From an uncultured bacterium (GTDB taxonomy: Bacteria > Krumholzibacteriota > Krumholzibacteriia > LZORAL124-64-63), in assembly GCA_903912525.1 (NCBI GenBank), contig CAIWHK010000041.1, positions 1-56,365 on the forward strand: a stretch of DNA of 56,365 bases, given 5' to 3'. This document shows positions 1 to 56,365 of this stretch, in pieces. The notes under the pieces are model-generated. The model worked only from the letters and a program-made list of their open reading frames with translations, was not told where the DNA came from and ran no database searches. The position numbers were made by a program, and so were the translations under genes. Positions within the stretch are counted from its first letter, which is position 1. The number at the start of each line of letters is the position of its first letter.

Positions 1-62
1 GGGCTATCCGCAGCGCCGAAGGCGCGAGGACTGCCCGCCCACACCCTTGTCTCCACCCACCG

Positions 63-1439
63 TCACCCGATGTCGTACTTTTCCAGGCGGTACAGCAGCA
101 CATGGCGAGGAATGCCCAGATACGCCGCCGTCCGGCTCTGGTTGCCGCCGCAGAGGGCGAGGGCGCGGCGGATGACTTCCTTTTCCAGTTCCACCAGAGA
201 CAGGCCGTCGGGGGGCAGGGGGCCCAACGGGAGGCCGCCGGCGCCTTCGGACGCGGTCGCGGCGGCCGGGGCCAGTGCGCCGGCGTTGGGGGCCATCTCG
301 CCAAGGGCGGCCTCGGTCAGGGTGTCGCCGCCGCGCATCAGGACCAGGCGCTGGTTGACGTTCTTCAGCTCGCGCACGTTGCCGCGCCAAGGTCGTTTCG
401 CCAGTGCCTCGACAAGGCCCGGCTCGGAGGCGATGCCGGGGCCGCCGTGCATGAGCGTGAAATGCTCCCACAGCAAGGCGATGTCGTCGGGTCGCTCGCG
501 CAGCGGCGGCAGCGACAGCGGCAGCACGTTCAGGCGGTACCAGAGGTCCTCGCGGAAGCGGCCGGCGGCCACTTCCTGCTCGAGGTCGCGGTGCGTGGCG
601 CAGACGAGGCGGAAGTCGACCTTCACCGGGGCGACGCCGCCGACGGGATCAACCTGATGCGTCTCGAGCACGCGCAGCAGCTTGGGCTGCACGGCCAGCG
701 GCAGCTCCGCCACCTCGTCCAGGAACAGCGTGCCGCCCTCGGCGCCCCGGATGCGACCGGGAGCGGCCTGGTCGGCGCCCGTGTAGGCGCCGCGTGCGTG
801 GCCGAAGAGCTCGGACTCGACCAGATCGCCGGGGATCGCGCCGCAGTTGACCGCGACGAACGGCTTGTCCCAGCGGGTCGACAGGTCGTGCAGCGCGCGC
901 GCCGCCAGCTCCTTGCCGGTGCCGCTTTCGCCCAGCAACAGCACGTTGATGTCGCTGGGCGCCGCCTGCTTCAGCGCGTGCATCAGCAGGCCCATCTTCC
1001 CCGAGCGATAGAGCAGCCCGCCCTCGTCCTGGCGGCGGCGCAGCAGGCGCCTGAGCGCCAGGTTGTCCTTCTCCAGCCGGCTGGCGTGCAGCGCCTGCTC
1101 GACCGAGAGCAGCAGTTCGTCGCGCGGGAACGGCTTGAGCAGGTACGTGAAGGCGCCCAGCTTCATCGCGGCGACCGCCTGCTCGACCGTGCCGTGGGCG
1201 GTCAGCATGATGACCGGCGGTACGGGAGCCGCGGTCTCGCGGAGACGGCGCAGCAGCTCCATGCCGTCCAGCTTCGGCATGCGGATGTCGGACAGGACGA
1301 GGTCGGGCTCGTCGGCCAGGCGTTCGAGGCCCTCGGCGCCGTCGGCGGCCGTCAGCACCTCGTGGCCGCCCTCGGCCAGGATGAATCGCACCACCTCGCG
1401 CAGGCTCTTGTCGTCGTCGATGACCAGGATGCGGGCCAT
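63..1439 (-). CDS. NtrC-family sigma-54-dependent response regulator
   Basis: Cytoplasmic activator of sigma-54 promoters, 458 residues, the usual length for the family. The receiver domain (about 1-115) has the acidic pair D8/D9, the phosphoacceptor D51, T80 and K102. The AAA+ domain follows, with Walker A GESGTGKE at 170-177, a GAYTGA loop for sigma-54 contact and Walker B LFLDE. The C-terminus is a Fis-type helix-turn-helix (GGNQSRTAAYLGI). It starts 3 bases after the stop of the upstream histidine kinase, so the two form one transcription unit and presumably a cognate pair. The genes it controls cannot be told from the window: I found no convincing -24/-12 promoter in the intergenic regions. 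Family assignment is certain; the signal is unknown. Confidence 0.95.
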   Translation of the reverse strand: MARILVIDDDKSLREVVRFILAEGGHEVLTAADGAEGLERLADEPDLVLSDIRMPKLDGMELLRRLRETAAPVPPVIMLTAHGTVEQAVAAMKLGAFTYLLKPFPRDELLLSVEQALHASRLEKDNLALRRLLRRRQDEGGLLYRSGKMGLLMHALKQAAPSDINVLLLGESGTGKELAARALHDLSTRWDKPFVAVNCGAIPGDLVESELFGHARGAYTGADQAAPGRIRGAEGGTLFLDEVAELPLAVQPKLLRVLETHQVDPVGGVAPVKVDFRLVCATHRDLEQEVAAGRFREDLWYRLNVLPLSLPPLRERPDDIALLWEHFTLMHGGPGIASEPGLVEALAKRPWRGNVRELKNVNQRLVLMRGGDTLTEAALGEMAPNAGALAPAAATASEGAGGLPLGPLPPDGLSLVELEKEVIRRALALCGGNQSRTAAYLGIPRHVLLYRLEKYDIG

Positions 1440-1442
1440 GGG

Positions 1443-2525
1443 TCAGCCTTTCGCCGCGACGGCCGTCGCCGGCAGCCGGAGCACCACGCAGCCGCCGGGC
1501 ACGCTGCGGTCCAGGGTGAGCGTGCCGCCGAGGTCCTCGATGAGCCTGAGGCTGGTGGCCAGGCCGAGCCCGGTGCCGCCGGCCGTGGTGCTGAAGAACG
1601 GCGTGCCGAAATTCGCCGCAGCCTCGTCGCTGAAGCCGGGGCCGTTGTCGGCAACGCGGCAAACCACGCCATCGTCGTCGGCCCGTACGGCCAACTCGAC
1701 GCGGCCGCCGGGGCCGGCCGCGGCCAGGCCGTTGAGCGCCAGGTTCAACAGCGCCTGCCGGACCTGCTCGCGGTTGCCGAGGGCGGCGGGCAGCCCGCCG
1801 GTCGGCACAGTGACGACCACCGCGGCGCCGACGTCGCGCTGCCGCGCCAGTTCGGCCACGGCCCGGACCTCGGCCCCCAGGTCGAAGGGCGCTGCGGGGC
1901 CCGGGGCGCCGCGGGCGAAGGCCAGAAAGCGCGTGAGGACATCGTTCAGGCGGCGGCTCTCGTCGCGCAGGATGCCGACCAGGCCCGCCTTCGGGTGTCC
2001 GGCGGGGAAGTCGTCACCCAGCACCTCGGAGGCGCCGGAGATGCTGGCCAGCGGATTGCGGATCTCGTGCGCGAGGCCGGCCGACAGGCGCCCGACCGCG
2101 GCCAAGCGCTCGGAGCGCACCAGTTCGCCGGCCATGCGGTCGCGGTCGTCGAGCGTGCGGCGCAGCTGCCTCAGCGTGGTGTGCTCGCGGTCGACCAGGA
2201 TGCCCGACACCAGGCCCACCGCGAAGTAGAGCACCATCTCGAGCGACTTCTCGAGGGTGTATGCCGGGTCAAAGCCGATCAGGCCGAAGGCGTGGGGCGC
2301 GTAGAAGGCGCAGGTGGTGAAAGCAGCGACGAGCCCGCCGCGCGCGCCGTAACGGAACGCGGCCAGGATGATGGGAAAATAGTAGAGCCGCCGGTAGATG
2401 CCGTGCGCCTCGTGGACGTGCATGGCCGTGCTGTAGTGCAGCAGCGAAACGCACACGATCATCGCGGCGACGGTGCCGGGCTTCTCGAGGCGGCGCCAGA
2501 GGTTGCTGCGCGCGGGGGAGGCCAT
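1443..2525 (-). CDS. Membrane sensor histidine kinase of the NtrB/ZraS type
   Basis: Partner kinase of the adjacent NtrC-type regulator. The N-terminus (about residues 15-125) holds four predicted membrane helices with almost no periplasmic domain, suggesting sensing within the membrane or of a membrane state. The HisKA box is GLAHEIRNPL, and the ATPase domain shows DNGPGF and the GTGLGL box near the C-terminus. I chose the ATG at 2525 because an AAGGGA ribosome site lies about 10 bases upstream. The frame stays open to 2828, but that extension would overlap the divergent exonuclease gene and is rich in Arg and Pro, so I reject it. The predicted protein is 360 residues. Confidence 0.9.
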   Translation of the reverse strand: MASPARSNLWRRLEKPGTVAAMIVCVSLLHYSTAMHVHEAHGIYRRLYYFPIILAAFRYGARGGLVAAFTTCAFYAPHAFGLIGFDPAYTLEKSLEMVLYFAVGLVSGILVDREHTTLRQLRRTLDDRDRMAGELVRSERLAAVGRLSAGLAHEIRNPLASISGASEVLGDDFPAGHPKAGLVGILRDESRRLNDVLTRFLAFARGAPGPAAPFDLGAEVRAVAELARQRDVGAAVVVTVPTGGLPAALGNREQVRQALLNLALNGLAAAGPGGRVELAVRADDDGVVCRVADNGPGFSDEAAANFGTPFFSTTAGGTGLGLATSLRLIEDLGGTLTLDRSVPGGCVVLRLPATAVAAKG

Positions 2526-2736
2526 GGTCGCAAGTCCCTTTCCCGGGGCGCCACCGGCGGCGCCCATCGTGGGCATTGTCGGGCAACGGGGGGCGCGCCG
2601 CCAGCGAAACGTCCGCGCGCGTCGGTGATTCGCGCCCGGCCCTGCTTGCGGTCGGACGTCATCGCTGGCATCATGCCGCATCCGCGGCGGTTGTCGCCGC
2701 TGGTCCGCAGCCCACCACCCAACGCGGGAAGCTCGC

Positions 2737-3489
2737 ATGAAATTCGTCTCCTGGAACGTCAACGGCCTGCGCGCCTGCCTGGAAAAGGGATTCGCGGATT
2801 TCGTCGTCCAGAGCGGCGCCGACGCCATCTGCCTGCAGGAGGTGCGCGCGCACGGCCCGCAGGTCGAGGCCTGCTGGCCGGGCTGGACGATGCACTGGAA
2901 CCCGGCGCTGAAGGCGGGCTATTCGGGCACCGCCATCCTGACCCGCCGGCCGCCCCTGCATGTGTTCCCGGGGCTCGGCCTGGCCGACCACGACGGCGAG
3001 GGTCGCGTGCTGACCGCCGAGTACGAGGACCTCTTCCTGGTGACGGTTTACACGCCGAATGCGCAGCGCGAGCTGACGCGCCTGGGCTACCGGAGCGAGG
3101 CCTGGGATCCCGAGTTCCTGCGCTTCGTCCGCCGCCTGGAAAAGTCGAAGCCGGTCGTCTTCTGCGGGGACCTGAACGTTTCCCATCGCGAGATCGACCT
3201 GGCGAACCCCGGCCCCAACCGCGGCAACGCCGGCTTCACCGACGAGGAGCGCGCCGGCTTCGACCGCCTGCTGGCCGCCGGCTTCGTCGACACGTTCCGC
3301 GAGTTCGAGCCGGGGGGCGGCCACTACACCTGGTGGAGCAACCGCAAGGGGGTGCGCGAGAAGAACATCGGCTGGCGTTTGGATTACTTCCTGGTCTCGG
3401 AGGCCCTGCGGCCGCGCCTGAAGTCGGCCGGGATCCTGACGCATGTCATGGGCTCGGACCACTGCCCGGTGACGCTGGAACTCTCCTGA
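2737..3489 (+). CDS. xth: Exodeoxyribonuclease III (AP endonuclease)
   Basis: Base-excision repair enzyme that cleaves the backbone at abasic sites and trims 3' ends. The 250-residue protein matches the ExoIII/Xth branch of the exonuclease-endonuclease-phosphatase fold from its first residues: SWNVNGLRA (metal-site Asn), ICLQEVRA (catalytic Glu), YTPNAQ, CGDLNVSH (catalytic Asp/Asn) and the closing SDHCPV motif with the active-site His. Slightly shorter than E. coli ExoIII (268). The ATG follows the GGGAAGC stretch at 2727-2733. It is transcribed divergently from the two-component pair and seems to stand alone. Confidence 0.95.
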   Translation: MKFVSWNVNGLRACLEKGFADFVVQSGADAICLQEVRAHGPQVEACWPGWTMHWNPALKAGYSGTAILTRRPPLHVFPGLGLADHDGEGRVLTAEYEDLFLVTVYTPNAQRELTRLGYRSEAWDPEFLRFVRRLEKSKPVVFCGDLNVSHREIDLANPGPNRGNAGFTDEERAGFDRLLAAGFVDTFREFEPGGGHYTWWSNRKGVREKNIGWRLDYFLVSEALRPRLKSAGILTHVMGSDHCPVTLELS

Positions 3490-3579
3490 GCGGCCGCGGC
3501 GCGATCCTTGCGGGAAACGGTGGGGAAGGCGGTTTCCGCCGATTCACCGGTACTCCTGCAGGATGCGGACGGTCGGCCC

Positions 3580-4968
3580 ATGCAACTCGCACGGCGGCAC
3601 CTCGGGTTATCGTTCGCGGTCGCGGCGCTCCTGGCGCTGGGCGCCGTGGAGGCAACCGCCGGCCAGCCGCCGCCGGGGCCTGAACCCGGCCGTTCAGCCG
3701 TCCACGCGGCCTCCCGTCCCAACGGCCTGCTCTACACCGTCAAGCCCGGCGATACCCTGGACCGCATCTGCACACTGCTGCGCGAGCGGGCCGGCTACTA
3801 CTCCGCCGACGACATGCTTACAGCCGTGCGCCGAGCCAACCATCTGCAGACGAACCTGTTGCGCCCGGGGCGCGAACTGCTCGTGCCGATCGCTGTCGCC
3901 ACCCCGTCGGCGACGGTCGAACGGCGCGTGGTCGACGGCGCGCCGGTGCGCGGTATCTACCTGGCCGGCCCCGCCTGCGGCGTGAGCAGTGTTCTGCAGC
4001 GCGTCGACCGTTTCATCCTGGCCGGCGGCAATACCGTGGTGTTCGACGCCAAGGACCTGGACGGCGCCGTCACCTACCTCAGCGCCGTGCCCCTGGCCGG
4101 CTGGGGAAAGGGGCGCGGCGAACCGATCATCCCGTCGCTGCCGGCGATGGTCGGCCGCTTCCATGACCGCGGGCTCCACGTCGTGGCGCGCGTGGCGGTG
4201 TTCCTGGACGGTGAGCTCGGGGCGGCGCGCCCTGAACTGACGCAACTGGGGCCCGGCGGCACGCGTTGCGCCGAACTCGGCGCCGCCTGGCTTGATCCGA
4301 CGCGCGTCGAGGTTCGCGCCTACAACCTGGCGCTGGCCGCGGAACTGGCGCGTGCCGGCGTCGACGAGGTCCAGCTGGACTACGTGCGCTATCCGGCGGG
4401 GCTGCGCGTCGGCCGCGCGGCGGGCGACGCGCGTGACGACCTCGAGGCCACGCGCGCGCACCGTTGCCAGGCGATCACCACCTTCGTGGCGGCGGCGCGG
4501 GACACGCTGCATGCCCTGGGAGCGACCCTGTCCGTCGTGTTGGGCGGCGACCTCGGCTGGGACGGCGGCGGCGATGCGGCATTGTGCGGGCAGGACGTGG
4601 CGATGCTGGCGTCCAGCGCGGACATCCTGTGCCCGACCATCTTCCCCGGCCAGTTCGCGCCCGGCTTCGCCGGTCGCCGGCGGCCGGCCGCCGAACCCGC
4701 CTGGATCGCCGCCGAGGGCGTCCGCCGTTTCCAGGCGCTGGCCGGCGAAGCCGCGCAGGTGCGCCCCTGGCTGCAGGCCTTCCCGTGGCACGTGGAGGAC
4801 TTCGACGGCGCCTATGTCGCGGCCCAGGTGAAGGGGGCGCAAGGCGGCGGTGCGGATGGCTGGTGCCTGTGGAGTCCCACAAGCCAGTACGAGGCGTCCC
4901 TGCCCGTGCTGTCGTCGCTGACGTCGCCCGTGGCGACAGCGGCGGCCATGGGGCTTCTACGGCGCTGA
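3580..4968 (+). CDS. Secreted LysM domain plus putative glycoside hydrolase (DUF4015-like)
   Basis: Exported protein, probably acting on cell-wall or surface glycans. A signal peptide (RRHLGLSFAVAALLALGAV) is followed by a LysM domain (LYTVKPGDTLDRI, then NHLQTNLLRPGRELLVPI) that would bind peptidoglycan. The rest resembles the TIM-barrel DUF4015 putative glycosidases: RGIYL, NTVVFDAKD, a helix-strand series, and GVDEVQLDYVRYP, the usual site of an acidic active residue. The start at 3580 puts the signal peptide at the N-terminus; an in-frame start at 3508 would add 24 unlikely residues. Predicted length 462. The gene converges on phoU with only 5 bases between. The enzymatic role is inferred from family resemblance. 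Confidence 0.8.
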   Translation: MQLARRHLGLSFAVAALLALGAVEATAGQPPPGPEPGRSAVHAASRPNGLLYTVKPGDTLDRICTLLRERAGYYSADDMLTAVRRANHLQTNLLRPGRELLVPIAVATPSATVERRVVDGAPVRGIYLAGPACGVSSVLQRVDRFILAGGNTVVFDAKDLDGAVTYLSAVPLAGWGKGRGEPIIPSLPAMVGRFHDRGLHVVARVAVFLDGELGAARPELTQLGPGGTRCAELGAAWLDPTRVEVRAYNLALAAELARAGVDEVQLDYVRYPAGLRVGRAAGDARDDLEATRAHRCQAITTFVAAARDTLHALGATLSVVLGGDLGWDGGGDAALCGQDVAMLASSADILCPTIFPGQFAPGFAGRRRPAAEPAWIAAEGVRRFQALAGEAAQVRPWLQAFPWHVEDFDGAYVAAQVKGAQGGGADGWCLWSPTSQYEASLPVLSSLTSPVATAAAMGLLRR

Positions 4969-4973
4969 GCGGG

Positions 4974-5633
4974 TCAGCCCAGCCCGTGCCGGATGATCTC
5001 GCCCTCAACCGTATAGATGGTGTCCTCGGCGATGTTGGTGGCATGGTCGCCCACGCGCTCCATGCTCTTGGCCGCCAGCAGCCAGCAGAAGACGGCGTTG
5101 GCCTCGCGGGGCGACGTCACCATGTACTCCTGCAGCATGGTCGCCAGTTCGTGGTAGAGGCCGTCCACCTCGTCGTCGGCGGCCAGGACCAGTCGGGCCC
5201 GGGCGGGATCGAGGTCCATCAGCGCCTCGAGGCTCAGTCGCAGCATCGCGCGCGACTTCGCCGCCAACGCGTTCAGTTTGTCGGCGACGACGGGCGGCAT
5301 ATCGGCATCGCCCAACCGGCGCGTGGCCCCGGCGATGTTGACCGCCAGGTCGCCGATACGTTCGATGTCGGCATTCAGCTTGAGCACCGAGACCAGGTAG
5401 CGCAGGTCCGCAGCCACCGGATGGTACAGGGCCAGGATCTTGAGGCACTCCTCCTCGACCTGCACTTCCAGTTCGTCGATCTCGCGGTCGCGGCGGCGGA
5501 TGGTGTCGGCCATGCCGTCGTCGGGCTTCTGCACCGACTGGATCGCCAGCGTCAGGTTCTCCTCGACCAGCGAGCACAGGTGGAATACGCGCTTGCGCAG
5601 GTCGTCGAGCTCGCGCTGCAGGTGGATCTTCAT
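4974..5633 (-). CDS. phoU: Phosphate signalling regulator PhoU
   Basis: Negative regulator that links the PstSCAB transporter to the PhoR kinase when phosphate is plentiful. The 219 residues have the PhoU start (LQRELDDLRKRVFHLCSLVE), two repeats of a three-helix bundle with the RDREIDELE and RVGDHATNIAED signatures, and the family length. Its ATG overlaps the phoR stop by 4 bases (ATGA), so translation is likely coupled. Here phoU sits in the regulator operon phoB-phoR-phoU rather than at the end of the pst operon as in E. coli. Confidence 0.96.
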   Translation of the reverse strand: MKIHLQRELDDLRKRVFHLCSLVEENLTLAIQSVQKPDDGMADTIRRRDREIDELEVQVEEECLKILALYHPVAADLRYLVSVLKLNADIERIGDLAVNIAGATRRLGDADMPPVVADKLNALAAKSRAMLRLSLEALMDLDPARARLVLAADDEVDGLYHELATMLQEYMVTSPREANAVFCWLLAAKSMERVGDHATNIAEDTIYTVEGEIIRHGLG

Positions 5634-7408
5634 GGCTTGCGTGCTCCCGGAAGGGTGATGGTGAACGTGCTGCCGCGGCCCACTTCGCTGGCGACCTCGG
5701 CGCGGCCGCCGTGCGCCTGCGCGATGTGCTTGACGATGGCCAGGCCCAGGCCGGTGCCGCCCATCTGGCGGCTGCGGGCCTTGTCGACGCGGTAGAACCG
5801 CTCGAACAGGCGGGGGAGGTGCTCGGCGGCAATGCCGGGGCCCTCGTCGGCCACGGTGATGCGCACCCGGTCGCCGTCGACGCCGCCGCCGACCGTGACG
5901 AAGGATCCCGCGGGGCTGTACTTCAGGGCGTTGTCGATCAGGTTGCCGACGGCCTGCTCGAGCAGCGGGGCGTTCAACGGGGCCAACGTCTTCGCGTCGC
6001 AGGCCAGGCGCACGCGCGCCGCCTGTTCCGGCCGTCGCGCCGCCAGGTCGCGCACCACGCGCTCCAGCACGGTGGACACGGAGGACACCTCGAATTCCAT
6101 GCCGCCGCCCTCGGCGTCCTGCTCCAGGCGCGAGAGGGCCAGCAGGTCGGTGATGATGGAGTCGAGGCGATCGGACTGGCGCCGGATGATCTCCAGGAAC
6201 CGCTGCAGGTCGGCCTCGTCGGCGGGCGGCTCGTCGATAATCGTCTCGACGAAGCCCTTGATCGAGGTGATCGGCGTCTTCAACTCGTGCGACACGTTGG
6301 CGACGAAGTCGCGACGCATCGTCTCCAGCTTGCGCAGCCTGGTGACGTTGTCCAGCACCAGTAGTGCTCCGATGCGGGCGCCGTCGGGGCCGCGCAGGCC
6401 GGAGGCGCGCACCTGAAGCCAGGTGTCGGCCAGCGGGCCCAACTGGACGTCCCGCTCGACCGGCACCTCGCCCGCCAGGACGGCCTGGGCCATGCGCGTC
6501 AGCTCGGGGTGCCGCCCCACTTCCTGGATGCTGCGGCCGACCGCCCGCGCCGGGTCGATGCCCAGCAGCAGCGCGCCCGCGGGATTCAGGCCGATGACCA
6601 ACTCGTTGTCGTCGATCGCCAGGACGCCCTCGGCCATGCTCGAGAGCACGGCTTCCAGTTCGCCGCGCTGCCGCTCGATGGTGGCGATGCGTTCACCCAG
6701 CTGGTTGGCCATGCGGTTCATGGCGGCCGTCACCGCTGCGATCTCATCCGTCTCGGCCGCGGCCAGGCGAACGTCGAGATCGCCGTCGGCGATGGCCTCG
6801 GCGCCGGTTTGCACCCGCTGCAGCGCCCGTCCGAGGGATCGCGCGCGGAGAAAGCCGATGCCTGCCGCCAGGACGGCAATGCCCAGGCCCGCCACGGCGG
6901 TCTGGCCGTAGATCGCACGCAGCTGGCGGTCGATGGCCGCGATGGGCACCGCGGCCCGGACCACGAACGCACCGTCGGCCGGCGCAGCCCGGCGCGCGAC
7001 ATAGAGCAGGCGTTCACTGCGCGTGGCGCTGTAGCGCATGCTGCGGCCCGTCGTGCCACCGAGCGCCGCCGTCACCTCGGGGCGGTCGTGGTGGTTGTCC
7101 AGCTGGGAGGGGTGTTCCAGCGAGTCGCCCAGGACGCGCCCGTCCGCGGCGATCACCGTGAACCGGGCGCCGGTCTCGTCGAACAAGCTGCGGCACAGGG
7201 CCTGCAGCGCCAGCTCGTCGCCGGCCGTGACCGGCAGGGCCACGCGCGGCGTCGCCACGGCGATCAGCGCCTCGAGGTGGTCGCCGGTGCGGTCGAGATA
7301 AAAGGTTCGCGCGGCGCGCCCTGACAGGGCCGTGACCAGGACCAGGGTCACCAGCAGGATCATCAGGAGCGGCGCAAGCGTTGCCCAGAGTAGGGTGCCG
7401 CGGCGCAT
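5630..7408 (-). CDS. phoR: Phosphate-regulon sensor kinase PhoR (HAMP-PAS-HisKA)
   Basis: Inner-membrane kinase of the Pho system. Order: membrane helix at about 10-30, a periplasmic segment of roughly 130 residues, a second helix near 170-190 (VAGLGIAVLAAGIGF), HAMP, a PAS domain (about 250-350), HisKA with the phosphoacceptor in NVSHELKTP, then the ATPase domain with DNALKYSP, DEGPGI and GTGLGL. The 592-residue form with a real periplasmic domain resembles PhoR of Firmicutes and many environmental bacteria; E. coli PhoR (431 residues) has none. It starts 3 bases after phoB and overlaps phoU by 4 bases. Confidence 0.95.
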   Translation of the reverse strand: MRRGTLLWATLAPLLMILLVTLVLVTALSGRAARTFYLDRTGDHLEALIAVATPRVALPVTAGDELALQALCRSLFDETGARFTVIAADGRVLGDSLEHPSQLDNHHDRPEVTAALGGTTGRSMRYSATRSERLLYVARRAAPADGAFVVRAAVPIAAIDRQLRAIYGQTAVAGLGIAVLAAGIGFLRARSLGRALQRVQTGAEAIADGDLDVRLAAAETDEIAAVTAAMNRMANQLGERIATIERQRGELEAVLSSMAEGVLAIDDNELVIGLNPAGALLLGIDPARAVGRSIQEVGRHPELTRMAQAVLAGEVPVERDVQLGPLADTWLQVRASGLRGPDGARIGALLVLDNVTRLRKLETMRRDFVANVSHELKTPITSIKGFVETIIDEPPADEADLQRFLEIIRRQSDRLDSIITDLLALSRLEQDAEGGGMEFEVSSVSTVLERVVRDLAARRPEQAARVRLACDAKTLAPLNAPLLEQAVGNLIDNALKYSPAGSFVTVGGGVDGDRVRITVADEGPGIAAEHLPRLFERFYRVDKARSRQMGGTGLGLAIVKHIAQAHGGRAEVASEVGRGSTFTITLPGARKP

Positions 7409-7411
7409 TGC

Positions 7412-8098
7412 TCAGTCGCCCATCTTGTAGCCCACGCCGCGCACGGTGTGGATCATCTCGCCATGGGCGCCCAGCTTGCGGCGCAGGGCCGCGACCTGCA
7501 CGTCGACTGACCGCCCCGTCACCGGGTAGTCGTCGCCGTGGACCGCGCGCACGATCTGGTTGCGCGTGAACACCCAGCCCGGCCGCGAGGCCAGGAACTG
7601 CAGGATGCTGAACTCCGTCCGCGTCAACTCGATCAATCCGTTGTCGTCGGAGACCTCGTGCCTGCCAGGGTGGATGCACAGCGCGCCGACCTGCAGGGGC
7701 TCCTCGCCGTCCGGGCGCGCCGCGGCTCCGCGACGCAGCACGGCCTGAACGCGCGCCAGCAGGATTTTCGGCCGGAAGGGCTTGGTGACGTAGTCGTCGG
7801 CCCCGGCGTTGAAACCGGCGACGACGTCTTCCTCCTCGCCCTTGGCCGTGAGCATGATGATGGGGATGGCGGCCGTCGCCTTCGCCGCCTTCAGCGCGCG
7901 GCAGACGTCCAGGCCTGACAAGCCAGGCAGCATCAGGTCGAGCAGGACCAGGTCGGGGATGCCTTCGCGCGCCTCGCGCAGGCCGTCCTCGCCGGTGGCC
8001 GCGCAGCTGGGCCGGTAGCCCTGCCGCTGCAGGTTGTACTCGAGCAGCTCGGCAATGTCCTCGTCGTCCTCGACGATCAGGACGTGCTCGTTGGCCAT
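7412..8098 (-). CDS. phoB: Phosphate-regulon response regulator PhoB
   Basis: OmpR-class regulator of 228 residues. The receiver domain has D11/D12, phosphoacceptor D54, T84 and K106. The winged-helix DNA-binding domain ends in SVDVQVAALRRKL and TVRGVGYKMG, close to the PhoB/PhoP consensus. An AAGGAGA ribosome site lies just upstream of the ATG. It is first in phoB-phoR-phoU and diverges from pstS. The repeats in the 260-base intergenic region at 8172-8193 and 8232-8264 are probable binding sites, so it likely autoregulates and activates pst. Confidence 0.95.
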   Translation of the reverse strand: MANEHVLIVEDDEDIAELLEYNLQRQGYRPSCAATGEDGLREAREGIPDLVLLDLMLPGLSGLDVCRALKAAKATAAIPIIMLTAKGEEEDVVAGFNAGADDYVTKPFRPKILLARVQAVLRRGAAARPDGEEPLQVGALCIHPGRHEVSDDNGLIELTRTEFSILQFLASRPGWVFTRNQIVRAVHGDDYPVTGRSVDVQVAALRRKLGAHGEMIHTVRGVGYKMGD

Positions 8099-8171
8099 CG
8101 GTCGGGTCTCCTTTGCCGCAACAACTTCGGCTCGTGACTGCCCGTGACGGTCGGCTCAATGTCATGATTCC

Positions 8172-8193
8172 GCAAGTTAGGAAATTGTAAAGC
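8172..8193 (-). promoter_or_regulatory. Candidate Pho box upstream of phoB
   Basis: Read on the minus strand, this is two consecutive 11-base units, GCTTTACAATT and TCCTAACTTGC, sharing an A-C step at the same register. PhoB-family proteins bind direct repeats with an 11-base period. The unit resembles the CTTTAC repeats facing pstS on the other strand, which supports a shared regulator. About 74 bases separate it from the phoB start. This is inference from repeat spacing and context. Confidence 0.5.
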
Positions 8194-8231
8194 GCATTCT
8201 GGCGGGGGGCAGGCGCGGCCCCCCTTCCGCA

Positions 8232-8264
8232 CTTTACCTAATCCTTACACTATGCGTACACTCC
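8232..8264 (+). promoter_or_regulatory. Candidate triple Pho box and promoter of the pst operon
   Basis: Three adjacent 11-base units, CTTTACCTAAT, CCTTACACTAT and GCGTACACTCC, all carry TAC at positions 4-6. This is the spacing expected for tandem PhoB binding. TTTACC (8233-8238) and TACACT (8257-8262) are separated by 18 bases and could act as -35 and -10 elements, so the box may overlap the promoter core. It lies about 95 bases before the pstS start. Confidence 0.55.
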
Positions 8265-8358
8265 TTTCATACGAGGGTTCTATCGTGTGCCGCGTCAAGG
8301 GTTCTGGAAAACAGCCGGCCAGGGTAGCCGGAACACGCGAAGCGGAGAGGAGCGCGAG

Positions 8359-9357
8359 ATGAAGCACTCGAATAAGCTTGTACGGTCACTGGTCATCATG
8401 GTGGCGATCGTGGCAGCCGCCGCGGCCACGGCCGCAGTCGTCGTCGATGCCGCCTTCCCGGGCTACAAGACGTCCGGCGCCGTCACCGGCAACCTCAAGA
8501 GCATCGGCTCGGACACGATGAACAACGAGATGGCGCTGTGGGCCGAGGGCTTCCGGGCCTTCCACCCGGCGGTGAAGATCGAGGTCGAGGGCAAGGGCAG
8601 CTCGACGGCGCCCCCGGCGCTGATCGCCGGCACGGCCAACTTCGGCCCGATGAGCCGCGCGATGAAGAGCGAGGAGATCGACCAGTTCGAGAAGCAGTTC
8701 GGCTACAAGCCGACGCAGCTGCGCACGAGCATCGACATGCTGGCGGTCTACGTGCACAAGGACAACCCGCTCAAGGGCCTGACCCTGCAGCAGGTCGACG
8801 CCATCTTCTCGAAGACGCTCAAGGGCGGCTACGGCAAGCAGATCGTGACCTGGGGCGACCTCGGCCTGACGGGCGAGTGGAAGGACAAGCCCATCAGCCT
8901 GTACGGCCGCAACAGCGCCTCGGGCACCTACGGCTACTTCAAGGAGCACGCCCTGTTCAAGGGCGACTACCGGGACAACGTGAAGGAGCAGCCGGGCAGC
9001 AGCTCGGTCGTGCAGGGCGTCGCCTCGGACAAGTACGGCATCGGCTACAGCGGCATCGGCTACAAGACGTCGGACGTCCGCGCCCTGCCCCTGTCGAGCG
9101 ACACCGGCTCCGGCGCCTCGTTCGTCGAGGCTGAGGCCGTGAATGCCTACAGCGGCGACTACCCGCTGGCCCGTTTCCTCTTCCTGTCGCTGAACTACAA
9201 GCCCGGCAGCAAGCTGGATGACCTGCAGCGGGAGTTCATCCGGTTCATGTTCAGCAAGGAAGGCCAGGAAGTAGTGGTCAAGGACGGCTACCTGCCGGTG
9301 CCCGCGACGGTCGCCCGCGAGGAGCTCAAGTCGGTGGGGATCGCCCCGAACTTCTAG
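8359..9357 (+). CDS. pstS: Periplasmic phosphate-binding protein PstS
   Basis: High-affinity phosphate receptor of the Pst ABC transporter, 332 residues. A signal peptide (KLVRSLVIMVAIVAAAAAT) precedes the mature protein. Binding-loop features are visible: GSDTMNNEM, GKGSSTAPPAL and GRNSASGTYGYF, the last being the typical SGT phosphate loop. The ATG at 8359 has a strong GGAGAGGAG site; an in-frame ATG at 8287 would bury the signal peptide behind 24 residues and is rejected. First gene of pstSCAB, preceded by candidate Pho boxes. Confidence 0.95.
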   Translation: MKHSNKLVRSLVIMVAIVAAAAATAAVVVDAAFPGYKTSGAVTGNLKSIGSDTMNNEMALWAEGFRAFHPAVKIEVEGKGSSTAPPALIAGTANFGPMSRAMKSEEIDQFEKQFGYKPTQLRTSIDMLAVYVHKDNPLKGLTLQQVDAIFSKTLKGGYGKQIVTWGDLGLTGEWKDKPISLYGRNSASGTYGYFKEHALFKGDYRDNVKEQPGSSSVVQGVASDKYGIGYSGIGYKTSDVRALPLSSDTGSGASFVEAEAVNAYSGDYPLARFLFLSLNYKPGSKLDDLQREFIRFMFSKEGQEVVVKDGYLPVPATVAREELKSVGIAPNF

Positions 9358-9373
9358 GAACCGTGGCGCGCGC

Positions 9374-11965
9374 ATGAACCAGTCGACGAGGGAAACGGGC
9401 AGTTCGTTCACGGGCCGGCGCTACAGCCGCAAGCCCCGGACCGCCGTACTCATCGCCGACCGGTTCGCGCGCCGGTTGATCACGGCCAGCGGCATCGGCG
9501 GTATCGTCGCCGTGTCGCTGGTCGGCCTTTTCCTGGTGTGGGTCGTGCTGCCCCTGCTGAGGCCGGCGCGGCTTGCTCCGGAGGCGACCTCCGCGACGGC
9601 CACCGCGGGACGCGATGCCGCGGCCGCCGCCGTGGCCGCCCGCATCGACAACTACGGCACGATGTCGTGGAGCCTTCTGCCGGACGGCGAACTCGTCGTC
9701 CAGGACCTTGGGGACGGCGCCGTCCTGCAGCGGACGACGGTCATGCCCGGCGTCGCGCCAACCGCCGTCGGGGCCGCCGGCGAACGGCTCGTCCTCGGCT
9801 TCGCCGACGGGTCGATCGTCACCGCCACCATGGCGTTCACCACCGAGTACCTTTCCCCGGACGATGTCCCTGCCGGGATGCAGGACCTTGCCGTCGACGC
9901 CAGCCGGCCCATGGGCTCGGGGCTGGTCACGCGCACGCCCGAAGGCCAGTGGCGCCGCCAGGAAGCCACGCTGTCGGTCGACCCGCCGGTGACGCTGGGA
10001 CCCTCGCCGATCAGCCTGGTCGACGTGACGGTGACGACCAGCGGCATGATGGTCGCGGCGCTCGACTCGGCCGGGACCTTCCACCAGCGGCTCGTGACGT
10101 GGAAGCGCAACCTGATGACCGGCGAGACGACGGCGCGCGTTCGCGGCGGTGACGTGGCGCTGGGCGCCGACCTCGGCCCGGGATTCGCCACACTCAAGCT
10201 CAACGACACCGGCACGTTCGCCCTCCTGGTGGGAGCGGACGGCCGCCTTTTGACGATGGCGGACGAAGGCAGCGGTTTCGCGGTCGCCGGTCGCCAGGAC
10301 CTGGCGCCGGCTCCCGGCGTCGCGGTCACCTCCGTAGCGCTGCTCGCGGGCAAGGTCTCGCTGGCGGTGGGCGACGCGCAGGGCGGCGTCGGCATCTGGT
10401 TCCCGGTCGCCGGCCCCGATGGCCGCGCCGGGGCACTGGCCTGCGCGCGGCGGCTGGGCAAGGGTGGCGCCGCCGTCACGGCGCTCGGCGCCTCTGAACG
10501 CTCCCGCACGCTGGCAGTGGGGCGCGCGGACGGCTCGCTGGAAGTCTACAACGCAACGAACGGGCGTCGGCTCGGTCGCGTCGAGGGCGTCGCCGGCCCC
10601 GTGCGGCAGATCGCCCTGTCGCCGCGCCAGGATCGCCTGCTGGCGCTGGGTGACGCCGGCCGCGGCCTGTGGAGCCTTGACGCGCCGCACGCCGACGTCA
10701 GCGTCGGCATGCTGCTGCGCCCCGTCTGGTACGAAGGCTATGCGGCGCCGGCCTACGTCTGGCAGTCGTCGTCGGCCACCGACAGCGCCGAACCCAAGCT
10801 GAGCCTGGTGCCGCTGGTCTTCGGCACGATCAAGGCGACGTTCTACTCCATGCTCTTCGGATTGCCCATCGCGCTGCTGGCGGCCGTCTACACGAGCGAA
10901 TTCCTGCCGCGCCGGGCGCGCTCGCGGGTCAAGCCGGTCATTGAAATCATGGCCAGCCTGCCGAGCGTGGTGCTGGGCTTCCTGGCGGCGCTGGTCATGG
11001 CTCCCCTGGTCGAGGCCCACGTCCCGGGCGTGCTGGGGGTGGTGCTCCTGGGCCCGATCTGCGTTCTTTTGGGCGCCCACTTGTGGCAGTTGCTGCCGCG
11101 TGACGTGGCGCCGCGCCTGGCGCCGTTGCGCCCCCTGGCCGTCCTGGTCTGCCTGGTGGGCGGCGCGGCCCTGGCCTGGCGCGCGGGGCCGCTGCTGGAG
11201 GCGGCGCTGTTCGCCGGCAACCTCAAGGCGTGGCTCGAGGGGCGCGTGGGATCGGGGGCGACCGGCTGGCTGCTCCTGCTGCTGGCCCCCAGCGGGCTGC
11301 TCGTGGCCTGGCTCAACGTCATGTACGGCGACGGCCTGCTGCGCGCGCGCGGGGCGCATTGGCGCCACCGCGAACTCGCCCTGCTGGACCTGGCGCGTTT
11401 CCTGGTCTCGGCGCTGGCGGCCGTCGGCCTGGCCCTGGCGCTGGGCTGGCTGGCGAACGCCGCCGGGTGGGACCCGCGCGGCTCGGTGTTCGGGACGTAC
11501 GTGCAGCGCAACGCGCTGGTCGTCGGCGTTGCGATGGGCTTCGCGATCATCCCCCTCATCTACACCATCAGCGAGGATGCCCTGGTCTCGGTGCCTGATC
11601 ACCTCCGCGCCGCCTCGCTGGGCGCGGGCGCCTCGAAGTGGCAGACCGCGGTGCGCGTCGTCATCCCACCGGCGATGAGCGGCCTGTTCTCGGCGGCGAT
11701 GATCGGGCTCGGCCGGGCGGTCGGCGAGACGATGATCGTGCTGATGGCCGCCGGCAACACGCCCATCATGGAGTGGAACATCTTCAACGGGTTCCGCACC
11801 CTGTCGGCGAACCTGGCCGTCGAGCTGCCCGAGGCCGTGCAGGGCAGCACCCATTACCGCACGTTGTTCCTGGCGGCGCTCATGCTGTTCGCGATGACGT
11901 TCGTCCTGAACACGGTCGCCGAGGCCGTGCGCCTGCACTTTCGACGGAAGACGACCCGCCTGTGA
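9374..11965 (+). CDS. pstC: Phosphate ABC transporter permease PstC with large propeller-like periplasmic domain
   Basis: Membrane subunit of the phosphate importer, but 863 residues against about 320 in E. coli. A first membrane helix (about 33-55) is followed by roughly 390 residues of repetitive beta-strand sequence with WD40-like blade endings (for example LAVGRADGSLEVYNATNGR), then the permease core from about residue 476. The ABC contact loop is DHLRAASLGAGASKWQTA, followed by GRAVGETMIVL, a PstC signature. An extra helical insertion sits inside the core (about 550-680). Extended PstC forms are known in Pseudomonas and others. It overlaps pstA by 4 bases. The role of the propeller is unknown; contact with PstS or the envelope is a guess. 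Confidence 0.93.
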   Translation: MNQSTRETGSSFTGRRYSRKPRTAVLIADRFARRLITASGIGGIVAVSLVGLFLVWVVLPLLRPARLAPEATSATATAGRDAAAAAVAARIDNYGTMSWSLLPDGELVVQDLGDGAVLQRTTVMPGVAPTAVGAAGERLVLGFADGSIVTATMAFTTEYLSPDDVPAGMQDLAVDASRPMGSGLVTRTPEGQWRRQEATLSVDPPVTLGPSPISLVDVTVTTSGMMVAALDSAGTFHQRLVTWKRNLMTGETTARVRGGDVALGADLGPGFATLKLNDTGTFALLVGADGRLLTMADEGSGFAVAGRQDLAPAPGVAVTSVALLAGKVSLAVGDAQGGVGIWFPVAGPDGRAGALACARRLGKGGAAVTALGASERSRTLAVGRADGSLEVYNATNGRRLGRVEGVAGPVRQIALSPRQDRLLALGDAGRGLWSLDAPHADVSVGMLLRPVWYEGYAAPAYVWQSSSATDSAEPKLSLVPLVFGTIKATFYSMLFGLPIALLAAVYTSEFLPRRARSRVKPVIEIMASLPSVVLGFLAALVMAPLVEAHVPGVLGVVLLGPICVLLGAHLWQLLPRDVAPRLAPLRPLAVLVCLVGGAALAWRAGPLLEAALFAGNLKAWLEGRVGSGATGWLLLLLAPSGLLVAWLNVMYGDGLLRARGAHWRHRELALLDLARFLVSALAAVGLALALGWLANAAGWDPRGSVFGTYVQRNALVVGVAMGFAIIPLIYTISEDALVSVPDHLRAASLGAGASKWQTAVRVVIPPAMSGLFSAAMIGLGRAVGETMIVLMAAGNTPIMEWNIFNGFRTLSANLAVELPEAVQGSTHYRTLFLAALMLFAMTFVLNTVAEAVRLHFRRKTTRL

Positions 11966-13437
11966 GCCGCCCATCGCGCCCCGCCAACGCGCTGCTCGCG
12001 CGCAATGAACCGATGGTCTGGCTGACCGGCGCCGGCCTGGTGGTCGGCCTGCTCATGGTCGTCGCGCTGGTCGGGTTCGTGTTCTGGCAGGGCTTCGCCA
12101 CGTTCTGGCCGGGACCGGTGGTCAGCGTGCGCACGACCGACGGCGTGGTGTCGATGGGTGAGGTGACCCGCAGCGAGCGGTTCCGTCCCGAACCGTCCGT
12201 GACGGCCGCCCTGGCGCCCGAGGTTGTCGCCGCCATGCAGGCGGGCGACGGCATGGTGGGGCGCCGACTGGTGCGCATCGGCAACTTCGAACTGACGGGC
12301 GAGCATTTCCGCTGGGTCGAGGACTTTCGCCTGGAGCCCGGCAGCGAGAGCCTCCCCGAGTGGGCGTACGTCTTCGAACGCACGGCGTGGGGCCGCTTCT
12401 ACGGCGTCCCGGAGGCGTACCTGGACGGCGAAAGCGTGCTGTCGGAGGACCCGGCTGCCGTCCGCGCCATGCTGGCCCGCGCGCCGGCTGGCGCCGCGGC
12501 TCCTGCGGTCCGCGTGCGCACCGCCGACGGCGTGCTGAAGGACCTGCCGACAGCCACGATCGTCCGCTGCTACCCGGCCAACCACCTGTCGACCACCGGC
12601 AGGATCGGGGTCTACGCCTCGCGCTGGCGCGAATTCCTCTCCGCGGAGCCGCGCGAAGCGAACAGCGAAGGCGGTGTCTTCCCGGCCATCTTCGGCACCG
12701 TCGTGATGACGTTGGCGATGACCATCCTGGTGGTGCCGTTCGGCGTGATGGCGGCGCTGTACCTGCGCGAGTACGCAAAGCAGGGCTGGCTGACCAGCAT
12801 CGTCCGCATCTCCATCAACAACCTGGCCGGCGTGCCGAGCATCGTGTTCGGCGTGTTCGGCCTGGGCTTCTTCAGCTACGTGGTGGGTGGGCGCATCGAC
12901 GCGCTCTTCTTCGCCGACGCGCTGCCCAACCCGACGTTCGGGACCGGCGGTCTGCTCTGGGCGTCGTTGACCCTGGCGCTGCTGACCCTGCCGGTGGTCA
13001 TCGTCGCGACCGAGGAAGCCCTCGCGGCGGTGCCCACCTCGATGCGCGAGGGATCGTTCGCCTGCGGCGCCACGCAGTGGCAGACCATCCGGCGCGTCGT
13101 GCTGCCGCGCGCGCTGCCGGGCATCATGACCGGCGCCATCCTGGCGATGGCCCGCGGCGCCGGCGAGGTGGCGCCGCTCATGCTGGTGGGCGCCGTCAAG
13201 CTGGCGCCCGAGTTGCCGGTCGACCTGAACTTCCCGTTCGTGCACGCCCAGCGCAGCTTCATGCACCTGGGCTTCCACATCTACGACCTGGGATTCCAGA
13301 GCCAGAACAGCGAAGCCGCGAAGCCCATGGTCTTCACGACGACGATGCTGCTGATGTCCATCGTCCTGCTGCTAAACGCCACGGCCATCTGGCTGCGCAC
13401 GCGCATGGGCCGCAGCGGCAGCGGTTCGAAATTCTGA
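11962..13437 (+). CDS. pstA: Phosphate ABC transporter permease PstA with periplasmic insertion
   Basis: Second permease of PstSCAB, 491 residues, longer than the ca. 300 of E. coli PstA. One helix at about 20-40 is followed by a soluble region of about 180 residues, then the core starting at [15 protein letters not shown], with [19 protein letters not shown] and the ABC contact loop [17 protein letters not shown]. The start is the GTG at 11962, which overlaps the pstC stop as GTGA; the frame is open further upstream, but only as antisense-like sequence inside pstC. The extra domain parallels that of PstC, so the two may form one periplasmic structure (inference). Confidence 0.93.
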
Positions 13438-13453
13438 TGAGGGAGACTCCTTG

Positions 13454-14305
13454 ATGACGCAGCCCGTCACCACTCCGCACCCCGACCGCCTGGCGGCCAT
13501 CGCCGCCGGTACGATCGTGCCCGCGGTCATCCACCCGGAGGTGGGCGCCGAGGATCCGGTGCTCGAGGTCGCCGACTTCAGCCTGTGGTACGGCGCCAAG
13601 CGCGTGCTGCACGATGTCAGCCTGGCGGTGCCGCGCGGGCGTGTCACCGCGCTCATCGGCCCCTCGGGCTGCGGCAAGAGTACGCTGCTGCGCGGGGTCA
13701 ACCGCATGAACGACCTGATCGACGGCGTGCGCACGACCGGCGACATGCGCCTGGCCGGCGACAGCATCTACGGACGCGGCGTGGACGTCATCGAACTGCG
13801 CCGGCGCATGGGGATGGTCTTCCAGAAGTCGAACCCGTTCCCGATGAGCATCCGCGACAACGTCACCTACGCGCTGCAGATCAACGGGGAACGCAACCGC
13901 GGCGTGCTTGACGCGGTCTGCCGGCGCGCGCTCGAGGGCGCCGCGCTGTGGGACGAGGTAGCTGACAGGCTGGGCGACAGCGCGCTCGGCCTGTCGGGTG
14001 GGCAGCAGCAGCGCCTGTGCATCGCGCGCGCGATCGCCGCCGAGCCCGAAGTGCTGCTGATGGACGAGCCCTGCTCGGCGCTCGACCCGATCGCCACCAG
14101 CCGCGTCGAGGAACTGATCCTGGCGATGCGCGGCGAGTACACGGTGCTCATCGTCACCCACAACATGCAGCAGGCGTCGCGGGTGAGCGACTTCACGGCC
14201 TTCATGTACCTGGGGCAGGTGGTCGAGTACGGGCCGACGGCCCGCCTGTTCACCAACCCGCGGCTGCGCGAGACCGAAGATTACATCACCGGGCGGTTCG
14301 GTTGA
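13454..14305 (+). CDS. pstB: Phosphate ABC transporter ATP-binding protein PstB
   Basis: Cytoplasmic ATPase of the phosphate importer, 283 residues. Walker [11 protein letters not shown]-loop [13 protein letters not shown], signature [10 protein letters not shown], Walker [13 protein letters not shown] and the switch His in VTHNM are all intact. The sequence around RMNDLI and SNPFPMSI is characteristic of PstB. The ATG at 13454 follows GGGAGA; a TTG three bases earlier is an alternative. About 35 residues precede the ABC domain, a little longer than usual. Last gene of the pst operon. Confidence 0.95.
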
Positions 14306-14418
14306 GTCCCTGCGGAGGTGTCCCGACAGCCGCAATTTCGATAACCCACTGAAATAAAGCATATTAGACCCGTCAAAATTTCGACATGCGACACGCCGCG
14401 CCCCAATCGGGCGTTTCG

Positions 14419-14440
14419 TGTCATCCTCTTGTCATGCCGC
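14419..14440 (+). promoter_or_regulatory. Pho-box-like TGTCAT direct repeat upstream of the multihaem cytochrome
   Basis: TGTCAT occurs at 14419 and again exactly 11 bases later at 14430, the same core and spacing as the enterobacterial Pho box. It lies in a 384-base gene-free stretch (14306-14689) between pstB and the cytochrome gene. That stretch also holds an AT-rich patch at 14481-14515 that could carry a promoter (TGTTAT and TATAAA 17 bases apart), and a near-palindrome at 14372-14385. I see no gene in it. The core differs from the TTTAC-type repeats before pstS, so the assignment is tentative. Confidence 0.35.
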
Positions 14441-14689
14441 CACTTGCCGCCGATGCTGCCGACAGTCCGGAATCATTACGAATGTTATCCGCTTTAAATC
14501 ATTGATATAAAAGGTATTGCAGCTTTTGTTTTGCCTGCCGGGGCGTCGCGACTTAGGTTTTTTGAAACCACAGGGCCGTGTAGGGGGAAGGTGGTGGCGC
14601 CCGCTGGCGTCGTTGATGGGGCGGTCCGGAGCGTGTTTGTCAGATTTTTAGCAGGCGAGGCCCGGCCGTGCCGGCGAAAGGAACGGACG

Positions 14690-16624
14690 ATGATGAAGAA
14701 GCTCGCTGCCTGCGGGGTGGCCCTGGGCCTTGCCTTGGTCCTGGGGCTTGCCTTGGTCCTGGCGCCGGCAACGGTCCTGGCCGGCAACATCCCCGACGCG
14801 GTCTGCGCCGACTGCCACGAGAACACCGGAGGCGACCCGGTCGAGGTCAGCCTGACGAGTCTCGTCGGCAGCGTGCATGAGGGCTTCTCCTGCACCGACT
14901 GCCACACCGGGATCACATCCGTCCCGCACGGCGCCGAGCTGGCCCGCCCCGACTGCACGGTGTGCCATGCGGACGTCGCCGAGCAGTACGTCCAGCACGG
15001 CCGCGCGATGGTCGGCAAGTCCGACAGCCTGCCGCGGTGCCAGGACTGCCACGGCAGCCACCAGATCCTGCCGCACGGCAACCCGAAGTCCTCGGTGAGC
15101 CCGTCCAACCTGCCGGCGACCTGCGGCTCCTGCCACGAGAACCAGGAGTTCCTCAAGAAGCTGGGCATCCGCTTCAAGCACCCGATCGAGGTCTACCAGG
15201 AGGGCGTGCACGGTCTCGCCACCGCCGGCGGCAAGGATACCGCCGCCAGCTGCAACGACTGCCATTCGGCGGGCGGTTCCTCGCACAAGATGCTGCCGCC
15301 GGGCGACCCGAACAGCCCCATCAACTTCTTCAACATCTCGAAGACCTGCGGTCGCTGCCACAGCACCATCCAGGAGGAGTTCGAGGCCGGCATCCACGGG
15401 CAGCTGGTCGCGCGCGGCGAGGTCGACGCGCCCACCTGCACGCACTGCCACGGCGAGCACGGCATCCTGGCGGCGAGCGACCCGCGTTCGCCGGTCAGCC
15501 CGTTCCGCGTCGCCGAGGCCACCTGCACGCCGTGCCACGACTCGGCGAACCTGAACGAGAAGTACGACCTGCCGTCCGGGCGCCTGCAGTCGTACGTCGA
15601 TTCGTACCACGGCCTGAAGAGCCGCGCCGGCGACAAGACGGTGGCCAACTGCTCGTCCTGCCACGGCGCGCACGCGATCCTGCCGTCGACCGACCCGAAG
15701 TCGTCGGTGGCGGTGGCCAACCTGATCACGACCTGCGGCCACTGCCACACCGGCATGTCGCCCGAGAAGGCCGCCAAGACCCGGATCCACTCCCAGGCCG
15801 GCGGTCACCGGACCGGCCTGGCCTACGTCATCAAGGTGATCTACCAGGTCCTGATCTTCCTGGTGATCGGCGGCATGGCGGCGTACTGCCTGCTGGACTA
15901 CCTGCGGCAGATCGCGCGCGTCATGGCCAAGAAGCAGGTGCGGCGCATGGAGGCCGACGAGGTCGTCCAGCACACCGTGCTGATGGTCAGCTTCACAGTG
16001 CTGGTGATCACCGGCTTCTCGCTGCGGTTCTACGATGCGTGGTGGGCCAAGTTGATCTTCGGCCGCGAGGGCGGCGCCGAGGTCCGCGGCCTGATCCATC
16101 GCGGGTCGGCCATCGTGATGATCGTCGGCGCGTTCTGGCACCTGGGCTACCTGCTGACCACCAAGGGCCGCGTCTTCCTGCGCGACATCGCGCCCAACAT
16201 GGAGGACGCGAAGCAGGCCATGGGCATGGTCATGTACAACCTGGGCAAGCGCGAGACGCCGCCCGCGATGCGCCGCTTCTCGTTCGTCGAGAAGGCCGAG
16301 TACTGGGCGCTGATCTGGGGCACCGTCGTGATGGTGCTGACGGGATTGTCGCTCTGGTTCGAGAAGATGCTGGTGGCGCAGGTCGGCAAGGGCTTCCTGG
16401 AAGTCTTCCTGGTGATCCACTACTACGAGGCGTGGCTGGCCTTCCTGGCCATCCTGATCTGGCACATGTACGGCGTGATCTTCAACCCGCATGCCTACCC
16501 GATGAACCCCTCGTGGATCACGGGCAAGATGCCGGAGGAGATGTTCAAGCACGAGCACGCGGCTGCGCAGTCCCCGGGCAACGTGGACAAGGTCAAGCGG
16601 CTCGGCCTCGAGCGCGACGTCTGA
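14690..16624 (+). CDS. Eleven-haem cytochrome c fused to membrane cytochrome b (CbcL-like)
   Basis: Probable inner-membrane quinol-cytochrome electron-transfer protein, 644 residues. A signal peptide is followed by a periplasmic part (to about residue 370) with eleven CxxCH haem c sites: CADCH, CTDCH, CTVCH, CQDCH, CGSCH, CNDCH, CGRCH, CTHCH, CTPCH, CSSCH and CGHCH. The C-terminal 270 residues have about five membrane helices with spaced histidines (VVQHTV, LIHRGS, FWHLGY, VIHYYE, IWHMYG), as in dihaem cytochrome b of hydrogenase or formate dehydrogenase. The same architecture occurs in Geobacter CbcL, which passes quinol electrons towards extracellular acceptors. ATG at 14690 has AAAGGAA upstream. 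No partner oxidoreductase is adjacent. Confidence 0.88.
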   Translation: MMKKLAACGVALGLALVLGLALVLAPATVLAGNIPDAVCADCHENTGGDPVEVSLTSLVGSVHEGFSCTDCHTGITSVPHGAELARPDCTVCHADVAEQYVQHGRAMVGKSDSLPRCQDCHGSHQILPHGNPKSSVSPSNLPATCGSCHENQEFLKKLGIRFKHPIEVYQEGVHGLATAGGKDTAASCNDCHSAGGSSHKMLPPGDPNSPINFFNISKTCGRCHSTIQEEFEAGIHGQLVARGEVDAPTCTHCHGEHGILAASDPRSPVSPFRVAEATCTPCHDSANLNEKYDLPSGRLQSYVDSYHGLKSRAGDKTVANCSSCHGAHAILPSTDPKSSVAVANLITTCGHCHTGMSPEKAAKTRIHSQAGGHRTGLAYVIKVIYQVLIFLVIGGMAAYCLLDYLRQIARVMAKKQVRRMEADEVVQHTVLMVSFTVLVITGFSLRFYDAWWAKLIFGREGGAEVRGLIHRGSAIVMIVGAFWHLGYLLTTKGRVFLRDIAPNMEDAKQAMGMVMYNLGKRETPPAMRRFSFVEKAEYWALIWGTVVMVLTGLSLWFEKMLVAQVGKGFLEVFLVIHYYEAWLAFLAILIWHMYGVIFNPHAYPMNPSWITGKMPEEMFKHEHAAAQSPGNVDKVKRLGLERDV

Positions 16625-16656
16625 GGCGGAACCGCCGGCGAACCGGCTCCCTGAAC

Positions 16657-16697
16657 GGCCGGCCGTGCCCCCCGGGGTGCGGCCGGCCTTCTTTTTG
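16657..16697 (+). terminator. Rho-independent terminator after the multihaem cytochrome
   Basis: A perfect 9-base stem (GGCCGGCCG with CGGCCGGCC) closes a 14-base loop and is followed at once by TTCTTTTT. It begins 33 bases after the cytochrome stop, so that gene is probably transcribed alone. Confidence 0.85.
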
Positions 16698-16812
16698 CGG
16701 GGCATCGTGCGCGTCGCGTGCAACCCGGGCCGGGGACCTGCGTACGAGGGGGATATCCCGCCCGGCGGGAAATTTCCCAACCCCGGCAGGCGCCGCGCAA
16801 CGGAGGTCGATC

Positions 16813-17442
16813 ATGCCAGCCCCTCGCGTTTCCCGTTCCCTTATCCTGCGGACGACGGCCGTGGCGGCCCTGCTGGTCGTGGCGTCCCTGGCGTTCGCGG
16901 CCCACATGGAGAACCCGTCCGCCCCGTCGGCGCCGCCGCCGGCCAAAGCGCCGCACGCGACGTCGGTCACCCGCGTCATCCACGGCGAACCCGGCAAGCC
17001 CGGCGACCACGGTGACGTCAAGATCGAGATGGATGGTCGCCAGATGACCGTCACCGCCACCGAGGACGGCAAGCTGACGACGACCGTCGTCGACCTCGAC
17101 CAGGTGGGCGACATCGTCGAGGGTGCCGTGGGTGAGGCCATGACCGCGCTGAAGGACCTGCAACTGCAGGTGCGTGTGGGGCAGGACAACCGCATCGACG
17201 TCTCGACCGCCGAGGGCACCTACCAGGTGGACCTCGACGCCATCATGACCGAGGTGGCTGCTGCCGTTCAGTCGGGGCTCAAGGACATCGATACGGAAGA
17301 GTGGGCCTCGCAGGGGCCGCGCGACGCGCGCGACGAGGCAGAGCTTCGCAAGGAACTGGGGGAGCTGCAGAAGGAGATGCGTGGGCTGCGCGAGGAACTG
17401 CGCCGGCTCAGCGCCGAGGAAGCGGCGAAGGCGGGCAAATAG
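16813..17442 (+). CDS. Exported hypothetical protein with C-terminal coiled coil
   Basis: Unrecognised 209-residue protein. A signal peptide (about 1-29, ending near SLAFA) is followed by a Pro/Ala-rich linker, a beta-rich middle (about 50-130, VKIEMDGRQMTVTATEDGK), and a charged heptad-like C-terminus from about 170 (ELRKELGELQKEMRGLREEL) that should form a coiled coil. A GGAGG site sits 6 bases before the ATG. It stands alone between the cytochrome terminator and its own downstream hairpin. A periplasmic or outer-membrane-associated structural role is possible but not shown. Part of the open frame upstream of 16813 is only the shadow of the cytochrome gene. Confidence 0.75.
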   Translation: MPAPRVSRSLILRTTAVAALLVVASLAFAAHMENPSAPSAPPPAKAPHATSVTRVIHGEPGKPGDHGDVKIEMDGRQMTVTATEDGKLTTTVVDLDQVGDIVEGAVGEAMTALKDLQLQVRVGQDNRIDVSTAEGTYQVDLDAIMTEVAAAVQSGLKDIDTEEWASQGPRDARDEAELRKELGELQKEMRGLREELRRLSAEEAAKAGK

Positions 17443-17444
17443 AA

Positions 17445-17468
17445 GGCCGCCTGCAGTTGCAGACGGCC
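17445..17468 (+). terminator. Hairpin just after the exported coiled-coil gene
   Basis: GGCCG-CTGCA pairs with TGCAG-CGGCC around a 2-base turn, with one unpaired base on each side, 2 bases after the stop. No T-run follows, so it may only stabilise the 3' end or act together with the next hairpin at 17491. Confidence 0.4.
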
Positions 17469-17490
17469 CCGGTACAACCCGGATGACGAC

Positions 17491-17522
17491 GAACGCCGCC
17501 GCTGGTCTCAGCGGCGGCGTTC
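17491..17522. terminator. Shared hairpin between convergent genes
   Basis: A perfect 13-base inverted repeat (GAACGCCGCCGCT and its complement) with a 6-base loop lies where the coiled-coil gene and the selenoprotein gene converge, and it covers the last codons and stop of the latter. On the plus strand GATTT follows. It is a likely bidirectional terminator, though the T-tract is poor. Confidence 0.5.
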
Positions 17523-17732
17523 GATTTCCGCAAAGATCTCGCCGTGGTCGGGGAAGCGGTCCTGCGCCTTCTTGGAGAAAACCAGTTCGTCGTCGACGGT
17601 CACCTCGAACACGCCCCCGCTCGAGGGGATCAATTCCGAATCCAGCCCGAAACGTTCCCTCAGGGCGTCCGCCAGACCGGCGGCGCGCGGCTCGTAGTTT
17701 CAGACCCGGCAGTATTCGATCGACACCTTCAT
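17508..17732 (-). CDS. Rdx/SelW-family selenoprotein with in-frame UGA (CxxU)
   Basis: A 74-residue thioredoxin-fold redox protein if the UGA at 17700-17702 is read as selenocysteine. The sequence starts MKVSIEYCRV, then U11, then NYEPRAAGLADALRERFG, and later SSGGVFEVTVDDELVFSKK and RFPDHGEI. This follows the Rdx (SelT/SelW/SelH) family along its whole length; that family has C-x-x-C or C-x-x-U at this point. Codons on both sides are in one frame, so this is not a frameshift. A SECIS-like hairpin follows (17665-17686). An AAGGGA site lies 7 bases before the ATG, and the gene begins 14 bases after the dehydrogenase stop, so they should be cotranscribed. Ordinary gene callers would miss or truncate it. 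Confidence 0.85.
17665..17686 (-). promoter_or_regulatory. Candidate bacterial SECIS element
   Basis: On the transcript, 21 bases after the UGA, a hairpin has upper stem CCGCC/GGCGG, a bulged A, and a further GCG/CGC pair, with the apical loop GGUCU. That loop is the same as the SelB-binding loop of the E. coli fdhF SECIS, and the distance from the UGA fits bacterial elements. Pairing was read by eye from the sequence. Confidence 0.75.
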
Positions 17733-17746
17733 CGGATTTCCCTTCG

Positions 17747-18994
17747 TCAGAACTGGATCAGCGGCTTCGGCCAGGCTGCCAGCGTCTTCTCGAACGACTC
17801 GAAGTTGAACTCGTCGATGTGCACCACCGACTCCTCGCCGCCGCCGAGGATCTCCTCGAAGATGCGGTCCTGGATACCGTTGCTGCGGTCCTCGAGAAGG
17901 TTCCGCGTGATGTACCACGACTCGAAGATGCGCCGGCCGATCACGCTGTGGAGCTTCAGGCCGTTGACGATCATGCGGTCGAAGGCCTGGATGTGGAAAT
18001 TGCCCTGTTTGAGGCCGAACAGCACCACGTCGCCGCCGCGGCGCGTGCTCTGGATGGCGTTGTTCACGCTCGAATTGAAGCCGGCCATCTCCATCGAGAC
18101 GTCGGCGCCGATGCCGCCGCAGGCGGTGCGGACGGCCTGCACCAGGTCCTTGTCCGCACCCCAGGGCTGGGCGCCGTTCTTCGGCGACTTCATCGTGATG
18201 ACCTCGTCGGCGCCCAGTTTCCGCGCCAGTTCGGCGTTGCGCGCGTTGGGCTCGATGCCGATCACCCGCGTGGCGCCGAGCGCCCGGGCGACCATGATCA
18301 CGAACAGGCCGATGGTGCCGCAACCGAAGACCGCCACCGTCCGTCCGCGCAGGTCGGCCACGGTGCAGGCATGCACGGCGTTGCCGAACGGCTCCTGGAC
18401 GGCGGCCACCTTCGTGCGGATCTTGCGGGTGTCGGTCGCCCACAGGACGTTGGCCGGCAGCTTGATGTACTCGGCGAAGCAGCCGTCGCGGCCGATGCCG
18501 ATGATCACGTCCTGGCTGCAGATGTGGGTCTGCCCGATCCGGCACTGGTAGCAGGTGCCGCAGATGATGTGGCTCTCGGTCGAGACGACGTCCTTGACGC
18601 CCAGGCCGTAGCGCGCGGCGACATTGGAGCCGATCGCGACAATCTCGCCGACCAGTTCGTGGCCGATGATGCGGACGGTGTTCTGCTCGCGCTTGAGGGA
18701 GTCGAAGATCATGCCCTTGAACGCCACGCGGTTCCAGATGCCGCGGTCCGAGCCGCAGAACCCGGCGTAGAGGACCTTGACCAGGGCGCATTCGGCGTCG
18801 GCGGGGCGCGTGGACTCGTCGAGGCGGGGGATGGGCTGGCGGCTGGCCTGAAAACCGCGCGTCGTGTCCCAGGGCATGCTGGACTTGTCGTAGATCAGGC
18901 ACTTCATCGTGTCGGCGGACCGGGCCGTACTGGCGGACCTGGTTGTGCTGGCGGAATTGGTCGTGCTGGCAGAATTGGTCGTGCTGGCAGACAA
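17747..18994 (-). CDS. Zinc-dependent medium-chain alcohol/polyol dehydrogenase
   Basis: NAD(P)-dependent MDR-family oxidoreductase. Catalytic zinc ligands appear in GFCGSDRG and GHELVG; the structural zinc loop has its four cysteines in CGTCYQCRIGQTHIC; the cofactor fold is VAVFGCGTIGLFV. VQEPFGNAVHA recalls threonine dehydrogenase, but the substrate is not certain. The start is unusual: a TTG at 18994 has an ideal GGAGG 6 bases upstream, and the frame then encodes a repeated SASTTN segment before the conserved MKCLIYDK at 18907, which has no ribosome site of its own. I therefore annotate 415 residues with a low-complexity leader. It is followed by the selenoprotein gene. Confidence 0.88.
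   Translation of the reverse strand: MSASTTNSASTTNSASTTRSASTARSADTMKCLIYDKSSMPWDTTRGFQASRQPIPRLDESTRPADAECALVKVLYAGFCGSDRGIWNRVAFKGMIFDSLKREQNTVRIIGHELVGEIVAIGSNVAARYGLGVKDVVSTESHIICGTCYQCRIGQTHICSQDVIIGIGRDGCFAEYIKLPANVLWATDTRKIRTKVAAVQEPFGNAVHACTVADLRGRTVAVFGCGTIGLFVIMVARALGATRVIGIEPNARNAELARKLGADEVITMKSPKNGAQPWGADKDLVQAVRTACGGIGADVSMEMAGFNSSVNNAIQSTRRGGDVVLFGLKQGNFHIQAFDRMIVNGLKLHSVIGRRIFESWYITRNLLEDRSNGIQDRIFEEILGGGEESVVHIDEFNFESFEKTLAAWPKPLIQF
18920..18991 (-). repeat. Four tandem 18-base repeats encoding SASTTN units
   Basis: Four consecutive 18-base units encode SASTTN, SASTTN, SASTTR and SASTAR in frame, followed by SADT and the conserved dehydrogenase start. The first two units are nearly identical at DNA level. 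The repeats lie between the GGAGG site and the family's normal start, which suggests a local expansion that moved the start codon upstream. Confidence 0.85.
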
Positions 18995-19034
18995 GGGGTA
19001 CCTCCGTGCCCCGGGTCCGACCGCCCGGGGTCCG

Positions 19035-20285
19035 TCAGTTCAAACGGTCCGAGTCTGAACTCCAGTTGTCGTCGCCCCAGTCGTCTTCCCGTCCGGTGCG
19101 CCGCTCTTCCTCATCCAGGAGTTCGTCTAGCGATACCATCTCGGGGCCCGCAAAGGCTTCGAACGCATTATCGCCCGGGTCAGAGGCGCCCGCGTTTTGG
19201 GCGCCGAAAGTTTCCGTCTCAAGCCCGCGGTCGGCTTCCTGTTCGTCTTCACGATCGCCGCCGCCGGCCAGCGCGGCCAGAAAATTCTCGAGGCCGCCCG
19301 CTGCAAATCTCTCCATGCCCGCGGCCCGTCCGCCACGCTCAGGCGCTTCCTGTGCGTCCACGGCGGCGCCGCGTTGTCCCGCAGACTGGTCTACACAGTA
19401 ACGCGCCACCAGCTCGTCGGCCAAATCAAAGTAGGCCCGGCTGCCGGCCGAACGCCGGTCGTAAATGACGGCCGGCTGTCCCTTGGTGGCCATCTCGGCC
19501 AGGCGCACGGTGCGGGGGATGGCCGTGTCGAAAAGAAGATCGCCGTAGTCGTCCTGGATGCGGGCGGCGACCTCGCGGCCCACGCGGGTACCCTGGGCGG
19601 CCATGGTCAGGAACAGGCCCTCCAGCTGGAGGGGCGCGGCGTGCTCGCCGTCGGCTGGGTCGACGGCAAAATTGCGGTCGCGGAAGGTGTCGATGAACTC
19701 GAGCAGGGCGTCGAGGGAGTCGCGGCAGAGTTCCTCGTTCTGCACCGGCACCAGGTAGCCGTCCGAGGCCAGCAGCGCCGCGCGTGTGGGCGCGCCCAGG
19801 CCGGGAGGGCAGTCGATCAGCACCGTGTCGTAGAGGCTGCGGGCGCGGTCGATCTCGCGCATCAGGTCGCCGCCGCGCATTTCGAGGTGGCCCAGGAAAT
19901 TCTCTTCCTCTTCCAGCGTGAGGATGCGCGGCGAAGTGAACCAGAGGTTCTCGACCGACGACGGCTGCGCCAGGTCGGCCAGGCGCGCGCGCATCGTCCA
20001 CAGTTCGTCGAGGCAGCGCGGCAGTTCGTGCGGGCGCGTGCCGAGCGTGCGGCAAACGCCGCACTGCGGATCGAGGCCGATGATAAGCACCGAGTGTCCC
20101 GAAAGCGCGAGCGCGGCGCCGAGGTTGACCACGGACGTCGTCTTGCCCACACCGCCCTTGCGGCTGACCATGCTGATGACCCGGCCACCAAGCGTGTTCC
20201 ACGGCGAGCGGCGGCGTGGCAGCAGTTCGGGAAGGGTCGGGCGCACAGTGGCGCGGCGCGTGGGGTCGAAGCGGGAATCGTCCAT
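19035..20285 (-). CDS. ParA/MinD-like ATPase with acidic C-terminal tail
   Basis: Deviant Walker A ATPase, 416 residues. MVSRKGGVGKTTSVVNLGAAL is the signature loop with the extra Lys; DPQCG and IDCPPGLG give the A' and B motifs. A basic N-terminal arm (about 45 residues, RPTLPELLPRRRSPW) precedes the domain. The last 110 residues are low-complexity and strongly acidic (DELLDEEERR, EDDWGDDNW), not typical of ParA. No parB, mipZ or flagellar gene is near, so it is an orphan; positioning of a chromosomal, polar or envelope cargo is possible. Start at 20285 has GGAGAGG upstream; an open extension to 20405 has no ribosome site. Confidence 0.85.
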   Translation of the reverse strand: MDDSRFDPTRRATVRPTLPELLPRRRSPWNTLGGRVISMVSRKGGVGKTTSVVNLGAALALSGHSVLIIGLDPQCGVCRTLGTRPHELPRCLDELWTMRARLADLAQPSSVENLWFTSPRILTLEEEENFLGHLEMRGGDLMREIDRARSLYDTVLIDCPPGLGAPTRAALLASDGYLVPVQNEELCRDSLDALLEFIDTFRDRNFAVDPADGEHAAPLQLEGLFLTMAAQGTRVGREVAARIQDDYGDLLFDTAIPRTVRLAEMATKGQPAVIYDRRSAGSRAYFDLADELVARYCVDQSAGQRGAAVDAQEAPERGGRAAGMERFAAGGLENFLAALAGGGDREDEQEADRGLETETFGAQNAGASDPGDNAFEAFAGPEMVSLDELLDEEERRTGREDDWGDDNWSSDSDRLN

Positions 20286-20412
20286 GACTGATGCCTCTCC
20301 TTGGATGCGGATCCGTTCGGCGGTTGCGAAGCTAGCAGCAACCGCCGCGGGAGGCAATGGGAAATCGTCGTAACAGCAAGAGCCAGCGGACGTTGAATAC
20401 GTCACGAAGTCG

Positions 20413-21069
20413 TCACATTGTCAGGAGTTTCTTTACAGCGGCCTCGGCGCCTGCGAAGACCTCGCCGATGTCGCCGGCGAGCATGTACGCCGGTGTCGTC
20501 ACCATCTTCGCCAGTTCATCGACGACGATGCCGGCCGCGTCGCAGTCCACATGGCGTGCGCCCATCGCCGTGACCAGCGCGGCCGTGGCGGGATCATTGC
20601 CGATCGTGAGCGCAGGACCGCCGTCGCCGCCGAACAGGCGCGCCAGGATGACCGGGGCGATGCACATGGCCGCTATCGGCTTGCCGGCGGCGTGGGCACC
20701 GCGCAGGAACGACTCGACCTCGGGGTGCACGCGGCAGGCGGCGCCGTCGACGGCGAACGTGCACAGGTTTTTCGCGGCGCCGAAGCCGCCCGGCAGCATC
20801 ACGCCGTCGAAGTCGCCGGGGACAAGACCGGCCAGCGGCGTGATCTCGCCGCGGACCAGGCGCGCGGACTCGACCAGGATGTCGCGCATGTCGCCGTCGA
20901 CCGGACTGCCGGCCGCGTGGTCGACCACGTGCATCTGCGGGCCCGAAGGGGCACAGGCCGTTACCCGGGCGCCGGCGCGGTGCAGCGCCAGCAGGGCGGC
21001 GCAGGCCTCGTGGATCTCGGCGCCGTCGTAGACGCCGCAGCCGCTGAGGATCAACGCGATCTTCTTCAT
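20413..21069 (-). CDS. elbB: ElbB-type glyoxalase / DJ-1 superfamily protein
   Basis: Class I glutamine amidotransferase-like fold, 218 residues, the length of E. coli ElbB (isoprenoid biosynthesis protein with amidotransferase-like domain, weak glyoxalase activity). It begins KKIALILSGCGVYDGAEIHE, has LPGGFGAAKNL, and the nucleophile elbow AAMCIAPV with the reactive Cys. GGAGGCGGGAG precedes the ATG. It is a single gene; the physiological role of the family is still unclear, so the name rests on sequence resemblance. Confidence 0.9.
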   Translation of the reverse strand: MKKIALILSGCGVYDGAEIHEACAALLALHRAGARVTACAPSGPQMHVVDHAAGSPVDGDMRDILVESARLVRGEITPLAGLVPGDFDGVMLPGGFGAAKNLCTFAVDGAACRVHPEVESFLRGAHAAGKPIAAMCIAPVILARLFGGDGGPALTIGNDPATAALVTAMGARHVDCDAAGIVVDELAKMVTTPAYMLAGDIGEVFAGAEAAVKKLLTM

Positions 21070-21304
21070 GCTCCCGCCTCCTGATCCCGTGCCCGCGCCC
21101 AATGTCCGCGCGGACGCATGATCCGGGCACAGGGGCCTCCCTGTCAACGCCGGCAGAGGCCGACGGGGCAGGTGGGCAGGGTCGCCGTTCCCGGGCTTGG
21201 TTTCGCGGGCCCTGGTGACCATATTTCGGGGGCCCGGGACGGCCTCCACCTGTTCCTGCGGCGGCAACGGGGGACGCGCAAGCGACGGACAGGACGGGGC
21301 GGGA

Positions 21305-21781
21305 ATGACCGGCAAGATCGCGGTCGGCGGCATCACGAAGATCGACGGCCTGGTGCTCATCCGCATCCTGGGCGCGCACGTGGAACACGGCCTGGCGGGC
21401 CGCGTGCTTTCGGCGCTGGGGCAGAATGGCATCAACCTGACCTGCGTGTCGTCGTTCCTGGACCGGGAAGGGCGCAACAACCTCGGCTTCGCCATCGGTG
21501 CGGCCGACCTGGACCAGACCCTCGGCATCCTGCAGTCGATGCAGGACGAGATGCAGGCGGGTTCCATCGAATGCCAGCGCCGCTGCAGCGCCATCTCGAT
21601 CTACGGCCCCCACTTCAGCGAGCGGCCGGCCATCGCCGGCGCCGTCTTCCAGTCGACCGGCGATGCCGGCATCGAGATCCACATGATCGCGACGTCGTTC
21701 TCGACCGTGTCGTTCCTGACGAGCGAGGAGCAGGCGCCCCTGGCCGTACAGAAGCTGCAGGAGCGTTTCCTGGTCCCGTAG
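21305..21781 (+). CDS. Stand-alone tandem ACT-domain protein (aspartokinase regulatory-like)
   Basis: A 158-residue protein made only of two ACT folds. The first (about 10-75) has LVLIRILGAHVEHGLAGRVLSALGQNGINL; the second (about 90-158) has ISIYGPHFSERPAIAGAVFQSTGDAGIEIHMIATS. Spacing and the VSFLTSEEQAPLAVQKL ending match the C-terminal regulatory half of aspartate kinase, but no kinase domain is present. It could be an effector-binding subunit for an amino-acid enzyme encoded elsewhere. The ATG at 21305 gives a start right at the domain; the open frame begins at 21197 but with unlikely sequence. A terminator follows about 110 bases downstream. Confidence 0.8.
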   Translation: MTGKIAVGGITKIDGLVLIRILGAHVEHGLAGRVLSALGQNGINLTCVSSFLDREGRNNLGFAIGAADLDQTLGILQSMQDEMQAGSIECQRRCSAISIYGPHFSERPAIAGAVFQSTGDAGIEIHMIATSFSTVSFLTSEEQAPLAVQKLQERFLVP

Positions 21782-21891
21782 GAGCCGCCCGGCGTGGGCC
21801 GCCCGGCCGGCCCGGGGGGCGGCGAAATCGGGCACCGGCCAAGAAAAACGCAACTTTGGCGGTCGATTCGTGTTAGATTCCGGCGTCCGTC

Positions 21892-21920
21892 GGGGCCGCA
21901 CCAAGCGGCCCCGGTTTTTT
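21892..21920 (+). terminator. Rho-independent terminator before the headgroup cluster
   Basis: Perfect 8-base stem GGGGCCGC/GCGGCCCC with loop ACCAA, then GG and six T. It lies 110 bases after the ACT-protein stop and 40 bases before the PLP-enzyme start. It probably ends the ACT transcript. Since possible promoter sequence lies on both sides, attenuation of the cluster cannot be excluded. Confidence 0.85.
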
Positions 21921-21959
21921 ACTGCCCGGGGGAGGACCCCGGGACGCGCGAGGGTGGCA

Positions 21960-23036
21960 ATGACATCACCGACACCGGTGTACTTCGATCGTAACGAGAA
22001 TCGCTATGGCCCGGCTCCGGCCTGCATGCAGGAATTGCGGCAGGCCGACGGCGAGTTGTTGTTCAGCTACAGCCGCTCCTTCCAGCACGGCTACTACAGC
22101 GAGTTGTCCGCCAGACTCTCGGCGCTCCACGGCATCGACGAGAAGCGGATCATCCTGGGATACGGCTGCGAGGACATCCTGAAGGAAGCGGTTCACCATT
22201 TCCTTCCCTCCGGCCACGCGGTGCTGATCCCATCGGCGTCCTGGTGGTACTATCATTCGATCGCGGCCGAGGTCGGCGGCGTGACCGTCGAGTATCCGCT
22301 GAGGCCCGCCAACGAGCGGTACGAATACGACGTCGACGCCCTGATCCGCCTGCGCGAGACTGCCGACCCGTCGCTCGTCCTGCTGGCGTCTCCCAACAAT
22401 CCCACCGGGAATTCCCTGCGGCGCGAGGACCTGCGCCGGCTTCTCGATGCCTATCGCGGCGTGCCTTTCGTCCTGGACCAGGCCTACTACGGCTTCGTGC
22501 CGTCCGGGCCGGACGACTACGGAGAACTCACCGGGGAGTACAGCGACCTGCTCGTCCTCAGGACGTTCAGCAAGCTCTACGCGCTTGCGGGCGCGCGCAT
22601 CGGGTACGCGATGTGCGGGAGCGGCATGGCGGACTTCCGGCGGTTCTGTGCCCGCAATCTCGGCTACAACCGGCTTTCCGAACGCCTGGCCCTGGCCGCG
22701 CTCGACAGTCAGGATTACTACCAGCAGGTGGCGGCCGGCATGTCCCGGTCGCGGCAGCGCCTGTACGAGCTCTTCCGCGCGCTCCCGGGATGTGAGATCT
22801 ACGAGTCCGACGCGAATTTCGCGCTCGTGAAGATGCCGCCGGAAATGACGGCGTACCTGGAGCGGGAACTGACCGCGCGCGGCCTGATCGTCAAGTTCCT
22901 CAAGGAACCCGGTTTCTGCGATCATGCGCGGATCAGCCTGGGCAATGATGCGGAGACCGATCACCTGATCGAGACGATCCGGTCGCTCGTCGCCCGGACA
23001 CAGGATGGCATGAAGGCTCGCGAGGAGCCCGCGTGA
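21960..23036 (+). CDS. HisC/CobD-like PLP-dependent aminotransferase or decarboxylase
   Basis: Fold-type I PLP enzyme, 358 residues, close to histidinol-phosphate aminotransferase and CobD. Visible: NENRYGP at the N-terminus, LGYGCEDIL, SPNNPTGN, the Asp of VLDQAYYGF, and the PLP lysine in FSKLYALAGARIGY. No his genes are near. Instead it is translationally coupled (GTGA overlap) to a CDP-alcohol phosphatidyltransferase and followed by a cytidylyltransferase. CobD relatives decarboxylate threonine phosphate or serine phosphate, so making an amino-alcohol phosphate for a lipid head is an attractive possibility; an ordinary transaminase role is equally open. Start chosen at the ATG at 21960 after GAGGGT. 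Confidence 0.85.
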   Translation: MTSPTPVYFDRNENRYGPAPACMQELRQADGELLFSYSRSFQHGYYSELSARLSALHGIDEKRIILGYGCEDILKEAVHHFLPSGHAVLIPSASWWYYHSIAAEVGGVTVEYPLRPANERYEYDVDALIRLRETADPSLVLLASPNNPTGNSLRREDLRRLLDAYRGVPFVLDQAYYGFVPSGPDDYGELTGEYSDLLVLRTFSKLYALAGARIGYAMCGSGMADFRRFCARNLGYNRLSERLALAALDSQDYYQQVAAGMSRSRQRLYELFRALPGCEIYESDANFALVKMPPEMTAYLERELTARGLIVKFLKEPGFCDHARISLGNDAETDHLIETIRSLVARTQDGMKAREEPA

Positions 23037-23902
23037 CAGGCCTGATCGCCCGGTGGCTGGCCGATTATCGCCGGATGTTGAAGGGGCCGGAGCTGGAGGA
23101 GCCCTTCGACGTCTACCTCTATCGCCCCCTGGCCTACCTCGTCGTGAAGGCCGTCGCACCGACGCCCGTCACACCCAACCAGATCACTGCGGTCAACCTG
23201 CTGCCCGGTCTCGCCGCTGCCTGGTGCTTCTGGCGGGGAACGCCAGAGGGCTATCTTGCCGGTGCGGCCCTGTTGTTCGTGACCAACGTCCTTGATTGCG
23301 TCGACGGGATGCTGGCCCGTGTGCGCGGCGCCGGTTCTGTGACCGGCTATATCCTGGATGGCCTGGCCGACTATGTGATCCAGACCTCGCTGTTCATCGG
23401 CCTGTTGCACGGGGTCGCCGTGCGCCAGGGTGATCCGCAGCTCAGCCTGTATTGCGGCGTACCCGCGGCCCTGAGCGTGGCGTGGTGGTGCTCGCGGCTC
23501 GACCTGCTGCGGGGGGAGTGGGTCGCTCGCGTCCACGGGCGCCGGCGTGACCCCCATGGTGAACTCGCGGAACTTAGCAGGCAGGCGGCCGGGTGGCGCC
23601 GGGAACGTGGCCACTACCTTGAGCGTGGGCTGGTGCAGGCCTACGCCGTCTACGTCCGGCTCTGGTACTCCGGACGCGCGAGCCGTCCGGTTGCCGCAGT
23701 CCAGGAACCGCTCGCCGACTGGATGGAACGGCGGCGGCCGGTCCTCAGGCTGGCGGTCCTGATGGGGCCCTCGACGCATATCACGTTGATCATCGTCTGC
23801 GCGCTGACGGCACGGCCCGAGTGGTATCTCTGGACGGCACTGCTGTTCGGGACCGCATGGGGCCTGTTCGTGCTGGGGTTGCAGGCCGCCCGCGAATCCT
23901 GA
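23033..23902 (+). CDS. CDP-alcohol phosphatidyltransferase family membrane protein
   Basis: Integral membrane enzyme that would join a CDP-activated group to an alcohol acceptor, 289 residues. The catalytic signature D-x2-D-G-x2-A-R-x8-G-x3-D-x3-D is complete in DCVDGMLARVRGAGSVTG followed by YILDGLAD. An N-terminal amphipathic part (YRRMLKGPELEEPFDVYLYRPLAYLV) precedes about six helices, and a charged loop of about 70 residues lies in the middle (near 160-235), longer than in PgsA or PssA. GTG start overlaps the PLP-enzyme stop by 4 bases. With the next gene it suggests synthesis of a phospholipid or phosphodiester; the substrate is not evident. Confidence 0.88.
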   Translation: MTGLIARWLADYRRMLKGPELEEPFDVYLYRPLAYLVVKAVAPTPVTPNQITAVNLLPGLAAAWCFWRGTPEGYLAGAALLFVTNVLDCVDGMLARVRGAGSVTGYILDGLADYVIQTSLFIGLLHGVAVRQGDPQLSLYCGVPAALSVAWWCSRLDLLRGEWVARVHGRRRDPHGELAELSRQAAGWRRERGHYLERGLVQAYAVYVRLWYSGRASRPVAAVQEPLADWMERRRPVLRLAVLMGPSTHITLIIVCALTARPEWYLWTALLFGTAWGLFVLGLQAARES

Positions 23903-23933
23903 ACGCCGGCCTGGCCCCCGAAAGGAGACGCTC

Positions 23934-24659
23934 ATGCAGGTCGTACTGCTGGCCGCCGGCCAGGCGACGCGATTGAGGCCCCTGACCGATGATCGGCCGA
24001 AGTGCCTGCTCGAGGTGGCCGGTCGCTCGATCCTGTCGCGATGCGTCGGGCAGCTCTCCGGACGCGGCCTGCGGCAGATCACCGTCGTTGACGGCTATCG
24101 CGGCGACATGATCCGCCGGGCCGTGTCCGCGGAGTTCCCCGGGGTCGATTTCCGCTTCTTCCGCAATGACCGCTATGCGACGACAAACAACGCCTGGTCA
24201 CTGATGCTGGCCGAGTGCTCGCCGGACGAGCCCCTGCTGCTGCTGGATTCCGACATCGTGTTCGCCGATGAAGTGCTGGATCGGATGCTCGCCCATCCGG
24301 AACCGAGTCGGCTCGCCCTGCGAACCGAAGGGGAGATCGGCGAGGAGGAAATGAAGGTCTGCATCGGCCCCGGCGGCCGTGTCGTCGATCTCGGCAAGGG
24401 CCTGGCGCCCGCGGATGCAGCCGGCGAGTCGGTGGGCATCGAGATGTTCAGCGCGGAATTCGTCGCCGCGCTCGGGCCGGTGTTGCGTCGGCGCCTGTTG
24501 GAGGAGCAGCGCGTCCACGAATACTATGAAGACGCCTTCCTGGAGATGATCAGGGCCGGCTGGACCGTGGCGACTGTGGACATCGCGGGGCTGTCGTGCC
24601 TGGAGATCGACACCGCCGCGGATCTGGCGGCCGCGCAGTTGACGTTTGCCGGCCGATGA
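23934..24659 (+). CDS. LicC-like phosphocholine/phosphoethanolamine-type cytidylyltransferase
   Basis: Nucleotidyltransferase of the sugar/choline-phosphate class, 241 residues. It opens with VVLLAAGQATRLRPLTDDRPKC, the nucleotide loop with its Lys, and has LLLLDSDIVF with the metal Asp. NDRYATTNNAWSL and VHEYYEDAF match positions where LicC-type choline-phosphate cytidylyltransferases carry TNN and YYE(D/E). It would make a CDP-linked headgroup for the upstream phosphatidyltransferase. An AAAGGAGA site is at the start, and its stop overlaps the next ATG. A sugar-nucleotide role is less likely given the size and motifs. Confidence 0.85.
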   Translation: MQVVLLAAGQATRLRPLTDDRPKCLLEVAGRSILSRCVGQLSGRGLRQITVVDGYRGDMIRRAVSAEFPGVDFRFFRNDRYATTNNAWSLMLAECSPDEPLLLLDSDIVFADEVLDRMLAHPEPSRLALRTEGEIGEEEMKVCIGPGGRVVDLGKGLAPADAAGESVGIEMFSAEFVAALGPVLRRRLLEEQRVHEYYEDAFLEMIRAGWTVATVDIAGLSCLEIDTAADLAAAQLTFAGR

Positions 24660-25297
24660 TGACCGCGGCGTCATGGGGTTTCCTGCTGGGTTGGCTCGGT
24701 TCCATGCCGATCGCCGGCGCCGTGTCCGTGTTCGTCGTGCAGCGGGGATTGGCCGGGCGCCTTCGCAACGGGTTGGCCATGGCCATCGGCGCGGCGCTGC
24801 TCGAAGGCGCGTGGTGCCTGCTGGTCCTGACCGGTGCCGGCCGGCTGTTGGAGCGCTGGCCGGTGACTGCCGATATCGCCCGGATCGCGGGCGGGGTGCT
24901 GGTGACCGGATTGGGAATCTACTTCCTGCGCCGGCACACCTCGCTGCCGATCGGTGGCCAGGGTCCCGTCGCGCCCCGCCGCAGGTTGCACGAGGAATTC
25001 CGCACCGGACTGCTGCTGGTCGGCGCGAATCCGCTCGTACCCTTGAATTGGCTGGCCCTGGTCACGGCCGCAGTGCCCTTCGGGTTGGACCCGGGCCGGC
25101 ACGCCCTGCAGTTTGCGATGGGTGTCACGTGCGGCGTCATTGCCTGGTTCGCCGCGCTGCTGTGGCTCCTGTCGGGGGTGCGTCATCGCCTGGGGGCGCG
25201 CTCACTGGACCGGATCATGCATGTCCTGGGCGCGATTCTGCTGCTTGGGGGCCTGTTCGTCCTGGGCCGGGAACTCCTGGGCGGCGGCGTCCTGTAG
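24656..25297 (+). CDS. LysE/RhtB-like small membrane exporter
   Basis: Six-helix membrane protein, 213 residues, of the LysE superfamily. Helix 1 is GFLLGWLGSMPIAGAVSVFV, where GP/MPIAGP is the family motif, and the mid-protein GANPLVPLNWLALV corresponds to the NPK/NPL motif. It overlaps the cytidylyltransferase stop (ATGATGA), so it belongs to the same operon. Export of an amino compound or lipid intermediate of that pathway is an inference from position. A start 3 bases later (24659) is possible. Confidence 0.78.
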   Translation: MMTAASWGFLLGWLGSMPIAGAVSVFVVQRGLAGRLRNGLAMAIGAALLEGAWCLLVLTGAGRLLERWPVTADIARIAGGVLVTGLGIYFLRRHTSLPIGGQGPVAPRRRLHEEFRTGLLLVGANPLVPLNWLALVTAAVPFGLDPGRHALQFAMGVTCGVIAWFAALLWLLSGVRHRLGARSLDRIMHVLGAILLLGGLFVLGRELLGGGVL

Positions 25298-25328
25298 CCG
25301 GTGCCTGGTGTCCTTCGGACTCAGGACA

Positions 25329-26999
25329 CTAGTAGCTGAAGCTCGAACCCCCGATGAACTCGCGCAGGATCGACGTGGGCGGCACCTGGCTCGCATCGAT
25401 CGGCAGCAGCAGCGACAGTTGCTCGATCAGTGTGCGCGCCAGCCAGTAGTACGGGTCATCCGGCTCGACCGCCGCCAACCGCGGCTCCGCCCACAGCTTC
25501 AGGACGGCCAGTTCGTAGGTGAGCCCCGAGTTGAAGAACAGGTCGGCGTTGTTCTGGAACGGGAAGATGTGCGCCTCTTCGCCGCGGCGCACCTTCGGCC
25601 AGCGGGCCAGCGTCTGGCTGGCGGTGTAGCCGCGGTACTTGGCGTCGCGCACGATGCGCCTGAACAGGCGGCTGTGCGTCGTCTTGATGTAGCTGTGGCT
25701 GTCGATGTTCAGGTGGCACAGCGCCGACACGTAGATCTGCAGTTTGTCCGCAAGCGGGATGGCCGGCGTCAGCGCAGGATTCAGCGCGTGGATGCCCTCG
25801 ACGATCAGCGGCTGGCCCGGCGCCAGGCGCGTGACCACGCCGGAGTCGCGCCCGGTGCCGCTGCGGAAGTCGAACTCCGGCAGGCGCACCTCGTGGCCGG
25901 CCATCAGTTCCTCGAGGTGCCGGTTGAACAGGTCGATCTTCAGCGCGCCGAGCGCCTCGAAGTCGAAGTCGCCGTCGTCGCCGCGCGGCGTGTCGTCGCG
26001 GTCGACGAAGTAGTTGTCCAGCGACAGTGCGAACGGTTTGAGGCCCAGCACCCGCAACTGCACCATCAGGCGCTTGGCGCTGCTGGTCTTGCCCGAACTG
26101 GAGGGCCCCGCCAGCAGCACCAGGCGCCCGGCCTGGGGCAGGTCGGCCACGCGCTGCGCGGCCTCGACGAAGAACTGGTTGTGGCGCGCCTCGGCGACCT
26201 GGATCAGTTCGTCGGTGCGGCCCTCCACGATGTGCTCGTTCAGGCGCCCGGTGTCCGGCACGCCGATCATCTCGACCCAGCGGGCGTCCTCGCGCAGCGT
26301 CTCGAGCAGCTTGGGCTGGCGGTTGAAGGCGGGCACCGCGTCGGGCCGGCCCTTCTCGTTCGTCAGCAGCACGAAACCGGGCGCCTCGGGCACCAGGCGG
26401 AACGCCTTGAGGTAGCCGGTCGAGGGCAACTGGCGCCCGTAGTACATCAACTGGGCGCCCTCCATGGTGTACATCACCAGCGTGTCGCGGCGCAGGTATT
26501 TCGCTGCGCGCCAGGCGCGCTCGTCGCCGCGGCGGCGGAAGATCTTCAGCAGCGCGCGCAGGCCGAAACGCTGCGGCGTCAGGCGCAGGTCCTGGGCCAC
26601 CAGATCGCGCATGCGGCTGTCCAGTTGCGCGATTTCATCAACCGTCAACGGCTCGGGGCGCTCCAGCTCGCAATACATGCCGCTGTCGTAGGAAAAGTGG
26701 AAATAAAGGGGGGTCTCGGGAAAAAGTTGCTCGGCGGCGACCGCGGCGACGAACTGGACGGTTCGCTGGATCGTGCTCTGGGCCTGGGGGTCGCGCAGGC
26801 GGATCAGGCGCACGCGCTCATCCCCGGACAGGGTCTCGACAAGGGGCGTGCGGCGGCCGTTGATCGAGGCCAGGGCCACCGGATTGTCGCCCTGCAGCGA
26901 GGTCGGGTGGGATTGCTCAAGGTACTGCTGGACCGTGATGCCCGACGGGACATCGACCCGCCTGCCGTCGATCTCGACCGCGATCATCTCGGACGCCAT
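25329..26999 (-). CDS. TGS-domain nucleoside (uridine-type) kinase
   Basis: A 556-residue kinase of the bacterial family that joins a ThrRS-like N-terminus to a uridine kinase. Residues 1-65 form a TGS-like ubiquitin fold (VEIDGRRVDVPSGITVQQYL), about 70-230 resemble the ThrRS editing-region fold (YFHFSYDSGMYCE), and the C-terminal kinase has the P-loop LLAGPSSSGKTSSAKRL, LSLDNYFVDRDDTP and IVEGIHALNP. It phosphorylates nucleosides or a related small molecule by family; substrate not defined here. The ATG at 26999 has AGGAGGG 8 bases upstream. It is downstream of the FmdB zinc-ribbon gene, 22 bases away. Confidence 0.9.
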   Translation of the reverse strand: MASEMIAVEIDGRRVDVPSGITVQQYLEQSHPTSLQGDNPVALASINGRRTPLVETLSGDERVRLIRLRDPQAQSTIQRTVQFVAAVAAEQLFPETPLYFHFSYDSGMYCELERPEPLTVDEIAQLDSRMRDLVAQDLRLTPQRFGLRALLKIFRRRGDERAWRAAKYLRRDTLVMYTMEGAQLMYYGRQLPSTGYLKAFRLVPEAPGFVLLTNEKGRPDAVPAFNRQPKLLETLREDARWVEMIGVPDTGRLNEHIVEGRTDELIQVAEARHNQFFVEAAQRVADLPQAGRLVLLAGPSSSGKTSSAKRLMVQLRVLGLKPFALSLDNYFVDRDDTPRGDDGDFDFEALGALKIDLFNRHLEELMAGHEVRLPEFDFRSGTGRDSGVVTRLAPGQPLIVEGIHALNPALTPAIPLADKLQIYVSALCHLNIDSHSYIKTTHSRLFRRIVRDAKYRGYTASQTLARWPKVRRGEEAHIFPFQNNADLFFNSGLTYELAVLKLWAEPRLAAVEPDDPYYWLARTLIEQLSLLLPIDASQVPPTSILREFIGGSSFSY

Positions 27000-27021
27000 G
27001 CCGTGACCCTCCTGATACTGC

Positions 27022-27342
27022 CTACTTACCGTCCTTGGCCTTGCTCCCGCTATCACGGACCGTGCCAGTCTCCGATTTTGCCGGGGCCGCGTCCCCGCCG
27101 GACGGCTTTGGGGCCGCCGCGGGTCCCTCGCCGCCGGCGGCCTTGCCCTTGGCCAGCGAGGCCGCGCGCGAGTCGTTCACGTAGAAGCCTTCGCCCTTGA
27201 AGACGATGCCCAGTCCGCCGGTGATCAGCTGCTGAACCTTGCCGCGGCAGGAGGGGCACCGCTGGCGGCGCGGGGCGGACATGGGCTTGAACTCGCTGGT
27301 GACCAGGCCGCAGCGCGTGCACTCGTATTCGTAGGTGGGCAT
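27022..27342 (-). CDS. FmdB-family zinc ribbon protein
   Basis: Small putative regulator, 106 residues. The first 45 residues hold the FmdB zinc ribbon: PTYEYECTRCG and CPSCRGKVQQLI supply the two CxxC pairs, followed by GGLGIVFKGEGFYVND. The remaining half is Ala/Gly/Pro/Lys-rich and probably disordered. GGGAGA precedes the ATG. It is the first gene of a pair with the nucleoside kinase; function of the family is not established. Confidence 0.9.
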   Translation of the reverse strand: MPTYEYECTRCGLVTSEFKPMSAPRRQRCPSCRGKVQQLITGGLGIVFKGEGFYVNDSRAASLAKGKAAGGEGPAAAPKPSGGDAAPAKSETGTVRDSGSKAKDGK

Positions 27343-27489
27343 GGCCGGTTCTCCCTGAAGCCGGCTGGGGGGACGCCAGGGCCCCGCTGCGGCGGTTTTC
27401 CGCCGGGGGCGGGGTTGATGACAGGCGCTCATGATCGCGCCCGGGGGCCGGATGCGCCAGCGACCGTTGGGCCCGGCGGGCGGGGCGGC

Positions 27490-27519
27490 TTGTGGGGATT
27501 GGGCCCGTTGGTGTATGAT
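27490..27519 (+). promoter_or_regulatory. Candidate sigma-70-type promoter for the M1 peptidase
   Basis: TTGTGG (27490-27495) and TATGAT (27514-27519) are separated by 18 bases, about 90 bases before the peptidase start. It lies in the 265-base divergent region between the FmdB gene and the peptidase gene, where I see no other feature. Confidence 0.45.
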
Positions 27520-27607
27520 CAAGGGACAGATTTCGTCCTTTTGGAGCGGCCGCCCCGGGTGGCCCGCGTCCCGTCGCTGTCTGGCCCGAGCCCCCCGGAG
27601 CGCCGCC

Positions 27608-29692
27608 ATGGACCGCCACCACTCCCGTTCGCATCCGACCCGGCGCCGCGCCCTGGTCGGGCTCGCCCTGGGCGCCATCCTGGCCGTCACCGTGGCCGTC
27701 GCCGCTCCTGCCGGTGCGGCCGGCGACCCGCTCTGCCCCCTGGCGCCCCTGCCGGCCGGAGTGCCCTGGACCGGCGCCTACGCGACGCAGCAGCACCGGG
27801 TGCGGGAGGCCGAGGGCAAGGCCCGGGCGGGCATGCGGAGGCAGAAGGCCGAGGCGGCGCGCGACAAATCCGTGGCCAAGGCGATGGCTGACTACGACGT
27901 GCACTACTACCGGTTGGCGATCGACCTGAACACGGCCACCCGCATCCTGTCGGGCACGACGACGATCGCCGCGACGGTCACGGGGTCCTCGCTGACGCAG
28001 ATGACACTCGACTTCGGCAGCCAGTGCGCGGTCCTGGGTGCGCGCGTGAGCGGCGCCGCCACGACCTTCAACTGGAGCCTGGGCGTGCTGACGGTCGACC
28101 TCGATCGCACCTATGCCACGGGAGAGCCGGTCTCGGTCGAGGTCGACTACGCAGGCAACCCGACGAGCGACTACTTCGGCTGGAGCACCTACGGCGGGCA
28201 GTTGCTGGTCTGGACGCTGAGCGAGCCGTACGGCGCGCGCGTCTGGTGGCCGTGCAAGGACGTCTGCACCGACAAGGCCGACTCGGTGGACGTGGACGTG
28301 ACCCTGCCGTCGACGATGACCGCCGTCAGCAACGGCACGCTCGCCTCGGTGACCGTGCCGGTGACCGGTCGCAAGACCTTCCACTGGCGGGAGCGCTATC
28401 CGATCGCGCCCTACCTCGTCTCGGTGACCGCGCACCCGTTCGTGGTCGTCAACGGCACCTACAACACGCTGGCCGGCGGCACGATGCCGGTGACCAACTA
28501 CGTCGTGCCGTCGGAACTGATCGGCGCCACGGCGGGCTTCGCCAGCACGCCGGCGATGATTGCCGCCTTTGCGAACGTGTTCGGCGAGTATCCGTTCGTG
28601 AACGAGAAATACGGGCATGCCCAGTTCCCGTGGGGCGGGGGCATGGAGCACCAGACCTGCACCAGCATCTACATCGGCGCCTACGACGAGGGCATCGTCT
28701 CGCACGAGCTGGGCCACCAGTGGTTCGGCGACCTCATCACCTGCGCCGACTTCCACCACATCTGGCTGAACGAGGGTTTCGCCACCTGGCTGGAGGCGAT
28801 CTGGAAGGAGCAGCACTACGGGTTCGCCGCCTACAAGACGGAGATGGCGGGCGCGCGGTACATGGGGGCGGGCACGATCTTCGTCGAGGACCCGAACAAT
28901 TTCTCCGAGATCTTCAATTTCTCGCTTTCCTACCAGAAGGCCAGCTGGGTGCCCCACATGCTGCGCCATGTCCTCGGTGATCCGACCTTCTTCGCGGGCC
29001 TGCAGGCCTACCGGGCACAGTACGGGTACGGCAGCGCCACCACCGAGCAGTTCCGGGCCGTGATGGAGGTTGCCAGCGGCCGGGACCTGTCGGCGTTCTT
29101 CCAGCAGTGGATCTACGGGCAGTACACGCCGCGCTATGACTATGCCTGGAAATCCGAGCCGACCGGGGCCGGCTGGCGCGTGCGCGTGCGCATCACGCAG
29201 TCGCAGGTCAACACCGGGCTGTTCACGATGCCGCTGGATGTGATGGTGACGACCGCGGCCGGCCCGCAGACATTCGTCGTCGAGAACTCGCAGGCAACGC
29301 AGTGGTACTCGTTCGACGTCGCGGCGGCGCCGACCGCGGTGACGCTGGATCCCGACGACTGGGTGCTGTGCACGAAGCGGTTCCAGAACGCGTCCGAAGT
29401 GCCGACGGTGGCATCGTCGGTGCAGTTGATCGGGGCGGCGCCGAACCCGTTCAACCCGCGGACCATGGTCCGCTTCAGCCTGCCGCGCGCTGCCGGAGTG
29501 CGTCTGGATCTGTTCGATGCTTCGGGGCGCCTGGTCCGCGTCCTGGCCGACGGCGCGTACGAGCCGGGCGACCACGCCGTGCCCTGGGACGGACAGGACC
29601 GGCAGGGACGTGACGCGGCCTCAGGCACGTACTACGCGCGGTTGCGTGCCGATGGCGACATCGCGACGGTCCCGCTGACGCTGGTCCGCTAG
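27608..29692 (+). CDS. Secreted M1-family metallopeptidase with FlgD-like C-terminal domain
   Basis: Zinc aminopeptidase, 694 residues. A twin-Arg-rich signal region and signal peptide (to about 40) precede the M1 N-terminal beta domain. The catalytic part has GGGMEHQT (the GAMEN-like substrate motif), HELGHQWFGD at 366-375 and NEGFATW with the third zinc ligand Glu. The C-terminus from about 600 is AAPNPFNPRTMVRFSLP through DASGRLVR and PSGTYY-like GTYYARLRADG, a FlgD-like Ig module used as a surface or secretion tag in this lineage. ATG at 27608 follows CCGGAGC; the frame is open upstream without a plausible start. Likely digests external peptides. Confidence 0.9.
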   Translation: MDRHHSRSHPTRRRALVGLALGAILAVTVAVAAPAGAAGDPLCPLAPLPAGVPWTGAYATQQHRVREAEGKARAGMRRQKAEAARDKSVAKAMADYDVHYYRLAIDLNTATRILSGTTTIAATVTGSSLTQMTLDFGSQCAVLGARVSGAATTFNWSLGVLTVDLDRTYATGEPVSVEVDYAGNPTSDYFGWSTYGGQLLVWTLSEPYGARVWWPCKDVCTDKADSVDVDVTLPSTMTAVSNGTLASVTVPVTGRKTFHWRERYPIAPYLVSVTAHPFVVVNGTYNTLAGGTMPVTNYVVPSELIGATAGFASTPAMIAAFANVFGEYPFVNEKYGHAQFPWGGGMEHQTCTSIYIGAYDEGIVSHELGHQWFGDLITCADFHHIWLNEGFATWLEAIWKEQHYGFAAYKTEMAGARYMGAGTIFVEDPNNFSEIFNFSLSYQKASWVPHMLRHVLGDPTFFAGLQAYRAQYGYGSATTEQFRAVMEVASGRDLSAFFQQWIYGQYTPRYDYAWKSEPTGAGWRVRVRITQSQVNTGLFTMPLDVMVTTAAGPQTFVVENSQATQWYSFDVAAAPTAVTLDPDDWVLCTKRFQNASEVPTVASSVQLIGAAPNPFNPRTMVRFSLPRAAGVRLDLFDASGRLVRVLADGAYEPGDHAVPWDGQDRQGRDAASGTYYARLRADGDIATVPLTLVR

Positions 29693-30573
29693 TGGCGGCG
29701 CTGCTGGCGGCTTCCCTGCTGTGGGCGTTCTCGTTCGGGCTCATCAAGGGCCAGTTGGCGGGGCTGTCGCCGGTGGCCGTGGCCGCCGGCAGGCTGGTCA
29801 TCGCGGCGGTCGTGTTCCTGCCGCTGGCCGGTCGGAGCGTCGTCGCCGGCCGGGCGCGGCTGGAGGCAGCGGCGCTGGGCGCCGTCCAGTTCGGCCTGAT
29901 GTACGTGCTGTATGTGGCGTCCTTCCGCTGGCTCTCCGCCTGGGTCGTCGCGCTGCTGACCATCTTCACGCCGCTGTTCGTGATCCTGATCGCCGAGGGG
30001 CCGGGGCGCCGCTTCCGCGCGCGCAGCCTGGTCGCTGTCGTGCTGGCGGTCGGCGGCGCCGCCCTGGTGGCTGCGCGCGGCGGCGAGGGCGGCGGGGCCT
30101 GGCCGGGTATCCTCATGCTCCAGGGGTCGAACCTCTGCTTCGCTCTCGGCCAGGTGCGCTATGGCGCGCTGCGACGGCGCTGGGACGCGCCCGACGTCGG
30201 CCTGGTTGCCTGGATGTACGCCGGCGCCGCGATCGTCACGACGGCGGCGCTGCCGCTGGCGGGCGTGTTCGGCGTTCCGGCGCTGGCGGGCTGGACCTCG
30301 CGCTCGCTGCTGGTGCTTCTCTATCTCGGCCTGCTGCCGACGGCGCTCGGCTTCTGGCTGTGGAACCGCGGCGCCGCGCGGGTGGCGCCGGGCTTCCTGG
30401 CCGCGGCAAACAACTTGAAGGTACCGCTTGCGGTCGTGGTGTCGTGGCTCGTATTCCACGAGAAGGCGGCCGACGCGCGCGGGCTGGCCGGGCTGGCGCT
30501 GCTGCTGGCCGCGCTGGTCGTGGCTGGTCGCGGTGGCCAGTTGCCGATCGGGAAGGAGCCGCCGGTCGCATGA
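29692..30573 (+). CDS. DMT-superfamily (EamA) transporter
   Basis: Ten-helix membrane transporter, 293 residues, with two EamA repeats (about 1-130 and 140-285). LLWAFSFGLIKGQL at the start and YLGLLPTALGFWLWNRGAARV in the second repeat are typical. The start is a GTG sharing one base with the stop of the M1 peptidase, so the two are cotranscribed; uptake or efflux of a small metabolite such as an amino acid is a family-level guess. Confidence 0.87.
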   Translation: MAALLAASLLWAFSFGLIKGQLAGLSPVAVAAGRLVIAAVVFLPLAGRSVVAGRARLEAAALGAVQFGLMYVLYVASFRWLSAWVVALLTIFTPLFVILIAEGPGRRFRARSLVAVVLAVGGAALVAARGGEGGGAWPGILMLQGSNLCFALGQVRYGALRRRWDAPDVGLVAWMYAGAAIVTTAALPLAGVFGVPALAGWTSRSLLVLLYLGLLPTALGFWLWNRGAARVAPGFLAAANNLKVPLAVVVSWLVFHEKAADARGLAGLALLLAALVVAGRGGQLPIGKEPPVA

Positions 30574-30583
30574 CCGGCGGCTC
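30556..30583 (+). terminator. Strong hairpin at the end of the EamA gene
   Basis: Perfect 11-base stem GAGCCGCCGGT/ACCGGCGGCTC with loop CGCATG, spanning the stop codon. No T-run follows. It sits between convergent genes, so a role in 3' end formation is plausible. Confidence 0.4.
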
Positions 30584-30621
30584 GCCGCATCGCCCATCGT
30601 CCTGACCTGCGCGCCTCGCGC

Positions 30622-32811
30622 TCAGTCCTTTTCCGGGTCACCCATGCCGAGCGCCCTCCACAGGAACGCGTAGCTGTCGGCCGTTTCCTCGATCACCATC
30701 GCGGTTGGCTTGCCTGCGCCGTGGCCTGCCTTCGTCTGGATGCGGATCAGCGCCGGCCGCTCGCCCGCCTGGCAGGCCTGCAGGCGCGCCGCGTACTTGA
30801 AGCTGTGTCCGGGCACCACGCGGTCGTCATGGTCGGCGGTCGTCACCATCACCGCCGGGTAGCGGGTGCCGGGCTTCAGGTTGTGGTACGGGCTGTAGGC
30901 GTACAACACGCGGAACATGTCCGGGTCGTCGCTGCTGCCGTAGTCGCTGGTCCAGGCCCAGCCGATCGTGAATTTCTGGAAGCGCAGCATGTCCATGACG
31001 CCGACGGCGGGAATCGCGGCGGCGAACAGGTCCGGTCGCTGGTTGATGACCGCGCCGACGAGCAGGCCGCCGTTGCTGCCGCCGGTGATCGCGAGGCGCC
31101 GGGAACTCGTGTATTTCTCCATGACCAGGTACTCGGCGGCCGCGATGAAATCGTCGAAGACGTTCTGCTTGTTCCGGAGCATGCCGCCCTGGTGCCAGTC
31201 CTCGCCGTATTCACCCCCGCCGCGCAGGTTCGCCACCGCGTAGATGCCGCCCTTTTCCAGCCAGGGCAGCAGCGTGGCCGAGAATCCGGGCTGCAGCGAG
31301 ACGTTGAAGCCGCCATAGCCGTAGAGCAGTGTCGGGTTCGTGCCGTCCAGTTTCACGTCGTTCCGGTGGACGATGAACATCGGCACGCGGGTACCGTCCC
31401 GGCTGGTGAAGAACACCTGCGACGTCCGGTAGTCGGTGAAGTCGAACCTGATGTCCGGTTTGCGGAACAGGGTGCTGTGGCCCGTGCGGAAGTCGTAGTG
31501 GTAGATCTCGCCCGGGTTCAGGTAGCTGTCGAACGTGTAGTACGTTTCGGTGTCCCCCGGATGGCCGGCGAAGCCGCCCACCGAGCCGAGGCCGGGCAGG
31601 TCGATCGTCCCGAGCGCGGTGCCGTCCAGCCCAAAGCGCCGCACGACGGCAGCGACATCGTGCATGAAGGTCACGACCAGCGAGTGGTCGAGCAGGCTGG
31701 CGCCGTCGATGGGGTCGGGGCCCTCCGGCACGATCGTGCGCCACCGTTCCGGCGACGGGTCGTCCAGGTCGACGGCGATGATGCGTTCGCGCGGGGCATC
31801 CCTGTTGGTGCGGATGAAGAACACGGAGCCGTCGTTGCCCAGGAACTCGTAGCTGGCATCGCCGGTGTCGAACAGCCGGTGGATGACCTTGCTCTTGTCG
31901 GCCAGGTCCTTGTAGTAGAGGCGATTTTCGCGACTCGTGCCCTGCCAGACGGTGATCAGCAGGTAGCGGCCGTCGTCACTGACGTCTCCACCGAGGCCCC
32001 AGTCCTTCCGGTCGGGACGCTCGTAGACCAGCACATCGCGGTCCTGGGTCGTGCCCAGGCGATGGTACCAGAGCTTCTGGTAGTAGTTGGCGCCCTCGAA
32101 GGCCTCGCCCTCGCGCGGGGCGTCGTACCGGCTGTAGTAGAAGCCCTCGGCGCTGCGGTCCCAGGCGGCGCCGCTGAACTTGCTCCATTGGACCTTGTCC
32201 GGCAGGTCCTTCCCGGTGGCGATGTCGCGCACATACCAGATGCGCCAGTCCGAACCGCTGACGCTCGTCGACCAGGCCAGGTAGCGGCCGTCCCGGCTGA
32301 CGGCGGTGCCCCCGAGGGCGACGGTGCCGTCGGCGCTCAGCGTGTTGGGGTCCAGCAGCACGCGCGGTTCGGCGTCGGGGGTGTCCTGCACGAACAGCAC
32401 GGCCTGGGGCTGCAGGCCGTCGTTCTTCGAGAAGAACGTGCGGTCGCCCTCGCGCACGGGGGCGCTGTACCTGGCGTAGTCCCACAGGCCGGTCAGCCGC
32501 GAGGCGAAGGCGGCCCGCTGGGGGATCGCCTGGAGGTAGTCGAAGGTCACCTTGTTCTGGGCCGCGACCCAGGCGCGGGTCTGCGGCGAGTCGACGTCCT
32601 CGAGCCAGCGGAAGGGATCCGCGACCGGGGTGCCATGGTAGTCGTCGACCAGGTCGACCGTGGGCGTCTGCGGGTAGTTCAGTCCGGCCATGTTCACCGT
32701 TTCCGGGGTCAGTCGCGGGCCTGCGTCCGTGGTTACCGTGGCGCCACCATGGCAGCCGGCTTGCACGGCGCATGCCACGAGCAGGACCAGGATGGTTCGT
32801 CTCCGGCTCAT
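30622..32811 (-). CDS. Prolyl oligopeptidase (S9A), exported
   Basis: Serine peptidase cleaving after proline in short peptides, 729 residues from the chosen ATG. An N-terminal signal [12 protein letters not shown] followed by VQAGC suggests a lipoprotein or cleaved export signal. The propeller part ([12 protein letters not shown] onwards) precedes the hydrolase, which has the nucleophile in GGSNGGLL, the Asp in DHDDRVVP and the His in KAGHGAGKP. The frame is open up to 32895; the 32811 start places the signal at the N-terminus, but its ribosome site is weak (GGAG lies about 20 bases off). It converges with the EamA gene. Confidence 0.9.
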
Positions 32812-32961
32812 CTTTGGCTCATCTCTGGCGTCTCCTTGGGACCGGCGGGAGGTCCGGCGCTGCGTTGAGCGGAGCGCCAGGCTATCATAGGGCACCAGCC
32901 GCCGGTTGTCAGGGGGGCGCTCCGCCCCCTAGTATGGGGCGCGCCAAGCGGGGAGACGTCG

Positions 32962-33654
32962 ATGCCGCTGCACGTGATCTTCGAGGACAACCACCTGCTG
33001 GTCGTCGCCAAGCCGGCCGGCCTGCTGGTCCAGGGCGACGCCAGCGGCGATCCGTCGCTGGTCGACGTGGCGCGCGCGTACCTGAAGGCGAAGTACGACA
33101 AGCCGGGCAATGTCTACGTGGGCCTGGTGCACCGGCTGGACCGCAACGTGAGCGGGGTGGTGCTCCTGGCGCGCACGTCGAAAGCCGCCTCGCGGCTGTC
33201 GGCATCGTTCCGGGACGACGCGGTGGACAAGCGGTACCTGGCCGTGTGCGCCGGCCAGCCGGCTCCCGCGGCCGGGGAACTGCGCCATTGGCTGGCCCAG
33301 AAGGGCGATGCCGACGGCGTGACGCGCACGGCAGACGCGCCGTTCGACGGCGCGCGCGAGGCGGTCCTGGAATACCGCCTGCTGGAGTCGGCGTCGGGCT
33401 ACAGCCTGGTGGAGGTCCGGCCGATCACCGGGCGTCGCCATCAGATCCGCGCGCAGCTGGCACGCGCCGGCCACCCGCTGCTGGGTGACGTGAAATACGG
33501 CAGCCCGCGGCGGCTGCCCGACCACCGAGTGGCGCTGCACGCGCGGGCGCTGACGGTCGCGCACCCGGTGGGCGGCCGCCCGCTGGAATTCGCCTGTCCC
33601 GTGCCCGCGGACTGGCCGTGGCCCGTGCCCGCCGTCCGCCCGGAGGAACGATGA
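32962..33654 (+). CDS. RluA-family RNA pseudouridine synthase
   Basis: Converts a uridine in rRNA or tRNA to pseudouridine, 230 residues. The catalytic Asp lies in GLVHRLDRNVSGVVLLA, the canonical RluA motif; VIFEDNHLLVVAKPAGLLVQ and VRPITGRRHQIRAQLA are also standard. There is no S4 domain, so it is of the short RluA/TruC/YqcB type; the target site is unknown. GGGGAGA precedes the ATG. Its stop overlaps the thioredoxin-fold gene (ATGA), so it heads a five-gene run through 37900. Confidence 0.92.
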   Translation: MPLHVIFEDNHLLVVAKPAGLLVQGDASGDPSLVDVARAYLKAKYDKPGNVYVGLVHRLDRNVSGVVLLARTSKAASRLSASFRDDAVDKRYLAVCAGQPAPAAGELRHWLAQKGDADGVTRTADAPFDGAREAVLEYRLLESASGYSLVEVRPITGRRHQIRAQLARAGHPLLGDVKYGSPRRLPDHRVALHARALTVAHPVGGRPLEFACPVPADWPWPVPAVRPEER

Positions 33655-34157
33655 ACAACGCCTTCACCAGCGCCGCCCGCCGCGGGGCCGCCGGGGCCAT
33701 CCTCCTGCTGGCGCTGGCGCTCCTGCCGGCCTGGCCCTGCCGCGCGGCCGACAAGGCGGCGGCCCCGCCGCCGGTCGCCTGGCGCAGCTTCCGCGAGGCC
33801 ACGGCCGAGGCGCGCCACCGCGATTGCCCGCTCCTGGTCTTCTTCAGCGCCGCCTGGAAGGCCTCGTCCGTGCGCCTGGACCGCGAGACCTGGAGTGATC
33901 CGCGCGTGCGCCGGTACCTGGACGAGAACATCGTCGCCGCGGCGGTCGACATGCAGGACATGCCGGCGGTCGCGAAGCATTTCGGCATCGCCGAGCCGCC
34001 GGCCATCCTGTTGCTCGCCCCCGACGGCACGCAACTGGCGATGCTGCGGGGCTTCCACGGCCCCGCGGCCGTCGTGCGCGTGTGCACCTACGCGGCTTCC
34101 GGGGCGTGGGAATACACCGACTACGAAACGTGGCTGTCGCACAACCTGGTCCGCTGA
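33651..34157 (+). CDS. Exported thioredoxin-fold protein lacking the CXXC pair
   Basis: A 168-residue protein with a signal peptide (AAGAILLLALALLPAWPCRAA) and a thioredoxin-like domain: PLLVFFSAAWKASSVRLDRETW, RYLDENIVAAAVDM, FGIAEPPAILLLAPDG. Where thioredoxins have WCxxC this protein has WKASS, so disulfide exchange is not expected. It resembles the DUF255/thioredoxin-7 type in its spacing. It may bind or chaperone a partner. It overlaps the pseudouridine synthase gene and is followed 7 bases later by the FAD oxidoreductase. Confidence 0.8.
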   Translation: MNNAFTSAARRGAAGAILLLALALLPAWPCRAADKAAAPPPVAWRSFREATAEARHRDCPLLVFFSAAWKASSVRLDRETWSDPRVRRYLDENIVAAAVDMQDMPAVAKHFGIAEPPAILLLAPDGTQLAMLRGFHGPAAVVRVCTYAASGAWEYTDYETWLSHNLVR

Positions 34158-34164
34158 GGAGCGC

Positions 34165-35316
34165 ATGCACGACCTCGATTGCACCATCATCGGCGGCGGC
34201 ATCGTCGGGTGCGCCGTCGCCGCCGAACTGGCGGGGCGCGGCCTGACGACCGTCCTGCTCGAGATGGAGGACGGGCTCGGTCGCGGCACGACCTCGCGCA
34301 ACAGCGAGGTCGCCCATGGCGGCATGTACTACCCGACAGGGTCGCGGAAGGCACGGTTCTGCGTCGAGGGGCGCCGGCTGCTGAAGGCGTTCTGCGCCGG
34401 GGCCGGCGTCGAGTACCACGAGTGCGGCAAGCTCATCGTCGCCACCACGCCGGACGAACTGCCCGAACTCGAGCGCCTGCTGGCGCTCGGCGTGGCCAAC
34501 GGCGTGGAGGACCTGGCGCTGATCGACGGCGAGGCGCTGCGTCGCCTGGAGCCCGAGGTTCGCGCCTGTGCCGCGCTGCACTCGCCGCGCACCGGTATTG
34601 TCGATGCCGAGGGCGCCGCCCGCGCCTGGGCCCGGCTGGCCTCAGAGCGCGGGGGACAGGTGATGACCTCCGCGCGGGTGAGCGGCCTGCACCCGGAGGA
34701 CGGCGGCTGGCGCGTCGACATCTCGGCCACCGGTCACGGTCGGCGCGAGGGCTGGAGCCACACGAGCCGGCTGGTCGTCAACGCGGCCGGGCTCTACGCC
34801 GACCGCATCGCCGCGCTGGCCGGCATCGACGTCGACGCCCGCGGCTGGCGCCTGCACCTGGTCAAGGGCAACTACTTCTCGGTCTCCACCGCGCACACTG
34901 GTCGCGTCAGCCGGCTGGTCTACCCGGCGCCGCCGCACGACCACACCAGCCTCGGCGTGCACGTGTGCCTGGACCTGGGCGGCCAGATGAAGCTGGGCCC
35001 GGATGTCGAGCACCTCGCCGCCGACCCGCGCGACGCAGGCTTCGACTGGCGCGTGGACCCCGCGCGGCGCGACGTCTTCTGGGAAGGTGCCCACCGTTTC
35101 CTGCCCTGGCTGGCGGCCGACGACCTCGAGCCGGGGATGAGTGGGCTGCGGCCGAAGCTGGTGCCGACGGGCTTCGCCGACTTCGTGGTGCAGCTCGAGG
35201 CCGGGGACCTGGCCGGGCTGGTGAACCTCGTCGGCATCGAGTCGCCTGGGCTGACCAGCGCGGCGGCGCTGGCGCGCGAGGTGTCGCGCCTGCTGGACGA
35301 AGCGGAGCTCACGTGA
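34165..35316 (+). CDS. FAD-dependent oxidoreductase (LhgO/DAO family)
   Basis: Flavoenzyme of the D-amino-acid oxidase family, 383 residues. The dinucleotide loop is IIGGGIVGCAVAAEL (8-22), followed by GTTSRNSEVAHGGMYY, a FAD/substrate segment very close to L-2-hydroxyglutarate oxidase, and VNAAGLYADRIAALAGI. It most likely oxidises a 2-hydroxy acid such as L-2-hydroxyglutarate, passing electrons to quinone or oxygen; specificity is inferred. GAGGAG sits before the ATG. The downstream PAP2 gene overlaps it by 4 bases. Confidence 0.88.
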   Translation: MHDLDCTIIGGGIVGCAVAAELAGRGLTTVLLEMEDGLGRGTTSRNSEVAHGGMYYPTGSRKARFCVEGRRLLKAFCAGAGVEYHECGKLIVATTPDELPELERLLALGVANGVEDLALIDGEALRRLEPEVRACAALHSPRTGIVDAEGAARAWARLASERGGQVMTSARVSGLHPEDGGWRVDISATGHGRREGWSHTSRLVVNAAGLYADRIAALAGIDVDARGWRLHLVKGNYFSVSTAHTGRVSRLVYPAPPHDHTSLGVHVCLDLGGQMKLGPDVEHLAADPRDAGFDWRVDPARRDVFWEGAHRFLPWLAADDLEPGMSGLRPKLVPTGFADFVVQLEAGDLAGLVNLVGIESPGLTSAAALAREVSRLLDEAELT

Positions 35317-36011
35317 GTGTCCTGCGCAGCGATCCGCAGCCCATGTTCCGCGGGACCGGCGACCACTGGCGTCGCCAGTACAGCCGGCGCTCGTTCCTGA
35401 AGCTGGGGGCGGCGGTGGTCGTCGCCGGCGCGGTCGTCTATTCAGGGGCGGACGAGGCGGCCACGCGCCTTCACGACAAGCACGTGCGCTCGAAGTCGTC
35501 CGATCGCCTCTCCCGCGTGGGTTACGAACTGGGCCAGCGGCCGTGGTTCCTGGCGTGGGCCGGACTGGCGGCTGTCGACGCCTGGGTGCGCTCGAACCCG
35601 CTGACCCGCTGGGGGCGCGCCAACTTCGAGACGATGGCGGTCGGCCTGCCCGTCCTGTGGACGGTGCAGCGCGCCCTGGGCGCCGACCGGCCGAGCGCCG
35701 ACGAGCCCACGCCGAACTGGCGTCCGTTTGCCTCCGATCACGCAGCCTCGGGACACGCCTTCATCGGCGCGGTGCCGTGGCTGAACGCCGCCCGAGCCGC
35801 GGGCCTGCACCGCTGGCGGCCGTTGCTGCTGATGGGGTCCACGCTGTCGGGCTGGTCGCGCCTGAACGACCGTAAGCACTACCTGTCCCAGGTCTGGCTG
35901 GGCTGGTTCATCGCCTGGCAGGCCACGAACGCCGTGGGGTACCGCGGCGGACAGCCTGCCGCCATCGACGCCGATGTCACTGTTGCCGATCCGAAGGAGT
36001 CCTCATGTTGA
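35313..36011 (+). CDS. Tat-exported PAP2-superfamily phosphatase
   Basis: A 232-residue protein with the twin-arginine signal SRRSFLKLGAAVVVAGAVV near residue 25. The later part has ASGHAFIGAVPWLNAAR and GWSRLNDRKHYLSQVWLGW, corresponding to the PSGH and SR-x5-H-x3-D motifs of acid phosphatase/PAP2 enzymes, with the final Asp replaced by Gln (YLSQVWLG), so activity is uncertain. It would act outside the cytoplasmic membrane. The GTG start at 35313 overlaps the flavoenzyme stop (GTGA), and its 3' end overlaps the protease start by 7 bases. Confidence 0.78.
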   Translation: MSVLRSDPQPMFRGTGDHWRRQYSRRSFLKLGAAVVVAGAVVYSGADEAATRLHDKHVRSKSSDRLSRVGYELGQRPWFLAWAGLAAVDAWVRSNPLTRWGRANFETMAVGLPVLWTVQRALGADRPSADEPTPNWRPFASDHAASGHAFIGAVPWLNAARAAGLHRWRPLLLMGSTLSGWSRLNDRKHYLSQVWLGWFIAWQATNAVGYRGGQPAAIDADVTVADPKESSC

Positions 36012-37900
36012 CCATCCGCCGCGTGACGCCGGCCGCCCTGCTGGCCCTGTCGCTGTTCATGGCTGTTCCCGCCCGCGCCTCGGTCCGCACGCTCCTGGTC
36101 CCGATGCCGGCGGCCGCCGAACTGGCGGCCGAGGACGCCGTCCGCGACGAGGATGGCCAGCCCTGGCGCTTCGCTGTCCCGAACGATGTGCGCGCCACCC
36201 TGGCGGCCGACGGTGTCTGGGAGCGGCTGCCCGACGGTTCACGGCGCTGGCGGCTGGACGTGGAATCGCCGGGAGCCTTGACGCTCAACCTGGGTTTCAC
36301 CGTCTTCTGGCTGCCGCGCGGCGCGACGCTGACGCTGCGCCGGCCGACCGCCGAGGCGCCCGAGTTCACGTTCGACAACGGTGACAACGCCGATCACGGC
36401 CAGTTGTGGACGCCCGTCGTTCCCGGCGACGCGCTCGTGGTCGAGCTGACCGTGCCGGCCGGGGCGCGCCTCGAGCCCCTGCTCGAACTGGGCTTCGTCG
36501 GCGCCGGCTACCGCGGCCTGGGCGAATCGCCGGCCGCGAAGTCGGGCCTCTGCAACGTCGATGTGGCCTGTCCCGAGGGCGACGGCTGGCGCGCCGAGAT
36601 CGATGCCGTGGGCCTGGTCACCATCAACGGATCGCTGATCTGCTCGGGGGCGCTGGTCAACAACACGGCGTACGACGGCAAGCCCTATTTCCTGACGGCC
36701 AACCACTGCAGCATCACCGGGCCGGCGGCGCCCTCGGTGGTCATCTACTGGAACTACCAGAGCCCCACCTGCGGTCAGCACGGCGGCGGCACGCTCACGC
36801 AGTTCACGTCCGGCTCGACGCTGCGCGCGTCGTGGTCGGGCAGCGATTTCACGTTGATCGAGCTGGACGAGCTGCCGGATCCCGCGTACGGCGTCACGTA
36901 CGCCGGCTGGAACCGCGGTTCGGCGCTGCCGTCGTCGGCGGTCGCCATCCACCACCCGAACTGCGACGAGAAGAGCATCTCGTTCGAGAACGACGTCCTG
37001 CATCTCGCGAGCTACCTGGCCACGGCCGAGCCCGGCGACAGCTCGCACCTGCGCATCGTCGACTGGGACACCGGCACCACCGAGCCCGGTTCGTCGGGGT
37101 CGCCGCTGTTCGACCAGGACCACCTGGTCGTCGGCCAGTTGCACGGTGGCTATGCGGCCTGTGGCAACAGCCTCTCGGACTGGTACGGCTGGCTGAACCG
37201 CTCGTGGGACGGCGGCGGCACGCCCGACACCGCGCTGATGGGCTGGCTCGACACGGCGGGCACCGGGGCCGTGACGGTGCCGTTGATGGACCCGGCAGCG
37301 GGTGAATTCACCGTCGTTCCGGTGGCCGACATCAGCGACAGCGTTTCGGTCGGCGGGCCGTTCACGGCCGACGGCTGGGACTTCCGACTGCTGGCGGTGG
37401 GCAGCGAGCCCTTCCGCTATACCGCAAGCGTCGACCAGGACTGGCTGGCGGTTTCGCCTGCGCAGGGCTTCGTCTCCGACGGCGCCGACACGGTGACGGT
37501 CAGCCTGGCGCCCGGTCCCGCGTCGCGGCTGCCGGTGGGGCTGCACACGGCGACGCTGACGCTGACCAACCCGAGCCTCGGCACCACCGTGACGCGGGCG
37601 ATCGCGCTGGAGGTGCTGCCCGACGACCCGACCACGATCATGGTGGGGCCGAACCCGTTCCGCGACTACACGGTCTGGCGGCTGACGCTGCCGCAGGCCG
37701 GCCAGTTGGCCTGGAGCGTGTACGATCTGGGAGGGCGCCTGGTGCGCGGGCCCGTTACGCGCAACCTGGCGGCGGGGGTCAGCGAGATCGCCTGGGATGG
37801 CCGTGACGATTCCGGACGGCGCCTGCCCTCCGGGACGTACGTCTGGCGCGTGGAAGCGCTCGGCCGCGAGATCCGCGTGAGGGTGAATTGCAGTCGCTGA
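36005..37900 (+). CDS. Secreted lysyl-endopeptidase-like serine protease with FlgD-like C-terminus
   Basis: Trypsin-fold protease, 631 residues. A signal peptide (to about 26) and a propeptide of about 150 residues precede the S1 domain. The triad is visible: H234 in FLTANHCS, D281 in SGSDFTLIEL and S364 in GSSGSPLF. Cysteine pattern and spacing (CNVDVACPEGDGW, CSGALVNN) resemble Achromobacter lysyl endopeptidase and ArgC types. After a beta domain (about 430-540, SVDQDWLAVSPAQG) comes the module VGPNPFRDYTVWRLTLP to LPSGTYVWRVEA. AAGGAGT precedes the ATG. Probably digests external proteins, together with the M1 peptidase and the oligopeptidase. Confidence 0.9.
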   Translation: MLTIRRVTPAALLALSLFMAVPARASVRTLLVPMPAAAELAAEDAVRDEDGQPWRFAVPNDVRATLAADGVWERLPDGSRRWRLDVESPGALTLNLGFTVFWLPRGATLTLRRPTAEAPEFTFDNGDNADHGQLWTPVVPGDALVVELTVPAGARLEPLLELGFVGAGYRGLGESPAAKSGLCNVDVACPEGDGWRAEIDAVGLVTINGSLICSGALVNNTAYDGKPYFLTANHCSITGPAAPSVVIYWNYQSPTCGQHGGGTLTQFTSGSTLRASWSGSDFTLIELDELPDPAYGVTYAGWNRGSALPSSAVAIHHPNCDEKSISFENDVLHLASYLATAEPGDSSHLRIVDWDTGTTEPGSSGSPLFDQDHLVVGQLHGGYAACGNSLSDWYGWLNRSWDGGGTPDTALMGWLDTAGTGAVTVPLMDPAAGEFTVVPVADISDSVSVGGPFTADGWDFRLLAVGSEPFRYTASVDQDWLAVSPAQGFVSDGADTVTVSLAPGPASRLPVGLHTATLTLTNPSLGTTVTRAIALEVLPDDPTTIMVGPNPFRDYTVWRLTLPQAGQLAWSVYDLGGRLVRGPVTRNLAAGVSEIAWDGRDDSGRRLPSGTYVWRVEALGREIRVRVNCSR

Positions 37901-37930
37901 ACAATCGGGTCGATACGGTGGCGCCCTGGC

Positions 37931-38317
37931 TCAGCGCAGGCGCCACGCAGCAGCGGTCACCAGCAGCCAGCCCGCGAGCAGGCAGAGCCCACCAACCGGC
38001 GTGACGGCGCCCAGCGGGCGCAGGTTCGTCAGCGTCATCGCGTACAGGCTGCCGCTGAACAGCACGATGCCCGCCACGAAGCACCAGCCCGCGGCCACCG
38101 GCAACCGCCCGGCGACGTGGGAGGACAGCACGGCGACCAGGCCCAGCGCCAGCGCGTGCGCCAGGTGGTACTGCGTGCCGGTCTGCCACCACTGCAGGCG
38201 AAGCGCACCGTCGGGTGCGTCCGCCAGGAACTTCTTGAGCCCATGGGCCCCGAAGGCGCCGAGCGCCACGGCCAGGAACCCGTTCACGCCGGTCACGATC
38301 AGCCAGAGCTTGGTCAC
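37931..38317 (-). CDS. DUF423 small membrane protein
   Basis: A 128-residue protein with four membrane helices. GFLAVALGAFGAHGLKKFL at the N-terminus and HALALGLVA, LFSGSLYAMTLT and PVGGLCLLAGW further on are the DUF423/YgdD signature. Function of the family is unknown. The start is the GTG at 38317, with AAGGATGGGA upstream; the frame stays open beyond it with no ATG in a sensible place. It converges with the protease gene, and a GTGGCGCC/GGCGCCAC hairpin covers its stop. Confidence 0.85.
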   Translation of the reverse strand: MTKLWLIVTGVNGFLAVALGAFGAHGLKKFLADAPDGALRLQWWQTGTQYHLAHALALGLVAVLSSHVAGRLPVAAGWCFVAGIVLFSGSLYAMTLTNLRPLGAVTPVGGLCLLAGWLLVTAAAWRLR

Positions 38318-38451
38318 GATCCCATCCTTCCGCTCGAGTCTCTCGTTGATGCCGGCTAGTGGCCGGGCGGCGGCGCGCCGCGCCTGACGCTGCCGCCGAG
38401 CAGCAACAGGAACGTCAGGAAGCCAACGAACGTCAACAGCCGGCCGTCCAC

Positions 38452-39561
38452 TCAGTCGGACGCGCGCCGGAACAGCGCCACCGCGCCCCCGAACGCCGCC
38501 ACGCCCATCAGCGCCAGCATCGAGAATTCGCGGGCCAGGTCGCCCACGCCGGCCCCGCGCAGCAGCACCCCGCGCACGATGGCCATGAAGAACCGCATCG
38601 GGTTCAGCCAGGTCAGGGCGCGCGCCCACGGGGGCATGTTCTGCACCGGGAAGAAGAACCCGCTCAGCATGATCGCGAAGACTAGGAAGAACCAGACCGT
38701 GAACACCGCCTGCTGCTGCGTGTCGCTGACCGCCGACGCAAGCAGGCCCAGGCCGAGGGTGACCACGAGGTACAGGAACACGCCCAACAGCAGCACCAGG
38801 GGCGAGCCTGCCATCGGCACGTGGAACCACGCCACCGCGAACAGCGTGGCCAGTATGAGGTCCACCAGGGCGATCAACGCGAAGGGGATCGTCTTGCCGG
38901 CGATCATCTGCAGCGGCGTGACCGGCGTCACGCGGATCTGCTCGAGCGTGCCCAGTTCCTTCTCCCTGACCACCGCCAGGCCGGTCACCAGGGCCGAGAT
39001 GATCGTCACCAGGATGACGATGATCCCCGGCACCATGTAGAGGCGGCTCTCCAGTTCCGGGTTGTGATAGAAGCGCACGGCCGGCTTCACCGGCGTTCCG
39101 CCGGGGCGCCCGTTCTCGGTCGCCAGGCGGGCCGCTTCGCGCGTCAACAGCGCCTCCGCGTAACCGGCCCCGCGGCCGGCGATGCTGCTGTTCGACCCGT
39201 CGACGGCCAGGCCCACCGCAGGGCTGCGCCCGTCGGACACGTCGCGCGCGAACCCGGCCGGGATGTGCACGGCGATGTCGCAGCGTCCCTCGCGCAGCAG
39301 CCGGCCCAACTCGGCCTCGCCTTCGGCGCCGGGTCCTGGCGTGAACGTGACGCCGTGAGGGAAGGCCTCGACCAGCCGGCGGCTCAGCGGCGTGCGGTCG
39401 TCGTCCAGCACGCTCACGCGCAGGTGGCGCAGGTCGTTGTTCAGGGCATACGACATCACCAGCAGTTGCATCACCGGCAGGATCAGGACCAGGCGCAGAA
39501 GGGCCGGATCGCGCCGCAGCTGGCGGAACTCCTTGCGCACGAGTGTCCCCAACACCGACAT
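38452..39561 (-). CDS. ABC-2 type permease (YbhR/YhhJ-like), last gene of export operon
   Basis: Membrane subunit of a type-2 ABC exporter, 369 residues. One helix near the start (LVLILPVMQLLVMSYAL) is followed by a periplasmic domain of about 140 residues (VSVLDDDRTPLSRRLVE, VDGSNSSIA), then five helices with REKELGTLEQIRVTPVTPLQMIAGKTIPF, the conserved ABC-2 loop. It is a close paralogue of the preceding gene, from which 5 bases separate it. The pair would form the heterodimeric channel. Confidence 0.9.
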   Translation of the reverse strand: MSVLGTLVRKEFRQLRRDPALLRLVLILPVMQLLVMSYALNNDLRHLRVSVLDDDRTPLSRRLVEAFPHGVTFTPGPGAEGEAELGRLLREGRCDIAVHIPAGFARDVSDGRSPAVGLAVDGSNSSIAGRGAGYAEALLTREAARLATENGRPGGTPVKPAVRFYHNPELESRLYMVPGIIVILVTIISALVTGLAVVREKELGTLEQIRVTPVTPLQMIAGKTIPFALIALVDLILATLFAVAWFHVPMAGSPLVLLLGVFLYLVVTLGLGLLASAVSDTQQQAVFTVWFFLVFAIMLSGFFFPVQNMPPWARALTWLNPMRFFMAIVRGVLLRGAGVGDLAREFSMLALMGVAAFGGAVALFRRASD

Positions 39562-39566
39562 CGCAC

Positions 39567-40670
39567 CTACTCCAACCGCAGCCGGAAGCTGCGAATCGCC
39601 AGCACCAGCAGCACGACGGCCTGGACGGCGAGGATCGCCGTCTCGTGGGGGAACCAGTTCACGCCGCGCAGCATCACGCCGCGCAGCACGACCAGGAAAT
39701 GCGTGGCCGGCAGCAGGCGGCAGAGCACCTGCAGCGGCGCCGGCATGCTGGAGACCGGGAACATGAACCCCGAGAGGATCATCGTGGGCAGCATGGTCAC
39801 GGTGACGGCCGCCATCATTGCCACGCGCAGGCTCGGGGATTTCGCCGAGATCAACAGGCCGGCGCCCAATGCAATGACGATGAACAGCAGGCAGTAGGCG
39901 GCCAGCGCGAACCACGAGCCGTTCATGGGCACGTGGAAAGCGAAGCGCCCGATGGCCAGGATCAGCGCGGCGTCCAGCGCCCCCAGCCCGACGTAGGGGA
40001 GCACCTTTCCGGCAATGACCTCGGCCGGGCGGATCGGCGTCGTCAGGATCTGTTCCAGCGTGCCGGTCTCCTTCTCGCGGGCGATGGCGATGCTGGTGAG
40101 GATCGCGCAAATCATCATCAGCACCAGCGCGACCAGGCCCGGCACCACGAAGTGGGCGCTGCGCAGTTCGGGGTTGAACCACACGCGCGGCCGCACCGTG
40201 AACGCCGGCGCACCGCCTCCGGAGCCGGCGGCGATCCGCCGCGCCTCGCGCTGGACCACTGCCTGCAGGTAGTTGGCGGCCATGGCCGCCGTTGCCGCAT
40301 CCGAACCGTCGACCAGCACCTGCACCGTGGCCGGCTCGCCGTCAGCCACGGACCGGGAATAGCCGCGGGGGATGACCAGCGCCGCCATGAACGCTCCCCG
40401 CCGGAAGCCCGGTTCGACCTGCGCCGCCTGTTCGAGTCGCGCCGTCTCGACGATGAACCCGCCGGCGCCCAGCGAGCGCACGAGCTCGCGGCTGTTGTCG
40501 GAGTGGTCCTGGTCCAGGACCGCCACCGGCAGGTCGTGCATCTCCATGTCGATGACGGCGCCGTACAGGGCAACCATGACGACTGGCATCAGGACGGCGA
40601 CGGCCAGGCTGCGCCGGTCGCGAAGGATGTGCAGCAGCTCCTTGGCCGCCAGTGCCCGCACGCGCTTCAT
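39567..40670 (-). CDS. ABC-2 type permease (YbhS-like)
   Basis: First permease of the exporter, 367 residues. KELLHILRDRRSLAVAVLMPVVMVALYG precedes the periplasmic domain (VLDQDHSDNSRELVRSL, LVDGSDAATAAMAANYL); the membrane half carries AREKETGTLEQILTTPIRPAEVIAGKVLPY and GFMFPVSSMP. The order and motifs agree with E. coli YbhS. Its ATG overlaps the upstream ATPase stop by 4 bases, so translation is coupled. Confidence 0.9.
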   Translation of the reverse strand: MKRVRALAAKELLHILRDRRSLAVAVLMPVVMVALYGAVIDMEMHDLPVAVLDQDHSDNSRELVRSLGAGGFIVETARLEQAAQVEPGFRRGAFMAALVIPRGYSRSVADGEPATVQVLVDGSDAATAAMAANYLQAVVQREARRIAAGSGGGAPAFTVRPRVWFNPELRSAHFVVPGLVALVLMMICAILTSIAIAREKETGTLEQILTTPIRPAEVIAGKVLPYVGLGALDAALILAIGRFAFHVPMNGSWFALAAYCLLFIVIALGAGLLISAKSPSLRVAMMAAVTVTMLPTMILSGFMFPVSSMPAPLQVLCRLLPATHFLVVLRGVMLRGVNWFPHETAILAVQAVVLLVLAIRSFRLRLE

Positions 40671-41422
40671 GCTTCCACCAGCCTGAGGAAGACATCCTGC
40701 ATGTCGCGCCCGCCGGTCAACGCCTTCAGGCCGCCCGGGGTGTCGAGGGCGACCAGCTTTCCCTGCACCATGATCGAGACGCGCCCGCAGTACTCGGCCT
40801 CGTCCATGTAGTGCGTCGTCACGAAGACCGTGGTCCCGGCGGCGGCCTGCGCGTAGATCAGGTCCCAGAAGCGCCGGCGGGCCACCGGGTCGACGCCGCC
40901 GGTGGGCTCGTCCAGGAACAGCACCCGCGGCCGGTGCAGCAGCGAGCAGCCGAGGGCCAGGCGCTGCTTGTAGCCGAGGGGCAGGGCGCCGGCCTGCGTG
41001 CGCCGCCGGTCGGCCAGCCCGAGCAGCGGCAGCAGTTCCTCGCTGCGCTCGCGCAGCGGGGCGCCTTCCAGCCCGTAGATGCCGCCGAAGAACTCGACGT
41101 TCTCGTCGACGGTCAGGTCGTCGTACAGCGAGAAGCGCTGGCTCATGTAGCCGATGCGGCGCTTCAGTTCGCGCGCGTGGCGGCCGACCTCGACCCCGGC
41201 CACCATGGCCGACCCGCTGCTGGGCTGCAGCAGCCCGCACAGCATGCGGATGGCCGTCGTCTTGCCGGCGCCGTTCGCGCCGAGGAAGCCGAAGATCTCG
41301 CCCTCGCGCACGTCGAGGTCCAGCCCGTCGACGGCCGTGAAGTCGCCGAACCGGCGCGTCAGTCCGCGCACATGCACGGCCAATCCGTCGACGGACGTCG
41401 AAGTGGAGGAGGTCGCGCTCAC
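40667..41422 (-). CDS. ABC exporter ATP-binding protein (second half of a YbhF-like pair)
   Basis: ATPase subunit of 251 residues. Walker A GANGAGKTT, Q-loop YMSQRFSLYDDLTV, Walker B VLFLDEPTGGVDP and switch His VTTHYMDEAE are present. The signature region reads LPLGYKQRLALG instead of LSGG, a change often seen in one member of asymmetric ABC pairs. In E. coli YbhF two such domains are fused; here they are separate overlapping genes. The N-terminal Ser/Thr run is extra. Confidence 0.9.
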   Translation of the reverse strand: MSATSSTSTSVDGLAVHVRGLTRRFGDFTAVDGLDLDVREGEIFGFLGANGAGKTTAIRMLCGLLQPSSGSAMVAGVEVGRHARELKRRIGYMSQRFSLYDDLTVDENVEFFGGIYGLEGAPLRERSEELLPLLGLADRRRTQAGALPLGYKQRLALGCSLLHRPRVLFLDEPTGGVDPVARRRFWDLIYAQAAAGTTVFVTTHYMDEAEYCGRVSIMVQGKLVALDTPGGLKALTGGRDMQDVFLRLVEA

Positions 41423-42348
41423 ATCGCCACCTCCGCGTCGGCCCGGGACATCATCTCGACGAAGACGTCCTCGATGCCTGCTGCGAGCGGCGCCAGCACG
41501 GCGCCCGTCCCGGCCAGGGCCCGCGCGGCGGCGTCGGCCTGCGCCTGGTCGTCGTGCACCAGGTGCAGGCAGTCGCCGTAGCGCTGCACATCCAGGCCGA
41601 CGATGGACGCCTCACGCAGGCGCCGGCCGGCCTCGATCAGGTCGGCACCCGTCACTTCGAGCAACCGGCGCGGGAACGAAGCGGCCACCGCGGCGGGCGT
41701 GCCCTGCGCCAGCGCGCGACCGGCGTGCATCAGCACGATGTCGTCGCACAGCGCGGCCTCGTCCATGTACGGCGTACTGACCAGCAGGGCCAGGCCGTTG
41801 CCGGCCAGTTCGCGCAGGATGCGCCAGAACTCGCGCCGGCTGACCGGGTCCACGCCGGTGGTCGGCTCGTCCAGGATGAGCACCGCGGGCGTGTGGATGA
41901 GCGTGCAACTGAGCGCCAGCTTCTGCTTCATGCCGCCGGACAGCTGCCCGGCCCGGCGCCCGCGGAACGGCTCGAGGCGGCTGAAGGCCATCAGTTCGGC
42001 GTCGCGTCGCTTCCGTTCAGCCGCCGGTACGTCAAACAGGTCGGCGAAGAAGCGCAGGTTCTCGCCCACCGTCAGGTCGGGGTAGAGGCTGAAGCGCTGC
42101 GGCATGTAGCCGAGGTGCCGCTTGACCTCGAGCGCGGCGGTCGCGCAGTCGTGGCCCAGGACGCGCGCCGCGCCGCGGTCGGCCCGCAGCAGCCCGCACA
42201 GCACCCGCATGGCGGTCGTCTTGCCCGCGCCGTCGGGACCGATCAGCCCGCAGATCGTCCCGGCCGGCACGGACAACGACAGGCCGCGCACCGCGGGCAC
42301 GGCGCCGTAGCCCTTGAAGAGGCCGTCCAGGACGATGGCGTCGTTCAC
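41419..42348 (-). CDS. ABC exporter ATP-binding protein (first half of a YbhF-like pair)
   Basis: ATPase subunit of 309 residues with Walker A GPDGAGKTT, YMPQRFSLYPDLTV, canonical signature LSGGMKQKLALS and Walker B VLILDEPTTGVDP. About 80 residues after the ABC domain (RRLLEVTGADLIEAGRRL to GIEDVFVEMM) form the C-terminal extension typical of this class. It overlaps the membrane fusion protein gene upstream and the second ATPase downstream by 4 bases each. Confidence 0.92.
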   Translation of the reverse strand: MNDAIVLDGLFKGYGAVPAVRGLSLSVPAGTICGLIGPDGAGKTTAMRVLCGLLRADRGAARVLGHDCATAALEVKRHLGYMPQRFSLYPDLTVGENLRFFADLFDVPAAERKRRDAELMAFSRLEPFRGRRAGQLSGGMKQKLALSCTLIHTPAVLILDEPTTGVDPVSRREFWRILRELAGNGLALLVSTPYMDEAALCDDIVLMHAGRALAQGTPAAVAASFPRRLLEVTGADLIEAGRRLREASIVGLDVQRYGDCLHLVHDDQAQADAAARALAGTGAVLAPLAAGIEDVFVEMMSRADAEVAM

Positions 42349-43241
42349 GGCAGGTCGATCTCCGCCGGCATGCCCACGTGCAGCTTCCCGTCGGGGTTGT
42401 CCACGCGCAGCTTCACCGCATAGACCAGCTGGGCGCGCGCGTTGCGCGTCTGTGCGTTCTTGGGCGTGAACTCGGCTTCATCGGCGATCCAGGCGATGGT
42501 GCCCCTGAGCGGCGCGCCCGGCAGGGCGTCGACGCGCACGGGCAGTTCCTGGCCCAGCTTCACGCGCTCGAGGTCGCCCGACTCCAGGTAGACGCGCAGT
42601 TCGAGGTGCGAGAGGTCGGCGATCCGCAGCGCGGAGCGGCCCGGCGCCGCGACTTCACCCGGTTCCAGCGTGCGGGTCAGCACGGTGCCGGTGATGGGCG
42701 CCAGGACGGCGCTGTCGCGCAGCTGGCGGTCGAACACGGCGAGGCCGCTCTCGAGGTGGACCAGCTCGGCGTCGATCGCCGCCAGCCGGCCCCGGGCCGC
42801 CTCGACGCCCGTGCGCGCGACATCCCTTTGCGCCGTCAGGTCGTCGACCTGCTGGCCGGTCGCGGTGCCCTGCTCGCGCAGCGTCGTCGCGCGGCCAAGC
42901 GTGGTCTCAATCAACGACAGTTGACGGCGCGCCTTGGCCAGGTCGGCCTCCGCCACAGCGCGCTGCGCCTGCAGCGTGGCCTGGCCCGCCGCCGCCTGCG
43001 CGCGCTGCAGGGCGACCAGTTCGGTGTCCAGCACGACCAGCGTATCGCCGGCGGCGACGCGCTCGCCCTCCTGGCGCGTGACCGCCAGGACACGGCCGCC
43101 GACCACGGGGGCGATGTCGACCACCGTCGTCTCGAACGTGCCGGACGGTCCCGGGACGCGGCCGTGGCCGCAGGCCGCCAACCCCAGCAGAAGCAACGGG
43201 GCCAGTCCAACCACGGATCTCCGCAACGTCATCCCGCGCAT
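42345..43241 (-). CDS. HlyD/YbhG-type membrane fusion protein (probable lipoprotein)
   Basis: Periplasmic adaptor that links the ABC-2 permeases to the outer membrane channel, 298 residues. The signal LLLLGLAACGHG has a lipobox, so it may be membrane-anchored by lipid. VVDIAPVVGGRVLAV is the lipoyl-like half, a long helical hairpin runs from about 70 to 180 (VALQRAQAAAGQATLQAQ), and VLAPITGTVLTR returns to the barrel. Start at 43241 has AGGAG 7 bases upstream; an ATG at 43292, one base after the tolC-like stop, would add 17 residues and is the alternative. Confidence 0.88.
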   Translation of the reverse strand: MRGMTLRRSVVGLAPLLLLGLAACGHGRVPGPSGTFETTVVDIAPVVGGRVLAVTRQEGERVAAGDTLVVLDTELVALQRAQAAAGQATLQAQRAVAEADLAKARRQLSLIETTLGRATTLREQGTATGQQVDDLTAQRDVARTGVEAARGRLAAIDAELVHLESGLAVFDRQLRDSAVLAPITGTVLTRTLEPGEVAAPGRSALRIADLSHLELRVYLESGDLERVKLGQELPVRVDALPGAPLRGTIAWIADEAEFTPKNAQTRNARAQLVYAVKLRVDNPDGKLHVGMPAEIDLP

Positions 43242-43293
43242 CTTGGCACTCCTGTCCGGGGACCGCGTGGTCCCGTTCGCGTCTGTCGTCATC

Positions 43294-44625
43294 TCAACGC
43301 CCCTGTGTCCAGAGCCATGCCGTCTCGGCCAGCCGCACGCGCGCGCGCGCCAGCGCCCGTTCCAGCTCCGCCTGCGTCAGTTCGTCCTGCGCGTCCAGGT
43401 ACTCGGTCTCGGTCGCCGACTGCTGCCCGTAGCGGCCCTCGACCATCTCCAGCAACCGGGCCTGCAGCCGCGCGCGTTCGCCGGCCTGCGCCTCCTGGTC
43501 GCGCGCCGCGGCGAGCGCGCTGCCGGCAGTGGCTGCCGCGGTGGCGACGGCCTCGCCGAGGTCGCGCTGCTGCGCCTCGAGCCAGCGGGCGCGGGCCGCC
43601 GCCTGGCCCGACCGGGCCGAACGCGCGCCGCCGTCCCACAGCGGCCAGTCGACGCTGACGCCCACAGTCCCGTAGCCCATCCAGTCGTTCGCCAGCAGGT
43701 CCACGCCGGGGCGCGCGTAGTGCGCCCGCACGTCCGCCAGCACGCGGGGGAGCAGGCGGCCGCGCGCCGAGGCCGCGAGTTCCACCTGGCGTTCGTGCTC
43801 GGCGGACAGCGCAGCGAGATCGGCGCGCGCCGTCGACGTGCCCGGGTCGCCGGCCGGCAGCAGGGTCGCCGCCGCGTCACCCAGGGGACTCACGACGGCC
43901 CCGGGCGCGCCGACCAGCCGCCCCAGGACCAGCCCCGCCGAATCGCAGGCCGCAGCCGCCGCCCGACGCCGCTGCGCGGCCTGGTTCAGGCGCACCTCGG
44001 CGCGCAGGCAGGCCTCGTCGGTGGCGCCGCCCGCCTTCCGCGCCTCGCTTACAACCGTGAGGTGGCGCCGCAGGCGCGCCACAGCCAGGTCCGAGGCCTG
44101 CAACTGGTCCCGCCGGGCCAGCGCCACGCAGAAGGCCTGCCGCACGTTGCGCGTCAGGTCCAGGCGGGCGCTGCCTTCGCGCAGCGAGGCGGCCCGGCTG
44201 CCGGCCACCGCGGCCGCCGCCGCATGCGACAACTCGCCGCCCGTGTACAGCGGCAGCGCCAGCCCGAGGCTCACGTCCGCCACGTGCCCATCGCCGAACT
44301 CCAGCGACAGGGAAGGCAGGCCGGGCCCCATGGTGACCTGCTTCTGCATGTGTTCGGTGGTGTACTGGTAGGCGCCACCGGCGCCGAGCACCGGCAGCGT
44401 GCGGGCGCGCGCTTCGTGCTCCAGCGCGGCCGCCTCGTCGATCGCGGCCGTGGCGGCCTGCAGCACCGGCGCCGTGCCGGCGGCGCGCGCCAGGCAGGCG
44501 TCCAGGTCCAGCTTCAATGTGTCGGTCGCAGCCACCTCGGCCGCGGGCGCAGCGCCGACGACGGCGAACGCCAGCGCGCCCAGCACCGCCGCCGCAACCG
44601 CCAGGTTCTTCAAGTTCTCACGCAT
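43294..44625 (-). CDS. TolC-family outer membrane efflux protein
   Basis: Outer membrane channel of the tripartite exporter, 443 residues with a signal peptide (NLAVAAAVLGALAFAVVGA). Two OEP repeats are visible: the first with LDACLARAAGTAPVLQAA and VSLGLALPLYTGGELSHA, the second with VGVSVDWPLWDGGARSARS and a helical C-terminus. The ATG at 44625 follows AAAGGACGG, and the gene overlaps the TetR gene by 8 bases. Having its own TolC in the operon differs from E. coli ybhGFSR. Confidence 0.9.
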   Translation of the reverse strand: MRENLKNLAVAAAVLGALAFAVVGAAPAAEVAATDTLKLDLDACLARAAGTAPVLQAATAAIDEAAALEHEARARTLPVLGAGGAYQYTTEHMQKQVTMGPGLPSLSLEFGDGHVADVSLGLALPLYTGGELSHAAAAAVAGSRAASLREGSARLDLTRNVRQAFCVALARRDQLQASDLAVARLRRHLTVVSEARKAGGATDEACLRAEVRLNQAAQRRRAAAAACDSAGLVLGRLVGAPGAVVSPLGDAAATLLPAGDPGTSTARADLAALSAEHERQVELAASARGRLLPRVLADVRAHYARPGVDLLANDWMGYGTVGVSVDWPLWDGGARSARSGQAAARARWLEAQQRDLGEAVATAAATAGSALAAARDQEAQAGERARLQARLLEMVEGRYGQQSATETEYLDAQDELTQAELERALARARVRLAETAWLWTQGR

Positions 44626-45355
44626 GAGCGCCGTCCTTTGGCGTTTCCCCGGCCAGCAGGCCGTGCCGCAGCAGCAACCCGAGGCTGTCCCTGTGCTCGC
44701 CCCACTGCTGGTCGTCATCCAGTTCGAATCCCGTCACTTCGCGCGCGATCTGCTCCATGAAGATCAGGCCGTACGCGTTGGCCATCAGGAACAGCAGCAC
44801 CGAGCGCGGGGGCAGGGGAACGACGCGCCCGGCCTGCTGCATGTCGGCGACCAGGTCCCGCAGCACGCGGCTGACGCCCAGCACGCTGTGTTCGCCGAGC
44901 GAGCGGATGATGCGCCGGAAGCGGTCCGGCTCGGTGGACACGGCCACCCTGATGAGGTGCATCCGCTGCGGGTCGCGCCGGAACGACTCGAGGATGCGCA
45001 GCGGGAACTCCGCCAGCACCTGCTCGCCCGCGGCGTCCTGGTCCAGCCCGTTGACGACGTCGTTCATCAGCTGGTGCAGCTGCTGCGTCAGCAGCGCGTC
45101 GACCAGGCGGTCCTTGGACCCGAAGTAGTAGTTGATCATGGCGGGGTTGACGCCCGCCTGCTGCGCCACGGCGCGCACGGTGAGTCCCGTGAAGCCGTGC
45201 TCGGCGCACAGATCGCGCGCGGCGGCCAGGATGCGGGCCGGCGGCGAATCCGGCGCCGGCGGCGCCAGGTCGTCGGGCGTGCTGTCCAGCAGGCGGCGCA
45301 GGCGATCGGTCACCGGTTCGCGGCCGGCCAGATAGGGGGCAGGGATTTCGGTCAT
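44618..45355 (-). CDS. TetR-family repressor (CecR-like) of the export operon
   Basis: Transcriptional regulator of 245 residues. The DNA-binding domain (about 45-95) has ILAAARDLCAEHGFTGLTVRAVAQQAGVNPAMINYYFGSKDRLVDAL, with an extra N-terminal arm of about 40 residues. The C-terminal ligand domain resembles the CecR/YbiH type, in line with the downstream genes. It is the first gene of a six-gene operon and is preceded by inverted repeats at 45393-45426, its likely operator. AGGAG lies before the ATG. Inducer unknown; antibiotics or toxic compounds are the usual kind. Confidence 0.9.
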   Translation of the reverse strand: MTEIPAPYLAGREPVTDRLRRLLDSTPDDLAPPAPDSPPARILAAARDLCAEHGFTGLTVRAVAQQAGVNPAMINYYFGSKDRLVDALLTQQLHQLMNDVVNGLDQDAAGEQVLAEFPLRILESFRRDPQRMHLIRVAVSTEPDRFRRIIRSLGEHSVLGVSRVLRDLVADMQQAGRVVPLPPRSVLLFLMANAYGLIFMEQIAREVTGFELDDDQQWGEHRDSLGLLLRHGLLAGETPKDGAHA

Positions 45356-45392
45356 GGCACCCGGCTCCTGGTTGAGGGCAATCCGGGACATA

Positions 45393-45426
45393 TTAATCAA
45401 ACATTTGATTTAAACAAATGATTAAA
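45393..45426 (-). promoter_or_regulatory. Probable TetR operator with overlapping inverted repeats
   Basis: In an AT-rich island just upstream of the repressor gene, AATCAAA-CA-TTTGATT (45395-45410) is a 7-base inverted repeat, and ATTTG-7-CAAAT (45403-45419) overlaps it. The flanks TTAATCA and TGATTAA form a wider symmetry. Position about 40 bases before the repressor start fits autoregulation. Confidence 0.65.
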
Positions 45427-45504
45427 TAATCCTGCCGGCTCCCGAACGTCCAGGGGCATCGTTAACTTGCTGCAAAACAACCAGTTGATTGATCTCTGGA
45501 TATC

Positions 45505-45720
45505 TCAGCGGACGGCGTCGACCCGTGGCCCACGCCCAGCCCGCCGTTTGCCGATCGCCAAGCCGGCGCCCAGTCCGGCCCCGAACATGCCGGCTGTCAG
45601 TGCGATCACCTGCACCAGGCGCACCGGCTTGCCCATCATGTCCATGGCTGCCGAAACGGCGATGAGCAGCCCGAGGACAATCTGGACTACTTCGCCGTAC
45701 TGCTTGAAGAACGCGCGCAT
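45505..45720 (-). CDS. Small two-helix membrane protein
   Basis: Unrecognised 71-residue protein with two predicted helices, VVQIVLGLLIAVSAAMDMMG and VQVIALTAGMFGAGLGAGLAI, and a basic C-terminus (GKRRAGRGPR). GGAGGCAGGA directly precedes the ATG at 45720, so it is probably real. It lies after the citrate synthase terminator on the same strand. No function assigned. Confidence 0.65.
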   Translation of the reverse strand: MRAFFKQYGEVVQIVLGLLIAVSAAMDMMGKPVRLVQVIALTAGMFGAGLGAGLAIGKRRAGRGPRVDAVR

Positions 45721-45741
45721 TCCTGCCTCCGGCACTAGTCG

Positions 45742-45799
45742 CAAAAGGAAGCGTCCCGGGACCGCCGCCGGCCCAAGGGCCGGGGCCGTCCCGGGACGC
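45742..45799 (-). terminator. Rho-independent terminator of the citrate synthase gene
   Basis: Read on the minus strand, a 12-base perfect stem (GCGTCCCGGGAC with its complement) encloses an inner GC-rich hairpin and is followed by TTCCTTTT. It begins about 24 bases after the citrate synthase stop. Confidence 0.8.
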
Positions 45800-45822
45800 A
45801 CGTCGAACGAATCAGGCCGAGG

Positions 45823-47115
45823 CTACGACTGCGCCGCCGCAGCCGCCACGGTCTTCTTCATCCACTCGGTGGTGACGCTCTTGGGACGCTCGATCGGCGT
45901 GCCCATCGCGCGGTTGATGATCAGCTGGGACAGCATGCCCATCGCGCGCGACACGGAGAACAGCACCGTGTAGTACGAGAACTCGCGCAGGCCGTAGTGG
46001 TACAGCAGCGCGCCGCTGGCGGCGTCGACGTTCGGCCAGGGATCCTTGGCCTTGCCCTGCTCGACCAGCACCTGCGGCACGATGTTGAACACCTTGTCGA
46101 CCAGGCACATCACAGGATCGTCCGGGAAGTGCTTCATGCCGAACTCGCGGAAGGCCGTGAAGCGCGGGTCGGTGATCCGCAGCACGGCGTGGCCGTAGCC
46201 GGGGATGACCTTGCCGCTGTTGAGCGTGTCCCACGAGTACTTGCGCAGCTGCTCGTCGGTCGGCACACCCTTGAACTTCTTGGTCGTCTCGATGATCCAG
46301 CCCAGGCACTCCTGGTTGGCCAGGCCGTGCAACGGGCCGGCCAGGCCGTTGAGGCCGGCCGACACGGCGTAGTACGGGTCGCTCAGCGCCGAGCCGACGA
46401 CGTGGCAGGCATGCGCCGACACGTTGCCGCCCTCATGGTCGCTGTGCAGCACCAGGTACAGGCGCATGCAATCGGCGAACTCGCCGCTCTTGTCGGGGAT
46501 GCCCAGCATGCGCGCGTAGTTCTCGGCCATCGTCAGGCCCTTTTTCGGGCTGATCCGCGGGCCCTTCTTGAAGCGCATGCGGTAGATGCCGGCGGCGATC
46601 GTCGGGATGCGCGCCATCAGGTTCAGGCTGTCCTCGAGCGTCGGCTTCCAGTAATCGACCTTCGCCATGCCCTTGTCGTACGCCTTGGCGAACTCGCTCT
46701 CGCGCTGCATCGCCAGGATCGCCGTGTCGAGCATCGTCATCGGGTGCGAATCCTTGGGCATCGCCTCGAGGACCTTCCACACGTAGGCGGGCACCTTCGC
46801 GCGCTCGGCCAGCTCTTCGGTCAGGGCGCGGCGATCCGCGGCCGACGGCAGGTCGCCGGTGCACAGCAGGTAGAACGTGTCCTCGGCCGTCTTGCCGGTG
46901 AGGTCCGCGATGGGGATGCCGCGGATGAGCAGGCCCTTATCGGGTGGGACTTCCGAGGTGTCGCACACCATGCACTTGATGCCGCGCATGCCGCCATAGG
47001 CCTGGCCGACGGTGACCGTGTCGATCTTCAGGTTCCCGTGAACCTTGTTGATCTCCTTGATCTCGTCGCGCCACACCGGAATCTTCTTGGCGAGTGCATT
47101 CTGGAGCTTGGCCAT
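45823..47115 (-). CDS. Citrate synthase, eukaryotic-like type
   Basis: Condenses acetyl-CoA and oxaloacetate at the entry of the TCA cycle, 430 residues. Active-site regions are clear: LVLHSDHEGGNVSAH, GPLHGLANQECL and GKVIPGYGHAVLRITDPR. These and GMRGIKCMVCDTSEVPPDKG at the N-terminus match mitochondrial citrate synthase better than E. coli GltA; the same type is known in Geobacter. AAGGAGGGC precedes the ATG at 47115; a GTG three bases earlier is possible. Monocistronic, given the terminator after it. Whether it runs in the reverse direction cannot be told. Confidence 0.94.
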   Translation of the reverse strand: MAKLQNALAKKIPVWRDEIKEINKVHGNLKIDTVTVGQAYGGMRGIKCMVCDTSEVPPDKGLLIRGIPIADLTGKTAEDTFYLLCTGDLPSAADRRALTEELAERAKVPAYVWKVLEAMPKDSHPMTMLDTAILAMQRESEFAKAYDKGMAKVDYWKPTLEDSLNLMARIPTIAAGIYRMRFKKGPRISPKKGLTMAENYARMLGIPDKSGEFADCMRLYLVLHSDHEGGNVSAHACHVVGSALSDPYYAVSAGLNGLAGPLHGLANQECLGWIIETTKKFKGVPTDEQLRKYSWDTLNSGKVIPGYGHAVLRITDPRFTAFREFGMKHFPDDPVMCLVDKVFNIVPQVLVEQGKAKDPWPNVDAASGALLYHYGLREFSYYTVLFSVSRAMGMLSQLIINRAMGTPIERPKSVTTEWMKKTVAAAAAQS

Positions 47116-47349
47116 CACGCCCTCCTTGCTGGGCTACGCCGTGACCCGAGGGGCGGCGCACCGGGATTTCGAAGCGGACCGGGCGGACCCGGGACCTTGG
47201 TCGCCGTATCCGCAAATTTGGGACTGTATTGCACTTGTTAAGGGCGCAACATGATCCTGCCGGGAAACTAACAGCAGCCTGCGGGTATTTCAACAACCGC
47301 CTCGTGACTGCCTGATTTTTCATGGCATTCGCCCCTCCGGTGATTACCA

Positions 47350-47361
47350 TTGACCGGTCAA
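47350..47361. promoter_or_regulatory. Palindrome TTGACCGGTCAA upstream of the ferritin-like gene
   Basis: A perfect 12-base palindrome lies 34 bases before the ferritin-like start, in the 279-base divergent region with citrate synthase (47116-47394). It contains TTGAC, so it may overlap a -35 element and act as an operator. Apart from this I see no other feature there. Confidence 0.4.
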
Positions 47362-47394
47362 TTCCCGACCGGGAACCACCCTTGGAGGAGTCCC

Positions 47395-47928
47395 ATGAGC
47401 GACGACCTGACGCTGTGTGTGGAGATCCTGGAGAAGGCGATCGCCTTCGAGGAAGAGGGCATGGCCTTCTTCCAGGACCGCGCCGAGCACGCGCCGACCA
47501 CGTTCGAGCGCAACCTGTTCAACTCCCTGGCCAAGGACGAGGCCGGCCACAAGGCTCACCTCGTGCGCATGCGCGAAGACCTGCTGCGCGAGCGCAACCT
47601 CGACGTGCTGCCGGACGTCGGTGACGACCACATCGCCGATGTGCGCCGCATCTTCGACACCGCGCTGGCCGCGGCCCACGACCCGTACGACTACCTGCCC
47701 GAAGAGCTGGAGATCCTCAATGGCGCGATGGAAGTCGAGCGTCGCGGGTTCGCGATGTACGACGGCGCTGCCGCGGCGGTCAAGAACGTGAAGGCGCAGG
47801 CCATCTTCACGCACCTGGCGGCCGAGGAGCGCAACCACTATGCGCTGCTGAAGAACACGTACGACTACCTGGCCGACCCTGAGGGCTTCGCCGGCTTCGA
47901 CGGCAACCCGATGCTGGACGGCGGCTAG
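47395..47928 (+). CDS. Rubrerythrin-like ferritin-fold protein
   Basis: Four-helix di-iron protein of 177 residues. Metal-ligand motifs EKAIAFEEEGMAFF, KDEAGHKAH, NGAMEVERRGFAMY and LAAEERNHYALL give the two E-x6-Y/E and E-x2-H pairs of the rubrerythrin fold. There is no rubredoxin CxxC tail. Likely handles peroxide or iron in the cytoplasm. A strong TTGGAGGAG site precedes the ATG. The dihydrouridine synthase gene follows after 4 bases. Confidence 0.9.
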   Translation: MSDDLTLCVEILEKAIAFEEEGMAFFQDRAEHAPTTFERNLFNSLAKDEAGHKAHLVRMREDLLRERNLDVLPDVGDDHIADVRRIFDTALAAAHDPYDYLPEELEILNGAMEVERRGFAMYDGAAAAVKNVKAQAIFTHLAAEERNHYALLKNTYDYLADPEGFAGFDGNPMLDGG

Positions 47929-47932
47929 TCGC

Positions 47933-48967
47933 GTGGCCGCGGAGGACGCCGGTCTGTTCCACGAGGTGCTCGCCCTGTCGCCGATGGCGCAGGGCGGCAA
48001 CCTTCCGTACCGGCGCCTGTGCCGCTCCTTCGGCGCACAGTTGACCTGCAGCGAGATGGTTCTCGCGCACAAGCTGGTCACCGGCGGCGAGAAGCCGCTT
48101 TTGCGCCACCATCCGGACGAGGATGCGTTCGGCGTGCAGCTCGCGGGCAAGCACGTCGACGTCATGAGCGAGGCCGCGCGCATGGCCGAAGAGGCCGGCG
48201 CGCGGTTCATCGACCTCAACTTCGGCTGTCCCATCGACCTCATCGTCAAGCGCGGCTCCGGCGCCGCGCTGCTGCAGCGTCCCGGCCGCCTGGCCGAGAT
48301 CGTCGCCGCCGTACGGGCCGCGGTCGCGGTGCCCGTATCGGTGAAGCTGCGGCTGGGCTACAACGAGGACAAGCTGAACGTGGTGGACCTCGCGAAGCGC
48401 TGCGAGGAGGCCGGCGCCGATGCGCTGGGCATCCACGGCCGCACGCGTGCCCAGCGCTACCGGCAGAGTGCTCGCTGGGAGCTGATCGAGGCCTCGGCCG
48501 CCGCCGTGAACATCCCCGTGCTGGGCAACGGCGACATCTACACGCCATGGGATGTGAAGCGACGCCGCGAGCAGACGCGCGTGCGCTCGTTTCTCGTTGC
48601 CCGCGGCGCACTGGTCAAGCCGTGGATCTTCCGCGAACTGATCGAGGGCGAGCCCTGGTACCCGACCGCGGCCGAGCGCTTCGCGATCATGCGCCGTTTC
48701 GTCGACCTCGCCCTGGAACATTTCGGCGACGACGAGAAGGGCCACGGGCGCGTCGAGCGCTTCTTCCTGTGGCACTGCGGTTTCTGGCACCGCTACCACC
48801 CGTGGACGCACGACGACTTCCTGGCCCTCGGCGACGAATCGCTGCTGCAGGCCCGCACCCCCCAGGCGGAGGGCGACGCCGACACGCTGTTGCTCGCAAG
48901 CCCCGAGGAAGACGACCATCGGCTGATCTGGCGCCGCGTCCTTGACAGGGACTACCCGGGCGCCTAA
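47933..48967 (+). CDS. tRNA-dihydrouridine synthase family protein (Dus3-like motif)
   Basis: FMN-dependent tRNA modification enzyme, 344 residues. LALSPMAQGGNLPYRRLCRSFGAQLTCSEM is the Dus start, FIDLNFGCPIDLIVKRGSGAALL the substrate loop, and LGIHGRTRAQRY and VLGNGDIYTPWDVK the flavin sites. GCPIDLI-x-K-x-G is the wording of eukaryotic Dus3 rather than DusA/B/C. The GTG start at 47933 comes 4 bases after the previous stop; no other start fits as well. The C-terminal extension has HDDFLALGDESLLQ of unknown role. Confidence 0.9.
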   Translation: MAAEDAGLFHEVLALSPMAQGGNLPYRRLCRSFGAQLTCSEMVLAHKLVTGGEKPLLRHHPDEDAFGVQLAGKHVDVMSEAARMAEEAGARFIDLNFGCPIDLIVKRGSGAALLQRPGRLAEIVAAVRAAVAVPVSVKLRLGYNEDKLNVVDLAKRCEEAGADALGIHGRTRAQRYRQSARWELIEASAAAVNIPVLGNGDIYTPWDVKRRREQTRVRSFLVARGALVKPWIFRELIEGEPWYPTAAERFAIMRRFVDLALEHFGDDEKGHGRVERFFLWHCGFWHRYHPWTHDDFLALGDESLLQARTPQAEGDADTLLLASPEEDDHRLIWRRVLDRDYPGA

Positions 48968-48984
48968 GCTGCCGACCGACGCGG

Positions 48985-49192
48985 CCTCCGGGTCGCGTGA
49001 CTGAAAAACTCCATGCCAAGGCCTGGGCGCCAGCGGAAGTCCGGTGAGAAACCGGCGCGGCCCCGCCACTGTAAGCGGCGACGAAACCTGCATCAAAGCC
49101 ACTGGCCGTTCGGCCGGGAAGGCGCAGGCGGTAGGACGACCCGCGAGCCAGGAGACCGGCACCAGGCCTGCCACCAACCTTCGTGGGCGAGG
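48985..49192 (+). promoter_or_regulatory. Cobalamin riboswitch
   Basis: The leader carries the full set of conserved blocks: GGAAGTCCGGTGAGAAACC from 49035, GCGCGGCCCCGCCACTGTAA after it, GAAACCTGC near 49082, and the B12 box AGCCAGGAGACCGGC at 49146-49160. It ends just before a GAGG site and GTG start, so adenosyl- or other cobalamins probably hide the ribosome site and shut off the downstream uptake genes. Outer boundaries are approximate. Confidence 0.95.
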
Positions 49193-49199
49193 TAGGGCT

Positions 49200-51326
49200 G
49201 TGGCAGTGTCCCCGGGCCGGGTTATTCCGCGCCCGCCTTCGGGCGGCGTGGGCCCGCCAACAAGCATCATCCCCCCTGCGAAACGCTGCGTTGCCGCGAT
49301 GCTGGTCGGCGTGTGCCTGCTTGCGCCCATGGCGCGGGGCGAGGTTCTGGTGACCGTCGCGGCGCCCGACGAAGCCGCCGCCAGCGACGCCGGCGTGATG
49401 CCCGGCCTGGCCTGGACCGACACCCTGGTCGTCTCGGCAACCCCGCTGGTGGCCATCCCCCTGCCGACCACGGCGTCGGTGGTCACGCGCGTGGACCTGC
49501 AGGGCGAACCTGCCGGCCGCGACGTGGCCGACGTGCTGGCCGCCACTGCCGGCCTGCAGGTGCGGCGCCTGGGCGTCGACGGCGCGTCGGCCATCCCGTC
49601 GCTGCGCGGCGGGTCGGCCGCGCAGGTGCGCCTGTTCCTGGACGGCATGCCATTGCCCGACGCCGCCGAGGGCGGCGGTTCGCTGGACGTGGTGCCGGCC
49701 GAGCGCCTGGCCGCGGTCGAGGTGCACCGCGGCGTGGTACCGGCGGCGCTCGGCGGCGCCGGCGGCATCGGCGCAATCAACCTGCTGACAAGCGCTGCCC
49801 CGGGACACCCGTTCCTGGCCGCCGGCCTCGGCTCGTTCGGCGCGCGTTCCCTGCGCGCGGGCGCCGGTTGGCGCAGCCCCGACGGGATGACCTGGGTTGA
49901 CGCGGCCGCCTATGCGCGCCGCGCCGACAACGACTTCACGTACCTGGACCACCGTCAGACCTTCCACAACGTCGAGGATGACACGCTGGCGGTCCGCGCC
50001 AACGCCTGGGTGCGCGAGCACGGCGGCTGGCTGGCCGCGACCCGCCTGTCCGGCCGGCTGACGCTTCGCGCGGGGGCAGGTTGGCTGCGGCGCGATGGCG
50101 GCCGACCTGGCCCTCTCGGCTACGCCAGCCCGCACGCCAGCGTGCGCCACGAACGGGCCGACGTTCGCCTGCGCGCCGACCTGGACGATGGCCGCCTCGT
50201 CGCCGACTTCGCGGGCGGTCGCGGCGTGGATCGCCTGGACGACCAACTGGGCGAGGTCGCGCTCGGTCGCCGCGGCGTGGGGCGCGCGGTCGGGCACGAC
50301 CTCGGCGGTCGCGTCGTCTGGTCGCCCCGCCGCGGCCGGGCCGTCGCGCCGTCGGTGGGCGTCTCGTGGCGGCGGCAGTGGGAGGGCGACAGCTTCGACG
50401 ACGTCGCCGAACCGCAGCGCCGTCGCACACAGCACGGCGCCTTCGCGGCCGTCGACCTCGAGCGCGGGCGTGTGCGCGCGACCCCGGCCTGGCGCTGGCA
50501 ACGTACGAGCGACGACTTCCCGCCGGTGCCGGCATACCCATGGCTGCCGACCCCGCCGTCGATCGTCCATGTGCGCGACGACCGCTCGCCGTCGCTTGGT
50601 CTGGTCTGCGAGGCCGTCACCGGCCGCCTGTTCCTCGAGGCGCATGCCGCCCGCGCCAGCCGTGAGCCGACCTGGGCCGAACTGTTCGGCGTACGTGGCA
50701 CGCTCGACGGCAACCGGGCGCTGAAACCCGAGGCGATCACCTCGTACGACGTGGCGCTCGTCTGCCGACCCGGCGCAGGTTCCTTCGAGGCAAGGCTGGC
50801 GCTGTTCGACGCCCGCACGGACGACAAGATCATCTTCCTGCAGAACAGCCAGCGCACGAGCAAGGCCGTGAACATCGGCGCCGCGCGCACGCGCGGCCTC
50901 GAGACCGAACTGGCCGTTCGCGACGGCGGCGGCAACCGGCTGTCGGGCAACCTGACCTGGCAGGACGCCCGCGACCGCAGCGGCCTGCCCGCCTGGGACG
51001 GCAAGCGCCTGCCGTTCCTGCCGCCGTTCGAGGCGCGGGTCTACGGCGCGGCGAGCTGCGGCGGCTTCGAGCCCTGGCTGGAGTGGACGTACCAGTCGGG
51101 CAACCCGCGCGACCGCGCCGACACGGAGCTCGACCGCGCACCCGACCGCGCGCGCCTGGGGGCGGGCGTCTCGCGCCGGCTGGCGGCGCCCTGGCTGGGC
51201 GCTGACGCGACCATGCGCATCGGCGCCACCGTCGAGAACCTGACCGACAACGATGTCTACGATGTCGAGGGCTTCCCGCTGCCCGGGCGCACCTGGCGCC
51301 TGACGGTGGCCCTCGCGGACCTGTAG
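49200..51326 (+). CDS. btuB: BtuB-type TonB-dependent cobalamin receptor
   Basis: Outer membrane beta-barrel transporter, 708 residues from the GTG at 49200. Signal sequence CVAAMLVGVCLLAPMARG; TonB box DTLVVSATP at about 78-86; plug domain with VLAATAGLQVRRLG, IPSLRGGSAAQVRLFLDG and VEVHRGVVPAALGGAGGIGAINL; then barrel strands to the terminal RLTVALADL. The cobalamin riboswitch directly upstream identifies the ligand. The start is uncertain: GTG 49200 has GAGG about 8 bases upstream but gives a long pre-signal; GTG at 49248 is the main alternative. First gene of a three-gene B12 unit. Confidence 0.92.
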   Translation: MAVSPGRVIPRPPSGGVGPPTSIIPPAKRCVAAMLVGVCLLAPMARGEVLVTVAAPDEAAASDAGVMPGLAWTDTLVVSATPLVAIPLPTTASVVTRVDLQGEPAGRDVADVLAATAGLQVRRLGVDGASAIPSLRGGSAAQVRLFLDGMPLPDAAEGGGSLDVVPAERLAAVEVHRGVVPAALGGAGGIGAINLLTSAAPGHPFLAAGLGSFGARSLRAGAGWRSPDGMTWVDAAAYARRADNDFTYLDHRQTFHNVEDDTLAVRANAWVREHGGWLAATRLSGRLTLRAGAGWLRRDGGRPGPLGYASPHASVRHERADVRLRADLDDGRLVADFAGGRGVDRLDDQLGEVALGRRGVGRAVGHDLGGRVVWSPRRGRAVAPSVGVSWRRQWEGDSFDDVAEPQRRRTQHGAFAAVDLERGRVRATPAWRWQRTSDDFPPVPAYPWLPTPPSIVHVRDDRSPSLGLVCEAVTGRLFLEAHAARASREPTWAELFGVRGTLDGNRALKPEAITSYDVALVCRPGAGSFEARLALFDARTDDKIIFLQNSQRTSKAVNIGAARTRGLETELAVRDGGGNRLSGNLTWQDARDRSGLPAWDGKRLPFLPPFEARVYGAASCGGFEPWLEWTYQSGNPRDRADTELDRAPDRARLGAGVSRRLAAPWLGADATMRIGATVENLTDNDVYDVEGFPLPGRTWRLTVALADL

Positions 51327-51402
51327 GAGCGGGCCCGACGCCGAAGGACGGCGTTGCCTGTGATCGGACAACTGGTCGTGTGAACGACCGAAGGAGACAG
51401 CC

Positions 51403-52818
51403 TTGGCATCCCGACTGCGCACCATGGTCTTCCTGCTCCTGCTGGCCGGCGTTCCGGCCGCCGCCGCCCACGCCCAGACCGCCTGGGTCCTGACCGGCGA
51501 CTATTCGCAGTTCGGCCGCCTGCGCTCGTACGCGCAGTCGTCGCCTTTTGCGGCCAGCGCCGACCTCGCGACGACGCCCGGCGATGCCGTCGGCCGCCTG
51601 CACGGCGGCCTGCTCTACGTCGTCGGGCGCGGCGGGGCCAGCCTGCTGCAGGTCTACGATCCGCAGGCGGGCATGGCGCTCGTGCGCGAATTCAGCCTCG
51701 GCGCCGGGCGCAACCCGCAGGACATCGCCTTCGACACGCAGGGCCGCGCCTTCGTCAGCTGTTACGACCAGGCAGTGCTGCTGCGCGTGGACGTGGCCGC
51801 CGGCACGGTTGCGCAGACGTACTCCACGGCGGCCTTCGCCGACAATGACGGCCTGCCCGAGACCGCCTGGATGCTGGCGCGCGGCGACCGCCTGTTCATC
51901 GCCTGCCAGAAGCTCGATCGCGCCAACTGGTACTCACCGACCGGTCCGGGCGCGCTGCTCGTCTTCGACATGGCGACCGGCCAGTGGATCGACGCCGACC
52001 CGGCGCAGCCCGGCACGCAGCCGGTCACGCTGGCGGGCGGCAACCCCTACACGCGCATCGAAGCGGTCGGCGTCGGCGGCGTCGAGCGCCTGCGCGTCGG
52101 CTGTGTCGGCTGGTACGGCGTGCTGGACGGCGGTATCGACGAGGTCGATCCCGTATCAATGGCCAGCCTGGGCTACGTGGTCACCGAGGCGCAGCTGGGC
52201 GGCGACCTCAGCGCGTTCGTGAGCGCCGGCCCGCAGAACGTGTGGGCGATCGTCAGCGACGTGACGACATACAACACCAACCTCGTGCGCTGGCAGGGCG
52301 GACCGTCACACACGACCCCGCGCGCCGGCACCGGCTTCGTGTTCGCCGATCTGGCCTGGGACGGCGGCTGCAGTGTCTTCCTGGCCGACCGCACGCCCGG
52401 CGCCGACGGCCTGCGCGCCTTCGACGCCTGCACGGGTGCGCCGCTCAACGCCGTGCCGGTGGCCACCGGACTGCCGCCCTTCAGCTTCGTGATGACCGCC
52501 GACCCGCAACCCGCCCCGGCGCCGCCCCTGCCGGTGGCCGCTGCGCTGCGCGTGGGAGCCCCGTTCCCGAATCCCTGCAACCCTGCGGCCCGTTTCGACG
52601 TCGAAGGGCCGGCCGGGCAGCCGGTGGACGTGACGGTGGTCGACCTGGCGGGGCGCGCCGTCGCCAGGGCGCGGCTGCAACTGGCCGCCGACGGCCGGGG
52701 CGCCTGGGCGTTCGACGGCCGCGACGACGGCGGCCGGTCGCTGCCGGCCGGCGTGTACCGCGTCGTGATGGAGGGCGCGGCGGGGACGGCGACCCGTTCG
52801 GTGACCCTGCTCAAGTAA
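51403..52818 (+). CDS. Secreted beta-propeller protein, possible BtuG counterpart, FlgD-like C-terminus
   Basis: A 471-residue exported protein. Signal peptide to about 24 (ending AHAQ). Residues 25-360 repeat blade-like units such as GLLYVVGRGGASLLQVYDPQAG, NPQDIAFDTQGRAFVSCYD and GALLVFDMATGQWI, as in YncE-type seven-bladed propellers. The last 95 residues are the PNPCNPAARFDVEGP to LPAGVYRVVMEG module shared with other secreted proteins here. The TTG start at 51403 has AAGGAGA ahead of it. It lies between btuB and a cobalamin adenosyltransferase under a B12 riboswitch. In Bacteroides the propeller BtuG binds cobalamin on BtuB; a like role here is inference. Confidence 0.8.
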   Translation: MASRLRTMVFLLLLAGVPAAAAHAQTAWVLTGDYSQFGRLRSYAQSSPFAASADLATTPGDAVGRLHGGLLYVVGRGGASLLQVYDPQAGMALVREFSLGAGRNPQDIAFDTQGRAFVSCYDQAVLLRVDVAAGTVAQTYSTAAFADNDGLPETAWMLARGDRLFIACQKLDRANWYSPTGPGALLVFDMATGQWIDADPAQPGTQPVTLAGGNPYTRIEAVGVGGVERLRVGCVGWYGVLDGGIDEVDPVSMASLGYVVTEAQLGGDLSAFVSAGPQNVWAIVSDVTTYNTNLVRWQGGPSHTTPRAGTGFVFADLAWDGGCSVFLADRTPGADGLRAFDACTGAPLNAVPVATGLPPFSFVMTADPQPAPAPPLPVAAALRVGAPFPNPCNPAARFDVEGPAGQPVDVTVVDLAGRAVARARLQLAADGRGAWAFDGRDDGGRSLPAGVYRVVMEGAAGTATRSVTLLK

Positions 52819-52821
52819 GGC

Positions 52822-52848
52822 GGCCCGCGATTTCCCCTTTCGCGGGCC
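52822..52848 (+). terminator. GC-rich hairpin after the propeller gene
   Basis: GGCCCGCGA/TCGCGGGCC forms a 9-base stem with a 9-base loop, 3 bases after the stop. There is no T-run behind it, so it may be a partial or processing signal rather than a true terminator. Confidence 0.4.
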
Positions 52849-52923
52849 CGCACCTTCGACCAGAATGGCCGTCCGACCAGAGTGTGTTGGATGCCAGCAG
52901 ACCGTTGACCAGGGAGACCCGGC

Positions 52924-53505
52924 ATGACCCCGATCTACACCCGCGGCGGCGACAGTGGCGAGACCTCGCTGGGCGACGGCGCGCGCGTGCCGAAGTCCGG
53001 CGGGCGCGTGTCCGCCTACGGCGCCGTCGACGAACTGAACAGCGTGCTGGGTTGCTGCGTGGCGCACCTGCTGGCCGAGGCCGGCCCCGAGCAACTCTCC
53101 CTGGCCTCGGATCTGACCGCGCTGCAAAGCCGCCTGTTCGACCTGGGCGCGGTGCTGGCCAATCCCCGGAAGTCGGCCGAACTGTCCGCCGCCGGCGCAC
53201 CCGCCGACCCGTTCGACGCCGCGCGCCTCGAGGGCCTGATCGACGCCCACGACGCCCACCTGCCGCAGCTGCGGAACTTCATCCTGCCGGGCGGCACCCT
53301 GGCCGCCGCCAACCTGCACCTGGCCCGCACGGTCTGCCGCCGCTCCGAGCGCGAGCTGGTGGCGCTGGCCGCCGTCGAGACCGTGCCGGGCGGGGCCGTC
53401 GTCTTCCTCAACCGCCTGGGCGACTACCTGTTCACGGCCGCCCGCGCCGCCAACCGCATCGCCGGGCTGCCCGACGTGCCGTGGCGGGGCGGGAAGGACG
53501 CCTGA
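52924..53505 (+). CDS. PduO-type ATP:cob(I)alamin adenosyltransferase
   Basis: Makes adenosylcobalamin from imported corrinoid, 193 residues. TRGGDSGETSLGDGARVPK is the ATP-binding N-terminus, YGAVDELNSVLG follows, and FILPGGTLAAANLHLARTVCRRSERELV is the corrinoid-site signature (R-x2-CRRAER type). AGGGAGA precedes the ATG. With btuB it forms an uptake-and-activation unit, though the hairpin and 105-base gap before it could separate transcripts. Confidence 0.94.
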   Translation: MTPIYTRGGDSGETSLGDGARVPKSGGRVSAYGAVDELNSVLGCCVAHLLAEAGPEQLSLASDLTALQSRLFDLGAVLANPRKSAELSAAGAPADPFDAARLEGLIDAHDAHLPQLRNFILPGGTLAAANLHLARTVCRRSERELVALAAVETVPGGAVVFLNRLGDYLFTAARAANRIAGLPDVPWRGGKDA

Positions 53506-53562
53506 TTGTTCCTCGCGGCTTTCAGCGGCGGACGGGTGAATAAGCCGGGGAAGGCCGGGGTA

Positions 53563-54165
53563 ATGCCCGCGTCAACCGGCGAACCGGGGCCTGCCGCCAG
53601 CGATCCGTGGGAAGAGCAGCGCCGCCGGGACCGCGCCGACATCGAACGCTTTCTCGCGGGCGACACGGACGGATTCGAGCAATTGATGAACCGCAACCGC
53701 CAGCCGGCCTACGGCATCGCGCTGGGCCTGACGGGCAACCACGACGACGCGATGGATGCGGTGCAGAAGTCCTTCCTGCGCATCCACCGCTCGCTCGGCA
53801 AGTTCCGCCTGGAAGAGCCGTTCTTCCCGTGGATGTACCGCATCGTGCGCAACACCGCGCTCAACCAGCGCCGCGATGAGAAGCGCCACCAGGGCGACTT
53901 GCCGCTGGAGTGGGTGACGCGCCCCGACGGTGCGCCCGATGCGTTGACGATGACCGAGGCCAATGACCTGCGCGAGCGCCTGGCGGCGGCCATCGCCGAA
54001 CTGCCCGTCGAAATGCGCGAAGTGTTCGTGATGTACCACTTCCAGGGCAAGAAATACCGCGAGATCGCCGACGCGATGTCCATCCCCCTGGGCACCGTGA
54101 TGTCGCGCCTGCACGCGGCGCGCCTGCGCCTGCGCCCGGCGGCCGGCCTGGAGGAGGCGCCATGA
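53563..54165 (+). CDS. ECF-type sigma-70 family sigma factor
   Basis: RNA polymerase sigma factor with regions 2 and 4 only, 200 residues from the chosen ATG. Region 2: FEQLMNRNRQPAYGIALGLTGNHDDAMDAVQKSFLRIHRSL and PFFPWMYRIVRNTALNQRR; region 4: LPVEMREVFVMYHFQGKKYREIADAMSIPLGTVMSRLHAAR. Its stop overlaps the anti-sigma gene (ATGA). The frame opens at a TTG at 53506, right after the adenosyltransferase stop; that longer form would add 19 residues. Target promoters unknown. Confidence 0.9.
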   Translation: MPASTGEPGPAASDPWEEQRRRDRADIERFLAGDTDGFEQLMNRNRQPAYGIALGLTGNHDDAMDAVQKSFLRIHRSLGKFRLEEPFFPWMYRIVRNTALNQRRDEKRHQGDLPLEWVTRPDGAPDALTMTEANDLRERLAAAIAELPVEMREVFVMYHFQGKKYREIADAMSIPLGTVMSRLHAARLRLRPAAGLEEAP

Positions 54166-54623
54166 GCGGGCAGCCCCCCTTCGACCCCGTGCGCGACGCG
54201 CCGCTCCTGTCGGCCTACGTCGACGGCGAACTCGAGGCGGACGACATCGCGCGCGTCGAAGCGCACCTGAAGGCCGATGCCGCGGGCCGCGCCGAAGTGG
54301 AGCGCCTGCGGGCCTTCAACCGCCTGACGGCCGGGCTGCAGTTGCGCGAGGCCCCGCCCGAAGACTGGGAAGTGTTCTGGGAGAGCGCCTACAACCGCGC
54401 CGAGCGTTCCGTGGGCTGGATTCTCTTCGCCGCCGGCGTGCTGGTGGCGGGCGCCTACGGCCTGTGGCTCGTGGCCGCCGCCGTCTTCGCCTCGACGTTG
54501 CCGATCGTGGTCAAGGCCGCGATCATGGCCGGCGCCACGGGCCTGCTGGTCCTGCTGCTCTCGGTGCTGCGCGAACGCGTGTTCACGCGCCGGAGAACCC
54601 GTTACGACGACATCGTCCGCTAG
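54162..54623 (+). CDS. Membrane anti-sigma factor
   Basis: A 153-residue partner for the ECF factor. The N-terminus LLSAYVDGELEADDIARVEAHLKAD follows the anti-sigma zinc-finger helix pattern, but the HxxxCxxC zinc ligands are absent. Two membrane helices follow (about 85-105 and 112-130), then a basic tail. By analogy it holds the sigma factor at the membrane until a signal arrives. It begins in a 4-base overlap with the sigma gene. Confidence 0.85.
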   Translation: MSGQPPFDPVRDAPLLSAYVDGELEADDIARVEAHLKADAAGRAEVERLRAFNRLTAGLQLREAPPEDWEVFWESAYNRAERSVGWILFAAGVLVAGAYGLWLVAAAVFASTLPIVVKAAIMAGATGLLVLLLSVLRERVFTRRRTRYDDIVR

Positions 54624-54632
54624 GAGCCAGAC

Positions 54633-54968
54633 GTGAACGATCCCATCATCGTGACCACGACCGACGAGATCGCCGGCAAGCGCATCGTGCGGACGATCGG
54701 CCTGGTGCGCGGCAACACCATCCGCGCGCGCCACCTCGGCCGCGACCTGATGGCCTCGCTGCGCAACTTCGTCGGGGGCGAGGTCACCGAGTACACGAAG
54801 ATGCTCGCCGAATCGCGCGAGGAAGCCCTCGACCGCATGATCGCCCAGGCCCGCGCCAACGGCGCCAACGCGATCGTCGGCATGCGCTTCACCTCGGCCG
54901 AGATCATGGACCGAGCGGCCGAACTGCTGGCCTACGGCACGGCGGTCGTCGTCGAGGACCGCGACTAG
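54633..54968 (+). CDS. YbjQ-family (UPF0145) protein
   Basis: A 111-residue protein of the pentameric YbjQ/DUF74 family. TTTDEIAGKRIVRTIGLVRGNTIRARH, EVTEYTKMLAESREEALDRMI and GANAIVGMRF are the family blocks. Function is unknown. The GTG start has TAGGAGC upstream and comes 9 bases after the anti-sigma gene, so it is the third gene of the sigma operon and may be part of its response. Confidence 0.9.
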   Translation: MNDPIIVTTTDEIAGKRIVRTIGLVRGNTIRARHLGRDLMASLRNFVGGEVTEYTKMLAESREEALDRMIAQARANGANAIVGMRFTSAEIMDRAAELLAYGTAVVVEDRD

Positions 54969-54994
54969 CGCCAGGAACGCCTGGTTCCGAAACG

Positions 54995-55028
54995 CGAAGA
55001 GGGCGCTCCGTCAGGAGCGCCCTCTTCG
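54995..55028. terminator. Bidirectional terminator between YbjQ and ferredoxin genes
   Basis: Perfect 15-base inverted repeat (CGAAGAGGGCGCTCC and its complement) with loop GTCA. Arms contain GAAGAG/CTCTTC, and TCTTC follows on the plus strand, so it can end both convergent transcripts. Confidence 0.75.
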
Positions 55029-55057
55029 TCTTCACGCACCGTGCGCGCAGGCCTCGC

Positions 55058-55237
55058 TCAGCCGTCCACCATGCTGATGGCGTCCTCGGGGCAGGCGTCG
55101 AGGCAGGCTTCGCAGTCGATGCACTCCTCGGGATTGACCCAGGCCTTGCCGTCGACCATGGAGATGACCTCGGTGGGGCAGCTCTCGACGCAGGCTTCGC
55201 ACGTGTTGCACAGGTTCTTGTCGACAAATGCGGGCAT
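55058..55237 (-). CDS. Two-cluster [4Fe-4S] ferredoxin
   Basis: Small electron carrier of 59 residues. Two CxxCxxCxxxCP motifs are present, CNTCEACVESCP and CIDCEACLDACP, each followed by EVISMVDG or DAISMVDG, which shows the internal duplication of bacterial ferredoxins. AGGAGGATG lies 9 bases before the ATG at 55237. It is a single gene; its partner oxidoreductase is not in the window. Confidence 0.95.
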   Translation of the reverse strand: MPAFVDKNLCNTCEACVESCPTEVISMVDGKAWVNPEECIDCEACLDACPEDAISMVDG

Positions 55238-55437
55238 CGCTTCATCCTCCTGGGGGAACGGTTCCGGCTGCCGCACCCAGGGGGCGGCGGTTGACGGGGG
55301 GGAATATGGCCCATTGAGCAAAGCGTGTCAAATCGACTGCGATTCTCAATTGGACGGTCAAGTCGTGTCGCTGCAACTGATTATGGAAATCAGCCCCTGC
55401 CTGTTCCGGCATGTTTCCGCGGCGGCGGTCGCATCCG

Positions 55438-55884
55438 TCAGCGGTCGCGGTCCAGGCCCCAGCCGCCATGCCTCGCCAGCAGGGGCGGCAGGCAGGCCAG
55501 CAGCAGCAGCAGGTCGCGCCACAGGAGCCCGACGCCGACCGCATGGCCGCCGTCGGTGTTGAAGCAGCCGCAGCTGATGTCCAGCCCGCGCGAGAGCGCC
55601 GACGCGATCGCCGCCAGGAACACGACCAGCAGCACGCCGCAGATGAGCGCCGCGCCCCGCCGCTGCCAGCCGATCACCAGGGCCAGGCCGGCCACCGCTT
55701 CAACCACCGGCAGCAGCATCGCCGACACGTGCAGCAGCGCATAGGGGACCAGGCGGTAGTGGCTGATCGCCGTGGCGAATGCGCCCGGGTGCAGCAGCTT
55801 GTCGATCGCGGCATAGATGAAGACACCGCCGACGCCCACGCGGCAGAGCAGCGACAACCAGCGCATCGACGACGCGCGGGTCAT
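55438..55884 (-). CDS. MauE/DoxX-family membrane protein
   Basis: A 148-residue protein with four membrane helices. CRVGVGGVFIYAAIDKLLHPGAFA is the DoxX/MauE start, and DISCGCFNTD between helices 3 and 4 matches the cysteine loop of the methylamine-utilisation MauE type, which is linked to disulfide or thiol handling in the periplasm. Its ATG overlaps the rhodanese-like gene stop by 4 bases. The pair may act together. Confidence 0.87.
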   Translation of the reverse strand: MTRASSMRWLSLLCRVGVGGVFIYAAIDKLLHPGAFATAISHYRLVPYALLHVSAMLLPVVEAVAGLALVIGWQRRGAALICGVLLVVFLAAIASALSRGLDISCGCFNTDGGHAVGVGLLWRDLLLLLACLPPLLARHGGWGLDRDR

Positions 55885-56365
55885 GGCGCCACCGCCGGCT
55901 GACGCGGTGACGTTGGGCCGCCGGCCGCGCGCCAGGCGCCCAGCCCGCCCTTGAGAAGCGAGACGTCCGGGTAGCCGCGCGCGATCAGCCGCGAGGCGAT
56001 GTTGTTCGCCACCGCCAGGCTGCCGTCGCCGAACAGGATGAGCTTGTCCTCGGGAACGAGGGTGTCGAGCAGGGCCAGCATGTCGTCATCGAAGGCGCTC
56101 GCGCGCACCACGAAGGCGCCGGGAACGGTGTCCGTGACTTCGGGGCCCGACTCACGCGTGTCGATGAACAGGTGGATGCCCGCGTCGTACAGCTTGCGGG
56201 CCTGGGCGACGTCCACGAGCGGGGCGGCGTACTCGATTTCGTAGTCGACGGGATCGGCCCTCAGCGACAGGCGAGGGGCGACCAGCGCCCAGCGCCCGGC
56301 CGTCAGGGCCGCGCTGATGGCCAGCAGCAGGAGGGCCTGGCGCGCAGCCGTCGCCAGGGGTGACC
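55881..56365 (-). CDS. Membrane-anchored rhodanese-fold protein without catalytic Cys (partial)
   Basis: The frame is open to the window edge, so the start lies beyond 56365 on the minus strand. Visible order: a hydrophobic segment (QALLLLAISAALTAGRWALV), a linker (VDYEIEYAAP), then a rhodanese domain with VAQARKLYDAGIHLFIDTRE, GAFVVRASAFDDD and GYPDVSLLKGGLGAWRAAGG. The active loop, usually with Cys, reads LFGDGSLAVANN, so sulfur transfer by a persulfide is not expected. A shorter start at the GTG at 56216 would lose the membrane anchor and is less likely. Coupled to the MauE-like gene. Confidence 0.82.
   Translation of the reverse strand, partial: SPLATAARQALLLLAISAALTAGRWALVAPRLSLRADPVDYEIEYAAPLVDVAQARKLYDAGIHLFIDTRESGPEVTDTVPGAFVVRASAFDDDMLALLDTLVPEDKLILFGDGSLAVANNIASRLIARGYPDVSLLKGGLGAWRAAGGPTSPRQPAVAP

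Follow-up and report, generated by a model that had tools for sequence, protein, structure and literature searches.

The locus and its predicted product

The window analysed here is the whole 56,365-nt stretch of contig CAIWHK010000041.1, from an uncultured Krumholzibacteriota bacterium. Its minus strand carries a selW/rdx-like gene with an in-frame UGA, and the following features were found in and around this gene:

17508..17732, minus strand: selW/rdx-like selenoprotein gene, 74 aa with selenocysteine (Sec) at residue 11 (CxxU), TGA stop counted in
17732-17730, minus strand: ATG start of this gene
17700..17702, minus strand: in-frame UGA (Sec), based on UGA in all parsed homologues, an aligned Cys in 2fa8 and the presence of the sel machinery
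17669..17683, minus strand: bacterial SECIS apical hairpin CCGCC-GGUCU-GGCGG with loop 17674-17678, based on covariation, constraint on the Gly codon of the loop and loop identity with fdhF
17510-17508, minus strand: terminal TGA of the selW/rdx-like gene
17736..17746, minus strand: probable ribosome-binding region CGAAGGGAAAT, 5' of the ATG, proposed from sequence only
17441..17469 (approximate), minus strand: possible terminator hairpin GGCCGTCTGCA-ACT-GCAGGCGGCC, then TTCTATTT
17747..18994, minus strand: zinc-dependent medium-chain dehydrogenase (mechanical ORF, probably with an internal true start), Pfam ADH_zinc_N 83.6 bits and ADH_N 62.3 bits
19035..20405, minus strand: ParA/MinD-like ATPase, the next gene upstream (mechanical ORF), Pfam AAA_31 114 bits and synteny

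The frame from 17732 to 17508 is interrupted only by the UGA at codon 11, and the sequence-only reading, which had described a single frame from ATG to TGA broken by this one codon, was correct in coordinates and motif as well as in the distance given for the hairpin. Reading the UGA as Sec gives the product MKVSIEYCRVUNYEPRAAGLADALRERFGLDSELIPSSGGVFEVTVDDELVFSKKAQDRFPDHGEIFAEIERRR (74 aa). The possible terminator sits between the selW/rdx-like gene and the convergent neighbour; a consensus scan did not report it.

The product matched three family models, namely Pfam Rdx PF10262 (80.6 bits, E 1e-22, cut-off 22.6), NF041051 for SelT/SelW/SelH family (seleno)proteins (100.3 bits, cut-off 88) and TIGR02174 (69.2 bits, cut-off 34.2). 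AlphaFold, run on a 35-sequence alignment, predicted a thioredoxin-like SelW fold (pLDDT 96.9) with the elements E3-8, H14-28, E33-37, E42-46, E49-53 and H63-73. The C8-R-V-U11 motif follows the first strand, and both C8 and U11 are invariant in the alignment. The best Foldseek matches among solved structures were the SelW-related 2fa8, 2obk, 3dex and 2ojl (TM 0.8-0.9), with mouse SelW 2npb as a weaker match. Judged from predicted fold and motif, the product would most likely be a small thiol/selenol oxidoreductase.

The gene had been called unannotatable by default. This was overstated, since the curated NCBI model NF041051 scores it above the cut-off, but SelW genes have indeed been overlooked by published annotation (PMC4607533). 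The SelW-like genes of Krumholzibacteriota should be regarded as complete genes and not as 10-codon stubs.

Bacterial Sec UGAs, which depend on decoding by SelB, can terminate translation when selenium is scarce. The UGA could thus end a short leader peptide that is followed by an internal start, or could set the output of the gene through partial termination according to selenium supply. We consider this very unlikely as an alternative identity of the gene: the conserved IEYCxxU segment forms the first strand of the predicted fold, there is no in-frame ATG after the UGA, and if translation stopped there at low selenium, the gene would still be that of the same selenoprotein.

Conservation of the UGA and of the downstream hairpin

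Rdx matches were found in 45 of 58 related genomes (own genome included), and each of the 46 matches contained a single internal TGA and was free of other stops. When named genomes were searched at the protein level, 80 loci were obtained, which by record title belong to Krumholzibacteriia, Gemmatimonadetes, Acidobacteria, Planctomycetota, Deltaproteobacteria/Desulfobacula, Neomarinimicrobiota, Hydrogenedentota and others. Those named relatives that come nearest are uncultured bacteria, and several carry the title Candidatus Krumholzibacteriia. Among relatives and other phyla together, TGA occupied the site in 85 of 85 parsed copies (74 distinct proteins), as extracted by a simple parser with a strict pattern that left 26 loci unparsed. 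The solved bacterial homologue 2fa8 (Atu0228) has Cys at the aligned residue (YCTQCNW versus YCRVUNY). Residue 11 is therefore Sec or Cys throughout this comparison, in agreement with the earlier proposal that the UGA stands exactly where the family has one of these residues.

The hairpin is separated from the UGA by 16 nt and its loop by 21 nt, with a G early in the apical loop. The sequence-only reading had placed a hairpin 21 bases downstream with the GGUCU loop of E. coli fdhF, which is an exact match. Among the 1,147 TGA triplets that the window contains on its two strands, none other than that of codon 11 has a 5-bp GGUCU-loop hairpin 16-31 nt after it. The folding energy was unremarkable: the 43-nt fold had -14.7 kcal/mol with a z-score of -0.06 versus shuffles in this GC-rich sequence. 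With z-scores near zero, folding energy was dropped as evidence. Since the stability of the hairpin is not unusual for its composition, selection was tested instead, and the evidence for the hairpin is one of conservation and not of stability.

Firstly, the Gly codon in the loop was GGT in 53 of 53 cases versus 67 of the 444 Gly codons elsewhere in these genes, taken over 74 distinct homologues (Fisher p 4e-38, a value that shared ancestry inflates to a degree). GGC is the dominant Gly codon of two neighbouring genes in the window, where it accounts for 64 of 81. Directly before the loop, the codon ended in C in 68 of 72 copies, whichever of five residues it encoded. Secondly, 72 copies were aligned without gaps, and pairing was seen in 94.4% of the stem cells, compared with 83.5% for shuffles and 22-66% for slid controls. 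Two-sided stem changes occurred in four of the five stem pairs and in 36 cells versus 8.1 in shuffles, and the covariation score was 0.350 versus 0.134; these shuffle-based figures are inflated by shared ancestry, but the slid controls keep that ancestry and still fall short, all of them being far lower. Thirdly, RNAalifold recovered the same hairpin unaided. The stem thus covaries among homologues, and selection acts on the downstream hairpin at the level of RNA.

An Rfam scan of the gene gave nothing above chance. A covariance model of the hairpin region gave the site 62.5 bits and the second-best match in the window 14.8, with the window's own copy included in the training set. It misses the SECIS elements of fdhF and selD, which shows that the model responds to the SelW coding sequence; it was dropped as evidence. 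Three SelW copies with the sequence UGYEPRAVSAR (L087:6001-6198, L107:1789-1986 and L118:6001-6198; two titled Gammaproteobacteria and one Immundisolibacterales) have the codons GTG AGC GCG where the loop codons xxC GGT CTG are common, so the SECIS there must differ from the consensus hairpin.

In one genome, this sequence could also arise through a single change from TGC to TGA, so the gene could in principle be a dead copy, or a sequencing error, in which an ancestral Cys codon (TGC/TGT) became TGA. All homologues examined, from many genera and phyla, have the same TGA with frames intact on both sides, which refutes this explanation, and the RNA-level constraint after the TGA also speaks against it. 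We regard it as extremely improbable.

Selenocysteine machinery and predicted decoding of the UGA

The genome that contains the window has 4.29 Mb, is 97.75% complete with 0.24% contamination, and consists of 72 contigs. Because of this fragmentation the machinery genes lie on contigs other than that of the window. All four genes were found: selC on contig C1 (67.5 bits, gathering 47; ARAGORN anticodon tca, i.e. UCA), selB on contig C25 (318.6 bits, cut-off 242) with GTPase, SelB beta-barrel and SelB winged-helix domains, selA on contig C6 (448.6 bits, cut-off 268) and selD on contig C49 (352.7 bits). Their presence supports what had earlier been concluded from the window, namely that this organism makes selenocysteine. 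The selD gene itself has one in-frame UGA, in MSDGEKVFLTRFAKSSGUAAKLS (contig C49, L018:2348-2439, minus strand), at its catalytic site, the Cys/Sec position of SelD, and this provides independent evidence that the organism decodes UGA as Sec. In a selenoprotein search of the genome, which was not exhaustive, only the SelW-like gene and selD were identified as selenoprotein genes; no formate dehydrogenase alpha subunit scored above the cut-off and UGA was absent from all eight AhpC/TSA-type matches.

SelB was above the cut-off in 54 of the 58 related genomes (own included), which means that this uncultured phylum uses selenocysteine, though 13 of the 58 had no Rdx match. The selW/rdx-like gene is thus either dispensable or missing there through incomplete assemblies.

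Apart from selenocysteine, UGA could be a sense codon in this organism, for example for Trp. No support for this reading was found, and it is refuted by the use of TGA as terminal stop of both the selW-like gene and the upstream dehydrogenase. The complete Sec machinery and the Cys at the site in a homologue also argue against it, and other phyla with the same UGA use the standard code. The chance that it is correct is vanishingly small.

The gene therefore almost certainly encodes a genuine Sec-containing, thioredoxin-like SelW/Rdx protein. Ribosomes would start at ATG 17732, while Sec would be synthesised on tRNA(Sec) by SelA and SelD, as in the established SelA/B/C/D pathway. SelB with selenocysteyl-tRNA(Sec), bound to the GGUCU hairpin, would then decode UGA 17702 as Sec and translation would terminate at TGA 17508. 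The resulting 74-residue product would adopt the Rdx/SelW fold with C8-x-x-U11 as redox pair after the first strand. Actual insertion of Sec in the host organism is what the sequence data lead us to expect.

The neighbouring dehydrogenase and comparison with known systems

The dehydrogenase gene ends 14 nt upstream of the selenoprotein gene on the same strand. Its best NCBIfam match was threonine 3-dehydrogenase (243 bits, under the cut-off of 380), and it is strongly conserved among the nearest relatives (69-97% identity). Among the 13 nearest loci, 11 have this dehydrogenase immediately before rdx, and the dehydrogenase is itself usually preceded by the ParA-like gene. One of the two exceptions, L060, is truncated by a contig end, and the other, L057 (titled Acidobacteria), has no dehydrogenase. 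It was absent next to rdx in nine of nine tested loci of more distant lineages. The two genes thus form a lineage-specific pair, with an arrangement suggestive of co-transcription, and the dehydrogenase is probably the operon partner of the selenoprotein gene. That the SelW-like protein of Krumholzibacteriota serves as dedicated redox partner of this zinc dehydrogenase seems rather unlikely; if true, it would give a concrete function to a bacterial SelW. In the parts of the literature that were available, nothing was found on what bacterial SelW-like proteins act on, and the fixed gene pair offers a lead to such targets.

The gene is ordinary in kind. According to the available parts of two surveys, SelW-like proteins are a classic family of selenoproteins that is very common in bacteria: they are among those for which Sec-using organisms have very few Cys homologues or none (Zhang et al., 2006; PMC1794560), and with 427 sequences they outnumbered every other selenoprotein family in the Global Ocean Sampling data (PMC2398784). 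The gene described here shares with them the CxxU motif, the UGA-coded Sec, the downstream bacterial SECIS and the scarcity or lack of Cys versions, but Krumholzibacteriota are not mentioned in those parts of the surveys and the conserved neighbouring dehydrogenase of this lineage sets it apart. A literature search found no paper on selenocysteine use in Krumholzibacteriota. The novelty is mild and consists of the phylum and of the conserved zinc-dehydrogenase gene directly upstream.

Campylobacter SelW (NF041051 SelTWH_Campy; CJnc60; PMC11955535; PMC4607533) is similar in that its profile is matched by the gene, but it belongs to another phylum. Read-through of the UGA was shown experimentally there, with the full-length product of C. 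jejuni SelW confirmed by Ribo-seq termination profiling and proteomics/mass spectrometry (PMC11955535), whereas the present gene is known by computation. Agrobacterium Atu0228 (2fa8), 2obk and 3dex have the same fold and redox site and were among the best structure matches; 2fa8, however, has Cys in place of Sec. The SECIS of E. coli fdhF likewise has a GGUCU loop on a short stem soon after the UGA, but its loop starts 18 nt after the UGA versus 21 here, its stem differs and the protein is unrelated.

Elsewhere in the window, 14531-16624 (plus strand) encodes a protein that combines triheme cytochrome with formate-dehydrogenase-gamma-like parts, neither of which reaches its family cut-off. A cobalamin riboswitch (Rfam RF00174, 90.7 bits) lies at 49035-49156 (plus strand), and the ORF after it (49044-51326, plus strand) encodes a TonB-dependent receptor with Plug and barrel domains. 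Together these are probably a B12-controlled B12 transporter, which is an ordinary arrangement.
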